A stretch of DNA of 64,000 nt from Hyalangium ruber (GTDB lineage Bacteria; Myxococcota; Myxococcia; Myxococcales; Myxococcaceae): assembly GCF_034259325.1 (NCBI RefSeq), contig NZ_JAXIVS010000002.1, forward strand, positions 124,001 to 188,000. Direction: 5' to 3'. Shown here piece by piece: positions 1 to 64,000 of the stretch. The number at the start of each line of letters is the position of its first letter. The first letter of the stretch is position 1. The notes beneath the pieces are model-generated. The model saw only the letters and a program-made list of their open reading frames with translations, made no database searches and was not told where the DNA came from. The position numbers and the translations under genes are program-made.

Positions 1-1737
1 ATGCTCATCAAGCTCACCACCTTCTTTCGGGATCCGGAGGTGTGGGTCAGCTTGGAAAAGGTGCTCAAGGAGCTGGCGCGCAAGCGGCGGCCGGACCAGG
101 AGCTGCGCATCTGGAGCGCCGGCTGCGCCACGGGGGAAGAGGCCTACTCCATCGCCATCGCGGCGGCCGAGGCGCTGGGCCCTGGCATGCCTGGGCCAGA
201 GCTGAAGGTGTTCGCCACGGACGTGGACGAGGCCGCCATCGCCTTCGCTCGCCGGGGTGTCTACACCGCCCAGCAGCTCGAGGGCTGCTCGAAGGAGCGC
301 CTGGCGCGCTGGTTCACCCCCTCCAGCGGCGGCCACACGGTGCGCAAGGAGATCCGCCGCTCGGTTGTCTTCGGGGTGAACAACCTGGTCTCCGACGCGC
401 CCGTCTCCCGGATCGATCTCATCCTCTGCCGCAACGTCTTCATCTACCTGGACGCGGACCTGCAGAAGCGGGTGCTGGCGCGCTTCCACTTCGCCGCGCG
501 CCGGGAGGGCATCCTCGTGTTGGGGCGCTCGGAACTCATCCCCTTCGCGGCCCGGCTCTTCGAGCCGGTGGACCTGCCCCGGCGCATCTACCGCAAGGAT
601 GGGCGGCAGGAGTTCGCCCTGGCTCCCCCCGAGCCGCTGCCCGTACCCGACCCGCCGTCCCCAGCGCACGTCTTGGCAACCGTGAACGCCCAGGACACGC
701 AGCGCAACTTCCTGCGCGGCATCATCGACTCGCAGATCTGCCCCATCATCGTCACCGACGCCGAAGGCACGGTGAAGCTCACCAATCAGGCCGCCACCCG
801 GCTCTGGTCCCGGAGCGAGGCAGAGCTGGCGGGCAAGCGCCTGGCGTCGCTCGGGCTCCCCGGGCTGAACCCAGACCTGCTGGTCGAGCAGACGGCCCGG
901 GTGCGCGTAGGCCGCTCCGAGCGCGAGGTAGCCGACGGGGTGTTGGAGACTCCTGGGGCGGAGCCCACCACGCTGCGCGCCCAGGTGGTGGCCCTGCGCA
1001 CCGCGACGGGCGAGACGCAGGGCCTCATCTACGTGGCGCATGACGTGACGAGCCTGCGCGGCCTGGAGCAGAGCTTCCAGCGCGCCACCGAGGAGCTGAA
1101 CGCCGCCAACCTGCGGCTGCAGACCTCCAACGAGGAGCTGCGCGCCTCCAACGAGGAGCTGGAGACGACCAACGAGGAGCTCCAGAGCGCCAACGAGGAG
1201 CTGCAGACGACCAACGAGGAGCTCCAGTCCACCAACGAGGAGCTGGAGACGACCAACGAGGAGCTCCAGTCCACCAACGCCGAGCTGGATGCCACCAACC
1301 GCGAGCTGGCCCACCGCACCCATGAGATGGACGCGCTCGCCTTCAGCCAGCGCACCATCATCCGCACCCTCTCGGCGGGGGTCATCGTCCTGGACGCGCA
1401 GGGGCGCATCTCCACGTGGAACCTCGCCGCCGAGCGGCTGCTGGGCCTCACCGAGCGCGAGGCGGTGGGCCAGGTGCTGTGGACCCTGAATGTCCCCGCC
1501 CTGGCGCGCGCGGTGCAGATGCGCATCCGCAAGCACCTGAGCGAGAACCGCTCGCTGCGTCAGGAGGAGATCAGCTACCAGTTGCCCCATGGAGGCCGGG
1601 GCCGCGCCACGCTGGTGGCCACTCCCCTCATCATGGATTCCACCCTGCTGGGCGCCATCATCCTCTTCGAGGACACCACGCGCGCCTCGGCCCTGGCGCA
1701 GGAGAACCGCGAACTCAAGGAGCGCCTCAAGAAATGA
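1..1737 (+). CDS. CheR-type methyltransferase/PAS fusion (5'-truncated by window)
   Basis: This is the C-terminal part of a CheR-type methyltransferase fused to sensory domains. The first visible residues (KLTTFFRDPEVW) are the internal catalytic FFRDP motif of CheR, so the ATG at base 1 is almost certainly internal and the gene begins upstream, possibly with a CheB domain as in CheB/CheR/PAS proteins. The SAM-binding motif SAGCATGEEAYSIAI is near residue 39 and LILCRNVFIYLD near 140. A PAS domain lies at about 232-352. A long coiled coil of TNEELQS/TNEELET heptads (about 370-435) links it to a second PAS domain at about 448-565. No membrane segment is visible. The stop overlaps the start of the next kinase gene by 4 nt (ATGA), so the two are probably co-translated. 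Unlike the CheR-like gene at 16674, the FFRDP motif is intact here. Confidence 0.88.
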   Translation: MLIKLTTFFRDPEVWVSLEKVLKELARKRRPDQELRIWSAGCATGEEAYSIAIAAAEALGPGMPGPELKVFATDVDEAAIAFARRGVYTAQQLEGCSKERLARWFTPSSGGHTVRKEIRRSVVFGVNNLVSDAPVSRIDLILCRNVFIYLDADLQKRVLARFHFAARREGILVLGRSELIPFAARLFEPVDLPRRIYRKDGRQEFALAPPEPLPVPDPPSPAHVLATVNAQDTQRNFLRGIIDSQICPIIVTDAEGTVKLTNQAATRLWSRSEAELAGKRLASLGLPGLNPDLLVEQTARVRVGRSEREVADGVLETPGAEPTTLRAQVVALRTATGETQGLIYVAHDVTSLRGLEQSFQRATEELNAANLRLQTSNEELRASNEELETTNEELQSANEELQTTNEELQSTNEELETTNEELQSTNAELDATNRELAHRTHEMDALAFSQRTIIRTLSAGVIVLDAQGRISTWNLAAERLLGLTEREAVGQVLWTLNVPALARAVQMRIRKHLSENRSLRQEEISYQLPHGGRGRATLVATPLIMDSTLLGAIILFEDTTRASALAQENRELKERLKK

Positions 1738-3464
1738 GCCCCCGCCGCACCGCCCCTCCGCCCGCTGAGACGCTCCCACCGGCCCCGCGTCCCGCGGAGC
1801 CGCGGGATGGGCTGCTGCGCAAGTACCAGGAGCTGTTCGCCAAGCACGCGGCGCTGGTTCAGCGGCTGGAGCTGCGAACCGACGAGCACGTCTCCTCCTA
1901 CCGGCTGTCCACCTGGGCGCTGGAGACGAGCGCGAGCGCGCTGGCGCTGCTGCGGGGGAGCGTCGTGCTGCTGGCCAACCGCCGCTGGCATGAGCTGTCG
2001 CGCGATAGCTTCTGGAGACGGGTTCGGCAGGACAAGCTCTCGGGAGAAGGGCTGTGTACGCTGCGGCAGGTAGCGGAAGCCGCGTCCCTGACCCTTCGCG
2101 GCATGGACAGCCAGGGCCCTCTGGTGGAGCGCTACCAGGAACATGGCGGAGAGCGGACGTTGGAGGTGCGCACCGAGCGGGTGGCCATGCACCGCAAGCC
2201 GGGCACCCACCATGCGGTGCTGGTGCTGGCTCACGACATCACCGAGCAGGTGCGCTCCGAGCAGGAGCTGGAGCGCGCCCGGGAGACGCTCCACGAGCAG
2301 GAGCACCTGCGAGCCCTGGGCGAGATGGCCTCGGGGGTGGCGCACGATCTCAACAACACCCTCAATGCCATGAGGCTGCGGCTGGAGCTGACCCAGCGGG
2401 ACGCGACGTTCACCCCCAGCCAGCGCGCCCACCTGGATGCGATGTCGCGCATCGTCAACGACGCCAGCACCCGCATCCACCGCCTCCAGGACTTCGCGCG
2501 GCAGCGGGTCGAGCCGGACTCCGAGCAGGTGCAACTGGCCGACGTCGTTCAAGAGGCGGTGGAGATCGCCCACAGCGAAATGGAGCACCGCGCGGCCCAT
2601 TCGAGCCTCTCGCTGCGCCTCGTGGTGGAAGTGCCCTCACTGCCGCTGGTGCATGGCTCGGCGACGGACCTGCGCTACGTCTTCATCAACCTGCTGCTCA
2701 ACGCGCGCGACGCGATGCCACACGGGGGCACCATCCGCGTGCGCGGCGGCGTCCAGCAGGACAAAGTCGTCATCACCGTGGAGGACGAGGGCACGGGCAT
2801 TCCCGCCGAGCACCTGCGCAGCATCTTCCGGCCCTTCTTCACCACCAAGGGCAGGCAAGGCACGGGCCTGGGCCTGTCCATGGCCTATGGCGTCATGGCG
2901 CGCGCGGGGGGCACCATCCACGCCGCCAACCGCCCGGGTGGGGGCGCGGTCTTCACCCTCTGCTTTCCGCTGTTGGAGCAAAGCGCCCTGGCGGCGCTCC
3001 CGGCTCCCGCGGCGCCCCCCCCCGTCACTCAACCCGCTCTCACGGGCCGGGTGCTCGTCGTTGACGACGACCCCTCCAACCTCGAGGTGACCCTGCTGGC
3101 CATCCAGTCCCAGGGGCCGAGCGCCGAAGGGGTGCGCAGCGGGCAGGAGGCGCTGGAGCGGCTTCGCCAGGGCCAGCGCTACAGCCTGGTGCTCTGCGAC
3201 ATCGGACTGCGGGGAATGGACGGGTGGCAGGTGGCAAGCAAGGCGCGGGCGCTCGACCGCAAGCTCCCCATCTACCTCATGACGGGCTCCACGCTGGACT
3301 TCGATCCGAAGGATCGGCGGCTGCGCTCCATCAAGGGAGTGCTCCTCAAGCCGCTGGGGCTCACCCGGCTGCGGGAGATGCTCGCCCAGACCGCTCCGCC
3401 CATGCCCTCCAAGGCCCAGGCACGCAAGCGTGCCGCGCGCCCAGGCGGGAAACCGAAGCGGTGA
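1734..3464 (+). CDS. Hybrid sensor histidine kinase with C-terminal receiver
   Basis: A 576-residue cytoplasmic hybrid histidine kinase. A Pro-rich start and a PAS-like sensory region (about 25-180) precede the H-box GEMASGVAHDLNNTL (phospho-acceptor His near 204). The N-box INLLLNARDAMPHGG, G1 VEDEGTGIP, F-box FRPFFTTKG and G2 GTGLGLSMAYG follow. This NtrB-like H-box (HDLNN) fits the HisKA/HATPase class. A receiver starts near 439 (RVLVVDDD), with the acceptor Asp in LVLCDIGLRGMDGW (about 489) and Lys in LLKPLG. The ATG at 1734 overlaps the CheR/PAS stop (ATGA). The frame is open upstream, but the overlap and the loss of domain-like sequence favour this start. It is probably the kinase partner of the upstream CheR/PAS protein. 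Confidence 0.88.
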   Translation: MSPRRTAPPPAETLPPAPRPAEPRDGLLRKYQELFAKHAALVQRLELRTDEHVSSYRLSTWALETSASALALLRGSVVLLANRRWHELSRDSFWRRVRQDKLSGEGLCTLRQVAEAASLTLRGMDSQGPLVERYQEHGGERTLEVRTERVAMHRKPGTHHAVLVLAHDITEQVRSEQELERARETLHEQEHLRALGEMASGVAHDLNNTLNAMRLRLELTQRDATFTPSQRAHLDAMSRIVNDASTRIHRLQDFARQRVEPDSEQVQLADVVQEAVEIAHSEMEHRAAHSSLSLRLVVEVPSLPLVHGSATDLRYVFINLLLNARDAMPHGGTIRVRGGVQQDKVVITVEDEGTGIPAEHLRSIFRPFFTTKGRQGTGLGLSMAYGVMARAGGTIHAANRPGGGAVFTLCFPLLEQSALAALPAPAAPPPVTQPALTGRVLVVDDDPSNLEVTLLAIQSQGPSAEGVRSGQEALERLRQGQRYSLVLCDIGLRGMDGWQVASKARALDRKLPIYLMTGSTLDFDPKDRRLRSIKGVLLKPLGLTRLREMLAQTAPPMPSKAQARKRAARPGGKPKR

Positions 3465-3485
3465 GGGCGTAGGCCCGAACTCCTC

Positions 3486-4544
3486 CTACCCTGACTTCTC
3501 CCGGACGTCGTCCTCCGCGGGTACCGGAGAAGGCAGTTGCGCGTCCACCGAGGCGGTCCTCATCGCCAGGCCCCGGAGGACCCGCGCCTGATGCTCGGCC
3601 GTCTCGGCCCGCGTCTCGTAGCGCCGAGCCGAGTGCAGGTGCTCGCGCTCGCGGGCTTGCGCCGCCAGGCGCCGGGCCAGCGCCGCGTTCTCCTCGAGCG
3701 CCCGCACGGCGGCCCACATCGCCGAGTCCACGTGCGTCACCTGCTCGTGGATCAACGACTCGGCCGTGTACCCATGGCCGACGCGGCAGCGGTAGCGCAG
3801 CATCCCCGTGTCATCCATCTCGAAGAGCACGCCCCCACAGTCCGGGCAGGCGAAGTGTGAGGGGTTGCCCCCCGCGGGGGGCTGGTTGGTGGCCTCGGGG
3901 TGGCCCGCCATCACCTTGACCTCCTGGTCCAAGAGGCGGGAGACGGGACGCTTGCGCTTCATGCGCGCCGGCGATCGAACCAGCTTTCCCAGCAGGGCGC
4001 CCATCGCGCGCAGCGGCACGCTGTGGTCCACCTCCACGTACTCCATCGCGCTGCGCGGCATGTCCGGACAGGCGGCGTCGTCGGGATCCTGCACCACCGC
4101 CAGGCCTCCCTGGTTCTTCACCGCGAGCAATCCCGCCGTGCCACAGTTGAGCGCCCCCGTCAGCACCACGCCCACCACGCGCGGCCCATAGGCGCGCGCC
4201 GCCGAGCGGAAGAGCGGATCCACCGCGGGGCGGTGGCCATTCTCCAGCGGCCCCTTCACCACCCGCACATGGCCGGGCTCCACGAGCAGGTGTCGATCAT
4301 TGGGCGCCACGTAGATGTGGCCATGCAGCAGCGGCTCGTGGTCCTGGGGATGCGAGGCGCGCAGCGGGCCGATACGGGTAAGAATCTCCGGCAGGAAGCT
4401 GCGGTGGTCCGCGGCCACATGCAGGACGATGCAGACGGCGGCCGGCAAGTCCTCGGGCAACTGCGCGACGAGCTCCGACAGGGCCTCGACGCCTCCCATC
4501 GAGGCACCGATGACGATGATGTCGCGGGTATTGCGCTGGGCCAT
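3486..4544 (-). CDS. CheB-like methylesterase with C-terminal zinc-ribbon-like region; catalytic Asp replaced
   Basis: A stand-alone CheB-type methylesterase domain (352 aa from ATG 4544; a longer in-frame start at 4574 is possible but has no better ribosome site). CheB hydrolyses glutamyl methyl esters with a Ser-His-Asp triad. Ser (IGASMGG, S15) and His (VLHVAADH, H42) are present. The block that is normally LTGxGxDG or LDDGTAGL reads LTGALNCGTAGLL, putting Cys134 where the catalytic Asp is expected. There is no N-terminal receiver. The C-terminal half has CPDCGGVLFE...YRCRVGHGY, a Cys-rich zinc-ribbon-like motif seen in other soluble CheB-like proteins, followed by an Ala/Arg-rich helix. 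It converges on the kinase gene ending at 3464 and is divergent from the response regulator at 4852. Whether it still acts as an esterase is uncertain. Confidence 0.85.
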   Translation of the reverse strand: MAQRNTRDIIVIGASMGGVEALSELVAQLPEDLPAAVCIVLHVAADHRSFLPEILTRIGPLRASHPQDHEPLLHGHIYVAPNDRHLLVEPGHVRVVKGPLENGHRPAVDPLFRSAARAYGPRVVGVVLTGALNCGTAGLLAVKNQGGLAVVQDPDDAACPDMPRSAMEYVEVDHSVPLRAMGALLGKLVRSPARMKRKRPVSRLLDQEVKVMAGHPEATNQPPAGGNPSHFACPDCGGVLFEMDDTGMLRYRCRVGHGYTAESLIHEQVTHVDSAMWAAVRALEENAALARRLAAQAREREHLHSARRYETRAETAEHQARVLRGLAMRTASVDAQLPSPVPAEDDVREKSG

Positions 4545-4851
4545 GGGGCTCCGCTCGGTGGAAAGACATCCCAAGGGTGTGCATCCCCGCTTCCTGGCAC
4601 AGAGATTCCCGCCTGCTGGCCTGCCCTGCGGGCCGACCGCCCTTCCCTGCCTGTCATGCCTGTCTGCCCTTTGGCCTCGGGGCTCGCTGGCTATCCGGAA
4701 TCTTCATGTTGACAGCGACACTGCTTTCGTTCGGAATGCCTGTCCGCCTGGCCGGTTTGGAAGGCTCCCTACACGCCCCCCCTTCAACACCTTGGGCCAG
4801 GAAGGCCATAATCCTGGCCACCTGAACAACAACCCGCCCTCCGGGGGAACC
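4545..4851. other. Divergent intergenic region (307 bp) between CheB-like and response-regulator genes
   Basis: This gap separates two divergent starts and must hold promoters for both. It is less GC-rich in its middle (around 4700-4745) than the flanking genes. I see no convincing ORF, no clear sigma-54 site and no strong dyad. A partial TGGCAC-N5-TTCCC match at about 4595 lacks the TTGC element and is not called. Confidence 0.5.
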
Positions 4852-5259
4852 ATGTCGGAAACAAAGATCCGCGTCCTCGTCGTCGACGACGACCAGGATC
4901 AGCTCGTGCTCGCCGAGCGCTCGCTCTCGTCTTACGGCTTCGAGGTGAAGACGCACCGCTCTTCGCTGGGCGTCTCCAATCTGGTGCGCTCCGTCGCGCC
5001 GGACCTGGTGCTGCTGGACGTGAACATCCCGGCGCTGAGCGGGGACAAGGTGCTGTCGCTGGCGCGCGCGCAGGCGCCGCTGGGCACCAAGTTCATCCTC
5101 TATTCCGCCTCGGATGAGTCCAAGCTGCGCTCGCTGGCGCTGTCCTCCGGCGCCGACGGCTACATCTCCAAGAGCGTGCAGGGCGCGGACCTGGCCAAGA
5201 AGCTGACGGACCTGTACAAGCGCGGCCGCACGGGCACCACCGCGGCCACTCCCAAGTAG
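4852..5259 (+). CDS. Single-domain response regulator (CheY-like receiver)
   Basis: A 135-residue protein consisting of one receiver domain and a short basic Thr/Ala-rich tail. The acidic pocket is VLVVDDD (about 8-14), the phospho-acceptor is Asp56 in LVLLDVNIP, the switch Ser is S85 in ILYSAS and the conserved Lys is K107 in YISKS. No output domain is present, so it should act by protein-protein contact or phosphotransfer, like CheY or Spo0F. ATG 4852 follows a GGGGGAAC stretch and begins directly at the domain (MSETKIRVLVVDDD). The upstream open frame has no recognisable domain. It is divergent from the CheB-like gene and ends 15 bp before a perfect 26-bp palindrome. Confidence 0.9.
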   Translation: MSETKIRVLVVDDDQDQLVLAERSLSSYGFEVKTHRSSLGVSNLVRSVAPDLVLLDVNIPALSGDKVLSLARAQAPLGTKFILYSASDESKLRSLALSSGADGYISKSVQGADLAKKLTDLYKRGRTGTTAATPK

Positions 5260-5273
5260 AAGCCGTGCGAGGC

Positions 5274-5299
5274 CCCAGTGCTCACCGGTGAGCACTGGG
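5274..5299. repeat. Palindromic repeat, copy 1 (core GTGCTCACCGGTGAGCAC)
   Basis: A perfect 26-bp palindrome centred between bases 5286 and 5287, lying between the convergent 3' ends of the response regulator (5259) and the ABC1 kinase (5315). The 18-bp core recurs at 27536-27553 and 30307-30324. A second small stem (GGCCTGA/TCAGGCC, 5304-5321) adjoins it. There is no T-tract, so a simple rho-independent terminator is not supported. A transcription-end hairpin, a protein-binding site or a dispersed repeat are all possible. Confidence 0.75.
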
Positions 5300-5314
5300 C
5301 CCAGGCCTGACGGC

Positions 5315-6619
5315 TCAGGCCAGCAGGTTCGCGACTTCCAGGTACACGCCGCGGAAGTCTCCCTGCGCGCCAATGAGCCGCAGGTTCTGCGCCAGCCCTC
5401 CCGTGGAGCGGAAGAACATCACCGCTTCGGGAGGCGGGCGGATCTTCAGGAAGCGCACCGCGTTCTTGGCGAAGTGCTGCTTCATGTCGCGGCTGATCTC
5501 GCACGTGGCGAAGTCGTAGTCCGGGCTGCGCATGGGGCGGCCGGCGATGTGGAGGATTTCGCGGATGAGCGCCTCGGCCTCCGAGTCGGGCAGCTCCACG
5601 TGGAAGCCCACCTCGCGGCTCAGGCCGAGGATGTCCATGGACTCCAGCTTCATGGCGCCGAGGAACATGCGGCGGTTGGCGTCCACGAAGCGCTCGGAGA
5701 AGCGCTTGATGGAGCCGAAGTCCAACAGCCCCAGGCGCCCGTCCTTCATGACCATGAAGTTGCCGGGGTGCGGGTCGGCGTGGATTTCCCCGGCGCAGAG
5801 GAAGGGCCCGTAGATGGCGCGGATGAGCTGGCGCGAGACGCGGAAGCGCTCCTCGGGCGAAGGCTCGCCCACCACCCAGTCCTTGAGCGTCTGGCCCTCC
5901 AGCAGCTCGAGGGTGAGGACGCGCTCGGAGGAGCGCTCGGAGACGACCTCGGGGACCTTGAGGTCCGAGAAACGCGCGGCGCTCTGGACGAAGCCCTGAC
6001 AGAGGCGGGCCTCGCGGCGGTAGTCCAGCTCCAGGAGCAGCTCTTCGCGCATCTCCGAGAAGTAGGCGGTGCCGTCCATCACCTTGGACGTCTTGGAGAC
6101 GGTCTTCACCACCATGCCCAGGTTGTCGAGGTCGCCATGGAGGGAGTCGGCCACGCCGGGGTACTGCACCTTCACGGCGACGGGGCGCCCGTCCTCGAGC
6201 ACGGCGCGGTGTACCTGGCCCAGGGAGGCGGCGGCGAGGGGCTCGCGGTCGAACTCGCGGAAGAGGGCCTCGGGGGCAGCGCCAAGCTCCTGGCGGATGA
6301 CGCGGGCCACGGTGTCATAGCCCATGGCGGGCGCCTGGTTCTGCAGGCGGGCGAGCACCTGGCGCACCTCGGGGGTGAGCAGGTCCGGGTCCATGGAGAT
6401 GGCCTGGCCGAACTTCATGGCGGCGCCCTTGAGGTCCCCCAGGGTGGCGACGAGCTTGTCGGCCATGCCCTTGGTGAGCAGCTCCGACTCCTGTCCCGCG
6501 AGGCGCTTGGCGCCGCTCTTGAGCACGTCCGCGCCGAGCTGGGCGGACAGGCCCGCGAGCTTGCGGAAGCGTTGGAAGCGCCCCTGGGGCGGGAGCTTGT
6601 CGTCGGAGTCGGAGGCCAT
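5315..6619 (-). CDS. ABC1/AarF/UbiB-family atypical protein kinase
   Basis: A 434-residue member of the UbiB/AarF (ADCK) family of kinase-like ATPases, which in many organisms supports quinone or lipid metabolism. Diagnostic features are all visible: the KxGQ motif (KFGQAISMDPDLL), the Ala-rich loop replacing the P-loop (AAASLGQVHRAVL), the ATP-binding Lys in VAVKVQYPG, the conserved ELDYRREA, and the catalytic/Mg segment HADPHPGNFMV followed by GLLDFGS. ATG 6619 gives MASDSDDKL. A TTG at 6661 is the alternative. No C-terminal membrane helix is obvious, unlike E. coli UbiB. The substrate cannot be told from sequence. Confidence 0.9.
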   Translation of the reverse strand: MASDSDDKLPPQGRFQRFRKLAGLSAQLGADVLKSGAKRLAGQESELLTKGMADKLVATLGDLKGAAMKFGQAISMDPDLLTPEVRQVLARLQNQAPAMGYDTVARVIRQELGAAPEALFREFDREPLAAASLGQVHRAVLEDGRPVAVKVQYPGVADSLHGDLDNLGMVVKTVSKTSKVMDGTAYFSEMREELLLELDYRREARLCQGFVQSAARFSDLKVPEVVSERSSERVLTLELLEGQTLKDWVVGEPSPEERFRVSRQLIRAIYGPFLCAGEIHADPHPGNFMVMKDGRLGLLDFGSIKRFSERFVDANRRMFLGAMKLESMDILGLSREVGFHVELPDSEAEALIREILHIAGRPMRSPDYDFATCEISRDMKQHFAKNAVRFLKIRPPPEAVMFFRSTGGLAQNLRLIGAQGDFRGVYLEVANLLA

Positions 6620-6727
6620 GGAACCTGGGATGATTAACGGGGAGCCTGACCTTGGACGCAAGTCAGGCCTGCACGTTGCTCCCGTTCGTCCGGCTGCCGG
6701 GGGGGCGGGTTCAGTTGGAGGTGCGGC

Positions 6728-8299
6728 ATGTTCTCACGTCGTATTCCCAGAGCGGTGGTGCTGTTCCTCCTGCTGCTCTCCGCGTGCGCCACGGCCCCGT
6801 CCTCGAAAGGGGCTTCCAGCCGACGCCGCCCTTCCTGTGGGTTTGGCGGCGGCTGCGCCTTCTTCAATCAAGTACACAGGTCCGTGAGCATGCCCCGGCC
6901 GGCGCCTCGCACGTCCGAACCCTCAGGGGGCCTGGCGCCCATCGAGGCCCGGCACGTGGACGTGGATTACCTCTCCGGGTTGCTGGTGCGCGCGGGCGTG
7001 CCTCCCACCGCGCTTCCCCGAGACCGGCGCCCGCTCACGCCAGCGCAGGCCATCGCGCTGCTGAATCAGGTGCTGGAGGCACAGGTGCCGTTGAAGGACT
7101 TCGGTCCCTGGCGCATGGCGGTGTACCTGCTGCTGGAGGTGGTACACGGCGGCGCGGCGGTCCCCCCCCCGACGCTGCGGGAGCGAATGGCCCGCTTCGC
7201 CCCGTTGCTGGTGCTTCGACCGGATGGCTACCTGGTGCGGGCCACCACCGGCAGGGCCGTGCAACAGGCGGGACAGATGCGCTTCGAGGGCGGCGCTCTT
7301 CGGGCCGAGGGCTTCGCGGTAGGGCCGTTCTACCTGCCGCGCCAGGGCTTCCTCTACCCGGTGGATGAGACGTTGGAGATCCATCCGGATGCGGTGCTGG
7401 CCGGAGTGTACGTGCCGGACGAGGACACCCTGGGACCGATGCTGGAAGGCGTCGAACAAGCGGCGGTGGACAGCATTACCGGCCTGCTCTCCGTGGTGCA
7501 GCACCCGAGCGAGAGCCTGGAGGCGCTGGCGCGGCTGCCAAGCGTGGTGCGCACCCTGGTGGAGAACTCTCCCCAGTACTACCAGCACTTCCAGGCCGTC
7601 TCCCATGGGGAGCGGGTACGCCTCGTCTCACGGCTGGTGACCAATGTGGCGCTGGTGTGCCTCACGGCGGAGGCAGGCAGTGCGCGCGTGGCCTCGGCGG
7701 GTAACGCGCTGGGCAACCTGCGCGTGCCAGTGCTGTCGCTGTCGGCGCGGGGCACGTTGGCGCTGGAGCAGGTGGTGGTGCCCGCGGGTCGCGTGGTGAC
7801 GGCGGTGAGCGCTGCCCCCGGAGCGCTCTACATCGTCCACATGGCGGGCCGGGGCGCGGGCGGCGGGGGCGGAAACGGCGAAGGGGGCTCCTCCTGGAAG
7901 CCGCCGATTGGAGGCCCTGGGCGGTGGATTCAGAAGAACGAAGCGATGCTGGCCCCGGCAAAGCGCTACCAGGCGCAGGTGGGGCGTGCGCCGGAGGGCT
8001 GGGTGTACCGAGTGGAGCACGCGGGAGAAAAAGCGGATCTGGATGACTTCACCGGCACGAAGCTGGTGGAGGCCAAGGAGCCTGGCTACGCGAAGTTCCT
8101 GGATGATGAACTCAGTCCACTGGACTTCTTCGAAGGCTTTCGCGAGATGATCGCGACAGCACGGCGACAATATCGGGTCGCCCAGAACACACCCCTGCAA
8201 TGGATTGTCGCGGAGAAGAGGCTTGCCGACTATCTCCGCAAGGCCTTCGCACAGGCAGGACTGCGTATCGAGGTAGTCCACATTCCCGCGCAACCGTGA
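6728..8299 (+). CDS. Lipoprotein polymorphic toxin with C-terminal Tox-REase-5-like nuclease domain (SitA-like)
   Basis: A 523-residue protein with a lipoprotein signal: hydrophobic VVLFLLLL then the lipobox LLSAC, Cys20 being the lipidated residue. A long middle region without known motifs is followed by a Gly-rich linker (about 375-390). The C-terminal domain (about 412-515) has RYQAQVGRAPEGWVYRVEH, then DLDDFTGTKLVEAKEPG and RRQYRVAQNTPLQWIVAE. The D...EAK pattern is that of restriction-endonuclease-fold toxins (Tox-REase-5 type). In myxobacteria, SitA lipoprotein toxins of this build pass between cells by outer-membrane exchange; that role is inferred here. A GGAGG sits 8 nt before ATG 6728. 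The next gene, 13 bp downstream, looks like the matching Imm52-type immunity gene. Confidence 0.75.
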   Translation: MFSRRIPRAVVLFLLLLSACATAPSSKGASSRRRPSCGFGGGCAFFNQVHRSVSMPRPAPRTSEPSGGLAPIEARHVDVDYLSGLLVRAGVPPTALPRDRRPLTPAQAIALLNQVLEAQVPLKDFGPWRMAVYLLLEVVHGGAAVPPPTLRERMARFAPLLVLRPDGYLVRATTGRAVQQAGQMRFEGGALRAEGFAVGPFYLPRQGFLYPVDETLEIHPDAVLAGVYVPDEDTLGPMLEGVEQAAVDSITGLLSVVQHPSESLEALARLPSVVRTLVENSPQYYQHFQAVSHGERVRLVSRLVTNVALVCLTAEAGSARVASAGNALGNLRVPVLSLSARGTLALEQVVVPAGRVVTAVSAAPGALYIVHMAGRGAGGGGGNGEGGSSWKPPIGGPGRWIQKNEAMLAPAKRYQAQVGRAPEGWVYRVEHAGEKADLDDFTGTKLVEAKEPGYAKFLDDELSPLDFFEGFREMIATARRQYRVAQNTPLQWIVAEKRLADYLRKAFAQAGLRIEVVHIPAQP

Positions 8300-8312
8300 G
8301 GATGGTTCCCGG

Positions 8313-9038
8313 ATGATCGAGACGTACTACGTGGGTGCTTACTGGCTGGGCCGCAGGGAACCAGCGAGGGCATGCGCCCAACGCGCCGAACACTTCTTTC
8401 GCCTGCTGACCCGACTGGATCCGTCGTGGAGTCGCTGGTTCCGCGTGAAGCAGTCGCGCGAGCAATCCTTGAAGCACCCTGTCGAGCCCACGGCTGCGAC
8501 GTTCGAGGCCGCCTTCGCGCAGAAGAAGCACCAACTCCCCGAACATGGCTTCCGGTTCGGCATATGGAACGTCGAGCAGCAAGGCCAGTCCACGGAGATT
8601 GATTTCACCTGCGGCTCCTCCTCCCGCTTCGCCGTGGATGTGTGCCTGCTCCAGCCTCCAGATGAGGGGGCTGTCGCGGAGCGCGTGCTCACCACCGCCA
8701 TGATGACCGAGGTGCTCCGCGCCATGGTCCTGGCCTGGGAGCCCGACAAGGGCGTGGTCATGTCCAATGCGCACCTGGAGAAGGTCTCTCCTGATCCGTC
8801 TACGGCCCCGCACCTGCTGGTGGGCTGGATGACCTACCTCTCACGCCGTCGAGGCGAGGTGCCAGCCCTGCCCCAGCCCGTGCGCGTGGAGCCGGTGGAG
8901 GACAAGGGCTCGCTCATCATCCTCACCCCCGAGCGCTTCACCCTCTCCAACCCCACCCACGTGGAGCTGGCTACGCGTGTCTGGGAGCGGCTGGATCAGG
9001 CAGGGCTGGCGGGTCCCACGCGTCCCTGGGAAGAGTGA
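8313..9038 (+). CDS. Imm52-like immunity protein
   Basis: A 241-residue soluble protein without a signal peptide. Its start (IETYYVGAYWLGRREPARACAQRAEHFFRLLTRLDPSWSRWF, read as separated motifs: YYVGAYW, AEHFF, LDPSW.RWF) matches my recollection of the Imm52 family, which is typically encoded beside Tox-REase-5 toxins. The gene begins 13 bp after the toxin stop with a GAGG about 12 nt upstream, so the pair forms a toxin-then-immunity operon. The expected role is to bind and block the toxin's nuclease domain in the cytoplasm. The family assignment is from memory and position; the direct evidence is adjacency and the N-terminal motifs. Confidence 0.7.
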   Translation: MIETYYVGAYWLGRREPARACAQRAEHFFRLLTRLDPSWSRWFRVKQSREQSLKHPVEPTAATFEAAFAQKKHQLPEHGFRFGIWNVEQQGQSTEIDFTCGSSSRFAVDVCLLQPPDEGAVAERVLTTAMMTEVLRAMVLAWEPDKGVVMSNAHLEKVSPDPSTAPHLLVGWMTYLSRRRGEVPALPQPVRVEPVEDKGSLIILTPERFTLSNPTHVELATRVWERLDQAGLAGPTRPWEE

Positions 9039-9056
9039 GCCTTACCGGAGGGCGGC

Positions 9057-10988
9057 TCAGCGGCCCGCGCCTTCCGCGGGGGGGGTGGCCCGCACCCGGT
9101 TCCTCAACGAGCGCCAGATCTTCAGCGCCTCGAGGTGGAGCGGATCCACCCGCAGCGCGGCCTCGTAGGCGGCGAGCGCCTCGGGCAGCTTCCCCTGCGC
9201 TGCGAACGAGGCCCCCGTCACCATGTGCAACATGGCGTGGCCCTCCGGCACGCGGTGGTGCTCCAGGAAGCGGCGGCGGCACCCCTCCAGCGCCGTCACC
9301 GTGAGCCCCGCCGACAGGCAGCGCAGCAACCCCTCCAGGTTGCGCAGCCCCGCGTCATACTCCGCGCGCCGCTCCGGGTGCCCCAGCACGTGCAGCGCCT
9401 CCGCCACGCGCTCCAGTGCCCGCTCCACCTGGGCCCGCTGGCCCGCGGACAGCGGCAGCTTCATGAGCGGCTCGAGCGCCAGGCGGGCCTCGCGAGCCCC
9501 CACTCGCACCGCGTCGAAGTCGGCCTCGCACGGCACGCCCAGCACTCCGTAGTGGTCCCCACGCAGCCGGCCCCGGAAGCGCTGGAGCACCGAGTCCGCT
9601 CGCGTGTTCTGGTGCTCGACGCCCAGCGGCGGCGTCTGTGGCGCCACCCGCTCGCCAGCGATCAGCCGCTCCAGGGCGTCCAGGAAGCCCGGCGCCGAGT
9701 CACGCAGCTGCACCGCGAAGCCCGGCGCCATGCGCCACTCCCGCGCCTGCGCCACCGACACGTGCCGAACCACCTGTCCCGTACACGCCAGCTCGCCCCC
9801 GGGCAGTCGCAACAACAACCCCACGTCCTCCAGCAGCGGCGGCGGCACGCCCTCGGTGTGCAGGAAGAGGCCCCCGCGACCCACGCGATCGCAGCGCAGC
9901 TCCATCGAGCCCGCCGCTCCGCTCATCCTCACCCGCGCCGTGAACACCGGAGCAGCGGGCCTGGGAGCAACCGTCGCCTGGAGCGCCTCGCGCAGCTCCG
10001 CGGCGGAGGCGAAGCGCTGCTCGGGGCGCTTGGCCATGGCCCGCACCAGCACCCGCGAGAGGGCCTGCGGCACGCCCGGGCGGGCCTCGTGCGCCAGCGG
10101 CGGCGGCTTCTGCAGGTGTGCCAGCAGCAGCTCCGCCGGGCGCCCGTTGAAGGGCAGCGCTCCCGTGAGCAGGAAGTAGCCCAGCACGCCCACCGCGTAC
10201 AGGTCCGCGCGCGCATCCACCGCCTCGCCCACGCACTGCTCGGGGGACATGAACTCCGGAGTCCCCAGCAGCACGCCGTTCTGGGTGGGCGTCATGTCCG
10301 TGGGGTAGTCCAGGAGCTTGGCGATGCCGAAGTCCAGCAGCTTCACCCGGTGGCGCCCGTTGCCTCCAGGCACCAGGAAGACGTTGGCCGGCTTGAGGTC
10401 CCGGTGGACGATGCCGTGGGCGTGCGCGGCCCCGAGCGCGTCACACACCTGGGTGAGCAGATCCACCGCGAGCGCCGGCTCCAGCGGGCCCTTCACGAAC
10501 GCGGAGAGGCTCTGCCCCTCCAGGTACTCCATGACGAGCGAGGGGCGCCCGTCTCGCATGTCGAGGTCATAGATGGAGACGACGTTCTCGTGCTGGATCA
10601 GCGTGAGCGTGCGCGCCTCGGAGAGGAAGCGAGACACCAGCCGCTGATCCCTCGCCAGGTGCTCGTGCAGCACCTTCACCGCCACGCGCTTCTGGATCAA
10701 CGTGTGCTCGGCCAGCCACACCGTCCCCATGCCGCCCCGGCCCAGCTCGCGCACCACCTCGAAGCGGCCGAACCGCTGGCCGATGAGCCCACGCGCCTCC
10801 TCGACGGGTTCCTGCCAGGGCAGCACCCTGTCCCGCCGCGCCTCCGCCGGGGCTCCCGCCGGGCGGATCAGCGTGACGCACCCGGTGGATTCCGGATGCG
10901 GCGTCTCACAGGTGCATGAGGAAGGCTGAGAGAGCACTGGGACACTGGGGCGAGAGGGAACGAACGACGGTATGCCCCTATGCGACAA
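9057..10988 (-). CDS. Ser/Thr protein kinase fused to PilZ-like, J-like and TPR regions
   Basis: Hanks-type kinase domain at about 78-340: GRGGMGTVWLAE glycine loop, VAVKVLHEH Lys, HRDLKPANV catalytic loop, DFGIAK and the activation segment ending SPEQ. After it comes a PilZ-like domain (about 350-445; DRVGRGGLFLHT, without an obvious RxxxR). A J-domain-like segment follows (about 478-545; DHYGVLGV ... HPERRAEYDAG, no HPD visible). A TPR-like end lies at about 590-625 (GKLPEALAAYEAALRVDPLHLEALK). No transmembrane helix is seen. The furthest start is TTG 10988; GTG codons further in (for example codon 18) are possible, and the first 60 residues look non-domain. It is likely cytoplasmic. The gene converges on the immunity gene with an 18-bp gap. 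Confidence 0.85.
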   Translation of the reverse strand: MSHRGIPSFVPSRPSVPVLSQPSSCTCETPHPESTGCVTLIRPAGAPAEARRDRVLPWQEPVEEARGLIGQRFGRFEVVRELGRGGMGTVWLAEHTLIQKRVAVKVLHEHLARDQRLVSRFLSEARTLTLIQHENVVSIYDLDMRDGRPSLVMEYLEGQSLSAFVKGPLEPALAVDLLTQVCDALGAAHAHGIVHRDLKPANVFLVPGGNGRHRVKLLDFGIAKLLDYPTDMTPTQNGVLLGTPEFMSPEQCVGEAVDARADLYAVGVLGYFLLTGALPFNGRPAELLLAHLQKPPPLAHEARPGVPQALSRVLVRAMAKRPEQRFASAAELREALQATVAPRPAAPVFTARVRMSGAAGSMELRCDRVGRGGLFLHTEGVPPPLLEDVGLLLRLPGGELACTGQVVRHVSVAQAREWRMAPGFAVQLRDSAPGFLDALERLIAGERVAPQTPPLGVEHQNTRADSVLQRFRGRLRGDHYGVLGVPCEADFDAVRVGAREARLALEPLMKLPLSAGQRAQVERALERVAEALHVLGHPERRAEYDAGLRNLEGLLRCLSAGLTVTALEGCRRRFLEHHRVPEGHAMLHMVTGASFAAQGKLPEALAAYEAALRVDPLHLEALKIWRSLRNRVRATPPAEGAGR

Positions 10989-11155
10989 CCGTGCCTACAC
11001 CGGGCCCGCGCCCATGGCGCCGGAGCACCGAGCGGAAACCCCGGTAGGGATTCAGCATTCGGAGAGTGTTGGGAAGCGATCGACTCGGCGCCGTGAAGTT
11101 CCCCGCCGCGCCAGCCAGTAGGAATTACCGCTGGCGGGTGGAAGAAACTTCAGGA

Positions 11156-13312
<2,157 letters not shown>

Positions 13313-13454
13313 GAACGGATTTCCTCACCTGCGAGCGGACGACCCCTACGAGATGGGGATTGAGCCTTGCAGCGGCAAGTGGATCCCCCTCCCTGAAGTC
13401 GGAGACAAAATTCTCCGCTCACTGCTGGACAGTCCGCACCGAGCCCTACCGACG

Positions 13455-13730
13455 CTACGAAGGGTTGCCGCGCCCGGCCCGGTTCTTGTCCCAGATGGCG
13501 TAGAGGATGATCAGAAAGGAGACAAGTCGGATGAGGTAGACGTAGTGGCGCCGCTCGTCGTCCACATCCACCAGGGTGAGCACCAGCCAGTTGCACCCCA
13601 TCACCGTGAAGGCGAGCGCAAAGAAGGCGAAGAGCCGGTCCCGGGAGGCCTTCCAGAAGCGCAGGAAGAACAGGGCGCACACCACGCAGGCCATCACCAG
13701 TGCGCCGTTGATCATCGGCTTGATGAACAT
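13455..13730 (-). CDS. Small three-helix membrane protein (DUF5985-like)
   Basis: A 91-residue protein with about three hydrophobic helices (NGALVMACVVCALFFLRFW, LFAFFALAFTVMGCNWLVLT, YLIRLVSFLIILYAIW) and a charged tail. It resembles the DUF5985 group of small myxobacterial membrane proteins, an assignment made from memory. It starts 12 bp after the stop of the neighbouring, similar-sized membrane gene (13743-14000), so the two are probably translated together. The shared pattern (RFWKASRDRLFAFF here, RGYGRSHLRLLLW there) suggests the genes are ancient tandem duplicates. No catalytic motif is visible. Confidence 0.75.
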   Translation of the reverse strand: MFIKPMINGALVMACVVCALFFLRFWKASRDRLFAFFALAFTVMGCNWLVLTLVDVDDERRHYVYLIRLVSFLIILYAIWDKNRAGRGNPS

Positions 13731-13742
13731 CGCCGTTGCCTC

Positions 13743-14000
13743 CTACTGCGCGTCCCAGACCAGGCCGTAGACCAGGATGGCCACGCCCACCAGCGCGATG
13801 GAGCTGCGCCACAGGGACAGGTCCACCCCCTGGACGAGCACCAGGTCCACGAAGAGCACCAGGTTGCTGATGGCCAGCGCCACGAAGCACAGGCCGCTCC
13901 ACAGCAGCAGGCGCAGGTGGGAGCGACCATAGCCTCGCAGCAGCAGCACCGCGCATGCCAGGCTCGTCAAGGCACAGAGGATGTAGACCGCCTCAGCCAT
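13743..14000 (-). CDS. Small three-helix membrane protein (DUF5985-like)
   Basis: An 85-residue protein with three predicted helices (VYILCALTSLACAVLLLRGY, LLWSGLCFVALAISNLVLFV, SIALVGVAILVYGLVW). Its layout matches the following gene's product: hydrophobic helix, R/H/L-rich turn, two more helices, short tail. Its ATG overlaps the stop of the upstream winged-helix-like gene by 8 nt. The three genes look like one unit: a soluble regulator-like protein plus two membrane partners, set between sensor kinase genes. Function unknown. Confidence 0.75.
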   Translation of the reverse strand: MAEAVYILCALTSLACAVLLLRGYGRSHLRLLLWSGLCFVALAISNLVLFVDLVLVQGVDLSLWRSSIALVGVAILVYGLVWDAQ

Positions 14001-14397
14001 TGCCTTCGTCCTTGTCCCGCTTGAGCCGGAACGCGTCCGCGAACCCTCGCACCTTGTCGAGGGGCTTGGAGAAAATGAACGAGATGACGCTCACCCGCCG
14101 CAGACTGTAGGTGGACTGCAAATCACTGACGTCCTGAGCGTCCTCGGAGCTGGCCGGACTGAAGCGGTAGGTGGTCGGGCTGCCCGCCCGGTCCACCAGC
14201 AACCGGCGCGCGGTGAGGTCCGTCAGGCGCGCGGCGGCGGAGGCCTCGGTGATGCGCAGCTCCTGGCTCACGTCCTGGACGGTCCACTCCCGATCCGGGC
14301 GCGCCCGCAGCAGGAGCAGCACCTCCAGCTTCTCGATGGAGTCGATGTGCGTGGCGATGAAGCGCTGCACACGCGGGGGGATGACTGCGTCACTCAC
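13993..14397 (-). CDS. Small winged-helix-like protein
   Basis: A 134-residue protein starting at GTG 14397 after an AAGGTGGGG stretch. The segment IEKLEVLLLLRARPDREWTV followed by QDVSQELRITEASAAARLTDLTARRLLV and a short beta-like GSPTTYRFSPAS has the pattern of a winged-helix DNA-binding domain: helix, recognition-helix-like ARLTDLTARRLL, and wing. The C-terminus is basic (DAFRLKRDKDEGNG). It lies 64 bp downstream of the kinase at 14462 and overlaps the next membrane-protein gene by 8 nt, so it may link the kinases to the membrane proteins. DNA binding is inferred from the pattern only. Confidence 0.65.
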   Translation of the reverse strand: MSDAVIPPRVQRFIATHIDSIEKLEVLLLLRARPDREWTVQDVSQELRITEASAAARLTDLTARRLLVDRAGSPTTYRFSPASSEDAQDVSDLQSTYSLRRVSVISFIFSKPLDKVRGFADAFRLKRDKDEGNG

Positions 14398-14461
14398 ACC
14401 CCCACCTTGCCCACGATGCTATGTAAATCAACTATTTCCTCGCGCTCCGTGAACGGGGTGT

Positions 14462-16138
14462 TCACGCTTGAGCGGCCCGCCGCCACTCACCCGAGCGGGA
14501 CTCGCGCACCCGGGGCAATTGCACGCGGAAGGTCGCGCCCTTGCCAGGCAAGCTCTCCACCGACACGGTGCCTCCCAGGCCGGTGACGATCTGGTGAACG
14601 ATCCACAGCCCCAGCCCGAAGCCGCTGTAGTGCTCGTGGGGCACCGCCCGCTCGAAGCGCTCGAAGATGCGGTGGCGGTCCTCGTCGGGGATGCCAATGC
14701 CCCCGTCGCGCACCTCGAGGGTGGCGTGGGGGCCATCCTCGACGACGGTGAGCACTACGGGCGCCCCGGCGCCGTACTTCAGGGCGTTGGTGAGCAGGTT
14801 GGTGACCACCTGATCCACCCGGGTGCGGTCCCACCGGCCCACCACGGGGCGCTCGGCGCTCACCGTGAGCCTGCAGCCAGCACGCGAGGCGTCCTCGTTG
14901 AAGCGGGAGGCCACCTCTCGCACCACGGCCGCCAGGTCCACGTCCGTCAGCTCGAAGTCCAAGCGGCCCGCGCTGATGCGGGTGATGTCGAGCAGGTTGT
15001 CCACCAGGTGGGTGAGCCGGCCGACGTTGTGCTCCAGCGTCTCCAGCTTCGCCACGTACTGGGCCAGCGGCAGGGGCGCGCCGTCCCCGCGAGCCGCGGA
15101 GCGCAGGGCGCCCTGGATGTGGACCTTGAGGGAGGTGAGCGGGGTGCGCAGCTCGTGGCTGGCCATGGAGAGGAACTCGTCGCGCACGCGTACCGCGCGC
15201 TGCAGGTTCTGCTCCGTCATGTGCAGCGCCGTCACATCCAGCATGGCCAGCAACACCGTCTCCGGGCGGCCATGCATCTGCGGCAGCCGGGAGGAGAAGG
15301 CCAGCGCCACGCCGCGCTGCTCCGCCAGGCGCCACTCCACGGTGAGGCCATTGAGCACCTCGCCCCGGGCGGCGCGCGCGGCGGGCAGGGCCTCCTCGGG
15401 CAGGCGCTTGCCGTCCGCGTCCGTGAAGAGGGCGTCCGGGTGCAGCAGCCGCGCCTCTCGGTACACGAGGCACCCGCTGGCCAGCTCCTGGGCGGCGCGG
15501 TTGGAGAACAAGGTGCGCCCGGAGAGGGGCTCCAGCAGGGCCAGCGGGGTGGGCAGCGCGGCCAGCACCGCCTCCAGCCAGCGCTGCTGGTTGCGGCCCG
15601 CCTCCATCTCCTTGCGCAAGAACTCCTCGCGGGCCCGCGCGCGCTCGGCCTCCATGCGTTGCTGGAACTGGGCCAGCTCCCGCTCGTGCTCGCGCTGCTG
15701 CGCCTCGCGCAGCGCCTCGGCCTGCTTGCGCACCAGCTCCGTCTTGCGGAACAGGTCCACGAAGATGCTCACCTTGGAGCGAAGGATGTCCGGCTCGTAG
15801 GGCTTGAGCAGGTAGTCCACCGCGCCCACCGCGTAGGCGCGGAACTCCGGCACCTCGCCGCGCAGCAGGGCGGTGAGGAAGAGAATGGGCGTGTTGCGGC
15901 TCTTCTCCCGCTCGCGGATGAGCATGGCCGTCTCGAAGCCATCCATCTCCGGCATCACCACGTCCAGCAGCACGGCGGCGAAGTCCTGGTGCAGCATGTG
16001 CCGCAGCGCCTCACGGCCACTGCGCGCGGTGACGAGCTGCTGGCCCAGCGGCGCCAGCGTGGCCTCCAGCGCCATCAACCCCTCGGGCTGGTCGTCCACC
16101 AGCAGAATGGGGACCTTCTCCCGAGGAGGGTGGCTCAC
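14462..16138 (-). CDS. REC-PAS hybrid histidine kinase
   Basis: 558 residues from GTG 16138, which overlaps the CheB-like stop as GTGA; the longer open frame to 16291 is low-complexity and lies inside the neighbour. The receiver (about 5-125) has ILLVDDQPEG, acceptor Asp in AVLLDVVMPEMDGF and Lys in YLLKPYE. A Glu/Arg-rich coiled coil (about 130-175) and a PAS-like domain (about 180-310) follow. The H-box [19 protein letters not shown] has His near 328; VTNLLTNALKYGAGAP, VRDGGIGIPDEDRHRIFERF and GFGLGLWIVHQIVTGLGG form the ATPase. There is no transmembrane segment. As last gene of the overlapped cluster it is a candidate partner for the CheR-like and CheB-like proteins and for the HAMP-array kinase. 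Confidence 0.88.
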   Translation of the reverse strand: MSHPPREKVPILLVDDQPEGLMALEATLAPLGQQLVTARSGREALRHMLHQDFAAVLLDVVMPEMDGFETAMLIREREKSRNTPILFLTALLRGEVPEFRAYAVGAVDYLLKPYEPDILRSKVSIFVDLFRKTELVRKQAEALREAQQREHERELAQFQQRMEAERARAREEFLRKEMEAGRNQQRWLEAVLAALPTPLALLEPLSGRTLFSNRAAQELASGCLVYREARLLHPDALFTDADGKRLPEEALPAARAARGEVLNGLTVEWRLAEQRGVALAFSSRLPQMHGRPETVLLAMLDVTALHMTEQNLQRAVRVRDEFLSMASHELRTPLTSLKVHIQGALRSAARGDGAPLPLAQYVAKLETLEHNVGRLTHLVDNLLDITRISAGRLDFELTDVDLAAVVREVASRFNEDASRAGCRLTVSAERPVVGRWDRTRVDQVVTNLLTNALKYGAGAPVVLTVVEDGPHATLEVRDGGIGIPDEDRHRIFERFERAVPHEHYSGFGLGLWIVHQIVTGLGGTVSVESLPGKGATFRVQLPRVRESRSGEWRRAAQA

Positions 16139-16677
16139 GGTTGCACCTTCATCCGCGACCCGTAGGAGAGTCGCGCCAGCCAGGCCTTCACTTCGTTGAG
16201 CGAAACCCGCTCCCCCCCCTCGCCCGCCTCCCCTTCTCCTACCACAGCCGCGCGCCCGCCGCGCTCCCGCAGGACCGAGAGCCCCGCCCATCCGTCTTCA
16301 TGTCCACTGAAGAGCAGGCCCGCGGCGGAGGGCCCATAGGCATCCGCCGCCGACTCGAAGAGCGGGTTGATGGCGGGCCGCTGGCCATGCTCCGAGGGCT
16401 CGCGCGAGAGGGCGATGCTGTCGCGGTCCACCATGAGGTGGTAGCCGGCGGGAGCCAGGTACACGTGGCCCGCCACCAGCTCGTCCTTGTCGTCCGGCTC
16501 CACCACGGGCAGCAGGCAGCGGCGGCCCAGCGGGCCCGCCAGCGAATCATACGGGCCCCGGTGGAGCACCAGCGCCACCGGCACGTTGAGGCGCGCGGGC
16601 AGCAGGGACAGCAGCACCTCCACCTCCGCGGCGGCGTTGCGCGGCGCGCCCACCACCAGCAGCCCCAGGGGACTCAT
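16135..16677 (-). CDS. CheB-like domain protein lacking the catalytic serine
   Basis: A 180-residue protein that follows the CheB methylesterase fold from end to end: LLVVGAPRNAAAEVE, PVALVLHRG, GHVYLAPAGYHLMV, HGQRPAINPLFESAADAYG and LLFSGHEDGWAGLSVLRERGG. The nucleophile motif is normally GxSxGG. Here it reads GAPRNA, with Pro12 where Ser is expected. His39 and Asp128 (SGHEDG) are kept. Methylesterase activity is therefore unlikely by the known mechanism, and a binding or scaffolding role is more plausible. It overlaps both neighbours by 4 nt (ATGA with the CheR-like gene upstream, GTGA with the kinase downstream), so it is embedded in the operon. Confidence 0.82.
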   Translation of the reverse strand: MSPLGLLVVGAPRNAAAEVEVLLSLLPARLNVPVALVLHRGPYDSLAGPLGRRCLLPVVEPDDKDELVAGHVYLAPAGYHLMVDRDSIALSREPSEHGQRPAINPLFESAADAYGPSAAGLLFSGHEDGWAGLSVLRERGGRAAVVGEGEAGEGGERVSLNEVKAWLARLSYGSRMKVQP

Positions 16678-17507
16678 GACAGCCTCCGGAAGACACGGCC
16701 CGTGCCCTGCATCTCCTCATAGGCCGTGGCGTAGGGGGTTCGTGAGACGGACTCCTTACGCCCCAGGCACAGGAAGCCAAAGCGCGTGAGGCTCTCGTAC
16801 AGGCGCTCGTGCGCGCGCCGGGCCAGCGCCATGTTGAAGGCCAGCAGCGTGTCGCGGCAGAGGACGACCTGGAACTCGTTGAAGGAGCCGTCCGTGGCCA
16901 GGTTGTGCTGGGTGAAGAAGATGCCCTCGCGCAGGGCCGGCTGGAGCACCGCCCAGTTGCCGTCGCGCGTGTAGTAGTCCGTCAGCGCGCGCCGGCCACC
17001 CGCCTCCTGGTAGTTGCGCGCGTCCACCTCGCCCGGCAGAGGCAGCACCCCGGTGCGCGCGTCCGCCAGCAGCCCCTCGCTCGCATCCGAGGCGTACAGT
17101 CGGCAGCGGCTCCACAGCCCCTCCTCCATCAGCAGGATGGCCAGGGCATACGTCTCCTCGCCCGAGCCGCAGCCCGCATGCCACACCCGGATGGAGGGGT
17201 AGGTGCGCAGCATGGGCACCACCCGGGTGCGGAAGGCCTGGAAGAAGGCGGGGTCGGCGAACAGGGGCTCGGGAGGACAGGCCAGCGCGCGCAGCAGGCC
17301 CTCCATGGCCTCCGGGTCATGCAACACCTTGCCCTGCAACGAGGAGAAGGTGTCCAGGCGCTCCTCGCGCAGGTGGCGCCGCAGCCGCCGGAGCAGGAGC
17401 GGCCGCGAGTGGTTGCGCAGATCGAAGCCGTACTGGCGGCGCACCCCTTCCACGAGCAACTCCAGCTCGAGCACCTCCAGCTCCGCCCCGCGCGTGAGCG
17501 CACTCAC
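16674..17507 (-). CDS. CheR-like methyltransferase with altered catalytic motif
   Basis: A 277-residue CheR-like protein. It has the N-terminal helical domain ([20 protein letters not shown]) and a SAM-binding motif, [17 protein letters not shown], that keeps the Gly-rich loop and Glu. The usual FRDP-type catalytic motif is PLFADPAFF, with Ala84 where the essential Arg is expected. The later CRNVxIYF motif reads [10 protein letters not shown]. The protein may bind SAM yet methylate poorly, or may use another substrate. GTG 17507 overlaps the stop of the HAMP-array kinase (GTGA). The stop overlaps the CheB-like start (ATGA). Both Che-like proteins in this operon have thus lost a key residue. 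Confidence 0.85.
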
Positions 17508-20500
17508 TCAGCGACCTCCGTACGCGGCTGCTTGGCGGTGGCGCCGCGCGGGGCGTGCAGCCACACGCGCAGCAGGCTCAGCAGCTTGTCGATGTCCACC
17601 GGCTTGGTGATGTAGTCGGAGGCGCCGGCCTCGAGGCACTTCTCGCGGTCGCCCTTCATCGCCTTGGCGGTGAGCGCGAGGATGGGCAGGTGCGCGAGCC
17701 GCTCCGATGCGCGGATGGCGCGCATGGCCTGGTAGCCGTCCATCTCCGGCATCATGACATCCATCAACACCAGCTCCACGGCCGGGTCCCGCTCGAGCAG
17801 CGAGATACCTTCCTTGGCGTTCTCGGCGAAAGCGACCTTCATGCCGTAGCGCTCCAGCACGGTGTTGAGGGCGAAGATGTTACGCACATCGTCGTCCACC
17901 ACCAACACCTTGCGGCCCACGAGCATGGGGTCCATGTGGCGGGCCTTCTCCAGCATGCGGCGCTTGGGCTCGGGCAGCTGGGCGGGCGCGCGGTGGAGGA
18001 ACAGGCTCGTCTCCTCCAGCAGGCGCTCGGGGCTCTGGGCGTCCTTGATGACGATGGCCTCGGCCACGCGGCGCAGCTCCGTCTCCTGGGCGCGCGTGAG
18101 CTCGCGGCCCGTGTAGACGATGACGGGCGGGGTGGACAGGCCGTGCTCGGCGTGCAGCTTGTTGAGCAGGTCCGCGCCGCCCATGTCCGGCAGCCCCAGG
18201 TCCAGCACCACGCAGTCGAAGCGGTGCGAGGCGACGGCCTGCAGGGCCTCGGCCGCGGTGCCCACCGCCGTGGTCTGCACATCTTCGCTGCCCAACAGCT
18301 CCATCAGGCTCTGCCGGTGGACGGTGTCGTCCTCGACGATGAGGAGGTTGCGGCCCTTGCGGTCCACGAAGTCGCGCAGGTCCTTGAGGGCGCGCGCGGC
18401 GGCCTCGGGGTCCGCGGCGGCCATGAGGTGCCCCAGGGCGCCCAGGGTGAGCGAGCGCTCGCGGTAGTCACCCTCCGAGAGGGTGTAGACGGGCAGCGCG
18501 CGGGTGGCGGCGTCATGCTTGAGCCGGTCCAGCACCACCCAGCCGGCCATGTCCGGCAGGTCCAGGTCCACCGCCACGGCCACGGGCCGCGCGTTGCGGG
18601 CCGCCTCCAGCGCCGCCTCCGCCTCCGTGGAGACGATCATCTTGAAGCCCACGCCCTGCGAAGCCGCGCGCAGCCGCGCCGCGTGCTCCTGCGTGTGCGT
18701 CACCGCCAGCAGCACCGGGTCTCCGGGGAGGATGGAGGCGCTGTCGTCCTCGATCTCCACCCGGTTGGCGGCGGGCGCCGAGGGCGGCAACGGGACCGGC
18801 GTGGGGATGGGCGCCGGCAGCGCCTTGACGCCGGAGATGACCTTCTCCACCACGCTCAGGCCGCCCTGCTGCTGCTCCACGGGCTTGGGCGCCACGTAGT
18901 TGAGCGGCAGGTAGAGGGTGAAAGTGCTGCCCTTACCCATTTCGCTCTCGAGGCGAATTTCACCGCCCAGCAGGCGGGCGATCTCACGCGAGATGGAGAG
19001 CCCCAGGCCCGTGCCGCCGTACTTGCGCGCGGTGGAGCCGTCGGCCTGCTGGAAGGCCTCGAAGATGATCTGGTGCTTGTCCTTGGGGATGCCGATGCCC
19101 GTGTCCTTGACGACGAAGGCCACCACGGTGGGGACGGTGCGCAGGATGGGGTGGTCCGCCGAGAAGCCGCTGCGAGCCGTCTGCACCTGCAGGGTGACGC
19201 GGCCGTTCTCGGTGAACTTGAAGGCGTTGGAGAGCAGGTTCTTGAGCACCTGCTGCAGGCGCTTGGCGTCCGTCTGCGCCTCGGGAGCCACCTCGGGAGC
19301 CACCTCGATGGCGAAGTCCAGCCCCTTCTTGTCGGCCACCTGGCGGAAGGTGCGCTCGACGAACTCGCGCAGGTCGCTGAAGCGCAGCGGGCCCACATCC
19401 ACCGTCATGGTGCCGGATTCGATCTTCGACAGGTCGAGGATGTCGTTGATGAGCTCCAGCAGGTCCGCGCCGGAGGCATGGATGGTTTTCGCGAACTCGA
19501 CCTGGCGAGCGGTGAGGTTGCCGTCCGAGTTGTCGCTGAGCGTCTGGCTGAGGATGAGCAGCGAGTTGAGCGGGGTGCGCAGCTCGTGGCTCATGTTGGC
19601 GAGGAACTCGCTCTTGTACTTGGAGGTGAGCGAGAGCTGCTCGGCCTTCTCCTCGAGGGCGCGCTTGGCCTGCTCCACTTCCTGGTTCTTGCGCTCCACC
19701 TCGTTCTTCTGCTCGGAGAGCAGCTTCGCCTTCTCCTGCAGCTCTTCGTTGGTGCGGCGCAGCTCCTCCTGCTGCCGCTTGAGGAGCTCCTCGGACTGCT
19801 GCAGCGAGGTGGCCTGCTGCTCCAGCCGCTTGTTCGTCTCGGTGAGCTCTTCCTGCTGCTTGCGGAGCTCCTCGGTGAGCGCCTGCGACTGCTTGAGCAG
19901 CGCCTCGGTGCGCATGTTGGCGGCGATGGTGTTGAGCACGATGCCGATGGACTCGGTGAGCTGCTCGAGGAAGCCCAGGTGTACGTCGCTGAACTTGTGG
20001 AAGCTCGCCAGCTCGATGACGGCCTTGATGTCACCCTCGAAGAGCACCGGCAGCACGACGATGTTGCGCGGAACTTCCTCGCCGAGACCCGAGGAGATGC
20101 GGATGTAGCTGTCGGGCACATCGGACAGGAGGATGGGCTCCTTCTCCAGGGCGCACTGGCCGACGAGGCCCTCGCCCAGCTTGAAGGCATTGGAGAGGCC
20201 CTTGCGCTCGCGGTAGGCGTAGGAGGCCAGCAGCTTGAGGATCTGCTCTCCGTCCACGCGCTCGGAGATGTAGAAGACGCCGTGCTGGGCATCGACCAGC
20301 GGCGCCAGCTCCGAGAGGATGACCTTGGACACGGTGAGCAGGTCGCGCTGACCCTGGAGCACGCGGGTGAACTTGGCCAGGTTCGTCTTGAGCCAGTCCT
20401 GCTCGGTGTTCTTGCGCGTGGTGTCCTTGAGGTTGCGGATCATCTCATTGATGTTGTCCTTGAGGGCAGCCACTTCGCCCTGGGCAGACACCGTGATGAA

Positions 20501-23500
20501 CCGCGTGAGGTCACCCTTCGTCACCGCGGTGGCGACCTCGGCGATGGCGCGCACCTGGGTGGTGAGGTTGGCGGCGAGCTGGTTCACGTTGTCGGTGAGG
20601 TCGCGCCAGATGCCAGCGGTGCCAGGCACGCGGGCCTGACCGCCCAGCTTTCCTTCGATACCCACCTCGCGGGCCACCGTGGTCACCTGGTCGGCGAACA
20701 CCGCGAGCGTGTCGATCATCCCGTTGATGGTGTCGGCCAGCTCGGCGATCTCGCCCTTGGCATCCACGACGAGCTTGCGCTTGAGGTCGCCGTTGGCGAC
20801 CGCGGTCACCACCTTGGCGATGCCGCGCACCTGGGTGGTGAGGTTGGTGGCCATGGAGTTCACGTTGTCCGTGAGGTCCTTCCACGTACCGGCCACGCCC
20901 TTCACGACGGCCTGGCCACCCAGCTTTCCTTCCGTACCCACCTCGCGCGCCACGCGGGTCACTTCGGAGGCGAAGGAGGACAGCTGGTCCACCATCGTGT
21001 TGATGGTGTTCTTCAGCTCCAGGATTTCACCCTGCACGTCCACGGTGATCTTCTTGGACAAGTCCCCATTGGCCACCGCCGTCGTCACCTCGGCGATGTT
21101 TCGCACCTGCGCGGTCAGGTTCGACGCCATCGAGTTCACGTTGTCGGTCAGGTCCTTCCACGTACCGGCAACACCCTTCACGAAGGCCTGGCCGCCCAGC
21201 TTTCCTTCCGTACCCACCTCGCGGGCGACGCGCGTCACCTCCGAGGCGAAGGACGACAGCTGGTCCACCATCGTGTTGATGGTGTTCTTCAGCTCCAGAA
21301 TCTCACCGCGCACATCCACGGTGATCTTCTTGGACAAGTCACCGTTGGCCACCGCCGTCGTCACCTCGGCGATGTTGCGCACCTGAGCAGTCAGGTTGCT
21401 GGCCATCGAGTTCACGTTGTCGGTCAGGTCCTTCCACGTACCACCGACGCCCTTCACAACGGCCTGACCACCCAGCTTTCCTTCCGTACCCACTTCGCGC
21501 GCCACACGGGTCACTTCGGAGGCGAACGAGGAGAGCTGATCCACCATCGTGTTGATGGTGTTCTTCAGCTCCAGGATCTCACCGCGCACATCCACGGTGA
21601 TCTTCTTCGACAGGTCGCCGCGAGCAACGGCTGTGGTCACTTCCGCGATGTTTCGCACCTGAGACGTCAGGTTCGACGCCATCGAGTTCACGTTGTCCGT
21701 GAGATCCTTCCACGTACCACCGACGCCGCGAACGATGGCCTGGCCACCCAGCTTTCCTTCCGTACCCACCTCGCGGGCGACGCGCGTCACCTCCGAGGCG
21801 AAGGACGACAGCTGGTCCACCATCGTGTTGATGGTGTTCTTCAGCTCCAGAATCTCACCGCGCACATCCACGGTGATCTTCTTGGACAGGTCACCGTTGG
21901 CCACCGCCGTCGTGACTTCCGCGATGTTGCGCACCTGAGCAGTCAGGTTGCTTGCCATCGAGTTCACGTTGTCGGTCAGGTCCTTCCACGTACCACCGAC
22001 GCCCTTCACAACGGCCTGGCCACCCAGCTTTCCTTCCGTACCCACTTCGCGCGCCACACGGGTCACTTCTGAGGCGAAGGAGGAGAGCTGGTCCACCATC
22101 GTGTTGATGGTGTTCTTCAGCTCCAGGATCTCACCGCGCACATCCACGGTGATCTTCTTGGACAGGTCACCGTTGGCCACCGCCGTCGTCACCTCGGCGA
22201 TGTTTCGCACCTGCGCGGTCAGGTTGCTAGCCATCGAGTTCACGTTGTCGGTCAGGTCCTTCCACGTACCACCGACGCCCTTCACGACGGCCTGGCCACC
22301 CAGCTTTCCTTCCGTACCCACCTCGCGGGCGACGCGGGTCACTTCCGAAGCGAAGGAGCGGAGCTGATCCACCATCGTGTTGATGGTGTTCTTCAGCTCC
22401 AGAATCTCGCCGCGCACGTCCACGGTGATCTTCTTGGACAGGTCACCATTGGCCACCGCCGTGGTCACCTCGGCGATGTTTCGCACCTGAGCAGTCAGGT
22501 TGCTGGCCATCGAGTTCACGTTGTCGGTCAGGTCCTTCCACGTACCGCCAACGCCCTTCACGACGGCCTGACCGCCCAGCTTTCCTTCCGTACCCACTTC
22601 ACGGGCGACGCGGGTCACTTCCGAGGCGAAGGACGACAGCTGATCCACCATCGTGTTGATGGTGTTCTTCAGCTCCAGAATCTCGCCCTGCACATCCACG
22701 GTGATCTTCTTGGACAGGTCACCGTTGGCCACCGCCGTCGTCACCTCGGCGATGTTTCGCACCTGCGCAGTCAGGTTCGACGCCATCGAGTTCACGTTGT
22801 CGGTCAGGTCCTTCCACGTACCGGCAACACCCTTCACCACTGCCTGGCCGCCCAGCTTTCCTTCGGTACCCACCTCGCGGGCGACGCGAGTCACCTCCGA
22901 GGCGAACGAGGAAAGCTGGTCCACCATCGTGTTGATGGTGTTCTTCAGCTCCAGAATCTCGCCGCGCACGTCCACGGTGATCTTCTTGGACAGGTCACCA
23001 TTGGCCACCGCCGTCGTCACCTCGGCGATGTTGCGCACCTGAGCGGTCAGGTTGCTGGCCATCGAGTTCACGTTGTCGGTCAGGTCCTTCCACGTACCGC
23101 CAACGCCCTTCACGACGGCCTGGCCACCCAGCTTTCCTTCCGTACCCACTTCGCGCGCCACACGCGTCACTTCCGAGGCGAACGAGGAGAGCTGATCCAC
23201 CATCGTGTTGATGGTGTTCTTCAGCTCCAGGATCTCGCCGCGCACATCCACGGTGATCTTCTTCGACAAGTCACCACGGGCCACCGCCGTGGTCACCTCG
23301 GCGATGTTTCGCACCTGAGACGTCAGGTTCGACGCCATCGAGTTCACGTTGTCGGTCAGGTCCTTCCACGTACCGGCCACGCCCTTCACCTTGGCTTGAC
23401 CGCCCAGCTTTCCCTCGGTACCCACTTCGCGCGCCACGCGCGTCACTTCCGAGGCGAAAGAGCCCAGCTGCTCCACCATGCCGTTCACCAGCCGGGCGGT

Positions 23501-23953
23501 GCGGAGGAACTCACCCTTGAGCGGGCGGCCGTCCACCTCGAGCGCCACCGTCTGGGACAGGTCGCCCTTGGCCACGGCGCCGATCACACGGCCCATTTCC
23601 GTCGTCGGCTGGATGAGGTCCGCCACCATCGTGTTGACGGATTCCACGCAGTCGGCCCACGAGCCCACCGAGCCCGCCAGCGTCGCGCGTTGGGTGATGC
23701 GGCCCTCCTTGCCGACCATGTTGCCGATGCGCTCGAACTCCTTCGCCATGCGCTCGTTGAGGTCGATGATGTCGTTGAGGGCGTCTGACACCTTGCCCGC
23801 GATGCCCACCGTGTCCACGGGCATCCGAACGGTGAAGTCTCCCCGCTGCACCGCGGCGAGGATGCGGAGGAGCTGACGTGTGTCGAGCGTGTCGGACGTG
23901 CTCTCATGCCCCTTGACGGAGACCTTACGAGCCGGTTGCTTCTGCGTACGCAT
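17504..23953 (-). CDS. Giant HAMP-array hybrid histidine kinase (about 13 HAMP units, GAF, three receivers)
   Basis: 2149 residues from ATG 23953 (AGGGG 6 nt upstream; GTG 23974 possible). No membrane helix is visible, so it is probably cytoplasmic. Residues about 20-214 form two diverged HAMP units, 215-1042 nine units of exactly 92 residues (...[11 protein letters not shown]...NTMVDQL...[13 protein letters not shown]), and 1043 to about 1190 two more diverged ones. A GAF domain (about 1195-1345), a Gln/Glu-rich coiled coil, the H-box [14 protein letters not shown] (His near 1455) and an ATPase ([38 protein letters not shown]) follow. Three receivers end it; acceptors lie in [22 protein letters not shown] and [12 protein letters not shown]. 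The layout recalls fungal group III (Nik1-type) osmosensing kinases. It is the first gene of a four-gene overlapped cluster. Confidence 0.92.
20828..23311 (-). repeat. Nine tandem 276-bp HAMP-coding repeats
   Basis: Inside the giant kinase gene, nine consecutive units of exactly 276 bp run without a single-codon indel. Their protein copies differ at only a few positions: ANGDL versus ARGDL, DVRG versus DVQG, VKGVGG versus VKGVAG, one IVRGVGG, one FVKGVAG and one LRSF for LSSF. Many codons are identical between copies at silent sites too, which points to recent duplication or ongoing gene conversion. The flanking HAMP units are clearly diverged. Copy number could be mis-assembled from short reads. 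Confidence 0.92.
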
Positions 23954-24197
23954 TCGAACCCCTGGCTGGCCCACGGCGCTGAAGACGGCCTCTCGCTGTG
24001 GGCACGGGAATACTGAGCGGAGCAGAGTTCTCTTTGATTACGGGATGACACGCCAGTCCCCGCGCCGTGCCTGGCTGCTGAGTAGGAGACAGTCCCTCCC
24101 CGTCAGCGTTGAGGAGCCAACATTTCACCTTCCCCCTCGGACAAGGAGTGAAAGCGCGGCACACGCTACGCTGGGCGGCTCGCTCCGCGGGCGAGCT

Positions 24198-25019
24198 TCA
24201 GTTGCGCATGCGCGGCTGCGGAGCAATGACGCGCACCGCCATCTGCTCGTTGCCGGAGACCACGGTGCTGATGGCCTCGCGACGCGTGGGCGCCAGGCGC
24301 GCCACGGCCCTCAAGGTGGCCACCAGCACCAGCGCCTCCACGGTGGAGGGCACGGCGATGCCCGAGGGCCCTGTTTTGAGCGGCAGCGGCAGGCGGGGCA
24401 CACGGCCCGCGGCCTCGAGCGCCGCCACGGCGTACGGAGGGCGCATGTCCAGGGTGACGCCAATGGCCGGCAGCGAGGTGGCGGCGGAGCCCTGCCCCCG
24501 GCTCTGCAGATCCATCAACAGCTTGAGGGCGCCGCTCTGCTCGTAGAGCGCGAGCCCCTCGCCCCCGTCCTCTCCGCCACCGAAGATGCTGCCCTCGTAG
24601 GTGCGCGACAGCGCGCCGGAGATGGTGATGTGGAAGGGCTGGCTGTCATCCCAGTGGGACCAGGGCCGGGCCTCCCAGAACTCGGTGGCGGCCTGGACGA
24701 AGAGCAGGGCCTTGTCGGCGCCCAGCCCCGCCACGCCGCGCTGCTCCCAGGCCATGAAGGTGGCGATGGCCGCCCGCGCCGAGAGCACCTCTTGGGGAGG
24801 GCTCTCCACCTGAAGGCCCAGGCCCTCGGCGACCGGCGCCAGGGCGGGCTCGCAGCGCACGTTGGCGGGCTCCAGTCCCTCCAGCAGGGCGCGCACGCCG
24901 GCGGTGTCCTCCTGCTCGAACACGGGCGGGGCGAAGTCACCCGTCTCCGTCACCCGCAGGTACACGTTGGTGGTGTGCTGGGACAGCTGCACAGGGCCGA
25001 GTTTGAGCAGGTGGAACAT
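24198..25019 (-). CDS. Conserved-looking protein of unknown function
   Basis: A 273-residue soluble protein; ATG 25019 has GGAGG 6 nt upstream. I do not recognise a family. It lacks a signal peptide and membrane helices. Visible features are an aromatic patch (EFWEARPWSHWDDSQPFHI), a Gly/Glu-rich loop (SIFGGGEDGGEGL) and a Pro/Leu-rich stretch (GRVPRLPLPLKTGPSG). It starts 66 bp from the divergent AtoE-type transporter (25086/25101), so the two could share a control region. It is not obviously linked to the kinase operon that starts 244 bp past its stop. Confidence 0.6.
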   Translation of the reverse strand: MFHLLKLGPVQLSQHTTNVYLRVTETGDFAPPVFEQEDTAGVRALLEGLEPANVRCEPALAPVAEGLGLQVESPPQEVLSARAAIATFMAWEQRGVAGLGADKALLFVQAATEFWEARPWSHWDDSQPFHITISGALSRTYEGSIFGGGEDGGEGLALYEQSGALKLLMDLQSRGQGSAATSLPAIGVTLDMRPPYAVAALEAAGRVPRLPLPLKTGPSGIAVPSTVEALVLVATLRAVARLAPTRREAISTVVSGNEQMAVRVIAPQPRMRN

Positions 25020-25100
25020 GGTGCCTCCGGGCGGCTCTTACCGTAAAAAACGTGCGTCCGCTGTCATTCCCAGGCCGCTTGTCGATTGGAGCCCACCTCC

Positions 25101-26444
25101 GTGGAAACCCTCGTGCGCATCGCGGAAGGACTCGGTCGCTTCTCCGCACGCTTCGTTCCCAGCGCGTTCGCCATCGCGGTGCTGCTAAGCCTGCTGACCA
25201 TGGGGCTGGCGCTGGGCTGGGGAGGCGCGGCCCCGGACCAGGTGCTGGGCGCCTGGGGCGGCGGCTTCTGGGAGCTGCTCACCTTCTCCATGCAGATGGC
25301 GCTGGTGATGTTCACCGGCTACCTGCTGGCCCTCACCGCGCCGGTGCGCTGGGTGCTGGAGAAGCTGGCGGGGCTGGCGAAGAGCCCTCGCGGGGCGGTG
25401 GCGTGGATGGCCTTCGTCTCCATGGCGCTGGCCTATATCAACTGGGGCCTGTCGCTGGTGGCCAGCGCCATGCTGGTGCGCTTCATGGTGCGACGGCGAC
25501 CGGACGTGGACTACCGGCTGCTGGTGGCGTGCGCCTACTTCGGGCTGGGCGCCACGTGGCACTCGGGGCTGTCGGCCTCGGCGCCGCTGCTGGTGGCCAC
25601 GCCGGGGCACTTCCTGGAGAAGCAGCTCGGGGTGTTGCCCATCGATCGGACGTTGTTCTCGGCCTTCAACGTGGGGCTCACCGTGGCGGTGGTGGCGGGC
25701 ATGACGCTGCTGGCCTGGGCGCTGCACCCCAAGCCGGAGCGTACGGTGCGGGTGGAGCCGGCGCTGCTGGAGAAGCTGGGGGACTTCGTGCCGCCCGAGC
25801 GCCCGAAGGAGAAGGGCCTGGCGGTGTGGTTGGACCACGCGCGGCTGCTCAACCTCGTGTTCGGCGTGCTGGGGCTGGCGTGGTTCGCGCGGCACCTGGT
25901 GCTCAATGGAGGTTGGCGCGCCATCAACCTCAACGTGGTGAACTTCCTGTTCCTGGTGCTGGCGGTGCTGCTGCATGGCACGCCGGCGCGGCTGCTCAAG
26001 GCCAGCGAGGAGGCCGGCAGCGTGCTGCACGGAATCGTGCTCCAGTTCCCGCTGTACGCGGGCATCTACGGCATCTTCAAGGCCACGGGGCTGACAGACC
26101 TGATTGGCGACGCGTTCGTGTCGCTGTCCACGCGTGAGACGTTCCCCGCCATCGTCTACCTCTACAGCGGGGTGGTGAACTACTTCGTGCCCTCGGGGGG
26201 CTCGAAGTGGGCCATCGAGGCGCCCTACCTGCTCAACGCGGCGAGCACGCTGGGGGTGGAGCCGGAGAAGGTGGTACTGGCGTACGCCTGGGGGGACATG
26301 GCGACGGACCTCATCCAGCCCTTCTGGGCGCTACCGCTGCTGGCCGTGGCGCGGCTGGAGTTCAAGGACATTCTCGGCTTCCTCCTGCTGGCCTTCCTGC
26401 TCTACCTGCCTTTCGTCACGGTGGCGTTCTTTCTGTTCGGATGA
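25101..26444 (+). CDS. AtoE-family short-chain fatty acid transporter
   Basis: About 447 residues with many hydrophobic helices. It matches the AtoE/TIGR00366 family of short-chain fatty acid uptake proteins in the inner membrane: RFVPSAFAIAVLLSLLTMGLAL near the start, then AYINWGLSLVASAMLVRFM, CAYFGLGATWHSGLSASAP, VNYFVPSGGSKWAIEAPYLL and AYAWGDMATDLIQPFWALPLL. These segments include the highly conserved NWG, HSGLS, PSGGS.W and DM.T.LIQPFWA motifs. GTG 25101 has TTGGAG 9-12 nt upstream; a TTG at 25086 is the alternative. It stands alone and could supply acetoacetate or butyrate for catabolism; no pathway genes lie nearby. Confidence 0.88.
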   Translation: METLVRIAEGLGRFSARFVPSAFAIAVLLSLLTMGLALGWGGAAPDQVLGAWGGGFWELLTFSMQMALVMFTGYLLALTAPVRWVLEKLAGLAKSPRGAVAWMAFVSMALAYINWGLSLVASAMLVRFMVRRRPDVDYRLLVACAYFGLGATWHSGLSASAPLLVATPGHFLEKQLGVLPIDRTLFSAFNVGLTVAVVAGMTLLAWALHPKPERTVRVEPALLEKLGDFVPPERPKEKGLAVWLDHARLLNLVFGVLGLAWFARHLVLNGGWRAINLNVVNFLFLVLAVLLHGTPARLLKASEEAGSVLHGIVLQFPLYAGIYGIFKATGLTDLIGDAFVSLSTRETFPAIVYLYSGVVNYFVPSGGSKWAIEAPYLLNAASTLGVEPEKVVLAYAWGDMATDLIQPFWALPLLAVARLEFKDILGFLLLAFLLYLPFVTVAFFLFG

Positions 26445-26470
26445 GCGGTTGATCCGAGCAAAGGAGGCAA

Positions 26471-26554
26471 TGGCCACCGCCGCCCAGAAGGCGGCGAGTA
26501 CACCGAGGGAGCGATTCACGGAGAGGGTGGCACAACTCATGGGCGCCACTTGAG
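26471..26554 (+). CDS. Possible 27-residue small ORF after the AtoE gene
   Basis: An AAAGGAGGC element directly precedes ATG 26471, which opens a short frame reading MATAAQKAASTPRERF then TERVAQLMGAT before TGA. The ribosome site is as good as any in the window, but the product is short and Ala/Thr/Arg-rich. A stem CGCCGCC/GGCGGCG (26479-26497) falls inside it, so the region may instead form the 3' hairpin of the transporter transcript. Confidence 0.25.
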
Positions 26555-26597
26555 CCGCAAACCGGGCCCACTGCACTGGAGGGAAACCCCAAGGGGC

Positions 26598-27302
26598 TTA
26601 CCGGCGAGCCGAAACGACGGCGCGGGCCTTGGCGAGTGGCCCTGGTGAGGCGAAGCCCGCGAAGAGCTCTCCCGTGAGGTACGCGCGGCTCTTGCCCGAA
26701 GCGGCGCGCAGGTAGTCGTTGAGCACCGCGCCGCTCTTCGTATCCCGGCGCGTGGTGGGGCGCTGGAGGTTCATCCGCACGCGCGCCACCCCCTTGCTGC
26801 CCCGGTGGACGAAGAGGATGGTGCCATTGGGTTCGATCCGCTCGACAACGCCCACGTGGGTGAGGCCGTCGTTGCGGCGCCCATCCCGGTTGCGGTCATA
26901 CGTCTCGCGGAAGAAGACGAGATCTCCCGGTTTGGGCTTCCCCTTGTGGACAGCGCCGAGCTGCTTCGCGTGCCGGTGGATGTTCGAGACGCCGTTGTCG
27001 CCCTGGACGCCGCTCCGAGGCATCACCTCGATGCCTACGCTGGAGTAGGCGATGCGCGCCACGCCCGTGCAGTCATCGGGCACCGACCGGTCCACCTTCC
27101 GCAGCGAGGAAACCCCCACGAGCCGAGTGGCCCGAGCGGCGATGCGCGTGCCCACGCTCGGTGTCGATCGCGCGGTGCTGCCCTTCTTCGCCGCGACCTT
27201 TGCCTCCACGCGGGCAGGCGCCTGCTTGCCTGCCGCGTGGGCCTGCGAGCCGCCAAGGGCCAGGTGTCCCAGCGCTGCCAGCACGACGAGCGGTCGGATC
27301 AT
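26598..27302 (-). CDS. Secreted NlpC/P60- or CHAP-like cysteine hydrolase
   Basis: A 234-residue exported protein. The N-terminus (RPLVVLAALGHLALGGSQAHA) is a Sec signal peptide with AxA cleavage. After a basic Ala/Lys linker, the core reads VDRSVPDDCTGVARIAYSS, then KPKPGDLVFF, GLTHVGVVERI and ILFVHRG. This is the Cys-(box GDLVFF)-His-His order of papain-like NlpC/P60 and CHAP amidases acting on peptidoglycan. The likely catalytic residues are Cys in DDCTG, His in THVG and His in VHRG. The cysteine sits in DCTG rather than the usual DCSG. ATG 27302 begins the signal peptide. It is a single gene on this strand, 262 bp from the kinase-DUF2381 operon. Confidence 0.8.
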   Translation of the reverse strand: MIRPLVVLAALGHLALGGSQAHAAGKQAPARVEAKVAAKKGSTARSTPSVGTRIAARATRLVGVSSLRKVDRSVPDDCTGVARIAYSSVGIEVMPRSGVQGDNGVSNIHRHAKQLGAVHKGKPKPGDLVFFRETYDRNRDGRRNDGLTHVGVVERIEPNGTILFVHRGSKGVARVRMNLQRPTTRRDTKSGAVLNDYLRAASGKSRAYLTGELFAGFASPGPLAKARAVVSARR

Positions 27303-27529
27303 GTTCGGCCGGACGCCTCCGCACCGACGTTATTCACAGCCGGCCCGCGCTGGAACCTGACACCTCCCAACAGCCCATGCTGCACAGGGAGCTACAGCGA
27401 CGAATCGCGAATTTTGCAGTGTCTGTCTCGAAAAGCAGCCGTATGTCCCACTCCAGCGCGGCGGAGCGGTTGCGCTCGGTTCTTCTCCGCCTCGGTGGTG
27501 AAACCTACGCCTCGCACCGAGACTCAAGA

Positions 27530-27559
27530 GGCTCAGTGCTCACCGGTGAGCACTGAGCC
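27530..27559. repeat. Palindromic repeat, copy 2 (core GTGCTCACCGGTGAGCAC)
   Basis: A perfect 30-bp palindrome centred between 27544 and 27545, with the same 18-bp core as copies 1 and 3 and arms extended by GGCTCA/TGAGCC. It lies 5 bp beyond the stop of the Ser/Thr kinase at 27565. With copy 3 (30307) it brackets the kinase-DUF2381 operon. No T-tract follows in either direction. Confidence 0.75.
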
Positions 27560-27564
27560 CTCGC

Positions 27565-29346
27565 TCAAGAAGGCCAAGGCCACCGTGTGACGGGGTAGAC
27601 CCTGTCCGCCCTTGGCAACACAGTCGAGCCGGGCTTCGAACCCTCGGCTTTGGTGATGCGTCCGGTGATGTGATCGCCCAGCACAAAGCAGACGGGGAAG
27701 CGGCGACCATCCGGTAACAAGGCCTCGGTGTAGCGCCCCATCACCGCCCCCAGCTCCTCCTTGGTGATGCCTTCGGTCCAGAGATATCCGTACAACAAGG
27801 TGCCATCCGGCAGAGGGTGGCGCGAGAGCTCGTCACGCACCACACGGCCCACGATGGGGCCTTCCCGATAGACCCCCCGATCCACGATCCCTCCAGGCTG
27901 GTGGATGTCGAGGATGAATCGGTAGTTCACGAAGCCCCCCAGGATCTCCAGGGCATACATGCTGTCGACAGCTTCCTGGGGGCAGGCACCCGGAGGGGGA
28001 AGCTTCACCTGAGCCCCAGGGCAACCAAGGCTGAAGGTGGCGCACAGCCAGACGGCGAGCCTTCCAGTTCCGGAACGAGCTCGGGAGGACAGGTCAGACA
28101 CGGGCGGGTTTCCTTTCTCGGAGGAAGCAGCGGAGCGCGCGGCGGGGGCAAGCCACACCCACCAGGTGGCGAAGAGGACACAGCCGAGCAGTACCGCTCC
28201 CGTGGCCAGCATCCACCACCACTTCCTGCGGCGAGTCGCGGCCTCCGCCTCGACAATGAGTTCCTCGGCGGCGGCCGCGAACGCCTCCAGGGCCTCGTGT
28301 CGAGAGGATTCCAGTGTCCCTTCCGGGTGAGACTCCCGCGCCTTGCGCTCCGTCTCCTGCTGCCACGCCTGACGCTCCTCCCGTTCTTCCTCGGTGGCAG
28401 GAGCCGGCCCACGCTCTGGCAGCACCAGCGGTACCTTCCAGGTCCGACGCTTTCGCTCCTTGGCGGCCTCCCAGAGTGCCTGATGAAGCACCTCGGCGCT
28501 GGGGTAGCGGTCCTCGGGGCGTTTCTCCAATAGCCGCATGACAATCCGGCTCAGCGACTCGGGCACCTGGGGGTTGAGGTAGTGCGGAGGACGCGGAACG
28601 AGGGTCTCGATGGCGGCCAGGAGCTCCGCCGCGGTGAGCTTCTTGGGATCGAAGGGATGGCACTCCGTGAGGGCCTCATAGAAAAGCACACCAAGCTGAT
28701 ACAGGTCGCCAGCCCTTCCCGCGTCGAAGGGCTCGCCCTCCTTGTCGGCGCTGCTTCTCAGGAAGGTGACGCACTCGGGCGGCAGCGTATGCGCCAGGCT
28801 CGGGGGCAGCTTCTCCGTGAGCATGGAGGCGCCCGGCAGCCACACGCTGCTCAGATCGATGAAGACTGGAGCGCCGTCCTCCTTGCGGACCAGGATGTTG
28901 GAGCCACTCAAGTCCCTGTGCAGCATCCCGCGTCGATGGAGTTCGGCGAGCGCGGACACCACCCCGAGAAAGGCATCCGCGAGCTGAGCGGCATTGGGAC
29001 GGGTGCGCGCACGCCAATCCTGGAAGGTCTCTCCTTCCTCGTAGCCGGTGACGAAGTAGAGGTAGCCGGTCGCTGGGTGCGGCCAGCGGTCCACCGCGTA
29101 GAGGCGCGGCAGGTTGGGGTGACTGGTGTTGGCGATCAGCGCGGCCGCCTCGTGAGCCACACGCCCTTCCACCTCCCGCTCCGTCGAAGCCGGGCGCACC
29201 GCCATCTTCAAGGAGAAGAAGATTCCCTCACGCTCGGCTTTGAAGGTACGGCCGAAGCCTCCCGTGCCCAGCGACTCCAGGATTCGCCAGGGGCCCACCC
29301 AATGACCAGGCTGAAGTTGATCCGGATGCAGGGCGTCCGTTGTCAT
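27565..29346 (-). CDS. Membrane Ser/Thr protein kinase fused to a lipoprotein-like C-terminus
   Basis: A 593-residue Hanks-type kinase. It has the glycine loop LGTGGFGRTFKAE, Lys47 in FFSLKMAV, the catalytic HRDLSGSN (143-151), and a Mg-binding motif that reads IDLSS where DFG is usual (D164 kept, F and G replaced). A helical region leads to a transmembrane helix (WWWMLATGAVLLGCVLFATW, about 375-395). Beyond it, the segment GRLAVWLCATFSLGCPGA resembles a lipoprotein signal with a lipobox. The last 150 residues (ACPQEAVDSMYALEILGGFVNY onward) then look like a once-separate lipoprotein; there is no in-frame ATG, GTG or TTG codon at that point. It is the second gene of an operon with DUF2381 (13-bp gap), a common pairing in myxobacteria. 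Activity may be reduced. Confidence 0.85.
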   Translation of the reverse strand: MTTDALHPDQLQPGHWVGPWRILESLGTGGFGRTFKAEREGIFFSLKMAVRPASTEREVEGRVAHEAAALIANTSHPNLPRLYAVDRWPHPATGYLYFVTGYEEGETFQDWRARTRPNAAQLADAFLGVVSALAELHRRGMLHRDLSGSNILVRKEDGAPVFIDLSSVWLPGASMLTEKLPPSLAHTLPPECVTFLRSSADKEGEPFDAGRAGDLYQLGVLFYEALTECHPFDPKKLTAAELLAAIETLVPRPPHYLNPQVPESLSRIVMRLLEKRPEDRYPSAEVLHQALWEAAKERKRRTWKVPLVLPERGPAPATEEEREERQAWQQETERKARESHPEGTLESSRHEALEAFAAAAEELIVEAEAATRRRKWWWMLATGAVLLGCVLFATWWVWLAPAARSAASSEKGNPPVSDLSSRARSGTGRLAVWLCATFSLGCPGAQVKLPPPGACPQEAVDSMYALEILGGFVNYRFILDIHQPGGIVDRGVYREGPIVGRVVRDELSRHPLPDGTLLYGYLWTEGITKEELGAVMGRYTEALLPDGRRFPVCFVLGDHITGRITKAEGSKPGSTVLPRADRVYPVTRWPWPS

Positions 29347-29359
29347 GACAGGAGGCGCG

Positions 29360-30250
29360 CTACTGCTTGACCAGGACGAGCGAGAGGGGCCGTGCGTTGC
29401 TGCTGTCGCGCAAGTCCAATCTCAGCCGCGCGCCAGAGGGCAACTTCAACTCCTTATAATCCAACTCCACCGCCACCATGCCATTTTCACCAGGAGCCAA
29501 TTGAGGCTTGTTCATCCGCGCGGAGATGATGCGCAGCGGCACACCCTCTGTGCGGCTAAGGCGCGTCTGCTCCAGCCTCCAGGGCTTCTTGCTACGACTG
29601 TTGTGCAGGGTGACGACCAACAGGGCCCAGGCTTTGCCCATGTAACCCATCGCGCCCGTCACCTCCAGGCCCCCACTCCCTTCCAAGGGCATCTCGCTCC
29701 GAAACAAGACAGGGACAACACCGTTCTCATCCATCTGCCCGGAGAATGCGAGCCTAGCGGGCCCGCTCACCTCGCACCAGGACTTGAGCCTCTCTAGTTC
29801 GGCCTGCGTCTGGGTCAGCGCCGCCATCAGCGCCTCGGGCGTATTCGCGCGACGGTCCACCTCCACCCTCCCATCCACCTCGGTGGCGTGGGAGACGACG
29901 GCGAACACGGCCTGACCTGGCAGCGCACGGTCCTTGAACCGCACCTTCACGACGAGCCGCTCGCCCGCGCCCAGATCCGTGGTGGGCTCCAGGCTGAGGC
30001 TGCGCTCCCCAGGGTCCGCGAGCTTGAAGCGCGTCGTGTCGAACTCGAGCGTGTCGCGCTCCAGGGGCGCGTTGAACACCAGGGTGGTGAGATGCCCGGC
30101 GGCCACGCGCACCTCGGGCACGGGCTCGGCCGGAGCGCCCGACAGGGAGACACGCCGATCCTGGCGAAGCCGGGCGAGCGGCTGGGCGGCAGCGGGGGCC
30201 GCCACGAGCAGCACGAGGGCCAGGAGCAACCAAGCCGTAGGTTGGAACAC
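29360..30250 (-). CDS. DUF2381 family exported protein
   Basis: A 296-residue protein with a Sec signal peptide (AWLLLALVLLVAAPAAAQP). The body is beta-rich: LSLEPTTDLGAGERLVVKVRF, an early VPEVRVAAGHLTTLVFNAPLERDT, and a C-terminal MVAVELDYKELKLP...LRLDLRDSS. This matches the DUF2381 (TIGR02268) paralogous family of myxobacteria as I know it, whose members are often encoded with Ser/Thr kinases. It is first in the operon, 13 bp before the kinase. An envelope partner for the kinase's outer domain is an inference. The codon use of this pair looks a little less GC-biased than that of its neighbours; this was not calculated. Confidence 0.8.
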   Translation of the reverse strand: MFQPTAWLLLALVLLVAAPAAAQPLARLRQDRRVSLSGAPAEPVPEVRVAAGHLTTLVFNAPLERDTLEFDTTRFKLADPGERSLSLEPTTDLGAGERLVVKVRFKDRALPGQAVFAVVSHATEVDGRVEVDRRANTPEALMAALTQTQAELERLKSWCEVSGPARLAFSGQMDENGVVPVLFRSEMPLEGSGGLEVTGAMGYMGKAWALLVVTLHNSRSKKPWRLEQTRLSRTEGVPLRIISARMNKPQLAPGENGMVAVELDYKELKLPSGARLRLDLRDSSNARPLSLVLVKQ

Positions 30251-30306
30251 GGAAACAGAACCTCCTGGGTCCTCACCCTAGCAGAGCGGGACGGCCCCGG
30301 TTCTCA

Positions 30307-30324
30307 GTGCTCACCGGTGAGCAC
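30307..30324. repeat. Palindromic repeat, copy 3 (GTGCTCACCGGTGAGCAC)
   Basis: The exact 18-bp core, centred between 30315 and 30316; arm identity stops there. Unlike the other copies it lies upstream of a gene (57 bp before the DUF2381 start) in a divergent intergenic region, which argues against a purely terminator role. Confidence 0.75.
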
Positions 30325-30543
30325 CGCGCCCTTCTGCTCCCCGGGCGTCACGGGTGCCCCGTCCCGCACGGTGGACGCACCGTCCACGCGGCGAGACGGT
30401 CAAGCCCCTCCACCCTCACAACCGCTTGGTTTCCTGAAGGAAATCCTCTGGCCCGTCTCCTGCTCTACAGCGCGTGTCGCTTCAGCGGCCTGCACACGCA
30501 GCGCTCTCCATCCCGGAGAGCGAATCAAAGAAGGAGTTTCATC

Positions 30544-31215
30544 ATGGAGGCAGCAACCCTCATTCATTCCCAGCCCATGACGTTGGAGGAGGTGCGCGTC
30601 ACCGTCCGCCAGCTCCTGGCGCAGGAGAACATCAACCAGCACCGCATCGGCGAGCTCTACAACTACGTCGTGGCCAACAACCTGGCCGAGGGCGCGGGCT
30701 ACAGCGATGCCCTGGAGTACTTCGCCAAGAACATCGCGGAGCTGTCGCGCGCCACCCTGGTGCGCTACGGCTCCGTGGCCCGGGAGTTCTCCGCCGAGAC
30801 GTGCGCGCGCTACGGCACGACCAACCTCAGCGTGCTGCTCACCTACGAGGAGGTCTCCAAGCTCAAGGTCGACAAGCGTGACCCGGGCCAGAGTCCCATC
30901 CAGGTGCCGGACAAGGACGGCCGGGTGCAGACCAAGGCCTTCGCCCTCTGCAGCGTGGACGAGCTGCGCAAGGCCCTGCAGCGCCTGCGCAAGCCGACCT
31001 CGAGCGCTCCCATCCCTCCCGAGGAGGAGGCCAACGTCCAGCGCTACCGTGACGCGCTGTCGCACCACTTCGGCAAGCAGACCCGTGTCGCGGTGGTCGC
31101 ACGCAACCACAAGGGCACGGTCCTGCTGTCTCTGAAGGACATCCCGCTGGATCAGATGGAGAAGCTGGCCGAGGCGGTGCTGGCCGGCCTTCCGCTGACC
31201 CAGCCCATGGCGTAG
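30544..31215 (+). CDS. Unknown protein with HTH-like centre and ParB-C-like end
   Basis: A 223-residue soluble protein; AAGGAG lies 7-12 nt before ATG 30544. The centre (IAELSRATLVRYGSVAREFSAE...GTTNLSVLLTYEE) is helical and could hold a helix-turn-helix. The last 60 residues read EEANVQRYRDALSHHFGKQTRVAVVARNH (shown in parts: YRDALSHHFGKQTRVAVVA), KGTVLLSLKDIPLDQMEKLAEAV. This helix, strand-turn-strand, helix pattern resembles the C-terminal dimerisation domain of ParB proteins, but no ParB CTPase motif (GxxRxxA) is present. The resemblance was found by eye. The gene is divergent from the DUF2381 operon and followed by an unrelated secreted protein. Confidence 0.65.
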   Translation: MEAATLIHSQPMTLEEVRVTVRQLLAQENINQHRIGELYNYVVANNLAEGAGYSDALEYFAKNIAELSRATLVRYGSVAREFSAETCARYGTTNLSVLLTYEEVSKLKVDKRDPGQSPIQVPDKDGRVQTKAFALCSVDELRKALQRLRKPTSSAPIPPEEEANVQRYRDALSHHFGKQTRVAVVARNHKGTVLLSLKDIPLDQMEKLAEAVLAGLPLTQPMA

Positions 31216-31352
31216 CCCCAAAGCTACGGCGGCGAGCCTCGAGCGCGCCCCGTAGCCTCCCTCCCAGGTCACTGGACGAGGCATTGTTTCGTGCTAGACG
31301 GTCCCCCGAGCCGGCAAGAGAGCCCGGCTCTCAACGGAGGGGACTCTTTCAC

Positions 31353-31868
31353 ATGAAGAAGATGCTGACCCGGAGCGCGGTGTTCGCGGCCCTGACCCTG
31401 TCGTCCGTGGCGCTGGCCCAGGAGGCCGAGCAGGCCGCGGCTCCCACGGGCGCACCGGTGACCAAGCCCACTGCTGACGGCGTGAAGAACACCTGGGACT
31501 ACTTCTACCGAGGCCAGGGCCAGGGGCCGGTCCTCATCGAGGCCAAGCTCTGCACCGAGGTCGGCAAGGAAGGTGCGAACAAGTACGAATGCACCGCCGA
31601 GGTAGACATGGCCGCCGGCGTCAAGTCGGGCACCAGCGTGATGCTGTGGCAGGCCTACCTGGTCCCCCAGGGCGACAGCTATGAGGACATCATGGTCCAG
31701 GTCAAGCAGGGCAACACCGTGCGCGAGACCAAGGACGTGAAGGTCAAGGGCGATGGCTGGCGCGCCCGTCAGTGGACCGGCGTGCGCCTGAACAAGCCGG
31801 GCAGCTGGACGGTCAGCGTCATGCGCGGCGACCAGACGCTCAAGGAGCTCCAGGTCAAGGTGAACTAG
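31353..31868 (+). CDS. Small secreted protein of unknown function
   Basis: A 171-residue protein with a clear Sec signal peptide (KKMLTRSAVFAALTLSSVALAQ, cleavage after ALA). The mature part begins with an Ala/Pro/Thr-rich segment, then a beta-rich domain (TWDYFYRGQGQGPVLIEAKLC, YECTAEVDMAAGVKSG, LNKPGSWTVSVMRGDQ). Two cysteines could pair. GGAGG lies 9-13 nt before ATG 31353. A strong terminator follows 24 bp after the stop, so it is probably a well-expressed single-gene unit. I do not recognise the family. Confidence 0.7.
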   Translation: MKKMLTRSAVFAALTLSSVALAQEAEQAAAPTGAPVTKPTADGVKNTWDYFYRGQGQGPVLIEAKLCTEVGKEGANKYECTAEVDMAAGVKSGTSVMLWQAYLVPQGDSYEDIMVQVKQGNTVRETKDVKVKGDGWRARQWTGVRLNKPGSWTVSVMRGDQTLKELQVKVN

Positions 31869-31891
31869 TCCACACCGCAACCTGAAGCGCC

Positions 31892-31938
31892 ACGCGCCCG
31901 CCGGGGGATGCTCGCATCCCAGGTGGGCGCGTTCTTTT
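31892..31938 (+). terminator. Rho-independent terminator after the secreted-protein gene
   Basis: An 11-bp stem (ACGCGCCCGCC at 31892-31902, GGTGGGCGCGT at 31922-31932, one G-T pair) encloses an inner stem GGGATG/CATCCC. It is followed directly by TCTTTTTT. Position 24 bp after the stop and the T-tract make it the clearest intrinsic terminator in the window. Confidence 0.88.
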
Positions 31939-32155
31939 TTCCGCCTCGCCTGCCCTCGGGCCTCCCGCGCCCCCAGAACAATTTTCCGGCTGGAGGCCGA
32001 TTTTCCGCCTCCGGAGCGCCCCGCACCTCGCGTTCCCCGAGGGAAACCGCCTCGCGGCGGGGCTGGCAATGCCTTTGCAGAAGGACTGCTCGCGGTTGGA
32101 AGGGCAGGGGCTGTCGGGGTGGTGGGGTTGGGGTGGGTAGGTGGGGGGGTTGGGG

Positions 32156-33541
32156 ATGGGGTGGCGTTGTCAGGCGGGCGGGGTGTTCGCGGTGGGCCTG
32201 CTCCTCGTGGGGTGCGAGGAGCAGGAGACCACCTCGACGCAGCGTGTGCCTGGCCTCGAGGAAGCCGGGCTTGTCGCCGGTGAGGGCGTGGGAGCCAAGG
32301 AGTGGTCGCGGGCGCTGGTGCTGGGGGACAGCCAGGCGTTACGTGCGGCGGTGGCTCCCAACGGGGACGTCCTCCTGGTGGCGGCCTACGGCGAGCCGGT
32401 AGACCTCGGGGGTGGGCCCCTGCCCTTCGACCGTGGGGTTGCCGGCCCCCATTTGCTGGTGGCGCGCTATGGGCGCGACGGCGCGCTGCGCTGGGCCCAG
32501 GGGCTGGTGCCCTCGGGCCCGGGTGCTCAGCGCGCTCAGGTCGGGGCGGTGGCGGTGGATGGGGCCTCGGGGGATGTGCTGCTGGGAGGCACCTCGGCGG
32601 GGTTTCGGTGGGGAGCGGGGTGGCTGCCCGAGGGCCCCTTCGTGGCGCGGCTCTCGGCACAAGGTGAGCTGAGCTGGGTGCGAGGCTTTCCCGGCGAAGG
32701 CGCGCTCACGGTGGGCGCGGTGGCGGTGGAGCCGGGCTCGGGCGAGGTGGTGGTCACGGGGGACTTCGCCGGGCAGCGGGACTTTGGCACCGGGGCGCAC
32801 GCGGTACCCAAGGACAGACAGGGAGCCTTCGTGGCGCGCTTCACCGCGAAGGGCGCGCCGCTCTGGAGCCGCGCCTTCGCTCCCAAGAGCGGAGATGTAG
32901 CGGCCCGGGCACTGGCGGTGGACGCCTTTGGCGAGGTGGTGTTCGCCGGCAGCTACTCGGGCGCGGTGTCCTTCGGCGGCTCTACCTTCGTCACGGTGCG
33001 CTCGCGCACGCCCTACGTGGTGAAGCTCTCGCGCGAGGGCGCGCACCGCTGGAGCCGCGAGGTGTCCGGCGCCGAAGGAGTGGCTCAGGCGGTGGCGGTG
33101 GGCTCGGACCGCGTCTTCCTGGCGGGCACCTATACCGGGCGCTTCTTCTTCCAGTTGGAGCAGTTCGAATCAGACTGGCAGGACGGCTTCGTGGCCGCCT
33201 ACAGCGCCGAGGGACAGTCGCGCTGGGCGCGCTCGCTGGCGGCCTCCGCCACGGCCCTGGGCACCGACAGCGCGGGGCAGGTGCTGGTGGCCGGCACACA
33301 TGACGGGGGCCTGGATGTGGGAAGCCGGGCCTCGGGGCCCGGGCTCTACGTGACGAAGCTCTTGCCCGAGGAGGGCACCTCCGTGTGGGCCCGGAGCTTC
33401 ACCGGCGCCACCCTGCCCAGCGCCAGCACCGTGGCGGTGGACGCCTCGGGCTACCCGGTGGTGGCTGGTAGCCTGGCCCGAGCCGGGGGGGCCAAACGGA
33501 CCCATGGCCGCGACGGCTTCCTGCTGCGGCTGAAGCCCTGA
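32156..33541 (+). CDS. Lipoprotein with beta-propeller-like repeats
   Basis: About 461 residues from ATG 32156 (GTG 32141 possible). Signal: GGVFAVGLLLVGC, with Cys20 as lipidation site. The rest is built of 40-50-residue repeats of the form AVDA.G.VVFAGSYSGAVSFGG... VVKLSREGAHRWSREV (for example VAVDGASGDVLLGGT, VAVEPGSGEVVVTGD, LAVDAFGEVVFAGS, VAVDASGYPVVAGS). The G.VL.AG signature with a following 'aryl-W' strand is typical of SBBP/delta-60-like beta-propellers, common among secreted myxobacterial proteins. Probably surface- or periplasm-facing; binding partner unknown. The upstream DNA (32100-32155) is a G-rich stretch that obscures the ribosome site. Confidence 0.8.
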   Translation: MGWRCQAGGVFAVGLLLVGCEEQETTSTQRVPGLEEAGLVAGEGVGAKEWSRALVLGDSQALRAAVAPNGDVLLVAAYGEPVDLGGGPLPFDRGVAGPHLLVARYGRDGALRWAQGLVPSGPGAQRAQVGAVAVDGASGDVLLGGTSAGFRWGAGWLPEGPFVARLSAQGELSWVRGFPGEGALTVGAVAVEPGSGEVVVTGDFAGQRDFGTGAHAVPKDRQGAFVARFTAKGAPLWSRAFAPKSGDVAARALAVDAFGEVVFAGSYSGAVSFGGSTFVTVRSRTPYVVKLSREGAHRWSREVSGAEGVAQAVAVGSDRVFLAGTYTGRFFFQLEQFESDWQDGFVAAYSAEGQSRWARSLAASATALGTDSAGQVLVAGTHDGGLDVGSRASGPGLYVTKLLPEEGTSVWARSFTGATLPSASTVAVDASGYPVVAGSLARAGGAKRTHGRDGFLLRLKP

Positions 33542-33547
33542 TCGCCA

Positions 33548-33598
33548 GGAAGTCTCGACACTTCCCTGACGTGTAGGCACGTGGAAGTCGACTTCCAC
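33548..33598. promoter_or_regulatory. Two related dyads upstream of the pyrophosphatase gene (candidate operator)
   Basis: Two inverted repeats share GGAAGT/ACTTCC arms: 33548-33565 (GGAAGT-N6-ACTTCC) and a perfect 18-bp palindrome at 33581-33598 (GTGGAAGTCGACTTCCAC). Their centres are 33 bp apart, close to three helical turns. They lie after the propeller lipoprotein gene and 150-200 bp before the pyrophosphatase start. The first could instead be a 3' hairpin of the upstream gene, though no T-tract follows. Confidence 0.45.
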
Positions 33599-33746
33599 AC
33601 CTCGCCCATGCTAAGGGGCCGCCGCCTTCTGGGCTCTTCCATGGCCCTGAAGGGCGAGGCTGTGCTGAAGCGTCGGCGTGCGGTGTCCCCGCTCGCAGGC
33701 GGCCAACCCCTCGACATTCTTCGCCTGCTTGAGGAGTTGCACCCCC

Positions 33747-36269
33747 ATGACACCCACCGTTTCACCGTTGGACGCCCTCCGGAAGGGCGTCTCCGGCACG
33801 GTCGCCCGGGTCTTCGGACTCGTAGCGCTGCTTGCCGGTAGCACCGCCCGCGCCAGCGAGGCGGACCTCGTCCTGCCGGACTTCGCCACCAAGACGTTCA
33901 TGAACGACGCGCTCAACGGCCGCCAGCTGCTCATGGCCGGCATCATCGTGAGCGTGCTCGGTCTGGTCTTCGGCTTCCTCCAGTACGGCCAGCTCAAGAA
34001 CCTGCCCGTGCACAAGTCGATGCTGGAGATCTCCGAGCTCATCTACGAGACGTGCAAGACGTACCTCGTCACCCAGGGCAAGTTCATCCTGGGCCTGTGG
34101 GCGCTGCTGCTCGTGGTGATGATCGGCTACTTCGGCTTCCTGCAGCACATGCTCAGCGAGGCCCCCGCCAAGCTGATCGCCATTCTCTTCTTCAGCCTCA
34201 TCGGCATCGCGGGCAGCTACGGGGTGGCCTGGTTCGGCATCCGCGTGAACACCTTCGCCAACAGCCGCACCGCCTTCGCCTCGCTGCGCGGCAAGCCCTA
34301 CCCCACCTACGCGATTCCGCTGCAGGCCGGTATGTCCATCGGCATGGTGCTCATCAGCACCGAGCTGCTGCTGATGCTCATCATCATGCTCTTCGTGCCG
34401 CGTGACTTCGCCGGCCCGTGCTTCATCGGCTTCGCCATTGGCGAGTCGCTGGGCGCCTCGGTGCTGCGCATCGCCGGCGGTATCTTCACGAAGATCGCCG
34501 ACATCGGCTCGGACCTGATGAAGATCGTCTTCAAGATCAAGGAAGACGACGCGCGTAACCCGGGTGTTATCGCGGACTGCACGGGTGACAACGCGGGCGA
34601 CAGCGTGGGCCCCTCGGCCGACGGCTTCGAGACCTACGGCGTGACGGGCGTGGCGCTCATCACCTTCATCCTGCTGGCGGTGCCCCCGGACTTCCAGGTG
34701 CAGCTGCTGGTGTGGGTGTTCGTGATGCGCATCGTGATGGTGATCGCCAGCCTGCTGTCCTACGGCGTCAACGGCATCATCCAGGGCGGCAAGTACAAGA
34801 ACGCCGACAAGATGAACTTCGAGCACCCGCTGACGTTCCTGGTGTGGCTCACCTCCATCGTGTCGGTGGTGTTGACGTTCGTGGTCAGCTACCTGCTCAT
34901 CCCCGGCCTGGCCAATGACACCACGCTGTGGTGGAAGCTGTCGCTCATCATCACCTGCGGCACGCTGGCGGGCGCCATCATCCCCGAGGCCATCAAGGTC
35001 TTCACCTCCACCGAGAGCCGCCACGTGCGCGAGGTGGTGACTGCCAGCCGCGAGGGTGGCCCCAGCCTCAACGTCATCTCCGGTCTGGTGGCGGGTAACT
35101 TCTCCGGCTACTGGATGGGCATCATCATCGCGGGCCTGATGGGCGCCGCGTACTGGGTGAGCACCACGGTGCCCGCGGACCTGATGCTGGCCCCGGCGGT
35201 GTTCTCGTTCGGTCTGGTGGCGTTCGGCTTCCTGGGCATGGGCCCTGTCACCATCGCGGTGGACAGCTACGGCCCGGTGACGGACAACGCGCAGAGCGTG
35301 TACGAGCTGTCGCTCATCGAGAACGTGCCCAACGTGAAGGAGGCCGTGCAGAAGGACTTCGGCTTCACGCCGGACTTCGAGAAGGGCAAGGAGTACCTGG
35401 AGGAGAACGACGGCGCGGGCAACACCTTCAAGGCCACCGCCAAGCCGGTGCTCATCGGCACCGCCGTGGTGGGCGCGGCGACGATGATCTTCTCCATCAT
35501 CGTGCTGCTGGTCGGTCAGAAGGACGCGGTGGGTAACGCCATCGTGGGCGCCAACGGCGTGCCGCTGCTGGACTCGCTGAAGCTGGCCAACCTGTCGCTG
35601 CTCCACGCCCCGTTCCTGCTGGGTCTGGTCACCGGCGGCGCCATCATCTACTGGTTCTCGGGCGCCTCGATGCAGGCGGTGAGCACCGGTGCCTACCGCG
35701 CGGTGGAGTTCATCAAGGCCAACATCAAGCTGGAGGGCGTGGAGAAGGCCAGCGTCACCGACTCCAAGCGCGTGGTGGAGATCTGCACCCAGTACGCGCA
35801 GAAGGGCATGATCAACATCTTCCTGGGCGTGTTCTTCAGCACCCTGGGCTTCGCGTGCCTGGATGAGTACTTCTTCATCGGCTACCTCATCTCCATCGCC
35901 ATCTTCGGCCTGTACCAGGCGGTGTTCATGGCGAACGCCGGTGGTGCGTGGGACAACGCCAAGAAGCTGGTCGAGACGGAGCTGCGCGCCAAGGGCACGG
36001 ACCTGCACGCCGCCGCGGTCGTCGGCGACACGGTGGGCGACCCGTTCAAGGACACCTCCTCGGTGGCACTCAACCCGGTCATCAAGTTCACCACCCTCTT
36101 CGGCCTGCTCGCCGTGGAGCTGGCGGTGGAGCTGAACAGCTCGGGCCATGGCACGGTCACCCGCGTGCTGTCCGCCGTCTTCCTCGCCCTGTCGGTCGTC
36201 TTCGTGTACCGGTCGTTCTACGGCATGCGCATCGAGACGCCGATGCGCAGCGAGGCCGTCAAGAGCTAG
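33747..36269 (+). CDS. hppA: Membrane-bound ion-pumping pyrophosphatase
   Basis: 840 residues with about 16 hydrophobic helices. It couples pyrophosphate hydrolysis to H+ or Na+ export across the inner membrane. Signature blocks: EDDARNPGVIADCTGDNAGDS, GFETYGVTGVAL, VDSYGPVTDNAQSVYELS and VVGDTVGDPFKDTSSVALNPV. The position that is AxxKP/GNTTAA in K+-dependent enzymes reads GNTFKAT, that is Lys, suggesting the K+-independent class. The first substrate motif is unusual: DIGSDLMKIVFKIKEDD, one residue shorter than the common DVGADLVGKVE...PEDD, as in the divergent mPPase branch. ATG 33747 has GAGGAG 10 nt upstream. An N-terminal extension precedes a possible signal-like helix (FGLVALLAGSTARAS). 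It ends at a bidirectional hairpin. Confidence 0.92.
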   Translation: MTPTVSPLDALRKGVSGTVARVFGLVALLAGSTARASEADLVLPDFATKTFMNDALNGRQLLMAGIIVSVLGLVFGFLQYGQLKNLPVHKSMLEISELIYETCKTYLVTQGKFILGLWALLLVVMIGYFGFLQHMLSEAPAKLIAILFFSLIGIAGSYGVAWFGIRVNTFANSRTAFASLRGKPYPTYAIPLQAGMSIGMVLISTELLLMLIIMLFVPRDFAGPCFIGFAIGESLGASVLRIAGGIFTKIADIGSDLMKIVFKIKEDDARNPGVIADCTGDNAGDSVGPSADGFETYGVTGVALITFILLAVPPDFQVQLLVWVFVMRIVMVIASLLSYGVNGIIQGGKYKNADKMNFEHPLTFLVWLTSIVSVVLTFVVSYLLIPGLANDTTLWWKLSLIITCGTLAGAIIPEAIKVFTSTESRHVREVVTASREGGPSLNVISGLVAGNFSGYWMGIIIAGLMGAAYWVSTTVPADLMLAPAVFSFGLVAFGFLGMGPVTIAVDSYGPVTDNAQSVYELSLIENVPNVKEAVQKDFGFTPDFEKGKEYLEENDGAGNTFKATAKPVLIGTAVVGAATMIFSIIVLLVGQKDAVGNAIVGANGVPLLDSLKLANLSLLHAPFLLGLVTGGAIIYWFSGASMQAVSTGAYRAVEFIKANIKLEGVEKASVTDSKRVVEICTQYAQKGMINIFLGVFFSTLGFACLDEYFFIGYLISIAIFGLYQAVFMANAGGAWDNAKKLVETELRAKGTDLHAAAVVGDTVGDPFKDTSSVALNPVIKFTTLFGLLAVELAVELNSSGHGTVTRVLSAVFLALSVVFVYRSFYGMRIETPMRSEAVKS

Positions 36270-36313
36270 CCGCGGAAGGCCTGGCCTTCCCGTCTCGCTG
36301 AGGCTGTTTCCAG

Positions 36314-36354
36314 AGCGGCAGGGTGCCCCCGGGTGCCCTGCCGCTTTGCTTTTG
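36314..36354. terminator. Terminator hairpin between convergent genes
   Basis: A perfect 10-bp stem (AGCGGCAGGG 36314-36323, CCCTGCCGCT 36336-36345) with a GC-rich loop, followed on the plus strand by TTGCTTTTG. It ends the pyrophosphatase transcript, and its position between convergent stops lets it serve the minus-strand regulator gene (stop at 36363) as well. Confidence 0.7.
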
Positions 36355-36362
36355 CCTTCGGC

Positions 36363-36683
36363 TCAGTGTCCGAGCCGGAAGGCGGGCGGATCAATCCGGG
36401 TGGCCCGGCACTTGGGACAGGCGCCCGGGCGGGTAAAGCGCGTGCGGTCGCGGAAGACGAAGCCGCAGGCCAGGCACTCGGCGGGCACCACCTGCAACCG
36501 CCCGCCCAGGGCCTTGAGGGACTTGTCCAGGTGGACGAGGTGCTCGGCCACGTCCTTCTCGGAAATGCCCACCGCAGCCGACAGCTCGCGCGCGGTGAGG
36601 CCCGCCTCCGGCGCCTCGGCAAGGGCGGCCTCGAGCGCGGCGCGCACGGTGCTACCTCGAGCCTGGGGGCCGGGCTGGCTCAT
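36363..36683 (-). CDS. Small HTH/zinc-ribbon predicted transcription regulator
   Basis: A 106-residue protein with a winged-helix-like N-terminus (LTARELSAAVGISEKDVAEHLVHLDKSLKAL) joined to a zinc ribbon (CLACGFVFRDRTRFTRPGACPKC: two CxxC pairs 20 residues apart). This is the layout of the COG3357 family of small HTH-plus-Zn-ribbon proteins, commoner in archaea. Its ATG overlaps the stop of the membrane-protein gene at 36680 (ATGA), so the two are co-translated. Target unknown. Confidence 0.75.
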   Translation of the reverse strand: MSQPGPQARGSTVRAALEAALAEAPEAGLTARELSAAVGISEKDVAEHLVHLDKSLKALGGRLQVVPAECLACGFVFRDRTRFTRPGACPKCRATRIDPPAFRLGH

Positions 36684-37225
36684 GCGCTGATGGGCCCCGG
36701 GTCCGTCACCCGCTCCTTGCCCAGGTGCATGCCGCTGCGGCAGCGGTAATCGGTGACGAAGGCGCCCAGCAGCACGGCCGCGCCCGCCAGCACGTGTACG
36801 GCGGCGGTGGCGGGTGCCCGGCGCGCATAGCCCTTCACGAAGGGCGCGGCAATCGTCGCCAGCCCCCAGCCATAGTCGCTCAGCTCGTGCAGCTCGATGG
36901 GCAGCAACCGGGACACGCTGATGCGCGTGTCGGTGAGCAGGGCGGTGCCCGCGAAGCCCAACCCCAGCGCCAGCCCCGTGCGCTGGGCCTGCCTGTCCCC
37001 GGAGAGCCCTCCGGCGACCGCCACCGCGACCCCGGCGGCCAGATCCATCAACGAATGCACACCCTGCGGTACCCAGCGGTGCAGCGGCAGGTCTCCAGGA
37101 AGCGGGCGGGAGATGATGCCGGCCGCGGCGCTCCGGTCCATGACGTGGTGCATCATGAGGCGCAAGGGCCCCAGGGTGCCGTCGTGTGGGTGGGAAGGAT
37201 CTGGGATTGTCTTGGACTCAGCCAT
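36680..37225 (-). CDS. Membrane protein of unknown function
   Basis: 181 residues from ATG 37225 (AGGAG 6 nt upstream); a longer frame to 37378 overlaps the divergent gene and is disfavoured. The N-terminal 50 residues are polar and His-rich (DPSHPHDG, LMMHHVMD). Four hydrophobic segments follow (LAAGVAVAVAGGL, TGLALGLGFAGTALL, WGLATIAAPFV, AAVHVLAGAAVLLGAFV). The conserved-looking ELHELSDYGWG sits between helices. It is co-translated with the HTH/zinc-ribbon gene, which suggests that this membrane protein and the regulator act together. Family not recognised. Confidence 0.6.
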   Translation of the reverse strand: MAESKTIPDPSHPHDGTLGPLRLMMHHVMDRSAAAGIISRPLPGDLPLHRWVPQGVHSLMDLAAGVAVAVAGGLSGDRQAQRTGLALGLGFAGTALLTDTRISVSRLLPIELHELSDYGWGLATIAAPFVKGYARRAPATAAVHVLAGAAVLLGAFVTDYRCRSGMHLGKERVTDPGPISA

Positions 37226-37356
37226 CCGGCGCTCCTGGACGTTTGCACTCTCCAAGTTAGGCACGCGCTGCCCGGGAGGGTATCCGCCCTGGCGGGAAGT
37301 CGTAGCCCGCTCGACAGCGCTTCCCTCCCCCCGCGCCCAGGGCGCACGCTGAGTCC

Positions 37357-37923
37357 ATGCGCCTGCCCCGCTTCCCACGTGTCATCGGCTTCGACGACGG
37401 GCCCTTCCAGCGCCGTCCGGGGGCCGTGGTGCCGCTGGTGGGCGTGGTGTGCAGCGGCACACGCTTCGAGGGGCTCGTCTGGGGGCGTGTGCGCAAGGAT
37501 GGATGGAGCGCGACGCAGGAGGTGTGCCGGCTGCTGGAGGGCGGCAAGTTCCTGCCGCAGCTTCACCTGGTGCTGCTGGATGGCATCGCCTTCGGGGGCT
37601 TCAACGTGGTGGACCTGCCCACGCTGGCCTCGCGCCTGAAGCGCCCGTGCGTGGCGGTGATGCGGCGCCTGCCGGACCTGGACGCGGTGGAGCGAGCCCT
37701 GCGACGGCTGCCCCGAGCGGAGCGACGGCTGGCCCTGCTGAAGCGGGCGGGCCCCATCCACCAGCTGGGCGGCTTCACCTTTCAGGTGCAGGGCGCCGAG
37801 CCCGCCGAGGTGGCCGAGGCGCTCGCGCGTGTCACGGACCGGGGCCTCGTGCCCGAGCCGCTACGCCTGGCACACCTCATCGGCTCGGCGGTGGTAACAG
37901 GCGAGAGCAGCCAGCGTGCCTGA
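37357..37923 (+). CDS. DUF99 family protein (endonuclease V-like)
   Basis: A 188-residue soluble protein that fits DUF99 (COG1628), a family related to endonuclease V. Motifs: RVIGFDDGPF near the start (the conserved GxDDGPF acidic block), VPLVGVVCSGTRFEG, LVLLDGIAFGGFNVVDL (second acidic site) and RPCVAVMRRLPDLDAV. The conserved acidic residues that would bind metal are present. Members of this family act on DNA or RNA in archaea; the bacterial role is unclear. It is divergent from the membrane-protein gene (132-bp gap) and convergent with purL, from which a perfect hairpin separates it. Confidence 0.82.
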   Translation: MRLPRFPRVIGFDDGPFQRRPGAVVPLVGVVCSGTRFEGLVWGRVRKDGWSATQEVCRLLEGGKFLPQLHLVLLDGIAFGGFNVVDLPTLASRLKRPCVAVMRRLPDLDAVERALRRLPRAERRLALLKRAGPIHQLGGFTFQVQGAEPAEVAEALARVTDRGLVPEPLRLAHLIGSAVVTGESSQRA

Positions 37924-37934
37924 AGGAGCCGTGG

Positions 37935-37963
37935 CAAACCTGTCAGACAACCAGACAGGTTTG
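37935..37963. terminator. Hairpin between convergent DUF99 and purL genes
   Basis: A perfect 10-bp stem (CAAACCTGTC at 37935-37944, GACAGGTTTG at 37954-37963) with a 9-nt loop, 12 bp after the DUF99 stop and 35 bp before the purL stop. It lacks a T-tract, so it is a likely 3'-end structure but not a classic intrinsic terminator. Confidence 0.45.
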
Positions 37964-37997
37964 GAGGAACCGCCGCCGGGGCGCCCCTGAAGAGGCG

Positions 37998-40900
37998 TTA
38001 GCCGAGGGCCGCCCGGGCATTGCGGAACAGCCGCATCCACGGTCCGTCCTCGCCCCACCCGCTCGGGTGCCAGGAGTGCTGCACGGTGCGGTGGACGCGC
38101 TCCGGGTGCGGCATCATCAGCGTGACGCGCCCGTCCCGCGTGGTGAGTCCGCACATGCCATGGGGAGAACCATTCGGATTGGCGGGGTAGGCCTCCGTCA
38201 CCCGTCCGTGGTTGTCCACGAAGCGCGCCGTCACCAGCCCCAGCCCGTTCACCCGCGCCGCCTCCTCCGGGTTGGGGAACTCCGCGCGCCCCTCGCCGTG
38301 GGAGACGGCGATCAGCATCCGGCTGCCCGCCATGCCCTTGAAGAAGAGCGAGGGGCTCTGAGCCACCTCCACCAACGACAGCCGCGCCTCGAACTGCTCC
38401 GAGGCGTTGCGCACGAAGCGCGGCAGGTGCTCGGCGCCGGGGATGATCTCCTTGAGCTGAGCCATCATCTGGCAGCCGTTGCAGATGCCGAGGCTGAAGC
38501 TGTCGGGCCGCGCGAAGAAGGCGCTGAACGCGTCCCGCGCCCGCTCGTTGAAGAGGATGGACTTGGCCCATCCGCCGCCCGCGCCCAGCACGTCTCCATA
38601 GGAGAAGCCGCCGCACGCCAGCAGGCCCTTGAAGTCCGTCAGCGACACGCGCCCGGCGAGGATGTCGCTCATGTGAACATCCACCGCGGTGAAGCCGGCG
38701 CGGGTGAAGGCCGCCGCCATCTCCGTCTGGCTGTTCACGCCCTGCTCGCGCAGCACCGCCACGCGGGGCCGCGCGCCCTTGGCGATGTACGGCGCCGCCA
38801 CGTCCTCCGAGGGGTTGAACGTGAGCGAGGGCGAAAGGCCCGGGTCCTCCGAGTCACACTTGGCGGCGAACTCCTCCTCGGCGCAGCGCGGGTTGTCGCG
38901 CAGCTTCTGCAGCTCGTGGCTGACGCGGGACCAGTACTGGCGCAGCGCCATGGTGGGCACCGCGAGCAGCGTCTGCTCGCCCTGGCGCAGGCGCACCTCC
39001 AGCTCCGCGCGGGGCCGGCCCAGCTCATGGGCGTGCGCGCCCAGTCCATGCCGCGAGAGCACCTCGCGCACGCTCGCGAGGTCCGCCGCGCGCACCTGGA
39101 GCACCGCGCCCAACTCCTCGTTGAAGAGGGCCGGCACGGCCTGCGTGCCCAGGGGCGCCACATCCACGTCCAGCCCGCAGTGGCCAGCGAAGGCCATCTC
39201 GCACAGCGTCGCCAGCAGGCCTCCGTCCGAGCGGTCGTGATAGGCCAGCACGCGCCCCGCGGCGTTCAGCTCCTGGATGGCCGCGAAGAAGCCGCGCAGC
39301 ACCGCTGGCTCCTCCACGTCCGGACACTCCGCGCCGACCTGCTCATAGACCTGGGCCAGCACCGAGCCACCCAGGCGCTGCCGGCCACCGGCGAGGTCGA
39401 TGAAGAGCAGCCGGGTGTCCTCCTGCAGCTCGCGAAGCTGCGGCGTGAGCGAGGGGCGAACGTCGAGCACTGGCGCGAACGCCGAGACGATGAGCGACAC
39501 GGGCGCCACCACCGCCTTGCGCGCGCCCTGCTCCTCCCACTCCGTGCGCATGGACATGGAGTCCTTGCCCACGGGGATGGTGAGGCCCAGCGCCGGGCAC
39601 AGCTCCATGCCCACCGCGTGGACCGCCGCGTAGAGGTTGGCGTCCTCGCCAGGGCTGCCCGCGGCCGCCATCCAGTTGGCCGACAGCTTCACGTCCGACA
39701 GTTTGCCAATGCGCGCCGCGGCGATGTTCGTCACCGCCTCGCCCACGGCCATCCGTGCCGAGGCCGCCGCGTTCACCAGCGCCAGCGGTGTGCGCTCGCC
39801 CATGGCCATGGCCTCGCCCGTGTAGCCCGAGAGGGCCGACAGCGTCACCGCGCAGTCGGCCACCGCCACCTGCCACGGTCCCACCATCTGGTCGCGCGCC
39901 GTGTGGCCCGACACCGTCCGGTCGCCGATGGTGATGAGGAAGGACTTGTCGGCCACCGTCGGGTGCTCCAGCACCCGCGCCACCATGTCTCCCAGCTCCA
40001 GCCCCTCCAGCTTCAGCGGCGCGTGCCCCAGCGGGCGCGACTTCACGTCCCGGTGCATGCGCGGCGGCTTGCCGAACAGCACATCCATCGGCAGATCGAT
40101 GGGGGCCTTTCCGAAGTGGCTGTCCTCCACCTGGAGCACCTGCTCCGCCGTGGCCTCGCCCAGCACGGCGAAGGGGGCGCGCTCGCGCTCACACAGCTCG
40201 GTGAAGCGCTCCAGGTCCTCCGGAGCGATGGCGAGCACGTAGCGCTCCTGCGACTCGTTACACCAGAGCTCCACGGGCGACATGCCCTTCTCGGCGCTGG
40301 GCACCGCGCGCAGCTCGAAGCGTCCGCCCAGCGCGTTGTCATGCACCAATTCCGGCACCGCGTTGGACAGCCCGCCCGCCCCCACGTCATGAATGGAGCG
40401 GATGGGGTTGGCCTCGCCGAGGGACCAGCAGCGGTCGATGACCTCCTGGCACCTCCGCTCCATCTCCGCGTTGTCCCGCTGCACGGAGGCGTAGTCCAGG
40501 TCCGCCGCGCTCGCGCCCTGCGCCATGGAGGAGGCCGCGCCGCCGCCCAGGCCGATGAGCATCGCCGGCCCGCCCAGCACGACGATTTTATCCCCGGCCT
40601 TGAGCTGTCCCTTCTGCACGTGGCCCGCGCGGATGTTGCCCAGGCCGCCGGCGATCATGATGGGCTTGTGGTAGCCGCGCACCTCCACACCCTCGGGCGT
40701 GGGGACGTGCTGCTCGAAGCTGCGGAAGTAGCCGCACAGGTTGGGCCGGCCGAACTCGTTGTTGTAGGCCGCCCCGCCAATCGGGCCCTCGAGCATGATG
40801 TCCAGCGCGGAGGCGATGCGCGCGGGCCTGCCGTACTCGCGCTCCCACGGGCGCTCATAGCCGGGGATGCGCAGGTTCGACACCGAGAAGCCCGTCAGCC

Positions 40901-41906
40901 CCGCCTTGGGACGGGCGCCGCGCCCGGTGGCTCCCTCGTCGCGAATCTCTCCGCCCGCGCCCGTGGCCGCGCCCGGGTACGGAGAGATGGCCGTCGGGTG
41001 GTTGTGCGTCTCCACCTTCATCAAGATGTGCGTGGGCTCGCGCACGAAGCGCCACTCCCCGCTGGCCACGTCCGGGAAGAAGCGCTCCACCTCGAAGCCT
41101 TCGATGACGGCCGCGTTGTCCTTGTACGCCGACAGCACGCCCGCGCTGTTCGCCGCGTAGGTATTCTTGATGGCCTGGAACAGCGAGCGCTCCTTCTGCG
41201 CACCGTCCACGGTCCAGCTCGCGTTGAAGATTTTGTGCCGACAGTGCTCGCTGTTGGCCTGAGCGAACATCATCAGCTCGACGTCGGTGGGGTTGCGGCG
41301 CAGCTCGAGGAAGCGCGCGCACAGGTAATCCATCTCATCCTCCGCCAGCGCCAGCCCCAGCTGCCGGTTGGCCTCCGCCAGCGCCGCTCGGCCGCCGCCG
41401 AGCACCTCCACCGTGGAGAAGGAGCGTGGGGTGTGCGCGGCGAAGAGCACCTCGGCCTCTTCCATTCGCGAGACCACCACCTGCGTCATCCGGTCGTGCA
41501 GCACCGGCTTCACACGCTCCAGCTGCTCGCGCGACAGGGGCAGGCCGTCCTTGTCGGCGACGAAGAAGACGATGCCGCGCTCCATGCGCCGCACGCGCAC
41601 CAGGCCGCAGTTATGGACGATGTCCGTGGCCTTGGAAGACCAGGGCGAGAAGGTGCCGGGGCGCGGCATCACCACCATCCGGCTGCCCTCCCAGTAGCCG
41701 ATGGGGATGCGCGGGCCGTACTCCAGCAGCCGGTAGAGCACCGCCAGCTCCGCCTCGGACAGCGCGCCCGCGGCGTCCACGAAGTGCATCAGCTCCGCGT
41801 AGAGCGAGGCCACCTCGGGTACACGCTCGCGGCACTGGGCGAGCAGTTTGTCCTGACGGAACGGGGAGAAGGCGGGAGCGCCGCGCAGGTTGAGGATGCT
41901 GGGCAT
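37998..41906 (-). CDS. purL: Phosphoribosylformylglycinamidine synthase (large single-chain PurL)
   Basis: A 1302-residue FGAM synthase that converts FGAR, glutamine and ATP to FGAM in purine biosynthesis (fourth step). The length matches the E. coli-type single polypeptide (about 1295), not the split PurLQS form. Visible blocks: the synthase core [65 protein letters not shown], and the second half with VGKDSMSM and YHDRSDGGL. The glutaminase domain has [15 protein letters not shown], catalytic Cys in GICNGCQ, and His/Glu in MPHPERV. ATG 41906 gives MPSILNLRG. It is a single gene; 133 bp separate it from the DUF2378 gene upstream. No purine-riboswitch fold was seen there. Confidence 0.97.
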
Positions 41907-42039
41907 GGACGGGCCTGGCTCTGGATAACGGTGAAGTCGTCCTTATCACCGAGACTTCCGGTGAGTCCTGAAGAGTTCGCGCTGGGTCGCCTGCTTCACG
42001 AACAGGCACCCGCCGGGTCTTCCCCGGAGGCAAGCGCCT

Positions 42040-42594
42040 TCAACCCTTCTCGTCCCTCCACTTCACATGGAAGGTGACGTCGTCGGCGCTGAAGGCATGC
42101 ACTTCCACCTGGACCTCCTTCACGCCACAGCCGCGCAGGCCCGCCATCATGGCGCCCTGCACCAGGTAGCGGGTGGGGCCCGCCTCATTCACCCACAGCT
42201 CCAGGTGCGCGGGGGCCAGATCCTGGATGCGCACCTCGGTGTAGTTGTTGCCGGAGCGAAAGCTCTGCTGCGCCCGGCCCACCACGCGCCGAGGCCCCAG
42301 CATCTGGAGCACGCTGAACAGCGCTCGCCCCAACATCGTCACCCGATAGCCATCCACCATGCGCTCGCCCAGGTGCCGGTAGGCGTGCTCCTCGGGCTGG
42401 CTGGCGTACAGCTCCCGCGCCGCCAGACGCACACACCAGCACCACGTGGCGAACGGGTAGGCAGGCAGGAGCTTGCGGTCCAGGTCCACGCCCGCCTCGC
42501 GCAGGTGGCCCTTCAGGGTGGGAGTCACCCTGCCGGCGAGACCTCGGACGAACAGGCCCTCCAGGGTCTGGTCGAAGACGAGTTTCTCCTGCAT
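42040..42594 (-). CDS. DUF2378 family protein
   Basis: A 184-residue soluble protein of the myxobacterial paralogous family DUF2378 (TIGR02265): it opens EKLVFDQTLEGLFVRGL and has the conserved RHLGERMVDGYRVTMLGRALFSVLQMLGP, YTEVRI and LQG-type AGLRGCGVKEVQVEV segments. These proteins are numerous in myxobacteria; some resemble heme-NO-binding (HNOB-like) folds, but no function is established that I know of. ATG 42594. It is divergent from the next gene with only 42 bp between starts, so their promoters must overlap. Confidence 0.82.
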   Translation of the reverse strand: MQEKLVFDQTLEGLFVRGLAGRVTPTLKGHLREAGVDLDRKLLPAYPFATWCWCVRLAARELYASQPEEHAYRHLGERMVDGYRVTMLGRALFSVLQMLGPRRVVGRAQQSFRSGNNYTEVRIQDLAPAHLELWVNEAGPTRYLVQGAMMAGLRGCGVKEVQVEVHAFSADDVTFHVKWRDEKG

Positions 42595-42636
42595 GGGAGT
42601 AGTCTACTCCTGATCTGCCTTCCCTGGAGGAACCCG

Positions 42637-43386
42637 ATGGGTCTTCAACGTGAGCTGGCGGCGATGGCCATGCGCGCCACCCCCCTTCCCGGCCAGAAGA
42701 ACTTCCTGAGCGACACGGGCCTGTCCTCCCCCGTCCCCATCCTCCCGGGCTCCATCGGCGCGGTGGCGCACGAGCCCTTCGGCGCCGAGGAGCTCAAGCG
42801 GCTGTTCGACCTGATGGTGGTCTTCACCATCGGCGACTTCGCGAGCGGGGATTGCTGCTCGAGCTACTTCGATCCGGACAGCCCCTGGTACAACGTCTTC
42901 TACGGCGCCTACGGGCTGCGCTCGCACAAGCCGGACGGCACCCCGTGGGGCTTCCGCCGCGACGGGCGGGTGAACCTGGAGGAGATGCTGGAGGTGCCCT
43001 GGCTGGACTACAACTTCCTCACCGCGGGCAACCTGGGCTGTCCGCCCTCGCGCATGTGCTTCCGGGTGGAGGAGGCGAGCGTGGGCAAGGAGGGCCCCTG
43101 GCACACGGCCGAGGTGTCCTGCGTGATTCCCAGCGGCCTGCACCGCCTGAAGGACGCCGTCACCCCGGACCTGACGTACTACGCGGTCTTCGGGGTGCCG
43201 GAGGAGCGCTACCTGTCCTCGCAGCGCGAGAGCTACGAGCCGGTGCGCATGCGGGGAAAGATGTACTTCCAGCCCATCGCCGCGCGCACCACGTTGGTGT
43301 GGGGCGGGCTGTGCCCCAACACCCCGGACGGGCAGCGGCTGTTCAACTCCATCCTGGACGCGATGACGCCTCTTTATGCGCGCTGA
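42637..43386 (+). CDS. Protein of unknown function
   Basis: A 249-residue soluble protein with GGAGG 7 nt before ATG 42637. No family recognised. It is rich in aromatic and Gly/Pro motifs (SGDCCSSYFDPDSPWYNVFYGAYG, LDYNFLTAGNLGCPPSRMCF) and has seven cysteines, including the CC pair. No signal peptide or membrane helix is seen. The start region shared with the DUF2378 gene (42 bp apart) hints at coordinated control. Confidence 0.6.
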   Translation: MGLQRELAAMAMRATPLPGQKNFLSDTGLSSPVPILPGSIGAVAHEPFGAEELKRLFDLMVVFTIGDFASGDCCSSYFDPDSPWYNVFYGAYGLRSHKPDGTPWGFRRDGRVNLEEMLEVPWLDYNFLTAGNLGCPPSRMCFRVEEASVGKEGPWHTAEVSCVIPSGLHRLKDAVTPDLTYYAVFGVPEERYLSSQRESYEPVRMRGKMYFQPIAARTTLVWGGLCPNTPDGQRLFNSILDAMTPLYAR

Positions 43387-43698
43387 GGCCTGCAAAGCGT
43401 CGGACGGTCGGGGGATTGATGCACCCGTCCGACGCTCGCGGGGCTCAAAAGCAATCTCCAGGCCACTCAGGGAATGCAGGAAAACTAAAGGCTTGGCCGA
43501 GATGTCCTGAAGTTCCTGGAGCATACGCGCTCCAGCCCCAGATTCACATTCGCCATGAATCTTTACATTTCTGCAACAATCTCTTGTCAATTCAGTAGCT
43601 TGTAGTGGCTCAAACAAGTGTCCTGAAAAAGGACACGGGTTGTGGCCTTTTAGTGCAGGCAAGCTTCTTCACCCGCGCTGCACAACTACTGAAACCCG
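43387..43698. other. AT-richer gene-free stretch (312 bp)
   Basis: Between convergent 3' ends (43386 and 43699). From about 43445 to 43690 the DNA is visibly richer in A and T than anything else in the window and carries no coding-like frame. It holds a stem GTGTCC/GGACAC (43618-43636) with an AT-rich loop and an imperfect GTGCA...TGCAC dyad nearby (about 43653-43684). A small RNA, a relic of inserted DNA or a decayed gene are possible; none is shown. Confidence 0.5.
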
Positions 43699-44388
43699 TT
43701 ACCCGGGCTTTTGCAGCTTCTCCAGGGCGGAGCAGAGGGAGCAGGAGACGACGGCGTGGGGCACGTCCCGGCGGTGGACGTCGAGCAGGGCGCGAGACAT
43801 CTCGGCCAGCTCGCGGCGCACCTCGCGCCGGGCACCCTTCACCCGGGCGATGCGCATGTCGTCATAGCCGGTGGTCTGGTGGCGCAGCCAGGCGATCACC
43901 GCCGCCTCGGCGCGGCGCTCCACGGGGATGCGCTCGGTGCGAGCCACGGTGCCGCTGCCCACGGGGGCGGCGTGGGCCGTCACCACCACCGCCAGCCGCT
44001 TGGCGTGGGCGGTGAAGGTGGGGGCGAAGGAGAGGAAGCGCAGCACCTGGTTGGCGAAGTCCACCTCGTACTCGGCCTGTTCGCGCTCGCGGCGGGCCTG
44101 GTCCGAGGCGCGGCGCTTGGCATAGGCGGGGGTGGCGCGCTCGGCCTCCAGCTCGGCGCGGGCGGCGGAGATGTGGGCCTCGGGGGCCCAGATGCCGCGG
44201 GAGAACGTCTTGCGGCCCTTCTTCTCCACCACCGTCCAGCTGGGGCCGGCGGCCTTCACGCGGCGGGTGAGCCCGGCGTCTCCGGGCGGCAGCAGGGCCC
44301 AGCCGGGCGGAGGCGTGAGCAGGGAGCCATCGGGCGCGCGCACGCGGCGCGGGTCCGGGGTGGGGGCAACGGTCAGGGAGTCAGCCAT
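43699..44388 (-). CDS. DUF2293 domain protein
   Basis: 229 residues from ATG 44388. Start choice is weak, as no good ribosome site is visible; ATG 44409 and a longer frame to 44586 exist but carry no domain-like sequence. The C-terminal third matches the DUF2293 pattern: RRAEAAVIAWLRHQTTGYDD, then MRIARVKGARREVRRELAEMSRALLDVHR. The middle is a charged Ala/Glu/Arg helix (AARAELEAERATPAYAKRRAS). There is no signal peptide. It is probably soluble and basic, perhaps nucleic-acid binding, by composition only. It is divergent from the RNase Z gene. Confidence 0.72.
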   Translation of the reverse strand: MADSLTVAPTPDPRRVRAPDGSLLTPPPGWALLPPGDAGLTRRVKAAGPSWTVVEKKGRKTFSRGIWAPEAHISAARAELEAERATPAYAKRRASDQARREREQAEYEVDFANQVLRFLSFAPTFTAHAKRLAVVVTAHAAPVGSGTVARTERIPVERRAEAAVIAWLRHQTTGYDDMRIARVKGARREVRRELAEMSRALLDVHRRDVPHAVVSCSLCSALEKLQKPG

Positions 44389-44554
44389 GGGACAGGAGCG
44401 CGGCTGCATAGCGCACGGAGAGTCAGTCGGGAAGTCACGAGGGCGTCGAAAGCCTGCTAAATGGCCGCCATGCGCGCGCGCCCGCGGTGCCCTCCCGCTT
44501 CGGGGGGCCGGGAGGCGGGTGCGGGAGGCACACTTCTTCGTGGGAAGCGCCGGC

Positions 44555-45478
44555 ATGTCCCTCCTCAGGCTCACCTTCCTCGGCACCTCGGCCGCTCAGC
44601 CCACCCTGCACCGCAACCTCTCGGGGCTGGCGGTGAAGGCGGACGCGGACCTGCTCCTCTTCGACTGCGGCGAGGGCAGCCAGCGGCAGATGGTGCGCTA
44701 CGGCACCGGCTTCAGCGTGGACGCCGTCTTCTTCACGCACTTCCATGCCGACCACTACCTGGGAATCATCGGCTTTCTGCGCACGCTGGGGATGATGGGG
44801 CGCGAGCACCCGGTGCAGCTCTACGGCCCGCCCACGGCGCGGCGGGTGCTGCACCAGGCGGTCCACCTGGGCGTGGACGCGCTGGCCTTCCCGGTGGAAA
44901 TTCACGAACTGAAGGACGGAGACGTGGTGCGGCGCGGCGGCTACAGCGTGCAGGCGGTGGGGGTGGACCACCGCATCAACGCGCTGGCGTACGTGCTGGC
45001 GGAGGACGAGCGGCCGGGGCGCTTCAACGTGGAGAAGGCGCGAGCGCTGGGCGTGCCCGAGGGGCCGAGCTTCGGCAAGCTGCAGAAGGGTGAGGCGGTG
45101 ACGCTGGCGGACGGCACCACGGTGCGGCCCGAGGACGTGGTGGGCACGTCACGGCCGGGGCGCAAGCTGGTCATCTCCGGGGACACGCGGCCGTGCGCCT
45201 CGCTGGTGAAGGCTTCGCAGGACGCGGATCTGCTCGTCCACGAGTCGACCTTCAGCGACGACGAGCAGGAGCGGGCCATCGAGACGCGGCACTCCACGGC
45301 GCGCGAGGCGGCGCGGGTGGCGCGCGAGGCGGGAGCGCGGCGCCTCATCCTCACGCACCTGTCGAGCCGGCACGACACCGACCCCACGAAGCTGCTCGTG
45401 CAGGCGCGCGAGGAGTACAAGGGGCCGGTGGAGGTAGCCCATGACGGGCTCACCGTGGAGCTGCCGCTGCGCGACTGA
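44555..45478 (+). CDS. rnz: Ribonuclease Z
   Basis: A 307-residue metallo-beta-lactamase-fold tRNA 3'-processing endonuclease. The start LLRLTFLGTSAAQPTLHRN is the typical RNase Z opening (FLGTs.a.PT..RN). Next come LLFDCGEGSQRQM, the zinc motif FFTHFHADHYLG (HxHxDH), VGVDHRI, the metal-binding Asp in VISGDTRP, and HESTFSDDEQERA with HSTAREAARVA (exosite and late His region) and LILTHLSSRH. ATG 44555 follows GGGAAGC. The upstream open frame to 44132 is antisense to DUF2293 and not used. Its size is close to that of E. coli/B. subtilis enzymes (about 305-307). Confidence 0.95.
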   Translation: MSLLRLTFLGTSAAQPTLHRNLSGLAVKADADLLLFDCGEGSQRQMVRYGTGFSVDAVFFTHFHADHYLGIIGFLRTLGMMGREHPVQLYGPPTARRVLHQAVHLGVDALAFPVEIHELKDGDVVRRGGYSVQAVGVDHRINALAYVLAEDERPGRFNVEKARALGVPEGPSFGKLQKGEAVTLADGTTVRPEDVVGTSRPGRKLVISGDTRPCASLVKASQDADLLVHESTFSDDEQERAIETRHSTAREAARVAREAGARRLILTHLSSRHDTDPTKLLVQAREEYKGPVEVAHDGLTVELPLRD

Positions 45479-45487
45479 AGCGAGGCG

Positions 45488-46012
45488 CTACGGCTGCACC
45501 TTCTGGGCAGCCTCGGCCTCGAGGGCCTTGGCGGCCTCGGCGTCCACGCGCTGGAGCAGCTTCCACTCCATGGCGTGGTCGCGGCTGAGGGTGTTGCTGT
45601 CCGTGCCGGCATGCCCGATGCCCTCGGCGGGATAGCCCGTGTTGCCGTCGTTGGGGGGCTGGGACTGGACACGTGCCTGCTTGTGGAACTGCACGGCGGA
45701 CTGGCCAGGGCCCTTCTCGATGCCGCGCACCAGGTAGCGCGCCCAGCTGGTGCCCAGGGATGAAGGGGCGCCCTCCATCACCCAGTCGGTCTGCAGCTCG
45801 TAGCCGCCCTGGGCCTCCATGATGGAGAACTCCTCCTCGGCCAGCATCGCCTTCACCTCGGGCCACACCTCATTGATGGGCTTGCGGTAGACGTGCTCGC
45901 GCGCCTTGTCGTGGAGATAGGCGTCGCGGCGGTTGGCGGCGCAACCGGTGGAGAGGGCGAGGGCGGCCACCAGCAGCAGCGCGGTGGATCCGAGCCTGGA
46001 AGTCAGCGTCAT
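45488..46012 (-). CDS. Lipoprotein of unknown function
   Basis: 174 residues from ATG 46012 (AGGAG 6-10 nt upstream; an in-frame start at 46039 is less likely). Signal: TSRLGSTALLLVAALALSTGC, with the cysteine of LSTGC lipidated. The mature part reads AANRRDAYLHDKAREHVYRK then a mixed alpha/beta region and a C-terminal helical tail (LLQRVDAEAAKALEAEAAQK). It is similar in style to small envelope lipoproteins seen across myxobacteria. Its gene converges with RNase Z (9 bp apart). Confidence 0.65.
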   Translation of the reverse strand: MTLTSRLGSTALLLVAALALSTGCAANRRDAYLHDKAREHVYRKPINEVWPEVKAMLAEEEFSIMEAQGGYELQTDWVMEGAPSSLGTSWARYLVRGIEKGPGQSAVQFHKQARVQSQPPNDGNTGYPAEGIGHAGTDSNTLSRDHAMEWKLLQRVDAEAAKALEAEAAQKVQP

Positions 46013-46159
46013 GTTCAGCTCCTGGGGTGAGTGCGGCACCGCCGTTCAAGCACGCGCCCTGCCCCGAGCCAAGTGGCGCCTCGGGACGTCATGCGCCGCA
46101 CAGGCGAGTGCTTTCTTCCTGGTTCCTCAGCGACCGATGGCCATAGTGGGGGACACGCC

Positions 46160-46933
46160 ATGTTTCCCATCAGCGACGACAACCCCACGCTGCGCACGCC
46201 GGTGATGACGTACCTGACGTTGGGAGCCATTGCCCTCGTCTGGATCTTCTTCCAGGGCGCGGGACTGAACGCGGTGGCCATGGCCGCGAGCGTGTGCAAC
46301 TGGGGCATGGTGCCGGGCGAGCTGACGGGCCTGGCGCGGTTGGGACTGCCGGTGCCCATCGGCGAGGGGTTGGCGTGCGTGGTGGACCGGGAGGCCATCA
46401 ACGTGCTCACCCCGGTCACCTCCATGTTCCTGCACGGCGGCTGGGGTCACATCCTCGGCAACTGCCTGTTCCTCTGGGTGTTCGGCAACAACGTGGAGGA
46501 CAGCATGGGGCGGAGGCGCTTCGTCGTCTTCTACCTGCTGTGCGGGCTGGTGGCGGCGGGAGCGCACGTGCTGGTGGGCCCGAGCTCTCCGGTGCCCACG
46601 GTGGGTGCCTCGGGGGCCATCTCGGGGGTGCTAGGGGCGTACCTGGTGCTCTACCCGCGCGTGCGAGTGAACCTGCTCATTCCGATCTTCTTCTTCCTGC
46701 ACATCATCTCGGTGCCGGCCTGGGTGGTGCTCATCTACTGGTTCGTGCTCCAGGTCATCACCGGACTGCCACAGCTGAACCAGCTCAACCCCGAGGTCTC
46801 CGGAGGCGTGGCGGTGTGGGCGCACATCGGCGGCTTCGTGGCGGGCGCGGTGCTCATCAAGCTGTTCGAGAACCGCCGCTTCACCCAGCAGCGCACCACA
46901 TGGCGGCACCGGCTCCATCCAGACCACCCGTAA
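46160..46933 (+). CDS. Rhomboid family intramembrane serine protease
   Basis: A 257-residue six- or seven-helix membrane protein of the rhomboid family. The catalytic Ser is in VGASGAISGVLGAYL (GxSG) and the catalytic His in WAHIGGFVAGAVLI; the helix-2 block TSMFLHGGWGHILGNCLFLWVFG has the conserved HxxxxHxxxN (H..GWGH.LGN). Rhomboids cut single-pass membrane proteins within the membrane. ATG 46160 (MFPISDDNPTLRTP) is favoured because the upstream frame has no hydrophobic content. Substrate unknown. It stands next to the lipoprotein-toxin locus but on the opposite strand. Confidence 0.92.
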   Translation: MFPISDDNPTLRTPVMTYLTLGAIALVWIFFQGAGLNAVAMAASVCNWGMVPGELTGLARLGLPVPIGEGLACVVDREAINVLTPVTSMFLHGGWGHILGNCLFLWVFGNNVEDSMGRRRFVVFYLLCGLVAAGAHVLVGPSSPVPTVGASGAISGVLGAYLVLYPRVRVNLLIPIFFFLHIISVPAWVVLIYWFVLQVITGLPQLNQLNPEVSGGVAVWAHIGGFVAGAVLIKLFENRRFTQQRTTWRHRLHPDHP

Positions 46934-46972
46934 GAGCCCCTTTCGGGTGGGTCCATTCCGGGCAGTTGCCTG

Positions 46973-47443
46973 TCAGGCGTGCTCATCTGGAAAGAGCGTG
47001 CGAAGCAGTTCGTCGTCGGGCCCAAGCGGGCGCCAGCCAGTCGGCGGCGGTGTCCTGAGGAGGGCAGCCATGACCTGTCTGGCGCTCTCCTTGTGCGTTT
47101 CTGGGGTGAAGCCAATCCATGAGGCGAGTGTCTCAGCGACGGCGAAACGGGCTTCGTCGTCCAGCACGGCTGGCCACCCCCCTGGGAGACTCTCAGCAAA
47201 CTCGCGAGCGAGTTGGCCGCGCACCAGACGTGTCACCTGCTGGCGCTGCTCAGCCTCCTCAACCAACCCGCTGAACAGTTGCACCGCGTTGAGGTCCGCT
47301 CCACCAAGTTCCTTGGCAAGCTCATGCAGCGGGACCGAAGGGCGCTCCTCGGCAAAAGCCGTAAGCGAAGTGTAGCCGCGCTCGCGGACCCGCTCATGGA
47401 GACGGATCCTCCAGTTGCCTCGCCAGGAGCGGCCCTCGCTCAT
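46973..47443 (-). CDS. Putative immunity protein for the adjacent lipoprotein toxin
   Basis: 156 residues from ATG 47443 (GGAGAGG upstream; TTG 47455 is the other option). The ATG overlaps the toxin stop (ATGA), the usual arrangement of a toxin-immunity pair. The protein is soluble, mostly helical and acidic at the end (LGPDDELLRTLFPDEHA). I do not recognise a family; the immunity role rests on position, size and the nature of the neighbour. Confidence 0.55.
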   Translation of the reverse strand: MSEGRSWRGNWRIRLHERVRERGYTSLTAFAEERPSVPLHELAKELGGADLNAVQLFSGLVEEAEQRQQVTRLVRGQLAREFAESLPGGWPAVLDDEARFAVAETLASWIGFTPETHKESARQVMAALLRTPPPTGWRPLGPDDELLRTLFPDEHA

Positions 47444-48873
47444 CGGCCTCTCCAAGGCGTGAAGCTCATCGGGATGTCATAGTTCCTCATATATCGAGCG
47501 ACGATCTTCAGGGTCTGGTTCCGCGTCAATATCCGGCCTGCTGCCGTCTCGGCGTCGCGCAGGACGCTCATGATCATCTGGTTCCATTCTCTGGGCCATG
47601 TACGCCCCAGGCGCCAATTACCACCGCCATGGATCGCCTGGTGGTGCGCCAGCTCCAACTCGACGCAGAACTGGTCGATGCTCATCTCACCCACGAAGCC
47701 GCGCTTCTCGAACCACTCGCGGTGCTCTTTGGGGAGGACATGGTGCTGCGGCGGCTCGGCCATGCCGGCTCCCGCTTTGCCGGTCTCGTGCATGGCGCGA
47801 ACCTCGGGCCCATCTCCCAGCGCCTCACGTACGCCCTGCGGGAGTTCCTGGTGTGCCTGCGACATCAGCGCCTGACCGGCTTGAATGCGGACCGCGGCAC
47901 TGACAGCGGGAACGGAGAGGACGCCCGCCTGCACCAGCCGGCGCATCTGTTCCACCCACTCGGCGGAGACGACCAGGCGGGAGCCCATCATCACACCGTG
48001 GGAGCCCATCAGGAGGTCCCCGCCCAGCGTGGCGGGAGCGGTCGGCGAGAGCCGTGGCAACGACAGCTTCATGGCCGAAACCAGGGTGAGCGTCTCGATG
48101 AGCTGTGCCGCCATCATGACCTGACCGCCGCGTTGGGCCGCCAATCGCACAGCCTCACGGAGGGAGTTGAACTCGCGGGTAAGCTTCCCCATCAGCGCGG
48201 GCATCGAGGCCACTGCTGTCTCGATTTGTCCTGGCTCCAGAGAGCCAAGAGCCTGCATGGAAGGTTCGATCAACTGCTGAACGCGGTGCATGTCGACCAC
48301 GAGTCTCTCGGCGCTGTAGTAGCGGGACTGTCGGAGCACGAGATCGGCGAGGTTCAGGAAGTCGACCCATATGGCGAGCAAGGTCGAGCCGAACATGGCG
48401 GCTTGGAGCCGAGGGCCTGTCATCCGGAGCATGCTCCGCTCCATGTCCAGATCGTCAACTTCCGAGGAAGCTTGAGCCAGTCTGGTGGCACCACTCAGCG
48501 CGCCATTGAGCCATGGCAGTTGCCCTGCACCATAGGCAACGTGGTGGGTAAAGGCGTTGGTGACCCGACCCTCAAGGTTGTGCTCGCTGGGCTTGAGGAG
48601 GTGAAGCGAGCGGGTGAGGCTCGTCGTGGAGCGCGTTACTTCGTGGAGGGCACCGAGGACAGCCTGACGCGTCTGGGTGACACCTTGGCGCTCGTGCTTT
48701 GAAGAAGAGGAGGGCTCAACCCTCTGCGCGGAGAACTCGCGAGTCGAGGCACCGTTTTCCTGCAGGTAGTAGGCGGTCGCCCCTTCGCGAGCCCCAGAGG
48801 AACCAACTCCAGGAGTGGCACAGCTAATGAACGAGACCGCGATGCTCCCCAGTGCAAGAACGGTCAGTCGCAT
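47440..48873 (-). CDS. Lipoprotein polymorphic toxin, DUF2380/SitA6-like (candidate)
   Basis: 477 residues from ATG 48873. Signal: RLTVLALGSIAVSFISC, with Cys18 in FISC as the lipidation site. Residues about 20-360 are helical and poorly characterised (HERQGVTQTRQAVLGALHEV ... MMAAQLIETLTLVSAMKLSL), typical of SitA-like delivery regions. The C-terminal domain has HHVLPKEHREWFEKRGF, ELELAHHQAIHGGGNW and RTWPREWNQMIM: His pairs spaced like those of HNH/His-Me-type nucleases and of the myxobacterial DUF2380 (TIGR02269) toxins. Delivery by outer-membrane exchange is an inference from those relatives. Codon use looks less GC-biased than that of neighbouring genes (not calculated). A T-arm-like hairpin lies 80 bp before the start. 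Confidence 0.7.
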   Translation of the reverse strand: MRLTVLALGSIAVSFISCATPGVGSSGAREGATAYYLQENGASTREFSAQRVEPSSSSKHERQGVTQTRQAVLGALHEVTRSTTSLTRSLHLLKPSEHNLEGRVTNAFTHHVAYGAGQLPWLNGALSGATRLAQASSEVDDLDMERSMLRMTGPRLQAAMFGSTLLAIWVDFLNLADLVLRQSRYYSAERLVVDMHRVQQLIEPSMQALGSLEPGQIETAVASMPALMGKLTREFNSLREAVRLAAQRGGQVMMAAQLIETLTLVSAMKLSLPRLSPTAPATLGGDLLMGSHGVMMGSRLVVSAEWVEQMRRLVQAGVLSVPAVSAAVRIQAGQALMSQAHQELPQGVREALGDGPEVRAMHETGKAGAGMAEPPQHHVLPKEHREWFEKRGFVGEMSIDQFCVELELAHHQAIHGGGNWRLGRTWPREWNQMIMSVLRDAETAAGRILTRNQTLKIVARYMRNYDIPMSFTPWRGR

Positions 48874-48953
48874 GCTCGTGCCTATTCCCCCAAGGACCTG
48901 CCACCGTTCTATCAGGCAGCCCGGTTCGTAACTCCAAGCAGCATGAAGAGTGG

Positions 48954-48980
48954 AAGCGGCGGGAATCGAACCCGCCGCTT
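48954..48980 (-). other. tRNA/tmRNA T-arm-like hairpin (possible attachment-site remnant)
   Basis: On the minus strand the sequence forms a 10-bp stem (AAGCGGCGGG/CCCGCCGCTT) around the loop TTCGATT, the canonical T-loop, followed by CCACT. This resembles the 3' end of a tmRNA or tRNA gene (GGTTCGATTCC...CCACCA), the common target of integrases. I could not find a partnering acceptor strand or a full cloverleaf, and no CCA end is present. It lies between the lipoprotein-toxin gene and the TonB receptor gene, so it may mark one edge of an inserted segment. Confidence 0.4.
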
Positions 48981-49059
48981 GAAATTTCTGGCGAGAGCGC
49001 TCCGACTCGGTCGAGCGCAGGCCCCACACGTAACTCTCATCCAGGAGGGGCGCCCCCGT

Positions 49060-52000
49060 CTAGAAGGTGTACCGGACGCCCAGGCGGAACTGCCGCGGTG
49101 CCTGGTACTGCGTCGGCTGTCGGAAGTTCGGGTTGACCTGCTCCGCCGACAGATAGGTGGGCGACGCCTCGTCCGCGGCGGGAGAGCCGGTGTTGATCCG
49201 CACCTGCCCAGGCAGGTCCGCCGGCGTGCCCCCCGCCAGCGGGTAGACGGACTCGAAGGTGTACGACTCATCCACCCGCGTGGCCGTCTGGAAGTTGAAG
49301 AGGTTGAACACGTCCAGGGTGACGGACACGACGCTGTCGCGCGAGAGCCGGTAGTTCAACCCCAGGTTGGAGTCCACGGTGTTCACCCAGGGGGTGCGCC
49401 CCCCCGCGCCGCGCGGGAGAACGAATGACTCGTTCTGCAGATAGAACGGGTGGGCGCCCAGGTAGTTGATCGGCATGCCCGAGTTGCCTCGGTAGGACAG
49501 GCCGATGCTAGTGGAGAGGGCGCCGGTAAGGACGAACTCCTTGGCGCCAAACACCTTGATGGCGTGCGTGCGGTCGAAGGGCAGCAGGCCAGTGCGGTTA
49601 TCCAAGAGCTCGATCAGATCGAAGTCCGAGAGCGTGTTCGGGTCGAGCTGCTGCGTCTCCGGGCGGAACAGACCCGGATAGTTCCCGTACAGCCGGGACC
49701 AGGTGTAGCTGGCCTGGGCCAGCCAGCCCTCGGCGAACGTGCGGCTCAGATACAAGGTGACCGCGTCGTAGTTGCGCACCGCCTGGGGGAAGTCCTGCGC
49801 GAAGCCCTTGTTCGGGTTGCCCAGGAAGTAGGTGTAGCCCCCATCGCGGCTCATGTCCTCGATGACCGAGCTCATGGTCCGACGGGTGTAACTGGCCCCG
49901 AGGCGGGTACGCGCGAACAGCTCCGTCTCGCCACCCAGCACGTACTCGTCCGACGCCTGCGGCCGGATGTCCGGATCCACCGGCTCGTTCTCCACCTTGC
50001 CGCCGCTGTAGAGCCGGCTGGGGTTGAGATCCTCCTCGCCCCGCCCCGCGATGAACGAGTTGCCCGAGCAGGTGTTCCGCTGGCCCTCGCGGGTGGACGG
50101 ATCACACCCCTCCTGCCCCTGCCCCGAGGCGACGCGAGACACCGAGTACATGCGCTCGGGCGGGAAGTAGCGGGCCATCACATTGAGCGGCACCTGCTCG
50201 TAGTAGCGGGCGAAGTGGGCGAAGAGCTTCATCCGGCCGTTGGCCCAGGGGTCCAGCACGGCGCCCAGGCGAGGCGAGAGCTGGTTGCCGAGGACGAGCG
50301 CGAGCTGCCCCTCCCCGCCATACAAGGCCTGGACGTCGTAGCGCACCCCAAGGTTCAACGTCAGCCGGTCGTTCGGGGACCAGCTGTCCTGCACGAACCC
50401 GCCCACGGTGGCGCTCCGGGTCCGAGCCTGCTGAAACGCCAGCGGAACGGCGGTGTCCGGCGCGGTCTGGTACCCGAAGCGGCGCACCTCCGACCAGCCA
50501 TACACGTCGCCGGAGTAGCCCTCCGAGCCGATGACCTCCCCAGTGCGCGGGTCGATGGAGCCGGTGAGGTTCATCGTCTGGAAGCGGACGCCGCCGCCGT
50601 ACCCCTTGGTCTGCTCGAAGGTGAGGAACTCGGAGTCGAGGCCCGCCTTGAGGATGTGCGTACCCCCGGCCTTGAGCAGGTAGGTGGCCTGGGCGTTGAT
50701 CTGGTAGCGCTCCAGCGTGGCGTCCTGGAGCAGGTCCGGCCCGCCCACGTCATAGTTGCTCACGGCGCAGGGGTCGGCTGGGTTCGTGGCTGTTCCCGTC
50801 CACTGACAGAAGGCGGCGGCCTCGCCCGGGCTCTCGAACAGGAGCAGGGAGCGCGGCTCGACATAGGTCGACCGGGAGAGGCTCGACAGCCCGGTCCCCT
50901 CCAGGTCTCCCAGCGCGCTGCCATCGGCCGGCAGCGTGGAGGCTCGCTGGTGGAAGTAGCCCGCGTTGACATCGAAGAGGAAGCTCTTGTCCAGGAACGC
51001 CCCCGCGTACTTCACCGCCACCTGAGTGGTGTCCGAGCGGCTCTCGGTGAGGCCGATGGCGCTCGGGTGCGCGTTGACGTCGCGGGAGGTCGGCAGGCCG
51101 CCGCTGCGCGGGTCGATGGACAGCTTGCCCAGCCCGCCCGTGCGGGAGGGAATCCCCAGCAGGGACACCGACACCTGGTGGTCCGGGTTGAGGACGTAGG
51201 TCAGCTTGCCCAGGTACTGGAGGCTGCGCGCGTCGGCGAAGTAGGAGCGCGAGGCCCCGGGGATGGGGGTGACCTGAGCGCGTCCCTGCTCGTCCCGGAT
51301 GATCTGCCCGGCCTCGTCCAGCGTGAAGGCGTTGACGCCTCGGAGAACATCGTACCGGGTGAGCGAGGGGGCGATGCCGGCGAAGAACCAGAGCCTGTCC
51401 TGGAGGATCGGGCCGCCCAAGGTGGCGCCGAAGTCGCCCAGGTGCTTCAGCTGCGGGGTGGCACTGATGACCGAGCCCTCGTTCAGCACGAGCCGGCCGC
51501 TGCCCTCCAGACTCCCCGGCGCCCAGTTGCCAAAGACCGAGCCGTGGAACTCATTGGAGCCCGAGCGGGTCACCGCACTGAGGATGCCGCCCGTGGACCG
51601 GCCGAACTCCGGCAGATAGCCGCCGGTGATGACGCTCACGTCCTGGACGAACTCCACGCTCAGCGGGGTGGCGTTGATGCCGACCGCCGGGTCATTGGTG
51701 GACAGGCCGTCGATGACATAGCCGTTCTCAGGCGAGGTGGCGCCATTGAGGGACACGCCGTATTGATCGATCTGGGCACCGGGGGCCAGCTCCGCGAGGC
51801 TCTCGAAGGAGCGGGCCGCGCCTCCCCTTCCGCCCGGGCGATTGAGCGCGATGCGGCGGGTGAACTCCAGGTCCACGTTCATGCCCGTGGTGGTGGAGCC
51901 CACATCAATCGTAGGCGGTGTGGCGGTGACTTCGATCACCTCCGTGAGAGTCCCCGGCAGCAACTCCACCTCCACGCGGAGGGTCTGATTCAGCCGCAGG

Positions 52001-52302
52001 GCGATGTCCGGGCGGACAAAGGGCTGAAAGCCGTCCGCGTCGAAGCGCAGGGTGTACACGCCGGGGGGAAGCTGGGGCAGCCGGTATTGCCCCTGATCAT
52101 CCGTGAGCACGGTCTGCTCGCCCTGCAATTGGGGCGAGGTCGCGGTGACCACCACGTCCCCCAGCGGCTGGTGCGTCTGCGCGCTGCTCACCCTTCCGGC
52201 GAGCACGCTGCTGGAGGACTGAGCCCAGGCAGCGGACCCGAACACCAGGCCCACCGCCAGCACCACCCCGATTTCTCGGAGCACACGCACCCCGTATTTC
52301 AT
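49060..52302 (-). CDS. TonB-dependent (Oar-like) outer-membrane receptor with carboxypeptidase-regulatory-like N-terminus
   Basis: 1080 residues from ATG 52302 (GAGG 10-13 nt upstream; the longer frame to 52365 is disfavoured). Signal peptide: VVLAVGLVFGSAAWAQ. A carboxypeptidase-regulatory-like domain follows (about 30-115; VLAGRVSSAQTHQPLGDVVV, LPPGVYTLRFDADGFQPF). A plug lies at about 120-260 (EVIEVTATPPTIDV, YVIDGLSTNDPAVG, GGYLPEFGRSTGGILSAVT). A large beta-barrel ends RQFRLGVRYTF, an outer-membrane assembly signal. This is the Oar/SusC-like receptor layout. Ligand unknown. The final strand lies beside the T-arm-like hairpin and the toxin locus. Confidence 0.9.
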   Translation of the reverse strand: MKYGVRVLREIGVVLAVGLVFGSAAWAQSSSSVLAGRVSSAQTHQPLGDVVVTATSPQLQGEQTVLTDDQGQYRLPQLPPGVYTLRFDADGFQPFVRPDIALRLNQTLRVEVELLPGTLTEVIEVTATPPTIDVGSTTTGMNVDLEFTRRIALNRPGGRGGAARSFESLAELAPGAQIDQYGVSLNGATSPENGYVIDGLSTNDPAVGINATPLSVEFVQDVSVITGGYLPEFGRSTGGILSAVTRSGSNEFHGSVFGNWAPGSLEGSGRLVLNEGSVISATPQLKHLGDFGATLGGPILQDRLWFFAGIAPSLTRYDVLRGVNAFTLDEAGQIIRDEQGRAQVTPIPGASRSYFADARSLQYLGKLTYVLNPDHQVSVSLLGIPSRTGGLGKLSIDPRSGGLPTSRDVNAHPSAIGLTESRSDTTQVAVKYAGAFLDKSFLFDVNAGYFHQRASTLPADGSALGDLEGTGLSSLSRSTYVEPRSLLLFESPGEAAAFCQWTGTATNPADPCAVSNYDVGGPDLLQDATLERYQINAQATYLLKAGGTHILKAGLDSEFLTFEQTKGYGGGVRFQTMNLTGSIDPRTGEVIGSEGYSGDVYGWSEVRRFGYQTAPDTAVPLAFQQARTRSATVGGFVQDSWSPNDRLTLNLGVRYDVQALYGGEGQLALVLGNQLSPRLGAVLDPWANGRMKLFAHFARYYEQVPLNVMARYFPPERMYSVSRVASGQGQEGCDPSTREGQRNTCSGNSFIAGRGEEDLNPSRLYSGGKVENEPVDPDIRPQASDEYVLGGETELFARTRLGASYTRRTMSSVIEDMSRDGGYTYFLGNPNKGFAQDFPQAVRNYDAVTLYLSRTFAEGWLAQASYTWSRLYGNYPGLFRPETQQLDPNTLSDFDLIELLDNRTGLLPFDRTHAIKVFGAKEFVLTGALSTSIGLSYRGNSGMPINYLGAHPFYLQNESFVLPRGAGGRTPWVNTVDSNLGLNYRLSRDSVVSVTLDVFNLFNFQTATRVDESYTFESVYPLAGGTPADLPGQVRINTGSPAADEASPTYLSAEQVNPNFRQPTQYQAPRQFRLGVRYTF

Positions 52303-52546
52303 TCTGCGACTTCCTCGGAATGAGACAAAGAAGCGCCGACTCACGCAGCGCCTGGATGCGTTCACGATACCGAGGCCCCGAACTCCTGTATCGCCGGAGC
52401 GAGCCGGCTCAGGGGCTCGCGATGTCTACTGTCAACAACTGAAGACGAGCGCACTGAACTTCAGGCTGTAGCCGGCACCACCGGGGTGCGCCAGAGTGGC
52501 GCGCCCTCGCCCCGACCTCCGGGGTGGGCTCATGGCAGGTGTTTCG

Positions 52547-54235
52547 ATGCAACGTGTCCGGTGTTCCCTCGCGGCGGTGCTCCTCCTGGCGTGCGTGGCC
52601 GGCTGTGCCCGGCGGACTCCCGACGCAACGCCCTCCTCTTCCTCCACCACGGTGTATGTCGCCCACCGCGTGCGGACGCTCGACCCGGCACGCCCGCTGG
52701 CCGAGGCGCTCGCGGTGCGCGGTGGCAAGGTGCTCGCCACGGGCTCCCGGGACGAGGTGCTCGCCGCCGCCGGCGCGGATGCGCGCGTGGTGGACCTCGG
52801 AGATGCCACGGTGGTGCCCGGCCTCAGCGACGCCCACGGTCACCTCGCGGGCTTGGGCCGCGCCTTGTCCGCGGTCATCCTCGTGGGCGCCGACTCCCGC
52901 GCGCAGGCCCTCGAGCGCGTGGGGGCCGCGCCGCGCTCCGCCTTCCAGGGGGACTGGCTCATCGGCCAGGGCTGGGACCAGAACGACTGGCCGGAGAAGG
53001 CCTTCCCCACCCGCGCCGAGCTGGACACGCGCTGGCCCTCCACGCCCGTGGCCCTGTCGCGCATCGACGGCCACGCGCTGTGGGTCAATGGCGAGGCCCT
53101 GCGTCGGGCCCGCATCACCCGCGACACGAAGGACCCAGAAGGAGGCCGCATCCTCCGCGGCCCCGACGGTGAGCCCACCGGCGTCCTCGTGGACAACGCG
53201 ATGGACCTCGTCTTCGCGGTGATGCCGCCGCCCACCGACGCGCAGTTCGAGGCGCAGCTCGCCGCCGCGCTCGCCCGCTGCGCCGAGGGCGGAATGACGG
53301 GCGTACACGACGCGGGCATGGACCTGCGCACCTTCCAGCTCCTCAAGCGCTGGGACGCCGAGGGCCGCCTGCCGCTGCGCGTCTACGTCATGGTGGACGG
53401 CATGGGCCCCGACCGCGAGGCGTTCCTCGCCATGGGCCCCTTCCAGGGCGACAAGCTGACGGCGCGGGCGGTGAAGCTCTCCGCGGACGGAGCGCTGGGG
53501 AGCCGGGGCGCGGCGCTGCACGCCTCCTACAGCGACGAGGCGGGCCACCAGGGCCTGCTGCTGCTCAGCCCCGAGGAGTACGAGGCCCGGGTGCGCGCCT
53601 TCGTCGGCAAGGGCTTCCAGGTGGCCACGCACGCCATCGGCGACCGGGCCAACACGCTGGTGCTCGACACACTGCTGCGCGTGGCAGGGCCCGAGGGCGT
53701 CCGCGCTGGCCGGCACCGCGTGGAGCACGCCCAGGTGATGCGCCTGGAGGACATCACCCGGCTGGGCCAGAGCGGCTTCATCGCCAGCGTGCAGCCCACC
53801 CACGCCACCAGCGACATGCCCTGGGCCCAGGCGCGCGTGGGCCCCGAGCGCCTGCGGGGCGCCTATGCGTGGCAGCGGCTCAAGGCGGCGGGGGCCACCC
53901 TGGCGCTGGGCAGCGACTTCCCGGTGGAGCGGCCCGACATGCTCGCAGGCCTCTACGCCGCGCGCACCCGGCAGGACGCCGCCGGCCAGCCTCCGGGCGG
54001 GTGGCTCCCCGACCAGCGCCTCAGCGGCCAGGAGGCGCTCGAGGGCTTCACCGTGGGCAACGCCTACGCCTCTTTCGCGGAAGGGACGCGGGGTCGGCTC
54101 CAGCCCGGCATGGACGCCGACTTCGTGGCTCTCTCCGTGGACCCGGTGGAAGCCCAACCCGCGGAGTTGCTACCGGGTCAAATTCGACTCACCGTTGTCG
54201 CAGGGGCCGAGGCGTACCGGGCTCCCCGGCCCTGA
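52547..54235 (+). CDS. YtcJ-like amidohydrolase lipoprotein
   Basis: About 562 residues from ATG 52547 (ATG 52532 is an alternative). Lipoprotein signal: CSLAAVLLLACVAGC, with Cys19 of VAGC lipidated. The remainder is an amidohydrolase-fold protein of the YtcJ/amidohydrolase-3 type: GLSDAHGHLAGLG (HxH metal site), LIGQGWDQNDWPEK, KLSADGALGSRGAAL, ATHAIGDRANTLVL, RHRVEHAQVM and ALGSDFPVERPD. It probably hydrolyses a cyclic amide or urea-like compound in the periplasm or at the outer membrane; the substrate is not evident. It is divergent from the TonB receptor (245 bp apart). Confidence 0.85.
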   Translation: MQRVRCSLAAVLLLACVAGCARRTPDATPSSSSTTVYVAHRVRTLDPARPLAEALAVRGGKVLATGSRDEVLAAAGADARVVDLGDATVVPGLSDAHGHLAGLGRALSAVILVGADSRAQALERVGAAPRSAFQGDWLIGQGWDQNDWPEKAFPTRAELDTRWPSTPVALSRIDGHALWVNGEALRRARITRDTKDPEGGRILRGPDGEPTGVLVDNAMDLVFAVMPPPTDAQFEAQLAAALARCAEGGMTGVHDAGMDLRTFQLLKRWDAEGRLPLRVYVMVDGMGPDREAFLAMGPFQGDKLTARAVKLSADGALGSRGAALHASYSDEAGHQGLLLLSPEEYEARVRAFVGKGFQVATHAIGDRANTLVLDTLLRVAGPEGVRAGRHRVEHAQVMRLEDITRLGQSGFIASVQPTHATSDMPWAQARVGPERLRGAYAWQRLKAAGATLALGSDFPVERPDMLAGLYAARTRQDAAGQPPGGWLPDQRLSGQEALEGFTVGNAYASFAEGTRGRLQPGMDADFVALSVDPVEAQPAELLPGQIRLTVVAGAEAYRAPRP

Positions 54236-54324
54236 CCTCAGGGAATGTCAGACCGATCCGTATTCTCCATACCCAGCACGCTCCTTCTGAGGAGGGGCGC
54301 ATACAAACGCTAGGAGTGGTGAAC

Positions 54325-54912
54325 ATGTTCCGGTCTTTCAAGATGTCCTGGGTTGTGGCGGTGGTGGCGGTCTCCTTCGGCGTCGGTTGCGGTGGGTTCT
54401 CGTCGGAGTCGGCTGAGGGGTTGGAGGGCTGCACCGGTACGCCCAACATGGTGTGCGCGGACTTCAACGCGGACGGTCAGACGGACCTGGCCGTGGTGGA
54501 CCCCACCCGCCAGACGGTGAGCGTGCTCCTGAACGAGGGCAACGGGATGCTCGCCTCGCACGTCACCTTCGACGCGGGCAACGGCAGCACCCTGCTCGCT
54601 GGGGACTTCAACAACGACGGTTGGGTGGACCTGGCGGTGATGAACGAGGCGAACGGCACGGGCACCGTCCTGCGGGGCCACGGTCCGGGCGGGTTCTCGC
54701 AGCCCGAGGCTTTCTTCAACTTCGGCGTCATCCAGTCGTCGGTGGAGCCCACCGAGCCGCCGGCTCCGTCCTTCAACTTCGGTGTCATTCAGTCGTCGGT
54801 GGAGCCCACCGAGCCGCCGGCTCCGTCCTTCAACTTCGGCGTCATCCAGTCGTCGGTGGAGCCCACGAAGCCGTTGGACCCCTCCTTCAACTTCGGCGTC
54901 ATCCAGTCGTAA
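54325..54912 (+). CDS. Lipoprotein with FG-GAP/VCBS-like repeats and a 19-residue tandem-repeat tail
   Basis: A 195-residue lipoprotein with AGGAG before ATG 54325. Signal: SWVVAVVAVSFGVGC, lipobox GVGC. Two FG-GAP/VCBS-like repeats follow (ADFNADGQTDLAVVDP, GDFNNDGWVDLAVMNE), whose D-x-N-x-D-G loops are Ca-binding in such beta-propellers; only two are present, where full propellers have about seven. The tail consists of three 19-residue repeats of FNFGVIQSSVEPTEPPAPS type plus a partial fourth, ending at the stop. The truncated propeller and tail look like a shortened or low-complexity surface protein. Confidence 0.75.
   Translation: MFRSFKMSWVVAVVAVSFGVGCGGFSSESAEGLEGCTGTPNMVCADFNADGQTDLAVVDPTRQTVSVLLNEGNGMLASHVTFDAGNGSTLLAGDFNNDGWVDLAVMNEANGTGTVLRGHGPGGFSQPEAFFNFGVIQSSVEPTEPPAPSFNFGVIQSSVEPTEPPAPSFNFGVIQSSVEPTKPLDPSFNFGVIQS
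54715..54909 (+). repeat. 57-bp tandem repeats in the lipoprotein tail
   Basis: Three 57-bp units (54715-54771, 54772-54828, 54829-54885) plus a 24-bp partial unit ending at 54909. Units 1 and 2 are almost identical in DNA; unit 3 differs in the Pro-rich part (TKPLD for TEPPA). Such repeats change copy number readily. Confidence 0.93.
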
Positions 54913-54953
54913 GGAGGGCCTTACCCGGTTGCAGTCACCCTGGGTGCCGTGAC

Positions 54954-54976
54954 GCGGGGGGCAGTCGTTCCCCCGC
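54954..54976. terminator. Hairpin between convergent lipoprotein and PEGA genes
   Basis: A 7-bp all-GC stem (GCGGGGG at 54954-54960, CCCCCGC at 54970-54976) with a 9-nt loop, located between the stop at 54912 and the PEGA stop at 54988. No T-tract; a probable 3'-end structure for one or both genes. Confidence 0.4.
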
Positions 54977-54987
54977 GCACCCCCGGG

Positions 54988-55593
54988 TTACTTCTTGCCA
55001 GGGGTGCCGGGCTTCTTCTCGGCTTTGCGCATCCGGGCGAAGAGCTTGATCATCGTATTCGTGCGGCAGAAGGTCGTGTGTTTCGCGGGCGCATAGCCCC
55101 GCTTGGTGACCTCGACCTTGATGGGCTTTCCCGGCAGACAGTCCAGCGTGAGCGACACCGGTGTGCCTCCCTGGTCACTGCCATCCACCTCGACGCTGAC
55201 GCCCGAGGGCTCCGAGTCCACCATGAGAATGGCCGCCCCATCGAAGGAAGAGGTCTGCTCGGTGATGATCTCGTCCAGGTTCTGTGAGGGCTCGGGCTCG
55301 TTGAAGGTCGGCGTGACGGTGGTGTAGCTCGGCTGGTTGAGCACCGCCACGGGGGGCGCCTCGAACGAGCGGCTGAGCTCGGGCAGCGCGAAGAGCGTCG
55401 CGGCCACGAGCCCGAAGCCCGCCGCCCCGAACTGCAGCACCGAGGCCACGCGCGAGGCTCCGCTCTCCATGGCCGGTGAGGGCTCGGACTTCTCCGGGGC
55501 CTTGCGCGGCACCAGGAGCCCGCCCTGCCTCTCGTCGGGAGGCTGCTCCAGGCCCGAGGGCCCATTCTGCTGGGGGATCTGCGCGTTGCTCAC
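54988..55593 (-). CDS. Membrane-anchored PEGA-domain protein
   Basis: A 201-residue protein from GTG 55593 (GAGAGG upstream). The N-terminus is polar, followed by a single helix (VLQFGAAGFGLVAATLFAL, about 52-70). After a linker (NQPSYTTVTPTFNEPEPSQN) comes a PEGA-like beta domain: MVDSEPSGVSVEVDGSDQGGTPVSLTL, then GKPIKVEVTKRGYAPAK. The SEPSGVSVEVDG...GGTP pattern is the PEGA signature seen in surface-layer and kinase-linked proteins. A basic tail (MRKAEKKPGTPGKK) ends it. Its start lies 24 bp after the stop of the GspE-like ATPase gene in the same direction, suggesting an operon. Confidence 0.78.
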   Translation of the reverse strand: MSNAQIPQQNGPSGLEQPPDERQGGLLVPRKAPEKSEPSPAMESGASRVASVLQFGAAGFGLVAATLFALPELSRSFEAPPVAVLNQPSYTTVTPTFNEPEPSQNLDEIITEQTSSFDGAAILMVDSEPSGVSVEVDGSDQGGTPVSLTLDCLPGKPIKVEVTKRGYAPAKHTTFCRTNTMIKLFARMRKAEKKPGTPGKK

Positions 55594-55617
55594 GTGTCCT
55601 CTCCCTGCCCCTGAGGC

Positions 55618-57144
55618 TCAGCCACCGACGACCCGGAAGACTTCGCGCAGGGTGGTGGCGCCGGTGCGCGCGCGCTCCACTCCGGCGGTCAGCAGCGGCA
55701 CCATCCCCTCCTTCATGGCGATCTCCTGGAGCCGAGGCGTGGGCACCTTGGCGTTGATGCCGTCGCGGATGGCCGGGGTAACCACCAGCATCTCGTAGAT
55801 GGCGGTGCGGCCCAGGTACCCGCTGCCGTCACAGCGCGGGCACCCCACCGCGCCATAGAAGGTGCCGCCGAGGAGCCCGGCTTCCTCCAACCGAGCCTGC
55901 TCGTCGGAGGCCAGGGGCGCGGGGGCGCGGCAGTGCGGGCAGAGGGCGCGCACCAGGCGCTGGGAAATGGTGGCCACGGTGGCGGAGGCCAGCAGGAAGG
56001 GCTCCACCCCCATCTCGATGAGGCGGTTGAAGACGCCCGAGGCCGAGTTGGCGTGGATGGTGGTGAGGATGAGGTGGCCGCTGAGGCCGGCTTGGATGGC
56101 GGTGCGCCCCGTCTCCGGGTCACGAATCTCGCCCACCATGATGACGTTGGGGTCCTGGCGCAGCACCGAGCGCAGGCCCTGAGCGAAGGTGAAGCCCTGC
56201 TCGGCGTTGACCTGGGTCTGCGCGAAGAGGGGCACGTCGAACTCGACGGGGTCCTCGATGGAGGCGATGCGGGTGAGCGCGCCGCGCGACTGCTTGATGT
56301 GGCCGAGCGAGGCATAGAGCGACGTCGTCTTGCCGCTGCCGGTGGCGCCGGCCACGAAGATGACGCCCTGGGGCAGCGCGAGGATCTGCTGGTACTTCTC
56401 GAGCAGCGGGGCGGGGAAACCCAGGGCGGTGAGCTGGGGCAGCCGCACGCCGGTGCGGGCGATGCGCAGGGCCACGGCCTCGCCGTGGTTGGTGGGCAGG
56501 ATGGAGACGCGGATATCGGCGGGCCCCTCCTGCGTGGAGAAGGGGAAGTGGCCGTCCTGGGGCTTGTCGAGCTTGTAGAGCGTCAGCTTGGCCAGGACCT
56601 TCACGCGGTTGATGAGGCGCGGGTGGTGCTCGCGAGGGAAGACGAGCACCTCCTCCAGCACGCCGTGGACGCGGAAGGCGATGCGCGTGCCAGCCTCCAG
56701 CGGGTGGATGTGGACGTCGCTGGCGCCCACGCGGATGGCCCCGTCCATGAGCGTGCCCATGAAGTCGATGATGTCCGGGTCCGGCCGGGAGCCGAGATTG
56801 CGCAGGTACTGGCCCAGCTCCACCAGCATCTCGCGCACGGCGATGGCGACATCCTCGTTGACCACCTCCAGCGGAGAGAGTGCGGGCCGCCGAGCAACGG
56901 GAGGAAGCGTGCGGCGAGCCAGCGCCGAGGCGGCGGTGGCGCCAAGGCCCAGCACCAGCGCCATCACCGCGCTGCCGATCACCAGCGGTGTCGCCGCTGT
57001 CTTCAGGTAGAGCGCGCCGAGCTTCAGCAGGGGCTCCGGGCCCTGGGAAGAGTGCCGGTACAGCCAGGAACCGATACCCGCCAGGAGGATCAGGCCCACC
57101 AGGAGCCACAGCCCGCGAGCGGCTTTGCTCATCAGCGCAGTCAT
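55618..57144 (-). CDS. Membrane-anchored GspE/PilB-family secretion ATPase
   Basis: A 508-residue type II secretion/type IV pilus ATPase. The ATPase core has Walker A in GATGSGKTTSLYASL, the Asp box IASIEDPVE, Walker B in PNVIMVGEIRDPETG, the His box GHLILTTIHANSA, and a zinc motif CPHC...CPRC. Upstream of it is DGAIRVGASDVHIHP, the usual N2 start. Unusually, the first 80 residues contain two membrane helices (LWLLVGLILLAGIGSWLY; LVIGSAVMALVLGLGATAAS), where GspE/PilB normally have a soluble N1 domain. It is the first gene of an apparent operon with a PEGA protein. No pilin or other secretion genes lie in the window. Confidence 0.87.
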   Translation of the reverse strand: MTALMSKAARGLWLLVGLILLAGIGSWLYRHSSQGPEPLLKLGALYLKTAATPLVIGSAVMALVLGLGATAASALARRTLPPVARRPALSPLEVVNEDVAIAVREMLVELGQYLRNLGSRPDPDIIDFMGTLMDGAIRVGASDVHIHPLEAGTRIAFRVHGVLEEVLVFPREHHPRLINRVKVLAKLTLYKLDKPQDGHFPFSTQEGPADIRVSILPTNHGEAVALRIARTGVRLPQLTALGFPAPLLEKYQQILALPQGVIFVAGATGSGKTTSLYASLGHIKQSRGALTRIASIEDPVEFDVPLFAQTQVNAEQGFTFAQGLRSVLRQDPNVIMVGEIRDPETGRTAIQAGLSGHLILTTIHANSASGVFNRLIEMGVEPFLLASATVATISQRLVRALCPHCRAPAPLASDEQARLEEAGLLGGTFYGAVGCPRCDGSGYLGRTAIYEMLVVTPAIRDGINAKVPTPRLQEIAMKEGMVPLLTAGVERARTGATTLREVFRVVGG

Positions 57145-57262
57145 GGAATGGCTCCCACCCTACCACCCAGGTGCGGGTCGTTCCACCGGCCCCCAGAGCG
57201 ACCAACCCGAGCGCCGCGAGATGCCCCAGGGCGGGCAGCCAGGCGCCCGGGAGCGTCCTGCC

Positions 57263-59263
57263 TCAGCTCCCCACGTCGGCGGCGTAGCTGAGTTCCTCGA
57301 TGCGGCGAGCCACCTCGTCGGTGGCGGCCTTGCGCTCCTTGGCGAGCTTCTCCAGCTCCACGCCGATGGCGTCCAGCCGGTTCTCCTGCTCGCTCAGCTT
57401 CGTCACGAAGCGCTCGGCCAGCTCGCGCTGCGCCGCCCCGCTCTTGAGCGACTCGATGTTGGAGCGGATGCGCTCCTGGTCCTTGAAGAGCCGCTCCCGC
57501 TCGTCCGTGAGCTGCTTCTCCTCGTTCACCACCACCACCAATCGCTGCTTCAGAATGGTGATCTGCCGCATCGCGTCCGCGAGCCGTTGATCGATGTAGC
57601 GAGAGCTCAAGTAGAAGGAGATCTCCTCCGAGGTCACCGTGCTGAGCGCGCGCCGGTGCGCGCCCCGCGTGCGCTCCGTCACCGTGAACTCCTGGCTCTC
57701 CCCCGCCGCCAGTTCCAGCTTGAAGCGCCAGAAGCCGTCCGTCGTCTCCGCGGGCGCGGGCGTGCCCTGCAGCTCGGAGTCCGTGCGCGGGTGCTCCAGG
57801 AACAGCGTCGCCGGGCGCTTGCCCTTGTTGCGCACCAGGTACTTCCTGCGCTGCAGGTAGTACTGGTCCATCGCCAGGATTCCGTGGCTCACCGTCACCC
57901 GGAACACTGGCCCGTCCTCCATCCCCTTCTCCACCGACACGGTGCAGCTCAGCTCCACCGCATACGGCACGAAGCGCCGGTCCTCCGGCTTCATCGTGTC
58001 GAGCATCGCCTCGCCCACGTACGTGTCAGCCTCCATCACCGTCACCGGCCCACCCTCCAGCGTGAGCCCAGTGGTGTTCGTCAGCTCGATGCACGCCATC
58101 GGGTTCTTCTCGCGCGTGGCCTGGTTGTAGAGCAGCACCCGCCGACCCTCGAAAGGCCGCTGGAGGATGGGCACCAACGCGCTCTGGTTGCGGTGTACCG
58201 ACACCGGGTGATCCACCCGGTACTCGAACAGGTCCCCCACCTCTTTCGTCAGCGTCTTTACCTCCACGCTGCGCTGCGCCGCTGCGCGTATCCGCCGGAC
58301 CTGGATCTTCCCCGCCGCTGCGACGCCTCCGCGCGCGACGCCTCCCGGGCCTCCAAGGGCCACGGCCCCGTACGACGCCCCCTCCTCCTCGGACTCCTCC
58401 TCCTTCCGAGACTCCCCTCCCTCATACCCCTCCTCGGGAATGACGGGCGCCGCGGCGGCCTCCGTCTTCACCTCCACCACCGGGCGCTTCATGTACCGGG
58501 GGTTGTACAGGTCATGGACGAAGGACACCGGCAGCCCGGCGATCAGCGCCAGGTCCACGTCCACCCAGTCCTCATCCCCCGTGTTGTCCACCAGCGCCCA
58601 GCCCTGCAGCAGGGGCTTCTCGCCTTCCTCCAGGAGGATGCGGTAGCTGGTCTTCCATACCGGCGCCTCCACCACGTAGGCGACGAAGAGCTCGCGCTCG
58701 CCCTCGCCCGCGGTGAGGATGGACATCCGCTTGCTGTCCTTCTTGTACGAGGAGAGCACCGTGGCCAGGTAGAACTCGAGGTCCTTGCGCACCGCATCGT
58801 CCAGGAACTCCAGCTCGGTGATCTCGAGCACGTCGAAGGTGCGAAGCGAGCCGCCCACCAGCAGCGACAGGAAGGGCCGCACCACGGACGCCTTGCCCTC
58901 CACCACCGGCAGCGACTCCAGGCCGACGATGATGCCCTCCACGGGCTCCTTGCCGCCCACGCGCACGCGCACCCGCGCGCCCTTGATCTGCCCCAGCAGC
59001 GCCGTGAGGCTGCCGGACTCGGGGATGCGGATGGTGGCCTCCTGGAGCAACTGCTCCAGCGGCTTCGTCGAGTCGTAGCTCACCGCCGACACCGAACCGC
59101 CCGACAAGTCCAACACCGTCATCGACTTGAGCACGTCGTTCATGTCGCGCGCCTTGAAGTCCAGGTGCAGCGCCTCGCTGCCGCTCACCTTTCCTTTGCG
59201 CTCGAAGTAGCCGACCCCGTGCTTGTAGAGGACGACGCGACGGATGGGCAGAGCGGCGGGCAT
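57263..59263 (-). CDS. DUF4139 domain protein
   Basis: 666 residues from ATG 59263 (GGAGG 6 nt upstream). The N-terminal strand VVLYKHGVGYFERKG and later LLEEGEKPLLQGWALVDNTGDEDWVDVDLALIAGLP fit the DUF4139 family, in which the middle domain is beta-rich. A Gly/Ala/Glu-rich low-complexity linker (about 310-350; GGESRKEEESEEEGASYGAVA) splits it. The C-terminus is a coiled coil (QRLVVVVNEEKQLTDERERL, LSEQENRLDAIGVELEKLAK). No signal peptide. Function of the family is unclear. It is divergent from the 59328 gene (64 bp apart). Confidence 0.8.
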   Translation of the reverse strand: MPAALPIRRVVLYKHGVGYFERKGKVSGSEALHLDFKARDMNDVLKSMTVLDLSGGSVSAVSYDSTKPLEQLLQEATIRIPESGSLTALLGQIKGARVRVRVGGKEPVEGIIVGLESLPVVEGKASVVRPFLSLLVGGSLRTFDVLEITELEFLDDAVRKDLEFYLATVLSSYKKDSKRMSILTAGEGERELFVAYVVEAPVWKTSYRILLEEGEKPLLQGWALVDNTGDEDWVDVDLALIAGLPVSFVHDLYNPRYMKRPVVEVKTEAAAAPVIPEEGYEGGESRKEEESEEEGASYGAVALGGPGGVARGGVAAAGKIQVRRIRAAAQRSVEVKTLTKEVGDLFEYRVDHPVSVHRNQSALVPILQRPFEGRRVLLYNQATREKNPMACIELTNTTGLTLEGGPVTVMEADTYVGEAMLDTMKPEDRRFVPYAVELSCTVSVEKGMEDGPVFRVTVSHGILAMDQYYLQRRKYLVRNKGKRPATLFLEHPRTDSELQGTPAPAETTDGFWRFKLELAAGESQEFTVTERTRGAHRRALSTVTSEEISFYLSSRYIDQRLADAMRQITILKQRLVVVVNEEKQLTDERERLFKDQERIRSNIESLKSGAAQRELAERFVTKLSEQENRLDAIGVELEKLAKERKAATDEVARRIEELSYAADVGS

Positions 59264-59327
59264 GAGGGCCTCCGGAAGATTGGGCTTGGACGTTCCCCGG
59301 TGTATCAAGTCCCCCAGGGAGAACACC

Positions 59328-60047
59328 ATGCAACCTGAAGTGAAGAAGAAGCAGTCCCCCTGGCTCTACATCGGCATCGGCTGCGGCAGCCTGTTGCTGA
59401 TCGGAGCGATCATCGTCGGGGTGGGCGTCTGGTTCGTCGCCAAGAAGGCCAATGAGATCAAGGAGGACATGGCCAACCCCATCGTGCGCACCGAGAAGGT
59501 GAAGAAGGCCCTGGGCGCGAAGACGCTGCCCGACGGCTACTACGCGATGATGTCGCTCAGCGTGCCCATGGTCATGGACACCGCGATGATCTCCACCAAG
59601 GACCCTGACGCCCCCCATGATGGCGGCGCCAGCGTGTTCATGTACTTCTTCCTCAAGAGCGCCACCTCGCGTGACGTGGGGAACCTGCGCGACTACCTCG
59701 AGGGCAAGTCGGACGACGCCAGCGTCATCAGCCGCGCGGGCCTCGACACCGAGGGCAATGAGGTCCTCGGCCGAGGCGTGCTCGAATACGACGGGCGACG
59801 GTTGCTCTACCTCACCCAGCGCGGCGAGCTGCGCGGCAACAACAGCGACCGCGAGCGGGGCCCCACCCTCAACACCCTCGTCTTCTTTGAATGCCCGGGC
59901 TCGTCCAACGTCCGGATGGGGGTCTGGCTGGAGCCGGATCCCTCCCCGGAGACGCCTACCTCGGAGCTGGACCTGCAGGGGACCACCGTGGACCCCGAGG
60001 CCGTTCGCCCCTTCATGGCCCACTTCAACCCGTGTCAGGAGAGCTGA
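59328..60047 (+). CDS. Single-pass membrane protein of unknown function
   Basis: A 239-residue protein with a basic start (QPEVKKKQSPW), one membrane helix (LYIGIGCGSLLLIGAIIVGVGVWFVA, about 14-38) and a soluble outer domain (ALGAKTLPDGYYAMMSLSVPM, SVFMYFFLKSATSRDV, SELDLQGTTVDPEAVRPFMAHF). It opens a three-gene run with the lipoprotein at 60049 (1 bp gap) and the DUF4286-like gene (GTGA overlap), so the three are probably co-transcribed. Family not recognised. Confidence 0.65.
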   Translation: MQPEVKKKQSPWLYIGIGCGSLLLIGAIIVGVGVWFVAKKANEIKEDMANPIVRTEKVKKALGAKTLPDGYYAMMSLSVPMVMDTAMISTKDPDAPHDGGASVFMYFFLKSATSRDVGNLRDYLEGKSDDASVISRAGLDTEGNEVLGRGVLEYDGRRLLYLTQRGELRGNNSDRERGPTLNTLVFFECPGSSNVRMGVWLEPDPSPETPTSELDLQGTTVDPEAVRPFMAHFNPCQES

Positions 60048-60048
60048 A

Positions 60049-61245
60049 ATGCGTCTGCGTTCCTCCTTCTTGTCCCTTCTTGGCTGTGCGGCCCTCGCGT
60101 GTACCAGCGCCCCCCAGCCGCGCCCGTCGGAGGGCACTCCCTCCACACCTCCCCAGGAGGAGCCCGTGAAGAGCCCTCCCGAAGCGCCTCCCTCCAAGGG
60201 CACCTCGGCGTGGCACCGGGCCCGCGTGGGTGACCGCGTGGTGTACAGCTTCTCCGCCAACCGAGCCCCGGGCCGGAGCGGCGGCGAGGCCCGCGCCGTG
60301 GCCGGGCGGCTGGTGCTGGAGGTGGTGGCGGTGCAGCAACCCTGGGCGTGGCTGAAGCTCAGCTTCACCGATGACGCGGGCAAGCCCCTGTCGAACCCGC
60401 GACTGGCCCGCGAGCTTCACCTGCCCATGCGCATGGATGCCTCGCGCCCGCTCGAGGTTCCCCGAGAGGGCACCGAGAGCGTCGAGCAACCCTCTGCCGC
60501 GGGCCGCACCTGGGAGGCCAAACGCTACGTGCGCGACAACCGGCCCAGCGATGGGCCGATGGAGAACCGGCTGTACGCGGTGAGCCCCGGGCCGCTGTAC
60601 CTCACCAATGGGCTGTTGGATGCGAGCACCACCCTGTCGGGCTTTGGAGACACCGGAGGCAACCAGCTCACGCTGGTGGAGGTCCGCCAAGGCGCCGAGG
60701 GAGGCACGGCCACCGCGCCAGCGTTGGAGCGGCCCTTCGGCCCGGGCACCTGGTACGACTTGCGCCTGAGCATGCCGGACCACAACGGTGTAGAGCGCAC
60801 GTGCTTCTCCGCCGAGCAGGGCCACGTCCTGCGCGTCCAGGGCCCCGCGCCCACCGCGGGTGGAGAGCCGTGCCCCAGCTTCGCCGAGGCGGAGGTGGTG
60901 CCCCTGGAGCAAAGCCTGATGGAGCTTCTCTCGGAGGCCATCGGGACGACGCGCTGGCCTCCTCCCAAGACGACCGCTACCTCGCGTGGCACCTTCAGCG
61001 GCGAGGGCCGCAACGTCGCCTCGCTCACCTTCGACACGCCCGAGACGGAGGGCAGCACGCGCAAGGTGCGCTACGAGACGTACGCTGCCGACCCGTGGGA
61101 CGCGTCCCTGGCGGGGCTGGCCCAGGAGGCCCGCTTCCGCACGCTGACCGAGGGCGTGGACCGCCTGGGCGCCAAGGGCAAGCGTGAGCCCGAGGCCTTC
61201 ACGAAGCTCTCGGCCTGGGGAGTGTGGGCCGGGAGCGCGAAGTGA
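60049..61245 (+). CDS. Lipoprotein of unknown function
   Basis: A 398-residue lipoprotein, ATG 60049 with AGGAGAG upstream. Signal: SSFLSLLGCAALACTS, with the Cys of LAC lipidated. A Pro/Ser/Glu linker (QPRPSEGTPSTPPQEEPVKS) leads to a beta-rich domain containing GDRVVYSFSANRAPGRSGGE, WAWLKLSFTDDAG and FGPGTWYDLRLSMPDHNG. It is translated from the stop of the preceding membrane protein and overlaps the next gene by 4 nt. The context suggests a small envelope complex. No family identified. Confidence 0.65.
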   Translation: MRLRSSFLSLLGCAALACTSAPQPRPSEGTPSTPPQEEPVKSPPEAPPSKGTSAWHRARVGDRVVYSFSANRAPGRSGGEARAVAGRLVLEVVAVQQPWAWLKLSFTDDAGKPLSNPRLARELHLPMRMDASRPLEVPREGTESVEQPSAAGRTWEAKRYVRDNRPSDGPMENRLYAVSPGPLYLTNGLLDASTTLSGFGDTGGNQLTLVEVRQGAEGGTATAPALERPFGPGTWYDLRLSMPDHNGVERTCFSAEQGHVLRVQGPAPTAGGEPCPSFAEAEVVPLEQSLMELLSEAIGTTRWPPPKTTATSRGTFSGEGRNVASLTFDTPETEGSTRKVRYETYAADPWDASLAGLAQEARFRTLTEGVDRLGAKGKREPEAFTKLSAWGVWAGSAK

Positions 61246-61574
61246 AGCCCGCGCTCTACGTCGTCACCATCGAGGTGGCTCCTGGCTCCGAGGCCGCGTG
61301 GAATGAGTGGCATGAGCGGGTCCACGTCCCCGAGGTGCTGCGCGAGCCGGGCTTCCTCTCCTGCCGCAAGTGGCGTGACACCGCCACGGCGGAGGATGGG
61401 TGGCCTCGCTACGTGTGTACGTATGAGCTGAGCAGCGTGGAGGCGGTGGAGCGCTACATCGCCAGCGACGCGGCGAAGCACCTGCGCGCCGAGTCGGACC
61501 GGCTGTTCGGCTACGTCACGCGCGCGCGGCGCCAGGTGCTCGGAGAGGTGGCGCGCTTCGAGACGGAGGCATAA
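61242..61574 (+). CDS. DUF4286 family protein
   Basis: 110 residues from GTG 61242, which overlaps the lipoprotein stop (GTGA). It follows the DUF4286 ferredoxin-like pattern: LYVVTIEVAPGSEAAWNEWH, HVPEVLREPGFLSCRKWRD, YVCTYELSSVEAVERYIAS, HLRAESDRLFG. Such small proteins resemble antibiotic-monooxygenase-like dimers but usually have no known substrate. It is likely the last gene of the three-gene cluster. Confidence 0.78.
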   Translation: MKPALYVVTIEVAPGSEAAWNEWHERVHVPEVLREPGFLSCRKWRDTATAEDGWPRYVCTYELSSVEAVERYIASDAAKHLRAESDRLFGYVTRARRQVLGEVARFETEA

Positions 61575-61633
61575 CAGCCTCGGGTGTTACGGGTGAGGGC
61601 GCCGGTGTTCGGGCTCCCTCACCCTGGCCCTGC

Positions 61634-62068
61634 TCAGCCCTCGACGGAGAGCTTCACGTCGATGTTGCCGCTGGTGGCCTTCGAGTACGGACACACCTGG
61701 TGAGCGGTGTGCATGAGCTGCTCGGCCTCTTCCTTCGACAGGCCCGGCATCTTGCCCTTGAGCTCCACCGCCAGGCCGAAGCCACCGTCCGGCGTCTTGC
61801 CGATGGTGACCGAGGCGGTGATGCTCGCGTCCTTCACGTTCTTGCCGGCCTTGCCCGCCACCAGCCGGAGCGCGCTCTCGAAGCACGCGGAGTAGCCCGC
61901 CGCGAAGAGCTGCTCGGGGTTGGTCACCGCACCGCCGGCGCCGCCCAGCTCCTTGGGCATCGCGAGCGGCATGTCCACCACGCCGTCGGAGGAGCGAACG
62001 CGGCCGTTACGGCCTCCCTGGGTGGTGGCGGTAGCGGTGTACAGCGGGCTGATCGTGACAGGAGCCAT
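61634..62068 (-). CDS. ohr: Ohr-type organic hydroperoxide reductase
   Basis: A 144-residue OsmC/Ohr-family thiol peroxidase that reduces organic hydroperoxides. It begins ISPLYTATATTQGGRNGRV. Both catalytic cysteines are visible: Cys62 in FAAGYSACFESAL and Cys126 in AHQVCPYSKA, in the usual Ohr spacing. The Gln/Glu segment NPEQLFAAGYSACF places it with Ohr rather than OsmC. ATG 62068. No OhrR regulator gene is adjacent. It is convergent with the DUF4286 gene. Confidence 0.93.
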   Translation of the reverse strand: MAPVTISPLYTATATTQGGRNGRVRSSDGVVDMPLAMPKELGGAGGAVTNPEQLFAAGYSACFESALRLVAGKAGKNVKDASITASVTIGKTPDGGFGLAVELKGKMPGLSKEEAEQLMHTAHQVCPYSKATSGNIDVKLSVEG

Positions 62069-62083
62069 GGTGCAGTCCTCGAT

Positions 62084-63379
62084 TCACTTCGGGTGGGATG
62101 CCGACAACACTGGCGCCCTCGGAGTAGTGGGCAAATCGCCCGCACGCAACGGAATCCCGCCGGAAACGTCGCCCGGGTGCGCCTGCTGTTTCCACCCCAG
62201 CGCCGAGGAGAGGATGGGCCCGAGCTGAACGGCCATCTTCCGGTGGCCTGTCACGCTCGGGTGAGAGTCGCAGCCGAAGTCCACCGGGTGCTCCAGGGTG
62301 TCCTGGATGAGCGCCAGGTGCGTGCGCCCGCCGTCTCTCGCACGCTGGCGCTCCACGATGGCCTGGATGTACGCCTTCGCCGGATCCTTCATGCGCGGGC
62401 CCGCCACGCAGAAGATGGGCACCTTCGGGTAGGCCTGCCGCACCTGGGCGATGAGCGCCTCGTAGCCCTGGGCGAACACCGCCTCGGGAGGATGTGGCTC
62501 GGTGGAGAAGTCGTTCGTGCCCAGGTTGATCACCACCGCGTGGGGCACCCAGCGTTGGAAGTCCCAGGTGGGCTGCTCCTTCTCGGCCAGGGTCTGGGCG
62601 AAGAAGGCGGGCATGGGCTTGGGCGAGGTGGGCGTGGGCTCACCGTAGTTGCGCACCACTCCGCGTCCGGACTTCGCGACGATTTCATACTCGGCCCCCA
62701 GTTCCTGGGCGACGAGGGCCGCATAGGTGAGCTCGATGTTCTGCGTCTCGCGCGAGAACTTGCACCCCAACTGCCCCTCGTTGCCATAGCCCGTGGTGAA
62801 CGAGTCGCCGATGAAGAGCAGCCTGCGGTCCGGACGCGGAGGCAACTCCACGAGCTTGCGACTCACGAAGAAGCCTCGGAAGGCCGCCTGGCCGAACCCG
62901 GACTCTGTGCGCCGCGTGAGCCGGACGGTGTGCTGTCCCTCGGGCAGTCCCTCGACCAGCTTGTAGAGACGCTCAGAGGAGGTGCGGAGCACGCCCCGGG
63001 GCTGGCCGTCGACATAGACGTTGTAGTCGTTGTTCCCGTCCTCGAGCCGGATGAAACACGCGCTGCCCTCGAAGGCGGCTTCGATGGTGGCGCCTGGCCA
63101 GTCGAAGAACACGGTCCTCGGGTGGTGGATGAAGTCGAACCGGCCGGTGTACCGGATGAGCGGATCTTGCGGAGAGACAGAGTACATGCCGTTCAAGAAG
63201 GCTCCGGGACGCGGAGCCTCTTGAGCAGGTGGGGGGGGTGGAGCCTCTTGAGCAGGTGGGGAGCGCGGAGCCTCTTGAACCGTTCGGACACAACCGGCCA
63301 AGAGCATCAGGAGCAGGAAGAGTGCCGTGGGGCATGGAGCGCGCGTACGCGAAGAGAGCATGGTGGGGGATTGTCGCAC
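62084..63379 (-). CDS. SGNH/GDSL-family lipoprotein hydrolase
   Basis: 431 residues from GTG 63379 (GGAGAAGG upstream; ATG 63361 lacks a ribosome site). Signal: CPTALFLLLMLLAGC, with Cys30 of LLAGC lipidated. A Pro/Ala/Glu-rich linker made of 9-residue repeats (PAQEAPRPG type) follows. A jelly-roll-like region (FDFIHHPRTVFFDWPGATIE) precedes the SGNH core: FIGDSFTTGYGNE (Ser), SGRGVVRNYG (Gly), INLGTNDFS (Asn) and DSHPSVTGH (Asp/His). The layout matches bacterial carbohydrate esterase family 2, which deacetylates polysaccharides. It is 15 bp upstream of ohr in the same direction. Confidence 0.85.
   Translation of the reverse strand: MRQSPTMLSSRTRAPCPTALFLLLMLLAGCVRTVQEAPRSPPAQEAPPPPPAQEAPRPGAFLNGMYSVSPQDPLIRYTGRFDFIHHPRTVFFDWPGATIEAAFEGSACFIRLEDGNNDYNVYVDGQPRGVLRTSSERLYKLVEGLPEGQHTVRLTRRTESGFGQAAFRGFFVSRKLVELPPRPDRRLLFIGDSFTTGYGNEGQLGCKFSRETQNIELTYAALVAQELGAEYEIVAKSGRGVVRNYGEPTPTSPKPMPAFFAQTLAEKEQPTWDFQRWVPHAVVINLGTNDFSTEPHPPEAVFAQGYEALIAQVRQAYPKVPIFCVAGPRMKDPAKAYIQAIVERQRARDGGRTHLALIQDTLEHPVDFGCDSHPSVTGHRKMAVQLGPILSSALGWKQQAHPGDVSGGIPLRAGDLPTTPRAPVLSASHPK
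63213..63281 (-). repeat. 27-bp repeats coding the Pro-rich linker of the hydrolase
   Basis: Two 27-bp units plus a partial third begin at 63213, 63240 and 63267 (shared GGAGCCTCTTGAGCAGGTGG on the plus strand). They encode the PPAQEAP-type linker between the lipid anchor and the enzyme. Confidence 0.8.
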
Positions 63380-63463
63380 CGTGCCTTCTCCCCTGGAATG
63401 AATCCCGGAGCGAGTGCCCCGTCAGAAAGGACAACACGACGAACACGACGGAGGAACTCGCAC

Positions 63464-63877
63464 ATGGCTCTCAAGACCGGCTTCTTCTCCTTGGCTCTCG
63501 GCGCGCTGCTCCTCGGTTCCACCGCTCAGGCGGCGGACGCCCAGGCCGAACACTCCGCTTCCGGCGTCGGGGCTCAGACGCAGTCGCTGCGCGGCTCCCA
63601 CGGCAACGGCAACCGCTACCGCAACCCGCGGCCGTCGCCTCCGGCGAACCAGCAGGGCCGCTACGAGCTGAAGGTCGTGCAGAAGTGGGTGCCCGCTCGC
63701 TACGAGCAGGTGTGGGTGCCGCAGGAGTGCAAGTACAAGCCGCGCCGCAACACCACGAAGTGCGAGGGCGGCTACTACGAGCAGCGGCAGGTGCCCGGCC
63801 ACTACGAGCAGGTGGAGGAGTGGGTGTGGGTGCCCGCCTCTCGGTACGGCAGGTGGAACGCCGTGGCCTCCCGCTAA
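63464..63877 (+). CDS. Small secreted protein rich in aromatic and basic residues
   Basis: A 137-residue protein with GGAGG 9 nt before ATG 63464. Signal peptide: KTGFFSLALGALLLGSTAQA, cleavage after AQA. A Gly/Asn/Arg-rich stretch (GSHGNGNRYRNPRPSPPANQ) leads to two Tyr/Trp/Val repeats (KWVPARYEQVWVPQECKYKP; YYEQRQVPGHYEQVEEWVWVP). The W-V-P...YEQVWVP pattern is common in periplasmic and surface proteins of unknown role. Two Cys residues (QEC, TKC) may pair. Single gene. Confidence 0.7.
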   Translation: MALKTGFFSLALGALLLGSTAQAADAQAEHSASGVGAQTQSLRGSHGNGNRYRNPRPSPPANQQGRYELKVVQKWVPARYEQVWVPQECKYKPRRNTTKCEGGYYEQRQVPGHYEQVEEWVWVPASRYGRWNAVASR

Positions 63878-63948
63878 CGCGGGCCTCACGCGGTCGCTCC
63901 CACGGGTAGGTGGGCAGCCAGGCAAGCGCGGGGTTCTTGGGTCTGCTT

Positions 63949-63967
63949 GAGCCCTGCTCCAGGGCTC
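63949..63967. terminator. Hairpin near the right edge
   Basis: A perfect 8-bp stem (GAGCCCTG at 63949-63956, CAGGGCTC at 63960-63967) with a 3-nt loop, 71 bp after the secreted-protein stop. There is no T-tract, so its role as terminator is only possible. Confidence 0.3.
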
Positions 63968-64000
63968 CCCAGCTTGAACCCAATAGAGCCCTTTCCTGGA

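What the first reader, a model, noticed from the sequence alone, without database searches (positions are those of the whole stretch)
6728..9038. Lipoprotein toxin and Imm52-like immunity pair
A lipobox-bearing protein ends in a Tox-REase-5-like domain (DDF...LVEAKEPG) and is followed by an Imm52-like gene. A lipid anchor on a nuclease toxin makes sense for SitA-type toxins passed by outer-membrane exchange. If correct, this is a kin-discrimination locus.
Basis: partly seen in the sequence, partly recalled or inferred. Interest (0 to 1): 0.6.

Follow-up and report, generated by a model that had tools for sequence, protein, structure and literature searches.

The report
Myxobacterial kin-killing lipoprotein toxin with antidote
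This is a two-gene cassette of a predatory soil myxobacterium: a membrane-anchored DNA/RNA-cutting toxin that is probably handed to neighbours when cells fuse their outer membranes, and the antidote that spares sister cells; it is a clean but divergent new copy of the known SitA/SitI kin-recognition system.

Summary
Window 6728-8299 encodes a 523-aa lipoprotein (lipobox LSAC) whose C-terminus is Tox-REase-5 (PF15648, 38.6 bits); 8313-9038 encodes Imm52 (PF15579, 283.8 bits). The modelled toxin domain superposes on Pseudomonas TseT, solved with its Imm52 antidote TsiT (Z 16.1).

The SitA reading is well supported. The N-terminal 300 aa is an "escort domain" of SitA3 type: its profile also hits a Myxococcus-type protein combining that domain with the CdiA_C toxin published for SitA3. 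Published SitA3-Mf1 carries this same Tox-REase-5 toxin. The genome has TraA with an OmpA-domain, TraB-like neighbour, 32 SitA5 proteins, five SitA3-type proteins with Tox-REase-5, and 13 Imm52 genes, 12 beside a toxin. The cassette is a clean ~2.3-kb insertion between two conserved genes that adjoin in nine other genomes. Escort and toxin trees conflict, so the toxin module was swapped.

It is a new member of a known kind. Its escort domain (37-42% to SitA3 proteins) is more divergent than the published range (51.8%).

Side finding: in Leifsonia poae, a Gram-positive without TraA, a SitA3-like escort domain sits in a contractile-injection (eCIS) cargo protein.

The parts
6717..6721 (+). Shine-Dalgarno GGAGG of the toxin gene
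   Evidence: sequence
6728..8299 (+). sitA-like gene: lipoprotein polymorphic toxin, 523 aa
6728..6787 (+). type II signal peptide and lipobox LSAC (Cys20); +2 is Ala, so no inner-membrane retention signal by the myxobacterial rule (no Lys at +2, no Ala at +7)
   Evidence: sequence; rule quoted in PMC5562445
6788..6961 (+). low-confidence, probably disordered linker after the lipobox (residues 21-78)
   Evidence: pLDDT under 50 for residues 18-78
6953..7861 (+). SitA3-type escort domain (residues 76-378); well-folded N-half about residues 80-230, low-confidence helical and mildly hydrophobic C-half
7913..8296 (+). Tox-REase-5 nuclease domain (residues 396-523), restriction-endonuclease fold as in TseT
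8042..8077 (+). predicted PD-(D/E)XK active site: Asp439, Glu448-Ala-Lys450
   Evidence: alignment of five relatives; family motif FDG...EAK quoted from Zhang et al. 2012
8313..9038 (+). sitI-like gene: Imm52 immunity protein, 241 aa
   Evidence: relatives 42-50% identical in this genome
6690..9058 (.). approximate extent of the sitAI cassette as an insertion between two core genes that lie about 95 bp apart in relatives
5315..6619 (-). left flank: UbiB/ABC1-type kinase, conserved neighbour, not part of the cassette
9057..10988 (-). right flank: Ser/Thr protein kinase, conserved neighbour, not part of the cassette

Best explanation
The pair is a sitAI cassette of the SitA3 type, without sitB. 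Step 1 (sequence shown): the toxin is made as a lipoprotein and anchored in the outer membrane. Step 2 (inferred; the machinery is present): on contact with a cell bearing a compatible TraA, TraAB exchange outer-membrane material and the toxin moves to the neighbour. Step 3 (inferred from SitA chimeras in the literature): the escort domain carries the C-terminal domain through the periplasm and inner membrane, using a host protein set by the escort type. Step 4 (fold and motif shown, activity inferred): the Tox-REase-5 domain cuts DNA, possibly RNA, in the cytoplasm. Step 5 (inferred; homologous complex solved): Imm52 made by clonemates binds and blocks the domain, so only cells lacking this allele die. 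The cassette adds one allele to a large set that together marks self.
For: Toxin and immunity profiles. Toxin domain model matches TseT of the TseT-TsiT complex, Z 16.1 over 123 residues; Imm52 profile from this locus hits solved Imm52 proteins including TsiT, E 8e-8. Escort-domain profile hits 64 of 96 genomes of the GTDB family, and the ED-plus-PF18451 protein in G075/G076 has a lipobox and, in G075, a SitB-like gene upstream, matching published SitA3-Mx. Published SitA3-Mf1 has PF15648 and works in chimeras (PMC8546572). TraA present with a TraB-like neighbour. 32 SitA5 ORFs over cut-off plus five SitA3-type ORFs with toxin domains, in line with 25-80 sitAI loci per genome in the literature. 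Clean empty site in G036, G038, G039 and six more genomes. Toxin swap: escort tree joins window with L002/L037 (100/98), toxin tree joins it with L038/L039 (96/91); AU tests p 0.0151 and 0.00096; the immunity gene sides with the toxin (p 0.0271 against the escort grouping).
Against: No functional data for this locus. The escort domain is only 37% identical to the SitA3-Mx-like protein and 42% to an M. fulvus-like one, below the 51.8% published minimum among 17 SitA3 escort domains, so it may be its own family with another entry route. The AU groups were named after seeing the trees. The FDG motif reads LDD here. A homologous escort domain occurs in a genome without TraA, in an eCIS protein.
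Confidence: 0.88

Rival explanations
1. The protein is a lipoprotein polymorphic toxin, but delivered by a route other than outer-membrane exchange, such as surface display or release in outer-membrane vesicles; TraA is present in the genome for other reasons.
For: A SitA3-like escort domain occurs in an eCIS cargo protein of a Gram-positive without TraA, so this domain does not require exchange.
Against: All published SitA families with this layout depend on TraAB (PMC8546572); genomes with full-length relatives also hold TraA in 11 of 11 cases checked, one of them (G103, Corallococcus exercitus) by a partial match under the cut-off; the lipobox follows the outer-membrane rule.
Confidence: 0.07
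2. The pair is a decayed or silent relic rather than an active weapon.
For: The FDG motif has changed to LDD and PF15648 scores lowest here among those compared (38.6 against 43.5-62.0 bits); an orphan Imm52 elsewhere in the genome shows that such loci decay.
Against: Both frames are intact, the toxin gene has a good ribosome-binding site, Asp439, Glu448, Lys450, Gln481 and Trp492 are kept, and the fold is predicted with pLDDT above 85.
Confidence: 0.05

Closest known systems
SitA3-SitI3 of Myxococcus fulvus (SitA3-Mf1, Tox-REase-5 toxin domain; PMC5562445, PMC8546572)
   Same: lipoprotein, SitA3-type escort domain, Tox-REase-5 toxin domain, adjacent immunity gene, no sitB
SitA3-Mx (MXAN_1899), CdiA_C tRNase
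   Same: escort domain homologous along 293 residues
   Different: other toxin domain, sitB upstream, 37% escort identity
TseT-TsiT (PA3907-PA3908) of Pseudomonas aeruginosa, type VI secretion effector and Imm52
   Same: same toxin fold and same immunity family
   Different: delivered by type VI secretion, no lipid anchor, no escort domain
SitA5 family (NF050093) with Tox-REase-5
   Same: seven loci of this genome pair the same toxin and immunity families
   Different: another escort domain; the window protein has no NCBIfam hit

Membership tests
SitA lipoprotein toxins (general) | outer-membrane lipobox | tested here: met
   LSAC, Ala at +2, Ser at +7 (sequence); no signal-peptide predictor run
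SitA lipoprotein toxins (general) | conserved escort domain followed by a variable C-terminal nuclease | tested here: met
SitA lipoprotein toxins (general) | cognate sitI directly downstream | tested here: met
   Imm52, 13 bp downstream
SitA lipoprotein toxins (general) | traAB in the genome | tested here: met
   TraA 1058 bits; OmpA/TSP_3 protein at the TraB position
SitA lipoprotein toxins (general) | TraAB-dependent transfer and killing | not testable with these tools
   needs competition assays
SitA3 family in the published sense | escort domain homologous to MXAN_1899 | tested here: met
   the profile that includes the window scores 378.6 bits on the G075 protein with PF18451; that this is MXAN_1899 or its ortholog is inferred from architecture
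SitA3 family in the published sense | escort identity within the published range (51.8% or more among 17 members) | tested here: not met
   36.9% to the SitA3-Mx-like and 41.8% to the M. fulvus-like protein; hence 'SitA3-type', not SitA3 in the narrow sense
Tox-REase-5 toxins | PF15648 over cut-off, motif residues, PD-(D/E)XK fold | tested here: met
   FDG reads LDD
Imm52 immunity proteins | PF15579 over cut-off | tested here: met
   283.8 bits
SitA5 family | NF050093 escort profile | tested here: not met
   no NCBIfam hit up to E 1

The most novel reading that the evidence does not exclude
The SitA3-type escort domain is a self-contained cell-entry module that is not tied to outer-membrane exchange: a homologue in an eCIS cargo protein of the actinomycete Leifsonia poae (eCIS core domain, escort domain, SitA6-like toxin domain) would use the same module to bring a nuclease into a target cell after a different first delivery step, and stand-alone N-halves beside a kinase gene would be its non-toxin cousins.
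Probability: 0.35. Interest if true: 0.65.

Novelty: new member of a known kind. Interest (0 to 1): 0.4.

Why it matters
It adds a deep, untested branch of escort domains to the SitA3-type toxins, present with many paralogues in one genome: 12 Tox-REase-5/Imm52 pairs split over two escort types plus one orphan antidote, a good test bed for cross-immunity. How SitA nucleases cross the inner membrane is open; a homologous escort domain in an eCIS cargo of a Gram-positive narrows the question, since there it cannot be a feature of outer-membrane exchange. The empty sites and the escort/toxin tree conflict show how the barcode grows: whole cassettes go in and out of core intergenic gaps, and toxin-antidote modules are exchanged behind a kept escort domain.

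Tried and rejected
SitA5 membership: rejected, no NF050093 hit. Mobile carriage: the window's escort domain has no match in plasmids or phages, and the profile scan of viral contigs confirmed none. sitB: none upstream; the neighbour is a UbiB-type kinase on the other strand. A known fold for the escort domain: Foldseek against PDB and BFVD gave no significant match, VIA-align best Z 4.7, on low-confidence helices; this does not show that the fold is new. Recombination of Tox-REase-5 domains between SitA3 and SitA5 escorts within this set: not shown, the SitA5 toxins form one side of a branch (93/90). Comamonas sp. KCTC 72670 as a non-myxobacterial host: rejected, that 9-Mb genome carries TraA, so the title is probably wrong. 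Strain-level comparison: no other genome of the genus is held.

Full report
What is there. Window 6728-8299 encodes a 523-aa protein beginning MFSRRIPRAVVLFLLLLSAC, a type II signal with lipobox LSAC, behind a GGAGG ribosome-binding site; 8313-9038 encodes a 241-aa protein 13 bp downstream. Pfam gives Tox-REase-5 (PF15648) at residues 412-496 with 38.6 bits, and Imm52 (PF15579) over the second protein with 283.8 bits; both cut-offs are 25. The +2 residue after the lipid-bearing cysteine is Ala and the +7 is Ser, so by the myxobacterial rule quoted in PMC5562445 the protein should go to the outer membrane.

Toxin and antidote. AlphaFold2 with 24 relatives models residues 390-523 with pLDDT 85-97. 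That part superposes on TseT of the P. aeruginosa TseT-TsiT complexes with Z 16.1 (9oz0, rmsd 1.6, 123 residues) and 15.5 (7dym); the next chain has Z 5.9. The profile of the Imm52 proteins hits solved Imm52 proteins, TsiT among them, at E 8e-8. TseT is a Tox-REase-5 DNase, and Burkholderia homologues cut DNA and RNA (PMC9990079). The predicted catalytic residues Asp439, Glu448 and Lys450 are kept, as are Tyr414, Gln481 and Trp492; the FDG motif reads LDD. So the toxin-antidote pair is secure by sequence and fold; activity is inferred.

The genome. The window lies in a 10.77-Mb assembly. It holds 12 Tox-REase-5 ORFs and 13 Imm52 genes; 12 Imm52 genes directly follow a toxin, and one (C3:296684-297379) is an orphan. 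Five toxins share the window's N-terminal domain; the two of the other seven that were scanned carry the SitA5 escort profile, and all seven positions coincide with SitA5 matches in the genome search, which finds 32 SitA5 ORFs over the cut-off. TraA is present with 1058 bits and is followed by an OmpA/TSP_3 protein as expected for TraB.

The escort domain. A profile of residues 76-378 and 19 relatives hits 64 of 96 genomes of the GTDB family. In G075 and G076, unnamed 9.2-9.3-Mb genomes of the group, the domain is in one ORF with CdiA_C (PF18451), has a lipobox, and in G075 follows a gene with a signal peptide like sitB. Published SitA3-Mx has just these features and its toxin domain is PF18451; published SitA3-Mf1 has Tox-REase-5, has no sitB, and worked in competition and in chimeras (PMC5562445, PMC8546572). 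I therefore call the window protein SitA3-type. Its escort domain is however 37% and 42% identical to the two SitA3 proteins compared, while the two most divergent of 17 published SitA3 domains are 51.8% identical and already use different host factors. The tree shows three deep clades; the window's clade (with Hyalangium, Archangium, Myxococcus and Pyxidicoccus members) and that of SitA3-Mx are distinct, each at 100/100.

Polymorphism. Relatives with the same escort domain end in Tox-REase-5, CdiA_C, DUF2380-like or other HNH-like domains. The escort tree joins the window with L002 and L037 (100/98), the toxin tree with L038 and L039 (96/91); holding the alternative grouping is rejected in both (p 0.0151 and 0.00096), and the immunity gene rejects the escort grouping (p 0.0271) but not the toxin grouping (p 0.504). 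The groups were chosen after the trees were seen. The G+C content drops from 70.8% in the escort domain to 62.8% in the toxin domain and 65.8% in the antidote. This fits a toxin-antidote module swapped in behind a kept escort domain.

Empty site. The flanking UbiB-type kinase and Ser/Thr kinase genes are neighbours, without a sitAI pair, in G036, G038 and G039 (genus g8, the genus closest by UbiB identity) and in G006, G029, G034, G035, G059 and G075; in L154 the gap is about 95 bp. The cassette is thus an insertion of about 2.3 kb confined to the intergenic gap, with no mobile gene of its own. In G040, G041 and G042 of the same genus the neighbourhood is rearranged. Direction (gain or loss) is not proven, but absence across several genera favours gain.

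Mechanism. Shown: lipobox, escort domain, nuclease fold, antidote, exchange receptor, presence/absence and module swap. Inferred from the published SitA work: outer-membrane placement, TraAB-dependent transfer, cytoplasmic entry by the escort domain, killing of cells without this Imm52. The low-confidence stretch after the lipobox (residues 18-78) agrees with the disordered region that PMC8546572 proposes as a release site. The escort domain has a confidently modelled N-half (about 80-230) and a low-confidence, helical, mildly hydrophobic C-half; no known fold was matched.

Beyond exchange. The scan of 84,980 species with two escort motifs returned only myxobacterial records apart from one probably mislabelled 'Comamonas' (its 9-Mb genome has TraA) and Leifsonia poae. 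The Leifsonia protein has an eCIS core domain (PF13699, E 4e-28), the escort domain (profile 366.6 bits) and a DUF2380 toxin domain, the toxin type of SitA6 (PMC12077181). Its genome lacks TraA and carries sheath, tube, Pvc16_N, baseplate and a second eCIS-core gene about 18 kb or more away on the same contig. One of 150 genomes of that family has it, so it is probably a horizontal acquisition. The 2017 paper found no homologues outside the Myxococcales. This is the most unusual observation here, but it concerns a relative, not the window.

Verdict. The locus is an ordinary but divergent member of a known system; its main interest lies in the deep escort clade and in the eCIS link.

Noticed in passing
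L062:5425-7176 (Leifsonia poae, G097:C13), L172: SitA3-like escort domain in an eCIS cargo protein (PF13699 + escort + DUF2380) of a Gram-positive genome without TraA, about 18 kb from a contractile-injection gene cluster.
   Followed up: partly
L065:2081-2731, L066, L067, L068, and G000:C9:231589-232050 (L013, L031): Stand-alone lipoproteins of about 220 aa that match only the N-half of the escort domain. In L065, L066, L068 and L031 a Ser/Thr kinase gene follows directly. One of these genomes (C. sicarius, G108) has no TraA match.
   Followed up: partly
G000:C3:296684-297379 (L030): Orphan Imm52 gene without a neighbouring Tox-REase-5 toxin, next to a protein kinase ORF.
   Followed up: partly
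G000:C1:197741-198721 (L029): Second, partial TraA-like ORF (425 bits over the first half of the TraA model) with a repetitive Gly/Asp/Ser-rich C-terminus.
   Followed up: no
L055 (record titled Comamonas sp. KCTC 72670): 9-Mb genome with TraA and SitA3-type loci, so the record is probably a mislabelled myxobacterium.
   Followed up: partly
G000:C4:113428-113937 (L169): Phage-sheath homologue in the window's own genome, possibly a contractile system.
   Followed up: no
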